23,669 nt of DNA from positions 1-23,669 of IMG/VR virus record IMGVR_UViG_3300034198_019094; one strand, given 5' to 3'. Each line of letters begins with the position of its first letter. Positions within the stretch are counted from its first letter, which is position 1. Below the pieces are notes generated by a model, which was given only the letters and a program-made list of their open reading frames with translations, was not told where the DNA came from and searched no databases. Position numbers and translations under genes: made by a program. This DNA is from a virus. Positions 1 through 23,669 of this stretch are shown here, piece by piece.

Positions 1-81
1 ATCATCATGTTTCTCATATCGACATTATACCATCTTCTCTTTAATCGTCAACAGAAAAGTTTGCTTAAAATATCGTAAGGT

Positions 82-155
82 TCGTAAGTGCTTATCCCAC
101 AAGAGTTTGGCACAACCCTTGCATCTATCACTCGTCGTAAAGTCTTATCCCACAA
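82..155. repeat. Two-copy direct repeat around CTTATCCCACAA
   Basis: Copies at 82-102 and 135-155 match at 18 of 21 positions and share an exact 12-base core, CTTATCCCACAA (91-102 and 144-155). Each core is preceded by TCGTAA. A further TCGTAAGG lies at 73-80. The copies are 53 bp apart, which is about five helical turns, so they could be paired protein-binding sites. The core resembles a DnaA box but has an extra C, so I do not call it one. Confidence 0.55.
107..123 (+). promoter_or_regulatory. Sigma-54-like promoter motif
   Basis: TTGGCAC at 107-113 and TTGCA at 119-123 put the invariant GG (109-110) and GC (121-122) exactly ten bases apart, the classic -24/-12 spacing; one consensus base (G after GGCAC) is A here. 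It sits between the two direct-repeat copies. Against it, no + strand gene starts before position 996, so it would drive a non-coding or antisense transcript, or it may be a chance match. Confidence 0.25.
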
Positions 156-208
156 CACTTTATGTCACCTGTTAAGATAGGGGGTTTTTTCATTTCTAAA
201 GGGGTCTA

Positions 209-229
209 CGACATTTTGCGTTAATGTCG
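209..229. repeat. Short inverted repeat, possible operator
   Basis: CGACATT (209-215) and AATGTCG (223-229) are perfect 7-bp inverted arms around a 7-base centre. There is no T tract, so it is not a terminator. The size and symmetry fit a dimeric repressor site, but no partner is identified. A lone CGACATT also occurs at 20-26. Confidence 0.25.
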
Positions 230-303
230 CCGGTGGTCCATAAACAATAAGCACCATCATATATAATTAGCCAGTTTAATAGCCACTTTCCCCATGAGTA
301 TAT

Positions 304-330
304 AAAAAAAGGACAAGCCGAAGCCTGTCC
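304..330 (-). terminator. Rho-independent terminator of the leftward genes
   Basis: Read on the - strand, GGACAGGC (330-323) pairs with GCTTGTCC (318-311) over eight pairs including one G-U, closed by a TTCG tetraloop (322-319) and followed by seven T (310-304). The UUCG loop and U tract make it a textbook terminator. On the + strand the same hairpin has an A-C mismatch and no T tract, so it acts mainly leftwards. It ends the two-gene unit 909-363. Confidence 0.9.
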
Positions 331-362
331 CTTTGTTATAAAAGACTCAAAAGCTTTTTATT

Positions 363-674
363 TTAGTAGTTATATCCGATCCATGGATCATACTGATTAT
401 AGTATCCATAAGGAATTGACTGATAATAGTGTCCATGATTCATATAATAAGAATTTATTGGTCTATATACCACCTTATTTTCCACAATTGGCACCACCCT
501 TACTTCCTGCACAACTATTGGTTGATACAAGGTTATTGGCTGATATACCACCGTGGGAACCACAGTCACTACTGGGGTTGACGCATAAACTGGCTGACTT
601 TTCATCCAGCATGGACAAGCTCCCATACAACAAAATAATATTCCTAAAATTAAAAATCTCGGTATATTTTTCAT
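363..674 (-). CDS. Small exported Tyr/Pro/Val-repeat protein, function unknown
   Basis: A 103-residue protein starting at the ATG at 674-672, one base after the stop of the upstream gene, so the two are probably translated together; an upstream TTG at 722 is less likely. The N-terminus looks like a signal peptide: MKNIPR, then a hydrophobic core (about residues 7-20), with either a loose lipobox ending at Cys20 (MGAC) or a signal-peptidase site after VYA (residue 31). The mature part contains Val/Pro/Tyr repeats (VVYQPI, TLYQPI, VVYRPI; residues 35-73) and ends in a Tyr/Gly/Asn-rich tail. There is no enzymatic motif. Proteins of this style are common in Planctomycetes surface proteins. A role as an envelope or surface modifier is only a guess. 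It is certainly leftward and ends just before the terminator. Confidence 0.6.
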   Translation of the reverse strand: MKNIPRFLILGILFCCMGACPCWMKSQPVYASTPVVTVVPTVVYQPITLYQPIVVQEVRVVPIVENKVVYRPINSYYMNHGHYYQSIPYGYYNQYDPWIGYNY

Positions 675-675
675 A

Positions 676-909
676 TTAGCCGATTTCCCCCGATGTTGGT
701 GTAGCAGTTTGAAGCTTAGCAATCTTACTTGGACGTCCTCTGGGTTTCTTTAGTGCTAATTTTCTTCTTTGACGACGAACCATTGCTGTTGTGATATTTT
801 GACCAGTCATTTGACTTAGTTTTACGGCCAAAGCCTCATCACAAAGAAGGTTATGATTATTCTGTATAAAATCAATTTCAGTACCATTCCACTTTTTATA
901 TGTTGCCAT
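676..909 (-). CDS. Small HTH / AT-hook DNA-binding protein
   Basis: A 77-residue basic protein. I chose the ATG at 909-907 because GAAGGA lies about 10 bases upstream, while the earlier ATG at 927 has no ribosome site. Residues about 11-52 read as a helix-turn-helix (EIDFIQNN, then CDEALAVKLSQMTGQNIT, then a recognition-like VRRQRRKLAL). They are followed by an AT-hook-like KKPRGRPSK (residues 54-62). It is probably a nucleoid or transcription-regulating phage protein. It is transcribed away from the sigma-like operon, and the ~85-bp gap between them would be a natural place for it to regulate both directions. Its HTH resembles in style the N-terminus of the protein at 1757-2593. Target and effect are unknown. 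Confidence 0.65.
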   Translation of the reverse strand: MATYKKWNGTEIDFIQNNHNLLCDEALAVKLSQMTGQNITTAMVRRQRRKLALKKPRGRPSKIAKLQTATPTSGEIG

Positions 910-932
910 AAAATAGTATTCCTTCATTAAAG

Positions 933-960
933 TTGACTAAATGTGTAAGAACCATATTAT
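933..960 (+). promoter_or_regulatory. Sigma-70-type promoter for the rightward operon
   Basis: TTGACT (933-938) and TATTAT (955-960) with a 16-bp spacer, about 35 bases upstream of the first ATG at 996. It is the only good -35/-10 pair in the divergent gap. A second TTGACA at 969-974 repeats the AGTTGAC word but has no -10 at the right distance. Confidence 0.5.
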
Positions 961-995
961 AGTAGTAGTTGACAAGTTTCGCGCAAGGAGAAAAA

Positions 996-1160
996 ATGAC
1001 TAATCCCCAATTAAATATGGTCGATTCAGTTTTAATTGTTAAATCGTCAGGTACTGACGTGTCCAATGATCTATTATTGCCAGAAGGAAAAAGCATAGCT
1101 CAATTATTATATGACCAAAAAAACACAAAAACCAACGAAGAAATCTCAGAAAAAAAATAG
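996..1160 (+). CDS. Small protein of unknown function, first in the operon
   Basis: A 54-residue frame starting at ATG 996 with a strong AAGGAG Shine-Dalgarno (985-990) five bases upstream. A TTG at 969 would extend it but has no such site. The protein (MTNPQLNMVDSVLIVKSS at the start) has a short beta-prone hydrophobic segment followed by a charged, Lys/Glu-rich tail. No family is recognised. Its last 50 bases overlap the start of the sigma-like gene in the +1 frame, so it may act as a translational lead-in for that gene or as a small partner of it. The strong ribosome site argues that it is translated; the function is open. Confidence 0.5.
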   Translation: MTNPQLNMVDSVLIVKSSGTDVSNDLLLPEGKSIAQLLYDQKNTKTNEEISEKK

Positions 1161-1779
1161 CTCATCATTACCAAATAATGTTTCTGAAGAAGAATTTTTA
1201 CAAGCTTTAGAAAATATTAGCAAAAGATTAGCTCACAAATTTAAGTTTGGATATCATGGATATGATGATATTAAACAACAAGCAGCAATATTTGCTCTTG
1301 AAGGATTAGAAAAATATGACAATAACCGTCCACTAGAAAATTTCTTATGGACCCACGTTAGAAATCGACTTTTTAATTACAAAAGAGATAACTACCAAAG
1401 GCCCGATAAGCCATGTTTGAATTGCCCCCTATACGACCCACACTGCAAAAAATCCACCAATCAATGTGAAGAATATTCTAATAAAAATGATTGCGAACTA
1501 TATAACAGCTGGGAAACTAGAAATAATAGCAAAAAGAACATTATGAAACCTATTGGTATGGAAGATATTAATGAAACCCACTCACCAAATTCTTTTAAAG
1601 ATATTCCCGAAATGATTTCTAATCAACAAATACTAGATATATTGGATATTCATGTTAATCATCAAAATAGAGAAACATATCTAAAATTAAAGTATGGTGA
1701 AAAAATTAGTAAAAATGATCTATCAAAATTTCTCCTTTATATAAAAGATCTGTTACATGACCACGGATTCCAGCTATAA
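1111..1779 (+). CDS. Sigma-70-like RNA polymerase factor (T4 gp55-like), Cys-rich insert
   Basis: A 222-residue protein. After a Lys/Ser-rich start (1-20), residues about 30-95 read as sigma region 2: KRLAHKFKF, GYDDIKQQAAIFALEGLEKYD and NFLWTHVRNRLFNYKRD match the helix pattern of sigma factors and of T4 gp55, which directs host polymerase to late promoters. A cysteine-rich segment follows (C102, C105, C112, C119, C128), which could bind zinc. Residues about 170-220 (RETYLKLKYG, then ISKNDLSKFLLYIKDLL) look like a degenerate region 4 helix-turn-helix. It has no ribosome site of its own and overlaps the small upstream gene by 50 nt, so it is probably translated by coupling. It likely redirects polymerase to phage late genes. 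A general DNA-binding protein is the alternative. Confidence 0.65.
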   Translation: MTKKTQKPTKKSQKKNSSSLPNNVSEEEFLQALENISKRLAHKFKFGYHGYDDIKQQAAIFALEGLEKYDNNRPLENFLWTHVRNRLFNYKRDNYQRPDKPCLNCPLYDPHCKKSTNQCEEYSNKNDCELYNSWETRNNSKKNIMKPIGMEDINETHSPNSFKDIPEMISNQQILDILDIHVNHQNRETYLKLKYGEKISKNDLSKFLLYIKDLLHDHGFQL

Positions 1780-2593
1780 AATACCTAAAAAAAGAGGCCA
1801 ACTCAGCCTTGATGAAGAAAAATACATAACAGATAATATCTCATCTTTATCTGCTCAACAAATAGCCGATAATTTAAACAGAAATATTCAACCTATTCAA
1901 AGATATATTAATGAGAATGAGCTATTTTCTAAAGATATTGATTCTAATGATGATAGATACTTAAAAGTAAAGCTTCATAAAAAACCTTTCTGGAATGAGA
2001 TTCTCAAACAGTTTGATGATGATAGTGGAGAATTAAAACTATTTGAAGATACTTGGGTAGGTTTAATCAAACAATTCAGAGAAGATGTATTGCCCGCTGA
2101 AGAATTACAAATTAAACAATTTATTACTATCGAAATTTTAGTTAATAGAAGCATGAAAGAACGAAAACGACACATTAGTGAAACTGATAAACTTCAAAAA
2201 GAAGTAGACAAAGAATATAATAAACCTGAAGATCAAAGAGATATTCCAAAATTAGCCAATATGGAAACTAATTTGAGTTTCGCACGAAATAGCATAGCAA
2301 ATTATACCAATGAATATACTAAATTACTTAATGAGCAACAAAAAATTAGTAAGGACCTTAAGGCCACTCGTGAACAACGAATCAAAAGAATAGAAGATGG
2401 TAAAAGCTCTTGGACAGGATTAATACGAATGCTAGAAGACGAAGAGATAAGAGAAAAAGAAGGAAGAGAAATGGAAATATTAGCAATGGCCACAGAAAAG
2501 CACAAACAAAAATTAGAAAGTTATCATTCATTTGCTGATAATACTGTTGACAAACCATTTCTTACTCCTGAAAGCGTAACGGAAAACTCATGA
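1757..2593 (+). CDS. HTH plus coiled-coil protein, candidate small terminase subunit
   Basis: A 278-residue protein whose start overlaps the sigma-like gene by 23 nt. Residues about 16-54 form an HTH-like segment (SLDEEKYITDN, then SAQQIADNLNRNIQPIQRYINE). The middle is acidic and helical. Residues about 140-260 are strongly charged and heptad-like (long coiled coil: SETDKLQKEVDKEYNKPEDQ and following). An N-terminal DNA-binding HTH followed by coiled-coil oligomerisation is the plan of small terminases, which recognise phage DNA and assemble as rings. The position upstream of the large terminase fits, although three genes lie between. No specific family signature is visible, so a regulatory DNA-binding protein remains possible. 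The stop overlaps the gmd start (ATGA). Confidence 0.45.
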   Translation: MTTDSSYKIPKKRGQLSLDEEKYITDNISSLSAQQIADNLNRNIQPIQRYINENELFSKDIDSNDDRYLKVKLHKKPFWNEILKQFDDDSGELKLFEDTWVGLIKQFREDVLPAEELQIKQFITIEILVNRSMKERKRHISETDKLQKEVDKEYNKPEDQRDIPKLANMETNLSFARNSIANYTNEYTKLLNEQQKISKDLKATREQRIKRIEDGKSSWTGLIRMLEDEEIREKEGREMEILAMATEKHKQKLESYHSFADNTVDKPFLTPESVTENS

Positions 2594-3573
2594 AAACAGC
2601 ATTAATAACGGGAATAACTGGTCAAGATGGAAGCTATCTTGCAGATTTGCTTTTACAAAAAGAATATGTTGTTGTGGGATTACATCGACGAAGCAGCACC
2701 AATAATACTGGTCGTATAAATCATTTGATTCATCATAAAAATTTTATTTTAGAAGAATTTGATCTTACAGATCCTAGCGGCATAAATACGTTGGTAAAAA
2801 AGTATCAACCAGAAGAATTATATAATCTAGGCGCTCAGAGTCATGTGGGAACAAGTTTCAAACAGCCAACAACAACATTTGAAATTGATGCTGTGGGAGT
2901 AATTAATATTCTTGAGGCTATTAAAAATCATAGTATTCATACCAAGTTTTATCAGGCAGGAACAAGTGAAATGTTTGGGCGAAACTATGAAACTGATTCT
3001 AGTGGAAAAAAATATCAAAATGAAAATACCAGAATGCTACCTCAAAGTCCTTACGGAGTAGCTAAACTTGCTTCGCATCATATGGTACAAATTTATAGAT
3101 CAGCATATAATTTATTTTGTTGCTGTGGAATACTTTTTAATCACGAAAGTCCAAGGCGTGGAGAAAATTTTGTTACTAGAAAAATAACAAAGTATATAGG
3201 ACAAATTGTTAGGAAAGAAACAACAGAAAAACTACAACTAGGAAATTTAGATGCTCATCGAGATTGGGGTCATGCGTCTGATTATGTTATGGCAATGTGG
3301 CTAATGTTACAACAAGATACTGCTGATGATTTTGTTATATCAAGTGGAGAAACCCATAGCGTACAAGAATTTTTAGAAAAAGCATTCAGTACTGTTAATT
3401 TAGATTATAAAAACTATGTTAATATTAATTCTGATTTATTTAGACCAGCTGAAGTAGAATATCTTTTAGGAGATTGTAGCAAAGCTAAAAATATACTAAA
3501 TTGGAAAAGAACATATACTTTTGATGATCTAATTAAAGATATGGTATATAGTGATATAAAAAATGAAACGTAA
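2590..3573 (+). CDS. gmd: GDP-mannose 4,6-dehydratase
   Basis: A 327-residue short-chain dehydrogenase-fold enzyme that converts GDP-D-mannose to GDP-4-keto-6-deoxy-D-mannose, the branch point to GDP-fucose, GDP-rhamnose and perosamine. The family signatures are complete: nucleotide-binding TGITGQDGSYL (residues 7-17), RRSS and NTGRI (33-43), YNLGAQSHV (78-86), the catalytic GTSE (124-127) with YGVAK (Tyr155, Lys159), and the diagnostic NHESPRRGENFVTRKIT (184-200). It is slightly shorter than cellular Gmd (about 345-370). The ATG overlaps the upstream stop (ATGA) and its end overlaps the HNH gene by 11 nt, so it is embedded in the operon rather than a separate cassette. Codon use looks like its neighbours. 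No later pathway enzyme is visible here, so the host must supply it or it lies elsewhere. Confidence 0.93.
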   Translation: MKTALITGITGQDGSYLADLLLQKEYVVVGLHRRSSTNNTGRINHLIHHKNFILEEFDLTDPSGINTLVKKYQPEELYNLGAQSHVGTSFKQPTTTFEIDAVGVINILEAIKNHSIHTKFYQAGTSEMFGRNYETDSSGKKYQNENTRMLPQSPYGVAKLASHHMVQIYRSAYNLFCCCGILFNHESPRRGENFVTRKITKYIGQIVRKETTEKLQLGNLDAHRDWGHASDYVMAMWLMLQQDTADDFVISSGETHSVQEFLEKAFSTVNLDYKNYVNINSDLFRPAEVEYLLGDCSKAKNILNWKRTYTFDDLIKDMVYSDIKNET

Positions 3574-3829
3574 TTTTGATGATCCAGAATATAAAAAATG
3601 GAGATCAGCAGTATATAAAAGAGATAAATTCCAATGTCAATGGCCAGGATGTTATCTGAAAAAAAAATTAAATGCTCATCACATAAAAACATGGGCACAA
3701 TATCCGCAATTACGATTTGCTGTGTATAATGGTATTACATTATGTTCTGTGCATCACAAAATGATAAAGGGCTTAGAAACTATATATGAAGCTGTATTTC
3801 ATAGAATAGTATCTAGTAAAAATAAATGA
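3563..3829 (+). CDS. HNH endonuclease
   Basis: An 88-residue protein with a complete HNH fold: zinc-type Cys25 and Cys30 (CQWPGC), the HH pair at 39-40 (AHHIKTW), Asn56 (VYNGITLC), Cys61 and His64-His65 (SVHH). HNH nucleases next to the large terminase are a known part of the packaging machinery in many phages (HK97 gp74 type), where they help terminase cut DNA. The location here, two genes before terL, fits that better than a free-standing homing endonuclease. It lacks a ribosome site and overlaps gmd by 11 nt; its stop overlaps the next start (ATGA). Confidence 0.85.
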   Translation: MKRNFDDPEYKKWRSAVYKRDKFQCQWPGCYLKKKLNAHHIKTWAQYPQLRFAVYNGITLCSVHHKMIKGLETIYEAVFHRIVSSKNK

Positions 3830-4305
3830 CAAACTATAATGATTTTACAATAATAGTTGATACTAGAGAACAACAACCATGGTCTTTTGACCACTATGTT
3901 AAAGCTAATAAAAAATTAGATACTGGAGACTATAGCATAGAGGGTTTGGAGCATGTTTTAGCAATTGAGCGAAAAAAAAGTGTTTGTGAATTTGCTAATA
4001 ATATTACAGAGAGTAGATTTAAAGATGTCGTAAAAAGACTTAGTGAGATTAAACATTCTTTTGTTTTATTAGAATTTGATTTAGAAGATATTCTTATATA
4101 TCCAGTAGGATCTAGTTTACCCAGAAGACTGTGGGACAAGATTAAAATTTCTCCATCATTTATTATGAAACATATCTTAGAATTACAATTATATCATAAT
4201 ATAAAAGTTGTTTTTTGTGGCGACGCTGATAATGCTGAAAAAATGGCAGAGTATATTCTTAAAAAGGTAGACTACATTGAACGACATTCAAAAAAAGATA
4301 TTTGA
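3826..4305 (+). CDS. ERCC4 (XPF/Mus81)-type nuclease domain protein
   Basis: A 159-residue stand-alone ERCC4 nuclease domain. The signatures are VDTREQQPW (residues 11-19), TGDYSIEG (33-40), AIERKK (46-51) and LLEFDLEDI (81-89). Family members cut branched or flapped DNA using the metal-binding GD(Y)...ERK motif. Here the Asp normally found four residues after the Lys of ERK appears to be Cys54, followed by Glu55, which is unusual. There is no helix-hairpin-helix DNA-binding domain, as in other short phage and archaeal versions. It lies between the HNH and terminase genes (4-nt overlap with HNH, 29-nt overlap with terL), suggesting that it resolves branched replicating DNA before or during packaging. 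Confidence 0.85.
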   Translation: MTNYNDFTIIVDTREQQPWSFDHYVKANKKLDTGDYSIEGLEHVLAIERKKSVCEFANNITESRFKDVVKRLSEIKHSFVLLEFDLEDILIYPVGSSLPRRLWDKIKISPSFIMKHILELQLYHNIKVVFCGDADNAEKMAEYILKKVDYIERHSKKDI

Positions 4306-6304
4306 TGATGCTTGGTTGGGTCTAGGAGATCTAGACAAACTGGATATCGCTAAAAATTTAATGATCAATAGATCAGAAAAAGATATAGAACTACCTGATC
4401 TTCATCTAATGAAAATACTTCGTAATCCTAGATATATAGGAAGTATGGCCAAACTACTATTTAATATAGAGCTTCATCCCATACAAACAGCTATTTTACA
4501 AGAATTCTGGATCCGACCATTTCCAATGTATATAGCCAGTCGTGGATGGGGTAAATCGTTTTTATTAGCATTATATTGTGTTATTAAATGTACATTTAAT
4601 CCTGGTACAAAAATTGTTGTGGTTGGAGCAGCATTTAGACAAAGTAAAATTATTTTTGAATACATGGAAACTATTTGGCGCAATAGCCCCATATTACGAA
4701 GCATATTCAATGGCAATGACGATGGCCCAAGAAGAGATGTTGACCGATGTACTATCAGATTAGGAGATAGTTGGACAATTGCTATTCCTATGGGCGATGG
4801 AAGCAAGATCAGAGGTTTACGCGCACACATAATTATTGCTGACGAATTTGCATCTATATCGCCAGATATTTATGAAACAGTAGTCTTGGGGTTCGCATCC
4901 GTATCTGCTAGCCCTATTCAGAATGTGAAAGAGCAAGCAAAACGTCAAGCTATGATAGATGCTGGTTTATGGAATGAAGAGCTAGAACAACTAGAATATA
5001 AAATGGGTAATCAAGCAATAATCTCCGGAACAGCAGATTATGCCTTTAAACACTTTGCTAGTTACTGGAGACGCTATAAAACTATTATAGAAAGCCAAGG
5101 AGATAAACGTAAATTAGAGGAAATTTTTAAAGGAGAAATTCCAAGTAATTTTAATTGGAGAGACTATAGCATAATTAGAATACCATACGAATTAATCCCC
5201 AAAGGATTCATGGATGATAAACAAGTTAGCAGAGCTAAAGCAACAATACATAATGGTATATATAATATGGAATATGCCGCATGTTTTGTTAAAGATAGTG
5301 AAGGATTTTTTAGAAGAAGCTTAATAGAAAGTTGCGTAGTTTCTGATTCTAACCAAATAATAATAGGAAATAAACCAATAATTTTTGATGCAACCATTAA
5401 AGGAAAACCAGAATGCTCATATGTCTACGGAATTGATCCGGCTAGCGAACAAGATAATTTCAGTATAGTTATATTAGAAATACATAATGATCATTCAAGA
5501 ATAGTTTATACTTGGACAACGAACAGGAGCAACTTTAAAGAAAGACTAAAAACTGGACTAGTTCAAGATCATGACTTCTATGGGTTTTGTGCGAGAAAAA
5601 TTAGAAACTTAATGAAAATATTTCCATGTAGCAGAATAGGCATGGATGCTCAGGGCGGTGGTGTTGCTATAGAAGAAGCATTACATGATCCTACGAAGAT
5701 AGAAGATGGAGAAAATCTAATTTGGCCAGTTATAGACTATGATAAAGCCAAGGATACTGATGATCAACCAGGATTACACATCATAGAGTTAGTTCAATTC
5801 GCTAGGGCTGATTGGACAGCACAGGCTAATCACGGATTAAGAAAAGACTTTGAAGATAAAATCTTGTTATTTCCAAGATTTGATAATTTAACTCTAGGAT
5901 TAGCATTAGATCAAGAAGGCAAAGATATTTTAGAATCTGATCTTAATCCAATATATGATAGTTTAAGCGAATGTATTATTGAAATAGAAGAATTAAAAAA
6001 TGAATTAACCACTATAGTTATGACATCAACTAGTACAGGATCAGGAGCTAGAGACAGATGGGATACTCCAGAAGTTAAATTACAAGGGGGTAAAAAGGGT
6101 CGTTTAAGAAAAGACCGATATAGTGCTTTAGTAATAGCAAATATGTTAGCTCGTCAAATGAATAGAACTTTGCAGACTATCTCTTATGATGTAGTAGGTG
6201 GAAATTCCAAAGATATAGTAAAGCATAATGGCCAAATGTATAAAGGACCAGAATGGTTCACATCGGGAGCTAATGATGCTGATTATCTAGGGATTTATAA
6301 ATAA
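4277..6304 (+). CDS. terL: Terminase large subunit (packaging ATPase-nuclease)
   Basis: A 675-residue motor that pumps DNA into the prohead and cuts it. The ATPase half shows an Arg-containing Walker A, ASRGWGKS (87-94), the Walker B with catalytic Glu, IIIADE (185-190), and a coupling motif, SGTADY (250-255). The RNase-H-like nuclease half shows acidic residues in YGIDPA (Asp387), GMDAQGGG (Asp457) and RKDRYSAL (Asp613). The start used is TTG at 4277, supported by AAGG nine bases upstream; the first in-frame ATG is at 4361 (residue 29) and would still keep all motifs. It is translated overlapping the ERCC4 gene and ends before a 55-bp promoter-bearing gap. Confidence 0.93.
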   Translation: MNDIQKKIFDDAWLGLGDLDKLDIAKNLMINRSEKDIELPDLHLMKILRNPRYIGSMAKLLFNIELHPIQTAILQEFWIRPFPMYIASRGWGKSFLLALYCVIKCTFNPGTKIVVVGAAFRQSKIIFEYMETIWRNSPILRSIFNGNDDGPRRDVDRCTIRLGDSWTIAIPMGDGSKIRGLRAHIIIADEFASISPDIYETVVLGFASVSASPIQNVKEQAKRQAMIDAGLWNEELEQLEYKMGNQAIISGTADYAFKHFASYWRRYKTIIESQGDKRKLEEIFKGEIPSNFNWRDYSIIRIPYELIPKGFMDDKQVSRAKATIHNGIYNMEYAACFVKDSEGFFRRSLIESCVVSDSNQIIIGNKPIIFDATIKGKPECSYVYGIDPASEQDNFSIVILEIHNDHSRIVYTWTTNRSNFKERLKTGLVQDHDFYGFCARKIRNLMKIFPCSRIGMDAQGGGVAIEEALHDPTKIEDGENLIWPVIDYDKAKDTDDQPGLHIIELVQFARADWTAQANHGLRKDFEDKILLFPRFDNLTLGLALDQEGKDILESDLNPIYDSLSECIIEIEELKNELTTIVMTSTSTGSGARDRWDTPEVKLQGGKKGRLRKDRYSALVIANMLARQMNRTLQTISYDVVGGNSKDIVKHNGQMYKGPEWFTSGANDADYLGIYK

Positions 6305-6306
6305 AA

Positions 6307-6336
6307 TTGTGTATTAACAGGTAATGCAATTATAAT
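6307..6336 (+). promoter_or_regulatory. Possible sigma-70-type promoter before portal
   Basis: TTGTGT (6307-6312) and a perfect TATAAT (6331-6336) with an 18-bp spacer. It would start a transcript about 17 bases before the portal ATG. It is an alternative to the overlapping late-promoter reading just downstream; in DNA this AT-rich a -10 match is weak evidence. Confidence 0.35.
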
Positions 6337-6346
6337 TCTATTACAA

Positions 6347-6360
6347 TATAAATATAAATA
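6347..6360 (+). promoter_or_regulatory. T4-late-type octamer TATAAATA, two overlapping copies
   Basis: TATAAATA occurs at 6347-6354 and again at 6353-6360, immediately before and into the portal start codon. T4 late promoters consist of this octamer at about -13 to -6, so the first copy would place the transcript start at or next to the A of the ATG at 6360. No Shine-Dalgarno is present before that ATG. Function depends on a gp55-like factor, for which the protein at 1111-1779 is a candidate. Confidence 0.4.
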
Positions 6361-8561
6361 TGGCTAAAAGATATCCAAGAAGTGAATCTATAGAAAATGC
6401 TGAGCTATCTAATGAACAGGCATATGTTGCTTGGGGCGATGACTTAGCCAGTAAACAAGAAGCATTACAAAAAACTGGAGAATCATTAGCCGAATTTACT
6501 GGTGTTGAACACGCAACATCGATGAGAAGATATGGTTTAGATTATTCTAACCTTGATAAAAATACATCTGGACGCCCAGGATTAACAAAATCTGACTACT
6601 ATTTCTTCAGGCCAGATGAAGCTATTCCTAAAGAATTTAAGCTCATTATCAAAAAAGCTGAAGACATATATCAAAGAGTTGGACTAGTAAAAAATGTTAT
6701 TGATCTTATGGGAGATTTTGGTAGTCAAGGAATAAAACCAATTCATAAAAATAAAAGAATAGAAAGATTTTATAGAAGATGGTTTAAAAAAGTAAATGGA
6801 AAAGAAAGAAGTGAAAGATTTCTAAATAATTTATATAAAACTGGTAATGTAATTATTAATAGACAAACTGGAAAGTTAAGTTTAAAAGCAACAGAAAATT
6901 TATATAAAGCCACAGCATCTCCTGATTTACAAATAGCTGATATTGATGAAGTAAAATTGGAAAAAAGAGAGATACCATGGAAGTATACCTTTCTTGATCC
7001 TACTCTTGTTGAGGTTAGCGCAGGAGCATTATCTTCATTCGTTCAACAAAAAACATATGAACTAATACTACCAGCCAATATTCGTAAACTAATAGCAAAT
7101 CCAAAAAATGAAGCAGAAAAAACAATAGTTGGTAATCTTCCAACAGCTATATTAGAAGCAGCAAAAGCTAAAAAACCTTATCCTCTAGATCCAGAAAAAA
7201 CAATCGTTTTTCATTATAAGAAAGATGATTGGCAGAGTTGGTCATTCCCTATGATCTATGCTATCATGGATGATATAACAATTATTGAAAAATTAAAGCT
7301 TGCTGATATGGCAGCTCTTGATGGAGCAATCAGTAATATTAGAATTTTTAAATTAGGAAGTTTAGAACATAAAATAGCTCCCACTAAAGCAGCAACAGCA
7401 AAACTAGCACAAATTTTGGGAAATAATGTTGGCGGTGGAACAATGGATCTTGTTTGGGGACCAGATATTGAACTACTTGAAAGCAGAACAACAGTACATC
7501 AATTTTTAGGCGAAGGAAAATACATTCCACATTTAAATAGCGTTTATGCTGGACTTGGCATTCCTCCTACATTAACGGGAACTTTCGGTGCAGCTGGAAC
7601 CACCAACAACTTTATATCTCTTAAGACTCTAACTCAAAGACTCCAATATGGAAGAGATATGTTAGTTGAATTTTGGGAAAAAGAATTTGCTTTAGTACAA
7701 AAGGCCATGGGTTTCAGATATTCAGCAAAAATAGAATTCGATAGAATGGATTTAAGCAATGAAGATGCTGAAAAAGCTTTATTAATACAACTTGCTGATC
7801 GTAATTTAATTAGCGATGAATTATTGCAGACAAGATTTGGATTGGATTCAGATGTTGAAAAATCCAGAATGAATAGAGAATATAGAGAAAGAGATAGTGA
7901 AAGAATGGTAAGAAAAGCTGGTCCATGGTTTGATCCACAAGTTGAAAATGCATTAAGAAAAATAGCTTTACAAAGTGGTACTGTTACTCCTAGTCAAGTT
8001 GGTCTACAGTTAGATAAGAAAAAGAATGGAGAAAAAAGCGCTTTAGAGATGAAACAACCAGCGCAGTCCCCTCAGGGTTCCCCAACGAAGTTGGCAAAAG
8101 ATTCTTCAGAATCTTTGCCAAAAGAAGCCGGTGAAGGAAGGCCCAAGAATTCAAAAGACACAAAACCCAGAAAAGAAAAAGTATTTAAACCACAAACAGG
8201 AGCCACACTTATGTTTTGGGCAAATGAAGCCCAAGACAAAATAAGCGGAATAATTAATCCAATGATGTTAGACTTTTATAATAAGAAAAATATGAGAAGT
8301 TTATCCTCAGAAGAACACAAAGAGTTAGACATTATCAAAACTAAAATCCTATTCTGCACAACTCCTTTCTTAGAAATAAATGAAAATTTAATTTTAACAA
8401 CTTTTGCAAATATACAAAATCAAAAAAATTCACAAATCTTAGGCCTATATAATAATTGGTTAAATGATTTGAGAGTATCATTAAATAGAGAACTATCTGT
8501 TGATGATCAAAAACAGGCTAAGGCGTCTTTTTATTCTATGGTGTATTCAAATCCAGAATAA
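6360..8561 (+). CDS. Portal protein with C-terminal extension
   Basis: A 733-residue portal, the dodecameric ring through which DNA enters and leaves the head and which nucleates assembly. The evidence is its place directly after terL and before protease, scaffold and capsid. The protein also has a portal-like body: N-terminal DYYFFRPDEAIPKEFKLI, a core with KDDWQSWSFPMIYAIMDDI, and the clip/stem-like VYAGLGIPPTLTG and FISLKTLTQRLQYGRDMLVEF region (residues about 395-440). After about residue 555 comes a Lys/Ser/Pro/Gly-rich linker (to about 625), then a helical C-terminal domain of about 110 residues. This makes it longer than T4 gp20 (524). The linker is encoded by a hairpin-rich, less AT-rich segment (8068-8121). 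There is no Shine-Dalgarno upstream. Confidence 0.82.
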   Translation: MAKRYPRSESIENAELSNEQAYVAWGDDLASKQEALQKTGESLAEFTGVEHATSMRRYGLDYSNLDKNTSGRPGLTKSDYYFFRPDEAIPKEFKLIIKKAEDIYQRVGLVKNVIDLMGDFGSQGIKPIHKNKRIERFYRRWFKKVNGKERSERFLNNLYKTGNVIINRQTGKLSLKATENLYKATASPDLQIADIDEVKLEKREIPWKYTFLDPTLVEVSAGALSSFVQQKTYELILPANIRKLIANPKNEAEKTIVGNLPTAILEAAKAKKPYPLDPEKTIVFHYKKDDWQSWSFPMIYAIMDDITIIEKLKLADMAALDGAISNIRIFKLGSLEHKIAPTKAATAKLAQILGNNVGGGTMDLVWGPDIELLESRTTVHQFLGEGKYIPHLNSVYAGLGIPPTLTGTFGAAGTTNNFISLKTLTQRLQYGRDMLVEFWEKEFALVQKAMGFRYSAKIEFDRMDLSNEDAEKALLIQLADRNLISDELLQTRFGLDSDVEKSRMNREYRERDSERMVRKAGPWFDPQVENALRKIALQSGTVTPSQVGLQLDKKKNGEKSALEMKQPAQSPQGSPTKLAKDSSESLPKEAGEGRPKNSKDTKPRKEKVFKPQTGATLMFWANEAQDKISGIINPMMLDFYNKKNMRSLSSEEHKELDIIKTKILFCTTPFLEINENLILTTFANIQNQKNSQILGLYNNWLNDLRVSLNRELSVDDQKQAKASFYSMVYSNPE
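8068..8121. repeat. Cluster of hairpins within the portal coding sequence
   Basis: Three adjacent palindromes are present: CCC-TCA-GGG (8069-8077), CCAAC-GAA-GTTGG (8082-8094), and a long hairpin, TTGGCAAAAGATTC (8091-8104) against GAATCTTTGCCAA (8109-8121), with 13 pairs, one bulged A and a TTCA loop. The second and third share the bases 8091-8094, so they are alternative folds. No T tract follows on either strand. The segment is GC-richer than its surroundings and encodes the flexible portal linker, residues about 570-588. Confidence 0.7.
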
Positions 8562-8575
8562 CGAGGTAAATAAAA

Positions 8576-10096
8576 ATGAAAATATATGCACAAGAAATAA
8601 ATGATGGTCTTTCAGATTTAATCAAAGCATCAGCTTCTATTTCGTACGCTTCAGTTGTTGAGCCGTATTCTTTAGGTAGTACAGATATTAAACATATCAA
8701 AAGCTTAGCTTCATACGATGACTCAGACTTATATTATGTACAATCTATTTTAGTTACATCTTCTTGGAATAAAAATGATGATATTTTTGATAGCGAAGAA
8801 GTATGGGCAGCTAGAAATACTCCAGAGGATAAGCCAACTAATCTTGAGCACGATGAGAGTTTAATAATAGGTCATATAACATCAAATTGGCCTATTACAG
8901 AAGATGGTATTTTAATTGATGAAAATACACCAATAGAAAATTTACCAAAAAAATACCATATATTAACAGGTTCAGTTATTTATAAAGGTTTTAGCAATCA
9001 AGATTTAAGAGACAGAGCACAAAAACTAATATCTGAAATTGAGGATGGTAATAAATTTGTTAGTATGGAGTGCTTTTTTAATGGTTTTGATTATGGTCTT
9101 ATAGATACAGCAACAGGTAGTTATCAAATCTTAAACAGAAATGAAGATACTGCTTATTTAACAAAATATCTTAGAGCATATGGTGGAAACGGTATTCATG
9201 ACAACTATAAAATAGGTAGAGTTCTTAGAAAAATTACTTTTTCTGGCAAAGGATTTGTTGATAAACCAGCAAATCCAGAAAGTATAATTTTTAGTAAAAA
9301 TGAATTTACAGAATTATTTACAGAAAAAAGTAGCGATTTATCAAAAGCAGGTGTATCTAACAATACGTTAACCTTAAACGCGGAGAATAATATTATGAGT
9401 TTAGATCTCGAATCAGTAATGAAAGAATTTGCAGAAATTAAAGCTCAACTAGAGGCTATTGCTTCTACTGAAACAGCTAAAGCTGATAGCTTAAGAGAAA
9501 AAACAATAGAGCTAGAAAACACAATCAAAGCTCATGAAGCTACAATCGTAGACACAAAAGCATCTCTTGAAGTAGCTCTTACAGAAAAAGAAGAGGCTGC
9601 TAAGAAAACAGAAGAAGAAATGCTAAAGAAAGATGAAGAAGTTAAAAAAGCCAAATCTGAACTTGAAGCCGCAAACGAAGTTATTGCTGGCTACAAAAAG
9701 AACGAAGAAGAAATGGCTAAAAAAGAGAAAAAAATGAAAAGAATGGCCACACTTATTGAAGCTGGCATAGAAACAGAAATCGCTTCAGCAACAGTGGATA
9801 AATTTGAATCTTTAGATGATGTAGCTTTTGATGCTATGACAAGTCTTTTTGCTGGTAAACTACCTCCTTGGCTTGAGAAGTTCAAGAAAGACGATAAAGA
9901 GGAAGATACCAAAAAAAGCAAACCAAAAGCATCAGAAGATAATGCTGATGCAGAAGTATTAGAGACAGTAGAAGTAAGTGAAGATGTTAATCTAAGTATT
10001 GCAAATGAGCAAACATCATCTGTAGATTCAACTCGTGCAGAACTAGTTGAGTTTATTTGTGCTAGACTCGGTAAAAAACTTAACAAGGGAGAATAA
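8576..10096 (+). CDS. Prohead protease fused to scaffold
   Basis: A 506-residue protein in two parts. Residues 1-250 fit a prohead serine protease. They carry a His motif, NLEHDESLIIGHITSNW (His92, or His100), the nucleophile candidate Ser163 in FVSMEC with Glu165, and the typical closing segment GKGFVDKPANPES (224-236), equivalent to the V..PA.P motif of the family. Residues about 275-400 are a long, charged coiled coil (ESVMKEFAEIKAQLE and following). An acidic Lys/Glu/Asp-rich tail follows, with the hydrophobic patch AGKLPPWLEKF, as expected of scaffold that fills the prohead and is later digested. GAGG lies 9 bases before the ATG. An internal in-frame start (9395) probably makes free scaffold. 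It sits between portal and decoration/capsid genes, as in many phages. Confidence 0.8.
   Translation: MKIYAQEINDGLSDLIKASASISYASVVEPYSLGSTDIKHIKSLASYDDSDLYYVQSILVTSSWNKNDDIFDSEEVWAARNTPEDKPTNLEHDESLIIGHITSNWPITEDGILIDENTPIENLPKKYHILTGSVIYKGFSNQDLRDRAQKLISEIEDGNKFVSMECFFNGFDYGLIDTATGSYQILNRNEDTAYLTKYLRAYGGNGIHDNYKIGRVLRKITFSGKGFVDKPANPESIIFSKNEFTELFTEKSSDLSKAGVSNNTLTLNAENNIMSLDLESVMKEFAEIKAQLEAIASTETAKADSLREKTIELENTIKAHEATIVDTKASLEVALTEKEEAAKKTEEEMLKKDEEVKKAKSELEAANEVIAGYKKNEEEMAKKEKKMKRMATLIEAGIETEIASATVDKFESLDDVAFDAMTSLFAGKLPPWLEKFKKDDKEEDTKKSKPKASEDNADAEVLETVEVSEDVNLSIANEQTSSVDSTRAELVEFICARLGKKLNKGE
9395..10096 (+). CDS. Nested scaffold protein from an internal start
   Basis: In-frame ATG at 9395 (codon 274 of the protease-scaffold gene) is preceded by GGAG at 9382-9385 with nine bases between, a proper ribosome site inside a coding sequence. 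Translation from here gives 233 residues beginning MSLDLESVMKEF, exactly at the junction between the protease domain and the coiled coil. Phage lambda uses this arrangement (C protease and nested Nu3 scaffold) to make many scaffold copies per protease. The site being both well spaced and at the domain boundary is the support; actual use is inferred. Confidence 0.6.
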   Translation: MSLDLESVMKEFAEIKAQLEAIASTETAKADSLREKTIELENTIKAHEATIVDTKASLEVALTEKEEAAKKTEEEMLKKDEEVKKAKSELEAANEVIAGYKKNEEEMAKKEKKMKRMATLIEAGIETEIASATVDKFESLDDVAFDAMTSLFAGKLPPWLEKFKKDDKEEDTKKSKPKASEDNADAEVLETVEVSEDVNLSIANEQTSSVDSTRAELVEFICARLGKKLNKGE

Positions 10097-10098
10097 AA

Positions 10099-10554
10099 AT
10101 GGCTCTTAAATCAGATCGTATTGAATTACTAACAGATATTTCTTTCTTCATGAATACCACAGGCGAAAGAGGTGGCGTTGTAGCAGCCGTAACTGGCGGT
10201 TCTGGCGTTGCTATGGATGATGCTTCCGCAGTTGTAGCTTATGCTGCTGTTGCAAGCGGATCCAAACCTCTTGGCGTATTGCTAAATGATGTTGTTAACT
10301 ATGATCTAACAAGACAACACATCAATTGGCACAAAGATGAAGTTCAGGTTGGTGGTAAAGTTACTCTGCTCCGTCAGGGTCAGGTAACAACCAATATGCT
10401 AGTTTCAGCCATATCACCATCAGCTGGTACCGATGCTTATGTCGGCGCAAGCGGATTGATTGGCACATCAAGCACCAATTCTGTTAAGATCGGCCAGTTT
10501 TTGAGTGGCAAAGACTCCGATGGTTATGCAAAAGTCGCCGTAAACATTGCTTAA
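10099..10554 (+). CDS. Probable head decoration / capsid-stabilising protein
   Basis: A 151-residue protein with Gly/Ala/Val/Thr-rich, beta-type composition and no charged helices (GGVVAAVTGGSGVAMDD, PLGVLLNDVVNYD, VGGKVTLLRQGQVTT). It starts two bases after the scaffold stop with a strong GGGAG seven bases upstream and sits between scaffold and capsid, the usual place for decoration proteins. Codons are richer in G and C than in the packaging genes, a feature it shares with the capsid gene and one typical of highly expressed products. I do not recognise a specific family. A minor head protein is the alternative. Confidence 0.6.
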   Translation: MALKSDRIELLTDISFFMNTTGERGGVVAAVTGGSGVAMDDASAVVAYAAVASGSKPLGVLLNDVVNYDLTRQHINWHKDEVQVGGKVTLLRQGQVTTNMLVSAISPSAGTDAYVGASGLIGTSSTNSVKIGQFLSGKDSDGYAKVAVNIA

Positions 10555-10579
10555 GCTTAAACAATAAGGGAGAGAAAAA

Positions 10580-11614
10580 ATGTCAGTCAATACCAAAGCA
10601 TTCCAACCAACTCCAGAATTAACAGATCTTCTCGTTCGTTCTGGTTCATCACAAAGAGAAGTTGCTCTAGCCGCTAATGCAGAATTTGCAAAGGCTCTTG
10701 AGCTTCCATTGAGACAGGGTCTGCTCAGTGGCGATATTCTAGACGGTATCTTCGAGCCAATTCAATTAGCTCAAAGTGCTACTCCAGAATTTCCACTAGA
10801 TTTCCTTGCTCCTGGTACCGAAAAGGATTTTGTTGCATATACAATTCCTAATCATGGTTATATTCCAGAGCGTCATGTTGAAGGCGATTACGTCATGGTT
10901 CCAACCTATGACATCGGCGCTTCAATTGACTATCTTCTAAAGTATGCTCGCGATGCCCGCTGGGACATTGTTGGTCGTGCTATGGAGGTTCTAGAAGGAT
11001 CATTTGTCAAGAAGATGAATGACGATGGCTGGCACACAATTCTAGCTGCTGGCGTTGATCGTAATATCGTTGTTTATGACAGCGATGCTGATCCAGGCCT
11101 CTTCACAAAGAGATTAGTCAGTTTAATGAAGACAGTTATGCGTAGAAACGGTGGCGGTAATTCTGCTAGTAATAACCGTGGTCTATTAACAGATCTATAT
11201 CTATCACCAGAAGCAATGGAAGATATTCGCAACTGGGGTCTAGATCAGGTTGATGAAATTACTCGCAGAGAAATCTATACAGCTGCTGATGGTACTGTAA
11301 ATCGTGTTTTCGGTATCAATCTACACGACCTAGACGAGCTTGGTGAAGGTCAAGAATATCAACTATTCTATACCGACACTCTTGGTGGTACTCTTCCACA
11401 GAATGCTGGTGGAGTTTCTACCAACGATAAAGCTGAAATTGTTGTTGGTCTAGATCTTCGTAAGAGAGACAGTTTCATTATGCCAGTTCGTCAAGAAGTA
11501 CAAATCTTTGAAGACGATACACTACATCGTCAAAAGAGAGCGGGCTTCTACGGATGGGCCGAACAAGGTTTCGCTGTTCTTGATAACCGTAGAGTTCTAC
11601 TCGGCGCTCTATAA
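10580..11614 (+). CDS. Major capsid protein (HK97-fold type)
   Basis: A 344-residue protein forming the icosahedral shell. The layout fits an HK97-type capsid. It has an N-terminal arm and helix (residues 1-60), an extended loop region (PGTEKDFVAYTIPNHGYIPE, then GDYVMVPTYDIGASIDYLLK), and a long spine-helix region with ARDARWDIVGRAMEVLEGSFVKKMNDDGW (about 122-150). A C-terminal beta region ends in RQKRAGFYGWAEQGFAVLDNRRVLLG. The context decides it: it follows portal, protease/scaffold and decoration genes, has a strong GGGAG ribosome site seven bases before the ATG, a GC-richer codon choice than neighbours, and a strong terminator immediately after. The T4-type protease would probably trim its N-terminus; the site is not evident. 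Confidence 0.85.
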   Translation: MSVNTKAFQPTPELTDLLVRSGSSQREVALAANAEFAKALELPLRQGLLSGDILDGIFEPIQLAQSATPEFPLDFLAPGTEKDFVAYTIPNHGYIPERHVEGDYVMVPTYDIGASIDYLLKYARDARWDIVGRAMEVLEGSFVKKMNDDGWHTILAAGVDRNIVVYDSDADPGLFTKRLVSLMKTVMRRNGGGNSASNNRGLLTDLYLSPEAMEDIRNWGLDQVDEITRREIYTAADGTVNRVFGINLHDLDELGEGQEYQLFYTDTLGGTLPQNAGGVSTNDKAEIVVGLDLRKRDSFIMPVRQEVQIFEDDTLHRQKRAGFYGWAEQGFAVLDNRRVLLGAL

Positions 11615-11642
11615 TCTTGCGAATTAAAACTTGATTAAAAAG

Positions 11643-11673
11643 AAGGCTGGCCTTAGGGCTGGCCTTTTTTTTT
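11643..11673 (+). terminator. Rho-independent terminator after the capsid gene
   Basis: AAGGCTGGCC (11643-11652) pairs with GGCTGGCCTT (11657-11666) over ten pairs, including two adjacent G-U pairs, around a TTAG loop, and runs into nine T (11665-11673). It begins 29 bases after the capsid stop and separates the head unit from the neck/tail unit. Confidence 0.92.
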
Positions 11674-11696
11674 AGGTGTATCATATAGTATAAAGG

Positions 11697-11704
11697 TATA
11701 AATA
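11697..11704 (+). promoter_or_regulatory. T4-late-type octamer TATAAATA before the neck/tail unit
   Basis: An exact TATAAATA lies 24 bases after the capsid terminator. By T4 late-promoter geometry transcription would start near 11710, leaving a 30-base leader that contains AGGAG (11730-11734) for the next gene. A promoter is needed here because the terminator precedes it. No equally good -35/-10 pair was seen. Confidence 0.45.
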
Positions 11705-11739
11705 TTTTCTAAATCATCTATATTTATCTAGGAGATTCT

Positions 11740-12255
11740 ATGAGTTGGAAAGCAGAAATCCCAATTATTGTAAGAGTTTTAGTAAGTGACCTAACAGAAA
11801 ATCCAGTTTATAGTGATGAAAGATTAATACAAGCCATAGCAGTATCGGCTAAATATGTTCAATTTGATGTTGCTTTAGAGCATCAATATAATGTTGATGT
11901 TATTCAACCCGAAATAACTCCGGATCCCACCACAGAAAGAGACGAAATATTTATCAGTCTTGTTTCGTTAAAAGCAGCTTGTATAATAGATCAAAGTACA
12001 CTAAGAACAAAAGCCGCTATGGAAGGAATAAGAGCCTCTCTGGGACCAGCAGCTTTAAGTGTTGGTGGAAGCCTCGAAGGATTAAGATTGGTCATAGATA
12101 AAGGCCCTTGTGCCCTATATGAGGAGCTTACATCTCATTGGGATGTTAAAGACGCTACTGCTATTAGAGCAATCTTTAGCCCATTTGTTGGAAACAATTT
12201 CAATCCAAGATATCTGCAAAATTACTCATATAGATCAAGAGACTTTTTCTCATAA
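11740..12255 (+). CDS. Probable neck / head-tail connector protein
   Basis: A 171-residue protein with AGGAG five bases before the ATG. It looks mostly helical at the N-terminus (VRVLVSDLTENPVYSDERLIQAIAVSAKYVQ), with a central helix (SLVSLKAACIIDQSTLRTKAA) and a loop-rich C-terminus ending in an aromatic stretch (NYSYRSRDFF). A short helical protein encoded right after the capsid and ahead of tail proteins commonly seals the portal and joins the tail (HK97 gp6-type connectors and equivalents). No signature residue proves this; the call rests on position, size and helical pattern. Confidence 0.5.
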   Translation: MSWKAEIPIIVRVLVSDLTENPVYSDERLIQAIAVSAKYVQFDVALEHQYNVDVIQPEITPDPTTERDEIFISLVSLKAACIIDQSTLRTKAAMEGIRASLGPAALSVGGSLEGLRLVIDKGPCALYEELTSHWDVKDATAIRAIFSPFVGNNFNPRYLQNYSYRSRDFFS

Positions 12256-12273
12256 AATTAAAGGTACAAAATC

Positions 12274-12726
12274 ATGCCAGCAGCAGAATATAATTTTACT
12301 ATCGAAAAAGGAACATCTTTCGTTATCGCATTTGAGTATAAAACAGATAATAATGAGCCAATAGATATAACTAATTGGTGTGCTAGAATAAGATGGATCG
12401 AAGATAAATTAGATGGCCAAGGTAATACGGTTATAAAAACATTTGTTACCAATACTAGAAATAGTGACTATGAGTTAACTATAGATCCATTATTAGGAAA
12501 AGTAGTATTTAAACTTAGTGCTTCTTTCACTAGTTCACTAACTTTTGGTGGGGCAAGATATGATTTCGAGCTTCAAGAACCAAACGATCTTTATTCTGGT
12601 GGAGGAAGAAAGGTCTTTAGAATTCTTCAAGGAACTATTGGTTTAGTTTCTAGAAATGTTGAGGATGATACAGAGTTCACTTGCAACACAGACATTCAAA
12701 GCGATTGTGGAACATGTAGCCCATGA
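12274..12726 (+). CDS. Beta-sandwich tail/baseplate protein (BppU-like)
   Basis: A 150-residue protein, AAAGG about eight bases before the ATG. The opening FTIEKGTSFVIAFEYKTDNN and EPIDITNWCARIRWIED follows the pattern of the small Ig-like N-terminal domain of phage baseplate-upper/receptor-binding assembly proteins, continuing with regular strands to ILQGTIGLVSRNVE. It ends in a Cys-containing tail (CNTDIQSDCGTC, residues 137-148) that could cross-link or bind metal. Its stop overlaps the start of the giant fibre gene (ATGA), so the two are translated together. It probably serves as the anchor or adaptor of that fibre. Confidence 0.5.
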   Translation: MPAAEYNFTIEKGTSFVIAFEYKTDNNEPIDITNWCARIRWIEDKLDGQGNTVIKTFVTNTRNSDYELTIDPLLGKVVFKLSASFTSSLTFGGARYDFELQEPNDLYSGGGRKVFRILQGTIGLVSRNVEDDTEFTCNTDIQSDCGTCSP

Positions 12727-15700
12727 CAATAGTCAATGTTTCAGAAACATATAATTCGAATAAATATTTAGTTATAACACAACAAAAGGATCCTGAGTCA
12801 TTAATAACGACAAGAATCCTAATAACTGATAATTCGACAAACCAAATTAAAATTATAGATATTTCCAAAGGTCCACAAGGAAATATTGGTCCTCAAGGCA
12901 TTCAAGGATTACCAGGAAAAGATGCTACCACCTTTGATATTTTGCCGATAAGTAGTGGTGGAACTAATAATACTTCATTCGTAAATAATAAAATTATTTA
13001 TTTTGATGGTGATAAATTAAGTAGTTCTGATTATACTTTCAATGATATATTATCAATTAATAATGCTAATGCTATCACTGGTATTATAGCTGGAACAGGA
13101 TTATCAAAAGTTGAAAATGGTTCACAGGTTACTTTGAATGTTAATATTGGAGAAGGATTAACAACAAATAATAATCAAATTTTAATTGATGATACTATTG
13201 CTCGTAGAGTAGAATTAACTGTTGGTAATATCTCTGGTATATTAGGAATATCAAAAGGTGGAACTAATAATAGTAGTTTTTTAACTAATTATTTAGTTTA
13301 TTATGATGGAACAAAATTATCATCTTTTCCATTAGCCACTGGTAGAATAGTAACTAGTGGATCAACAATAAATATAGTTGCTGGCTCAGGCTTAATTGGA
13401 GGGGGAAATGTTAGTTTACCAAATGGTTCAATAGTATTAAATATAGGATCATCTCAAGATGTTATAGTTTCTGAAAATGCAATAGAATTAAGCTCAACCG
13501 GCATAGCTGGCACATATAGCAAAATAACAACAGACTCTAAAGGCAGAGTAATTTCAGGAGTGAATTTAACATCTCAAGATATAATAAATATTCTCGGATT
13601 CACCCCATGGCATTCTGGCAATGATGGATCAGGATCTTTATTAGATGCTGATAAATTAGATGGTAAAGATTCTACTTATTTTTTAAACTTTAATAATCTC
13701 ACTGGAACTATAAATACTTCAATACTTCCTAATAGCATTACCAATACCGGTATCTATACTAAAGTAACGGTAAATTCTAAAGGATTGGTTATAAATGGAA
13801 CAGGACTCGACTATTCAGATATCACAGGAGCCTTACGATATAGACCAGTAAGTGTAACTGGTGATAATATTTATGGTAATATAAATTTATATGGGGACTT
13901 AAATCTAAGAAATGGGAATCTAACATTAGAAGATAATCTCCCAATTTTTGCTGCAGAAAATAGTAGTTTAACTCCTAGTGATCCAAGAGGATTTAGTTTC
14001 GTTTATGGAACAATAAATCCAAGAACAGGAATATTAGCATATTATCCTAACATGGATCAATTAAGATTAGTAACAAATATTTTTGGAACAGGAGAAAATG
14101 GACTTGGCGGAGGAGATAGTCAAAATGGATATGATATAGACATAGACGGTGGAGATGCTTCTAGTATCTTTTTGCTTGGTAATTTAGATGGAGATCAATC
14201 CGTAGTACTGTTAGAAAATATTGCTGATAAAAAATATGTTAGTTTAACCTCGAATCAAATAATTAGTGGATTAAAATATTTTAATAGTCCATTATCTGTT
14301 AATAGATATATTGATATTTCTAGTTTTAATCACAATGGACCGGCTCTAATTCTTAATGGTAATAATAATTTAATTCCAGATCTTAATGCAGATTTTCTAG
14401 ACGGTAATCATGGTGATTATTATACAAATGCTGAAAATTTAACCGGAACGTTATATTATCAAAATGTTACAGTTACTAATCTAGAAGGTGAAGATCATTA
14501 TCTTGCTATGTTTGATGATAGGGGTGTTGATCAGGATTCTGGCATTAGTCGAACAGTATCCTCATCCATAGTAAAACAGTCAGGTTCATCAATCATCATA
14601 CAGAATCCGAATACCGCCTCTGCCGAATTATCTGTAGGTGACAATAATCCTATAGTTGGTACAAATAGTACTGCTATCGGAATGGACAACCTAATCAATA
14701 GCGACAATTCTTTAGCTGTCGGTCAAAATAATACTATTAATGGATATGATAGCGTTGGAATAAATTCTGGATCTTTGGTCAATTCTGATTATTCATTTGC
14801 TATGGGAAAACATGGAACAACATGGATAGAAAATCAATTTAGCATAGGAGCTTTTGAGGAGAGATATAATAATTCTAGACTATACCACGGTCAACTATCA
14901 ACTACTGCAATAGGTTTTAAAGGAGATACACAAGATACTTGGCAAAAATTATCTCCAGATATTAATATTCCAAATAATAAAACTATATTATATAATATAG
15001 AATTAATTTTTAGTAAGTACGGCGGAACTGGTGTTGCAGCATTTAACTTTAGCAGTGGAATAATTAAAAATATAAATGGAACAAACTATTTAATACAACC
15101 AGATACTAAAACAGAAATACATAATGATTCTCAAATTAGAGATTATATTTATGGCTTAAAATTAGGATCTAATGATACAGAATATAAAAAACTTCATGTT
15201 TTATATCCACCAATAGAGAACAATGATTTACAAATTCAAAACTTAAATCCAGTTTTAAAAATTAGACCAGAACTTACAGAACAACATGGACATTTTGATA
15301 AGACATATGATGGTAAAATAATATTGACTATGGATAAACCTATATCCTCTGGGTGGTCAACGTCATATGATTATACAAAATATATAGATATTAAATCTTA
15401 TAATCATAAAATGGTTACTGGGTGTTTAGTGAATATATTTGGCTTATCTGGAAATCCTCTTACGATGGCATCTGGGCCATACGAGGTACATTCGATATAT
15501 GATAAAAATAATTTTTCTATTATAGATCATTCATGGTCTGGTAGATATTTAGTAGATAATTCTATAGCATATTTATTTATCTCGGATAATTCACTAAGTG
15601 GATCACAATATACCAATAATAGATCATTCAGTGGATCAATCGTAGTATCGTCTCCTAATAATTCATATATACAAACACAAGTTAGTAATTTAAATAAATA

Positions 15701-18700
15701 TATAAATCCTGGTATGAAAATAAATATTTCTTCATTACATGCTGATGAAATAGATACTACTTTTTGTAATTCTGGAATATTTACAATAACTGATGTTATA
15801 GGATCTGATATATATATTGATCCTATGATTTTTGAAGATGCGGCAGGCAGAACAGATATTAAACTATTTTTTACTCCATATACATATGGATTTAATAGAT
15901 TCTTATCTTCTGAAGCTTTTTTTATAGATACTATTGATTATGGAGATTTTGTTAGATCTAATAACTCATTTATACCAAGTGATTCTGGAATTTATTTGAG
16001 ACTAGATACCAATAATCCAGATCTTGATCTTGATCCTGTTATTATAACACCATTATTTAATAGTACTGGAAATATTACTTTAAATCAAAAAAGAAACTAT
16101 AGTGGAGTATATGATAGATCAACACAGTTTACAGAATATAATGGTATCTACACACAGTTTCCATCAATTTCTGATACTGGATTGATTTGGATATCTGGTT
16201 CACAAACCATCAATAGTATACTGAGTGGATATAATCCATATATTAAGTTTTTTGGAGCAAAAAATGTTTTTAGTGGAAATTTAACCAATAATTCTAATAT
16301 TATTACAGGATGTTATCCTCCACAAATTGGTAGAATACATACAGATATGGTTTTACATTCTCCAGTTCCAGGATTTGCATTAAATAATACAGTTATATCG
16401 ATCTCTCAGAATGGTCAAGATATAACTATGTCATCATCTTTTACAGGTAATAGTACTGGTGTGTTTATCACATATAGTGGAGATATTCCATTAAATAATA
16501 ATTATGAAATATTATCTATTATTGATGATAAACAATTATTCTTAAAACGTATATATAATCCAGTATCAGAAAGTGGTGCCTATGTTAGTGGAACAGTTAA
16601 ATTTTATACAGATTATGGAATAGGAACCGTTAGTATAACCACAGATGATCCGTTAAATGTCGCAAATGACGAATCTGTTTATATTAATTTCTTAAATAAA
16701 GATAATGTTAATGCTTTGATACCAGTGAGCGACAATTATGTGACGTACGATGCTATGCCAGGAGAATTCAAAGTTACCTCCTACCATCTCATGCCTGACT
16801 CTGGAGTTTCCACAGGAGGAGACGCATTATTCACACTAGATAAAGATCATGGATATTTACCAATAAATTATGAAACTAATTCTCTAAAACAAATCCCACT
16901 TAAATTTTTATTACCAAGTGAATATTCTAGTTTTGATGGATATTTTACAACAGGCAATTTCTCTGTAGAATTTAGACAAGATGCAGAAACGAAGCCATCA
17001 GGGAGATTATTATATACATTATCAAGTATTCCTGATACGCTAAATATACCATACTCTAGAATTACCGGTCTTCATATTAAAGACGAAACAGACGGCATTA
17101 GTACTACTGGTATAATATCTTTAAATACTTCATTTATGTTTGATGATTCTAATATCATAGTTTTAGAAAATGATACATATAATGATTATGAGCCTCATAT
17201 TCCAGTTATTACTGGAGATATATGTTACTATACATATATTGAAAAACAATATTCAGTAAATAATTTATCTAGAACACCAAAGTCTGGATTATTCAATATA
17301 GTAGCTGTTACTGGACATAAAATAGTAATAAATGACGATAAAAATCAACTATTAGAAGAAATAAATAAAGATAAACTTTGGAATGGAGAGTTACCAGCAG
17401 ATTCTTGGACAACGGTTCCAACAGATACTTTCGGAATTTATAAAATCAGGATGAGTGGACTACATGACTATTTTAACATTAATGATAAGCTATTAGTTTA
17501 TTTTAGCGATTTATCTAATAATCTTAATAATAAACCATTGAAATTTAAAATAAATGATATAGATAGAGAAGAATATGATTATATTGATGCTCATTTTGCT
17601 TATAGAAAACTAGCAGCTACTGGAGTTGACACTGCCGTTAGATTTGAAGGGAAATTTTTTAGACCTTTACCCACAGGTATTAATCCGAATGATCTTGAGG
17701 AAATATCTTTGAATCAAGGTACTAATATTGGAAATTTCTATACCGAAGATTACGGTCCAAACTATTATACTACTCTTCCTCATAATTATTTTTATGGTAC
17801 TATGACTAGTGGTTCAAATACCATAAGTAATTTATCATTAAGTAACCATAAAACATTTTTAAATATGCCAATAAGCGGATTATATAAAAATAATGATACA
17901 AATAATTTTATATTTTTTACTGGACTCATAGAAAATAAGACATTAAATCCTGATTCGTTAACTCTGAGAGAACCATTTGTCGGCCCAGCAGATACTGTTG
18001 TAGAGGCAACATTGTTTTATCTTAGTGATTATTCTTACGAAATTTTTGGTTACTCAGATAATAATTGGAATATACCGTATACTTTTAATGATGATCAATT
18101 ATTTAATTTTAATCTATCTGGACCATCATTAAGAGTTCAAACATATTTTGAAAATGATGATGCTGGAGTAGATTTATATGGTCAGGGATCTTTGACATAT
18201 AGATCCAGAATTCCTGTTCCAAGACTATTTTATACTCTAGAACTAATAGAAGATGATCCTGCATTGAGACTAAAGACTATAAAAGCATTACAAAAAAATC
18301 TCGTTGGATATGATATTAAATATATTGGATATCAAGACGGATCAGTTTATAGTCCATTAAATAATATATACTTTCATTCTCATGGAACAAAAGATGAATA
18401 CTGGAAAAGAGACTCTACCGGCAAACTTATAGACCACCCTTTAACTGGAACATATTTCGTACATAACGCACCATCATTATGTAGAAGCGGAACTATGTGT
18501 GTGCATATCACTGGCATATCGAATATAAATAGATTTGATCCTGTGGATTCTGTTTATCTAGATTTTATAGATGGTGGATCAGCCTTAAATGGATTGTATA
18601 CAGTTAATGATAAACTATTAAATAATTTTATTAGTTTTAATATGCCATATAATTCAGACTATATCAATAGTTATGGATTAGTTTATTTAATAGATAGCTC

Positions 18701-21700
18701 TACTGATAATATAAAAACCAATAAAAATCCTAATTATAATAATATTTTTACACTTCCATCGATAACAACAGCTTCTTCAAATATTTACTCTAATAAATTT
18801 TCACAATTTAATAGTTTTAATAATAGATGGAAACATTTGATTGAAATAGATAACCAAACAGAACCGCAAGTATTAGAAAATGAATCAATTTCTATAGGAT
18901 ATAATGGAGATACTTCTCAGGAGTCTATAGATATTATAATTTTGACACCTATTGAGCTGGATTTTGAAGTGGAGTATGGTATTAATGATATCTTTACTGC
19001 TACTATTGATAATAAAATAGAAATCAATATTAATCAATCATACCAACTTAAAATCATTACTACCGGAGGCGCCGGTAATTGGGCAGATCCGAGTCAAAAT
19101 CCAAGAAAAGATATTCCATATATAAATATATTGGGACTTAAAAATTATTCTATAAGAACTGATGATATAATATATGATGATATAAATAAACAATGGGAAA
19201 TAATAGTTGATTGTGAAGCAATACCAAAAGAATATGCTCAAAAACAAATAATTATCAGAGTTGCTGATCAAAGTGATCGTAAAAATAAGAATTATTATCT
19301 GGAAGTTATAGCTCCATTAACCATCACAAACATTGAGAATACTATATACGGCATAACAAGTTCTAGTACTAATTGGAGATTATACTTTGAAGTCTATGAT
19401 AATGGACAAAATCCTCTAGAAGGAATAGGTATTTCTATAGATAATATAGGAAGTAACTCATATTATGAGCCACTATCAGCTGGTATAAATGATAATGGTA
19501 TTAATGGAGACTGGAAACTTTATTGTGTCAATGGACAATCTAGCCAAACTGGAATTTTTGCCCCAGTTATAACTGCTACCAAAGGAGACCAAACGGCTAC
19601 CATCACAGGGGTGCTCAAAATATTTGATGATAGTTCAAAACAAAAGCCATATGATATTTCATTTAGGGCTCTTAAAAGCAATTATAATATAAACTATAGC
19701 TCAGACAGTAGCACAGATCTATTTTTTATTGTGCCATTCAATGAATTTATAGATAGTGATAATTGGTTTAATTTAAGTTTTAAAAATGTTTCGAGTAATC
19801 TATCTATAAATAACGTTACCATATCTTATCCAGAACAAGATTTTCCAGCTCTATTATATAGGGCTAATATTAATGGAAATATAGGATTTTATCAGCCGAT
19901 CATATCTGGTTCAATTCAACAACCGTCTGGCGATCAACTTATTACAACAACTAAAGAAACAGGATTAAATATAACTATTTACGATCCGATATATGTTGAT
20001 TCATCAGAACTAGTTCAGCCTCTTGATTTTATAGATACTAAACCATGGGCTGTTGATTTTTATGTCAAGGGCGGAGGATCTGCAAAAAGATATGATTATC
20101 CACCCAAAGTATATTTGGGCAACATTCCAAACAACGGTAATTATTTGATGGATGGACAAACAAAATTAATAGAGTATAATACTGGTTATGAATATGATTT
20201 TACAAATAATTGGTGGAAAATAAAAGTAACAGGAACACAAGATCTTTACGGAAATTATGCTGCTGTGACAGGATCTTATCCTTTGTATATTTATATTGAG
20301 GATGATGCTTCATCGTATTCCGGATATATAAACTATATTACTAGTAAAAAACCATATATGGCTAATATCAGATTAGATAAATATCTTACTCCTAATAATT
20401 CTTTAGAATTTAATGTTGATATTAAAGATACTCCTTATTCATCATCAGAAAGTCCATCTATTTCGATAGAAGATGGAGGTACGCAAGGAGATCCGATAGC
20501 TAATTCGGTTGTAATACACAAAAAATATGATAAACATACTAATGTATGGGAAACATATTTTAGCGGTCAACCAATTACGAATAAATGGGATGCTAGAACA
20601 AGAATTAATAATAATAATAATGATTTTGAAATATCATGTAAAGGTATTCTTGATGAAAAAATTATTGTTGCTGGTAAATTAAATATGGTAGAAACAGAGG
20701 GTGCGTATGCTGTTTTTTCTCCATTAGTAATTAATAACGTTCGAGCCATCAGCAATCCTTATGAAGCAGAACCTGGAGGTGATCCATGGGCAATAACGTT
20801 TAATACGGCCGGTGGATTGGAAGACTTTAATTATCCTCCTCAAATATTTTTCCAGGGTTTTCCAACCCCCTGCACAGGATACGACCCTTCTCTTGATAAT
20901 GGCAATATAAATACTAATAATCAATGTTTTGGAGAGAAAAAATGGGACGCATCAAGCAAAACATGGGAATTCAAATTTAGTGGTATCCAATCATGTATAG
21001 CAGATACAGAGTTCCCTATCACTATAATTGCAAGAGATAAAAAAGATAATCAAATAATTACTGGATATGGTCACTATGATATTAAATATAGTATGATCAA
21101 GTACAAAAAAGATCAAGCGTTTCCAAATCCAGTTTGGTCAGGAGATTCGGAAACAACACTTTATCCACAATGTCAAACATATTCATCTGATAGATGGTAC
21201 TATAAAACCGTTAATAGAGATAAGTGTCCTAGTCCTACTGGATTTTCTGGATTAATTATTTGGGGATCATTACCACAAGGATTGAAATTAATTCATGAAA
21301 CCGCTTTCGTACCTGAATTTAATCCATTAAATGCTGGTAGAATAAATTATTCATTACCATATAGTAATACTAACCCTAGTTATTTCAGAATAACTGGATA
21401 TCCTACAGAATTTGCAAATGGTAGTAATTATCCTAATGAATTAAAGATAGCTGTTGTTGACGCTAGGGGTAATTCTGGTGTAAAAACGATAACTTTCACG
21501 GATGGTTCTAGAGCTATGCAAACATCAGCAACAGATATGACAATATATTTTGCTAATAGTGGATATAGCTATAGTCCAAGATTAATATCTGATAATGGAG
21601 CAATTGGTTCCTTAGGCTCCAAGATTATTGGTCAAAGTGGAGATAATTCACAAGATATCTTAAGACCATCAATATCACCACAATCGATGATGTGTTTGAG

Positions 21701-23669
21701 TATACTTCCTCATTCTAATTGTTTTTATTCTACTGGAATTTATAGAGTAGAGACTGGAGGAAATGATATTTCTTTTAGTGGATATGGAACAAAATCAAGT
21801 TTATTGCCAGAAAATAAAATTATAACCAGCTCAGAAGATATATATCTTGAATTCGATAACACACTTAGTGCTCAAAATGGAATAAACACAGCAATAAGAT
21901 TAACAGATAATGGCAGCCCAACAGACATATTAAGAATAACCGCAAATGGTAGTTATTCACAAAATACTACAGGATGGGTAAAAATATTAAAAATATACAA
22001 TAATCTTATTAAAAATAAACAGATTGATGATATAGACTATAAGAATGGTTCAAGTGACGGTTTTCAAGTCATATCACCTTCTTTATTAACAACTACGGGA
22101 TTGCTTGGTGGAGGATCTTATGTTTATCAACAAGATAAGTATGGCTTTTTAGGAAAAATGAAACCATCCTTTACTTCGAGAATAAAAGTGGATCAATCAA
22201 CAAGTTCAAGGATATATTCAGGTAATTTTGATTTGAATGATGCTATAACAATGTCATTAATACCAGGACAAAGATCAGAACCATATATTATTAAATTTAG
22301 TAATACTTGTTACGAAACTGGATTCTTAAGAGTTAGCGGCATAGTTATACCAACACCAACTCTAGATTTAGCTGACGATCCTCCTGGAGCCGAAAATTAT
22401 TCTTATCCTAATTCAAGTTTTTCTGTTGTTTCCAGATTAGCATATGGCGAAACTTCTAATGATAGGGCTATACAGGATAACCAAAGAAATAAATCTTTTT
22501 ATTACACTATTAAAGATGCTATTACTAATTTACCAATATCTTCATATACAACTCCAAAAAATAGCACCTCACAAACGTCATTTCTTATTAATAATTCAGA
22601 TATTGGACTTAATATTATTCCTTCATCTACAGTTTTGGCTTTATATATGAATTATTATTCTAGTATACCATTTCCTACATATGATAAACAAGCTATACCA
22701 GATTTACATAATGTTTATTATTGGGTGCATTCAACAGGTAATACCAATATAGGATACAATTCATTTCCTGCTCATATTATTGTTGATAATTTTGATATTA
22801 TCACTAATAGTGGTGCTGTACTAAATAAATCGTTAAATATAGTAGGAGGATATATTAAAGAATATAGCAACACAGCGCCTTATCAAGAATACATTAATTA
22901 TCCACCCAATATTACTGGTTTAATACAAAAAAATATTGGTAAAACTTATTATGCCGGATATGTACAATCTCCTAATGATTCAAATGTAATCATTAATCTG
23001 CCAGCAGATGCTGCTTTCCAGTCAGGAGATCCTATTAGCTTATCGTTTAAGAATGACCCATCGATAACATTACCATATATAGACAATATTCCACTAACTG
23101 GAATTTTATTATCTTCAATAGATGCTTCTAATAATATAATTATTCAAAATGATAGTTCAAATAATTTAAGAACCGGAATAGTAGAAATAAGAGATTCTTT
23201 CTTAATATCCGGAGTAAACAATAATAGTAATTCTGAATTAAGAATACTTGTTAAAAAAGATTCTTTATCATCCATTTCGGTTTCTGGAACTCAAATAGAT
23301 TTATTAAATATCTACAATAGTAGATCTACACAAAATAATTTATTTAGAGCAGATTCGTCTTATTTTGATGATAATAAAATTACTAAGGACTATAGACTTA
23401 TTATAGTTTCCGGGGATAGTAATAGTGTTTATGCAAAAGTTAAGGATAAAACTCAAATTGTGGACGCTCAGAATACTTGGTATCTAGATCTACTTTCAGA
23501 TTCCAGTGGCTATTGCCACATGAGGAAAATTATTACAAATACAGAAATTGTAACTACCGGAGTATCTTTTAATAAAGTAGGACACTGGATATCATCCATA
23601 ACTGGAATTCCACTATCTTTATATGGTCAATATATTTACAAAACTATAACATGTGAAAATAGTAATAAT
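12723..23669 (+). CDS. Giant modular tail fibre / adhesin, 3' end outside the window
   Basis: The frame starting at ATG 12723 (ATGA overlap with the upstream gene) stays open to the last base: at least 3,649 codons with no stop. Modules: collagen-like Gly-X-Y triplets (aa 50-67); two GGTNN-S-F units exactly 100 aa apart (79 and 179); tail-fibre motifs TYSKITTDSKGRVISG (about 266) and YTKVTVNSKGLVING (about 345); DADKLDGKDSTYF (about 305) and NADFLDGNHGDYY (about 553), each followed by NLTGT; four 14-residue YadA-like repeats (649-705); scattered G-x-Y/F-x-I units (about 918-1974); Ig-like modules (about 2200-2790); a putative-Ig (He_PIG-like) segment (2844-2930). Composition is Asn/Ser/Thr/Ile/Tyr-rich with few Cys except a cluster near aa 2720-2850. 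It is probably a trimeric, surface-exposed receptor-binding or side fibre. The C-terminal tip lies outside the window. Confidence 0.85.
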   Translation, partial: MTIVNVSETYNSNKYLVITQQKDPESLITTRILITDNSTNQIKIIDISKGPQGNIGPQGIQGLPGKDATTFDILPISSGGTNNTSFVNNKIIYFDGDKLSSSDYTFNDILSINNANAITGIIAGTGLSKVENGSQVTLNVNIGEGLTTNNNQILIDDTIARRVELTVGNISGILGISKGGTNNSSFLTNYLVYYDGTKLSSFPLATGRIVTSGSTINIVAGSGLIGGGNVSLPNGSIVLNIGSSQDVIVSENAIELSSTGIAGTYSKITTDSKGRVISGVNLTSQDIINILGFTPWHSGNDGSGSLLDADKLDGKDSTYFLNFNNLTGTINTSILPNSITNTGIYTKVTVNSKGLVINGTGLDYSDITGALRYRPVSVTGDNIYGNINLYGDLNLRNGNLTLEDNLPIFAAENSSLTPSDPRGFSFVYGTINPRTGILAYYPNMDQLRLVTNIFGTGENGLGGGDSQNGYDIDIDGGDASSIFLLGNLDGDQSVVLLENIADKKYVSLTSNQIISGLKYFNSPLSVNRYIDISSFNHNGPALILNGNNNLIPDLNADFLDGNHGDYYTNAENLTGTLYYQNVTVTNLEGEDHYLAMFDDRGVDQDSGISRTVSSSIVKQSGSSIIIQNPNTASAELSVGDNNPIVGTNSTAIGMDNLINSDNSLAVGQNNTINGYDSVGINSGSLVNSDYSFAMGKHGTTWIENQFSIGAFEERYNNSRLYHGQLSTTAIGFKGDTQDTWQKLSPDINIPNNKTILYNIELIFSKYGGTGVAAFNFSSGIIKNINGTNYLIQPDTKTEIHNDSQIRDYIYGLKLGSNDTEYKKLHVLYPPIENNDLQIQNLNPVLKIRPELTEQHGHFDKTYDGKIILTMDKPISSGWSTSYDYTKYIDIKSYNHKMVTGCLVNIFGLSGNPLTMASGPYEVHSIYDKNNFSIIDHSWSGRYLVDNSIAYLFISDNSLSGSQYTNNRSFSGSIVVSSPNNSYIQTQVSNLNKYINPGMKINISSLHADEIDTTFCNSGIFTITDVIGSDIYIDPMIFEDAAGRTDIKLFFTPYTYGFNRFLSSEAFFIDTIDYGDFVRSNNSFIPSDSGIYLRLDTNNPDLDLDPVIITPLFNSTGNITLNQKRNYSGVYDRSTQFTEYNGIYTQFPSISDTGLIWISGSQTINSILSGYNPYIKFFGAKNVFSGNLTNNSNIITGCYPPQIGRIHTDMVLHSPVPGFALNNTVISISQNGQDITMSSSFTGNSTGVFITYSGDIPLNNNYEILSIIDDKQLFLKRIYNPVSESGAYVSGTVKFYTDYGIGTVSITTDDPLNVANDESVYINFLNKDNVNALIPVSDNYVTYDAMPGEFKVTSYHLMPDSGVSTGGDALFTLDKDHGYLPINYETNSLKQIPLKFLLPSEYSSFDGYFTTGNFSVEFRQDAETKPSGRLLYTLSSIPDTLNIPYSRITGLHIKDETDGISTTGIISLNTSFMFDDSNIIVLENDTYNDYEPHIPVITGDICYYTYIEKQYSVNNLSRTPKSGLFNIVAVTGHKIVINDDKNQLLEEINKDKLWNGELPADSWTTVPTDTFGIYKIRMSGLHDYFNINDKLLVYFSDLSNNLNNKPLKFKINDIDREEYDYIDAHFAYRKLAATGVDTAVRFEGKFFRPLPTGINPNDLEEISLNQGTNIGNFYTEDYGPNYYTTLPHNYFYGTMTSGSNTISNLSLSNHKTFLNMPISGLYKNNDTNNFIFFTGLIENKTLNPDSLTLREPFVGPADTVVEATLFYLSDYSYEIFGYSDNNWNIPYTFNDDQLFNFNLSGPSLRVQTYFENDDAGVDLYGQGSLTYRSRIPVPRLFYTLELIEDDPALRLKTIKALQKNLVGYDIKYIGYQDGSVYSPLNNIYFHSHGTKDEYWKRDSTGKLIDHPLTGTYFVHNAPSLCRSGTMCVHITGISNINRFDPVDSVYLDFIDGGSALNGLYTVNDKLLNNFISFNMPYNSDYINSYGLVYLIDSSTDNIKTNKNPNYNNIFTLPSITTASSNIYSNKFSQFNSFNNRWKHLIEIDNQTEPQVLENESISIGYNGDTSQESIDIIILTPIELDFEVEYGINDIFTATIDNKIEININQSYQLKIITTGGAGNWADPSQNPRKDIPYINILGLKNYSIRTDDIIYDDINKQWEIIVDCEAIPKEYAQKQIIIRVADQSDRKNKNYYLEVIAPLTITNIENTIYGITSSSTNWRLYFEVYDNGQNPLEGIGISIDNIGSNSYYEPLSAGINDNGINGDWKLYCVNGQSSQTGIFAPVITATKGDQTATITGVLKIFDDSSKQKPYDISFRALKSNYNINYSSDSSTDLFFIVPFNEFIDSDNWFNLSFKNVSSNLSINNVTISYPEQDFPALLYRANINGNIGFYQPIISGSIQQPSGDQLITTTKETGLNITIYDPIYVDSSELVQPLDFIDTKPWAVDFYVKGGGSAKRYDYPPKVYLGNIPNNGNYLMDGQTKLIEYNTGYEYDFTNNWWKIKVTGTQDLYGNYAAVTGSYPLYIYIEDDASSYSGYINYITSKKPYMANIRLDKYLTPNNSLEFNVDIKDTPYSSSESPSISIEDGGTQGDPIANSVVIHKKYDKHTNVWETYFSGQPITNKWDARTRINNNNNDFEISCKGILDEKIIVAGKLNMVETEGAYAVFSPLVINNVRAISNPYEAEPGGDPWAITFNTAGGLEDFNYPPQIFFQGFPTPCTGYDPSLDNGNINTNNQCFGEKKWDASSKTWEFKFSGIQSCIADTEFPITIIARDKKDNQIITGYGHYDIKYSMIKYKKDQAFPNPVWSGDSETTLYPQCQTYSSDRWYYKTVNRDKCPSPTGFSGLIIWGSLPQGLKLIHETAFVPEFNPLNAGRINYSLPYSNTNPSYFRITGYPTEFANGSNYPNELKIAVVDARGNSGVKTITFTDGSRAMQTSATDMTIYFANSGYSYSPRLISDNGAIGSLGSKIIGQSGDNSQDILRPSISPQSMMCLSILPHSNCFYSTGIYRVETGGNDISFSGYGTKSSLLPENKIITSSEDIYLEFDNTLSAQNGINTAIRLTDNGSPTDILRITANGSYSQNTTGWVKILKIYNNLIKNKQIDDIDYKNGSSDGFQVISPSLLTTTGLLGGGSYVYQQDKYGFLGKMKPSFTSRIKVDQSTSSRIYSGNFDLNDAITMSLIPGQRSEPYIIKFSNTCYETGFLRVSGIVIPTPTLDLADDPPGAENYSYPNSSFSVVSRLAYGETSNDRAIQDNQRNKSFYYTIKDAITNLPISSYTTPKNSTSQTSFLINNSDIGLNIIPSSTVLALYMNYYSSIPFPTYDKQAIPDLHNVYYWVHSTGNTNIGYNSFPAHIIVDNFDIITNSGAVLNKSLNIVGGYIKEYSNTAPYQEYINYPPNITGLIQKNIGKTYYAGYVQSPNDSNVIINLPADAAFQSGDPISLSFKNDPSITLPYIDNIPLTGILLSSIDASNNIIIQNDSSNNLRTGIVEIRDSFLISGVNNNSNSELRILVKKDSLSSISVSGTQIDLLNIYNSRSTQNNLFRADSSYFDDNKITKDYRLIIVSGDSNSVYAKVKDKTQIVDAQNTWYLDLLSDSSGYCHMRKIITNTEIVTTGVSFNKVGHWISSITGIPLSLYGQYIYKTITCENSNN
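12945..13335 (+). repeat. GGTNN duplication, 300-bp period, in the giant fibre gene
   Basis: The coding sequence around 12957 (SSGGTNNTSFVNNKIIYFDGDKLSS) recurs around 13257 (SKGGTNNSSFLTNYLVYYDGTKLSS), exactly 300 nt later and in frame. GGTGGAACTAATAATA is preserved at the DNA level. Such GGT units are common in phage tail fibres and usually mark repeated shaft segments. Confidence 0.75.
14667..14837 (+). repeat. YadA-type 14-residue repeats in the giant fibre gene
   Basis: Residues 649-705 read STAIG, SLAVG, SVGIN and SFAMG at exact 14-residue steps (649, 663, 677, 691), each followed by polar loops ending in Asn-Ser-Asp or similar. The S-x-A-x-G pattern at this period is the signature of YadA/Hia head beta-rolls, which are obligate trimers. 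This indicates a trimeric fibre. Confidence 0.75.
19360..21090 (+). repeat. Tandem Ig-like modules in the giant fibre gene
   Basis: A recurring strand start appears at W2218 (NWRLYFEV), W2348 (NWFNLSF), W2442 (PWAVDFYV), L2561 (SLEFNVDI) and W2689 (PWAITFNT), spaced 94-130 residues apart. The modules at 2442 and 2689 are clearly related: PWA-x-x-F, a Gly-rich turn, and DYPPKVYLG against NYPPQIFFQG. Most end with a Trp-containing strand and a paired strand before the next linker. Confidence 0.6.

Follow-up and report, generated by a model that had tools for sequence, protein, structure and literature searches.

The collar protein p132 of phage T5 adopts an Ig fold that is related to BppU_N, and some 50 residues from the N-terminus of the fibre pb1 have been proposed to account for unassigned density that passes through it (PMC10038345). 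The locus described here has a similar layout, with a small adaptor, apparently of Ig-fold type, encoded next to a long putative fibre whose first ~50 residues would act as the anchor. It differs from T5 in that the fibre is far longer, a second fibre gene carries the anchor as well, and relatives have a duplicated adaptor; the T5 and giant fibres have no detectable sequence relation. Moraphages offer a second comparison. These are large, uncultured, mostly freshwater phages with predicted Bacteroidota hosts, in which tail sheath and gp25 are present in 27 of 28 genomes, without a recognised tape measure (PMC12619734).

The window, that is the whole 23,669-bp stretch analysed, is an entire IMG/VR virus record, and the features described below from position 10580 onwards lie on its + strand. 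Its major capsid protein (10580..11614) is the clade marker, with at least 597 relatives in IMG/VR and a distant match (~22% identity) to gp27 of Bacillus phage G. The terminase is ~24% identical to those of Bacillus phages, and a comparison of the portal protein with isolates gave no match. Related capsid genes are also found in five GTDB MAG contigs, by label three Bacteroidota, one Alphaproteobacteria and one SAR202, and these labels offer no more than a hint at the host. Size, habitat and predicted hosts, with three of five MAGs carrying a capsid relative labelled Bacteroidota, are similar to those of the moraphages. In contrast to the sheath and gp25 of those phages, a clear tape measure is present here, and neither sheath (PF04984) nor gp25 (PF04965) was matched in seven records searched with these Pfam models only.

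The capsid gene is followed by a gene (11740..12255) that giant-bearing relatives conserve ahead of the adaptor; it has no family match and probably encodes a head completion protein. Next comes the adaptor, a small protein of 150 aa assigned to a beta-sandwich type from profiles and conserved position (12274..12726). It overlaps the start of the giant gene by ATGA, and the two are translationally coupled. In almost every relative fetched, a member of the adaptor family lies downstream of the capsid gene. Profile signals to LtfC (PF23926, E 0.0054) and BppU_N (0.022) are weak and come from few members. The latter, to the N-terminal domain of the TP901-1 baseplate upper protein, is below normal significance and comes from one member, and here the adaptor is a separate gene. 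Among PHROGs the adaptor matches phrog_1084 (2e-13) and phrog_3304, ‘L-shaped tail fiber protein assembly’ (0.003). It also matches one PDB structural protein at 3.8e-7; T5 p132 was not matched in the PDB.

The giant gene (12723..23669) begins with an ATG and continues for 3,649 codons to the end of the contig, where its 3' end is cut; the stop codon was lost at this edge because the window is the entire record. HMM matches and alignment define an N-terminal anchor domain (residues 1-48, 12723..12866) that is conserved in the giants and recurs, by HMM, only in the gene of 385-398 aa that immediately follows the giant in relatives. By analogy with T5 this domain of ~48 residues would fit the adaptor, whose LtfC and L-shaped-fibre-assembly signals are weak. 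The anchor is followed by a short collagen-like Gly-X-Y stretch (residues 49-67, 12867..12923; Pfam Collagen in two of four members, best E 0.007) and by two tandem ‘SGGTNN...YYDG.K.SS’ repeats (residues ~71-232, 12933..13418), detected as an internal repeat in all 13 members (best iE 1e-10). Two further repeats are of tail-fibre type. The first, ‘WHxGNDGxxSxLDADxLDG’ (residues 296-369, 13608..13829), matches phrog_25747 and phrog_5181; the second, ‘NLNADxLDGxHGxYYxNAxNxTG’ (residues 545-600, 14355..14522), is an internal repeat that matches phrog_8443. A YadA-head-like beta-roll stretch (residues ~630-706, 14610..14840) matches PDB 1p9h (E 1.1e-5) and 3wp8 (3.8e-4), and alignment reveals a conserved ‘HGQxSTxAxxxxGxTxxxWxxxxPxIxIPxxKT’ domain at residues 720-782 (14880..15068).

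Judged by these features, the N-terminal ~780 residues of the giant are tail-fibre-like. Pfam searches with the window protein alone gave no match; among PHROGs, phrog_25747 (5.5e-9) and phrog_8443 (1.9e-8, spanning residues 553-730) were found, and these two and phrog_7389 (‘tail fiber protein’) match significantly in 8-9 of 13 members. In the relative G9, the LDADxLDG repeat shares 57-76% identity over 37-47 aa with the tail fibres of phages that infect cyanobacteria or Sinorhizobium, such as S-TIM66 and phiN3; the rest of the giant, however, has no match in their records. The YadA/invasin likeness is similarly confined, in that a single short module of the phage fibre corresponds to the trimeric autotransporter heads, and the fibre lacks a membrane anchor. 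The original prediction of a giant composite phage fibre, for which matches to tail-fibre shafts or trimeric adhesins were to be sought, is borne out by phrog_25747, phrog_8443 and the trimeric YadA/invasin head 1p9h, together with the LtfC/BppU_N-like adaptor upstream.

From its sequence we think it likely that the giant is a very long, modular side fibre, adaptor-held, host-binding and probably trimeric, of a large tailed phage that has not been cultured; the trimer is suggested by the collagen-like and YadA-like stretches, which are all that implies it. The first ~50 residues would plug into a ring or collar of the upstream adaptor, as the T5 L-shaped fibre is thought to do in p132, and the collagen-like, tail-fibre-repeat and YadA-like stretches would form the root and upper shaft. 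Beyond these, a fast-evolving middle that gains, loses and moves Ig/cadherin-type modules would be the likeliest place for specificity, and the distal half would consist of conserved beta domains, including degenerate Ig-like repeats, with one more Ig-like domain last. Such a fibre would probably project from the virion on a beta-structured shaft and may bind sugars or proteins of the host surface at adsorption, through either the variable middle or the conserved distal domains. The fibre reading is supported by the virion genes that adjoin the giant in relatives, including a baseplate-wedge-type protein, an Mtd-like fibre and the tape measure, and by the adaptor and P-domain that take the giant's site in the relatives G020 and G021. 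The distal tip is the most variable part of classical side fibres, whereas in the giant it is the middle that varies and the C-terminal half that is conserved, and this counts against the fibre reading.

The gene after the giant in relatives encodes the anchor-sharing protein of 385-398 aa, collagen-like and of tail-fibre type. Behind it come genes for a protein whose C-terminus is of baseplate-wedge type, for a large MATLFFEGF protein and for an Mtd-N-type fibre; further on lie tube-like proteins, named by position and repetition only, and the tape measure. The giant gene is set among head-completion and tail-tube-like genes, and on this ground a neck position is equally possible; we infer that the protein sits at the tail tip or the neck and that it binds a receptor. 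A doubtful but still credible alternative is an appendage of the neck, collar or head, a whisker or ‘hair’ that would serve surface attachment or control of fibre deployment, in place of a receptor-binding tail fibre. Whiskers and hair-like fibres occur on the head and tail of other large phages (PMC7824862), and the order of capsid, head-completion gene, adaptor and giant, with tube-like proteins and the tape measure farther along in relatives, after other genes, would suit such a structure, as would an anchor common only to the giant and its next gene. It is opposed by the resemblance of the adaptor to LtfC and BppU_N, which hold tail-tip fibres, and by the neighbouring gene with the baseplate-wedge-type domain.

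For the side fibre that we favour, the alignment defines a hypervariable middle at residues 980-1849 (15660..18269), 870 aa long here and up to ~1,780 aa in relatives. This region carries indels and gains or loses He_PIG domains among members. Of 13 members, nine have a He_PIG/cadherin-type Ig domain in this region (best E 1.2e-14), with dystroglycan as its PDB counterpart (1.3e-13), but the window's own copy has none above the Pfam cut-off. Residues 1182-1264 of the window protein, in mid-protein, are 41% identical to residues 3140-3220 of the relative G032, near its C-terminus, and this altered placement of the same module is evidence for module movement. A rotavirus VP4-like PDB match in the middle (E 0.012) was set aside as too weak. 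AlphaFold2 modelling of window residues 980-2179 from a 4-row alignment gave a mean pLDDT of 28, too low for the model to be of use.

The C-terminal half (residues 1850-3649+, 18270..23669), ~1,800 residues in the window, is kept in all members. It matches nothing in Pfam or the PDB, and its PHROG matches come from one relative only (L138), where they look like a C-terminal extension. The giant at L138:3500-16162 ends in an extra segment with YYNCEFHSSMAGI, and this segment is probably the source of the match to phrog_677, ‘baseplate wedge tail fiber protein connector’ (1.7e-20). Window HMMs revealed a degenerate repeat of ~110 residues with the pattern PWxxxFxxxGG..PPxIxL..P..YdxxxxxWxixxxG...F.I...D.tGs, with cross-matches between units down to 2.7e-7. 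Three units lie in the window, at residues ~2125-2235 (19095..19427), ~2430-2550 (20010..20372) and ~2650-2775 (20670..21047); a fourth copy is the very last domain in relatives and is absent from the window contig. The pattern suggests that these repeats are Ig-like. The ~2,900 residues originally described as beta-rich modules that could not be assigned to one family thus divide into hypervariable modules and a conserved half in which degenerate Ig-like repeats occur, and for the C-terminal half the lack of a Pfam or PDB match stands. We tentatively raise the possibility that this half is a new architecture of diverged Ig-like and other beta domains, conserved distally, with receptor specificity in the swappable middle and not at the tip. 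If so, the giant would resemble a long arm in which the forearm is variable and the hand constant. A 4-row AlphaFold2 model of residues 2927-4126 of G9 had a mean pLDDT of 31 and was likewise of no use. Half of the giant has no known relative, and a structure would therefore inform how phages reach and choose their hosts.

Sharp borders between the conserved N-terminal part, the variable middle and the conserved C-terminal half might also be expected if a protease cut the giant into several virion proteins. We regard this as improbable, given that the giant is a single frame in all relatives and that profile searches detected no protease domain in it.

Full-length homologues of the giant were gathered with two profiles, of the C-terminal half and the N-terminus. 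Twelve distinct complete homologues run from ATG to stop (4,690, 4,126, 4,819, 4,112, 4,198, 4,221, 4,465, 4,438, 4,189, 4,061, 4,121 and 4,589 aa), and a 13th relative is an open frame of 4,024 aa. The complete relatives come from unrelated assemblies, on contigs of up to 230 kb, and several are present in two separate contigs; their giants sit directly behind the same small adaptor gene. Together with the window protein, the 12 show pairwise identities of 27-81%. Fibres of this length were originally described as uncommon; in this phage clade 4-4.8 kaa is the usual size, and the family of ~4,000-4,800 residues belongs to widespread uncultured large phages, as the number of related IMG/VR capsid genes attests. 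Searches by tblastn of 50,697 phage records with the N-terminal 2,000 aa and the C-terminal half found no match, and no description of the giant gene was found in the literature. Residue 3648 of the window protein aligns to positions 4554/4690, 3996/4126 and 4664/4819 of three complete relatives, so the window copy lacks ~130-155 C-terminal residues; the whole protein would have roughly 3,800. The tip was indeed not reached, as originally stated, and the gap is only ~130 residues.

The giant frame is real and intact and is no artefact. With the composition of the region itself (30% GC, 8.4% stops per codon), 3,649 stop-free codons have a probability of ~10^-139, and the frame is therefore not due to chance. 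An independent contig, IMGVR_UViG_3300032232_001164, aligns with 14,046 bp of the window, 99.97% identical with four mismatches and no gaps, and includes giant codons 1-1348; a contig extending the window beyond its end was looked for and none was found. Full-length dN/dS in three close pairs is 0.17, 0.13 and 0.14, which indicates that the frame is selected as one protein; the middle region has the highest values in two of the three pairs (0.19-0.22). A chimeric assembly, or several genes fused through lost stops, might be suspected from a metagenomic contig that ends inside the gene, and from the relative G032, in which the start of the giant is duplicated and broken. The second contig, the end-to-end alignment of the 12 complete relatives and these dN/dS values leave such an origin very little room. 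We rejected it at the level of the family; window 16769-23669 is the part unshared with the second contig. The claim in the original prediction that the frame could not be chance holds on the same three grounds of probability, second contig and complete homologous frames, and none of the findings named there as counter-evidence, a stop, a join or a non-structural profile, turned up in the giant. The gene product is a real, intact, selected and widely conserved fibre of a known kind, with a conserved distal half that has no assigned family. The giant of G032 itself is an open frame of 3,407 residues, and its start (L159:~4560-4700), broken and duplicated, reflects either an assembly error or a real mutation.

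Length and a place among tail genes are all that commend the giant as an internal tail protein, whether tape measure or other, a reading we reject as next to impossible. Besides the giant, G013 has a distinct tape measure gene product of 5,682 aa (PF10145, 5.8e-23) and G008 a similar frame of ~5,393 codons; Pfam found no tape-measure profile in the window protein; and the giant, which is absent from sister phages, contains tail-fibre repeats and a YadA-like head. Tape measure genes in the clade have 5,400-6,000 codons (L164:1800-18845; L166:9492 to L167:5667; L158:16429 to L161:14404). By the usual rule of 0.15 nm of tail length per residue, these correspond to tails of ~0.8-0.9 micrometre. 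The G021 copy is on a record with short N runs, and the G013 tape measure contains EF-hand matches (1.9e-6) at about residues 4219-4267 (L164:10200-18845).

A giant in every relative, an idea we dropped, is contradicted by G020, G021, G022 and G024, in which neither the profile of the C-terminal half nor that of the N-terminus was found. Giant-less phages have capsid proteins 87-90% identical to the window's; in G020 and G021, which lack the giant block, the figure is 87-88%, and a second adaptor fused to a P_proprotein domain occupies the giant's site. One site can thus hold either a small adaptor-P-domain protein or an adhesin gene block of >15 kb in phages with nearly the same capsid. A small capsid tree, weakly supported, explains the four giant-less records by one change. 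The fusions of second adaptor and proprotein-convertase P-domain (PF01483, 7e-8) lie at L160:3349-4368 and L158:6072-7091.

Several relatives have two adaptor genes, the first leading to a protein of 72-130 aa and variable fibre genes, with the giant further downstream. The 72-130 aa protein (MSDFIIEI..IETS, ending DCG[TS]P) stands behind the first adaptor in most relatives (loci L004-L083); in L031, L054 and L072 the MSDFIIEI..IETS start belongs to proteins of 700 to >2,000 aa. Comparison of the giant anchor with these ‘slot’ proteins by hhalign is suggestive only (probability 26.5%, E 7e-4, 22 columns). At the other end of the window, a GDP-mannose 4,6-dehydratase gene (PF16363, 5.5e-120; 2590-3573) lies just upstream of the HNH, ERCC4 and terminase genes, and a similar gene is found upstream of the terminase in the relative G008 (L134).
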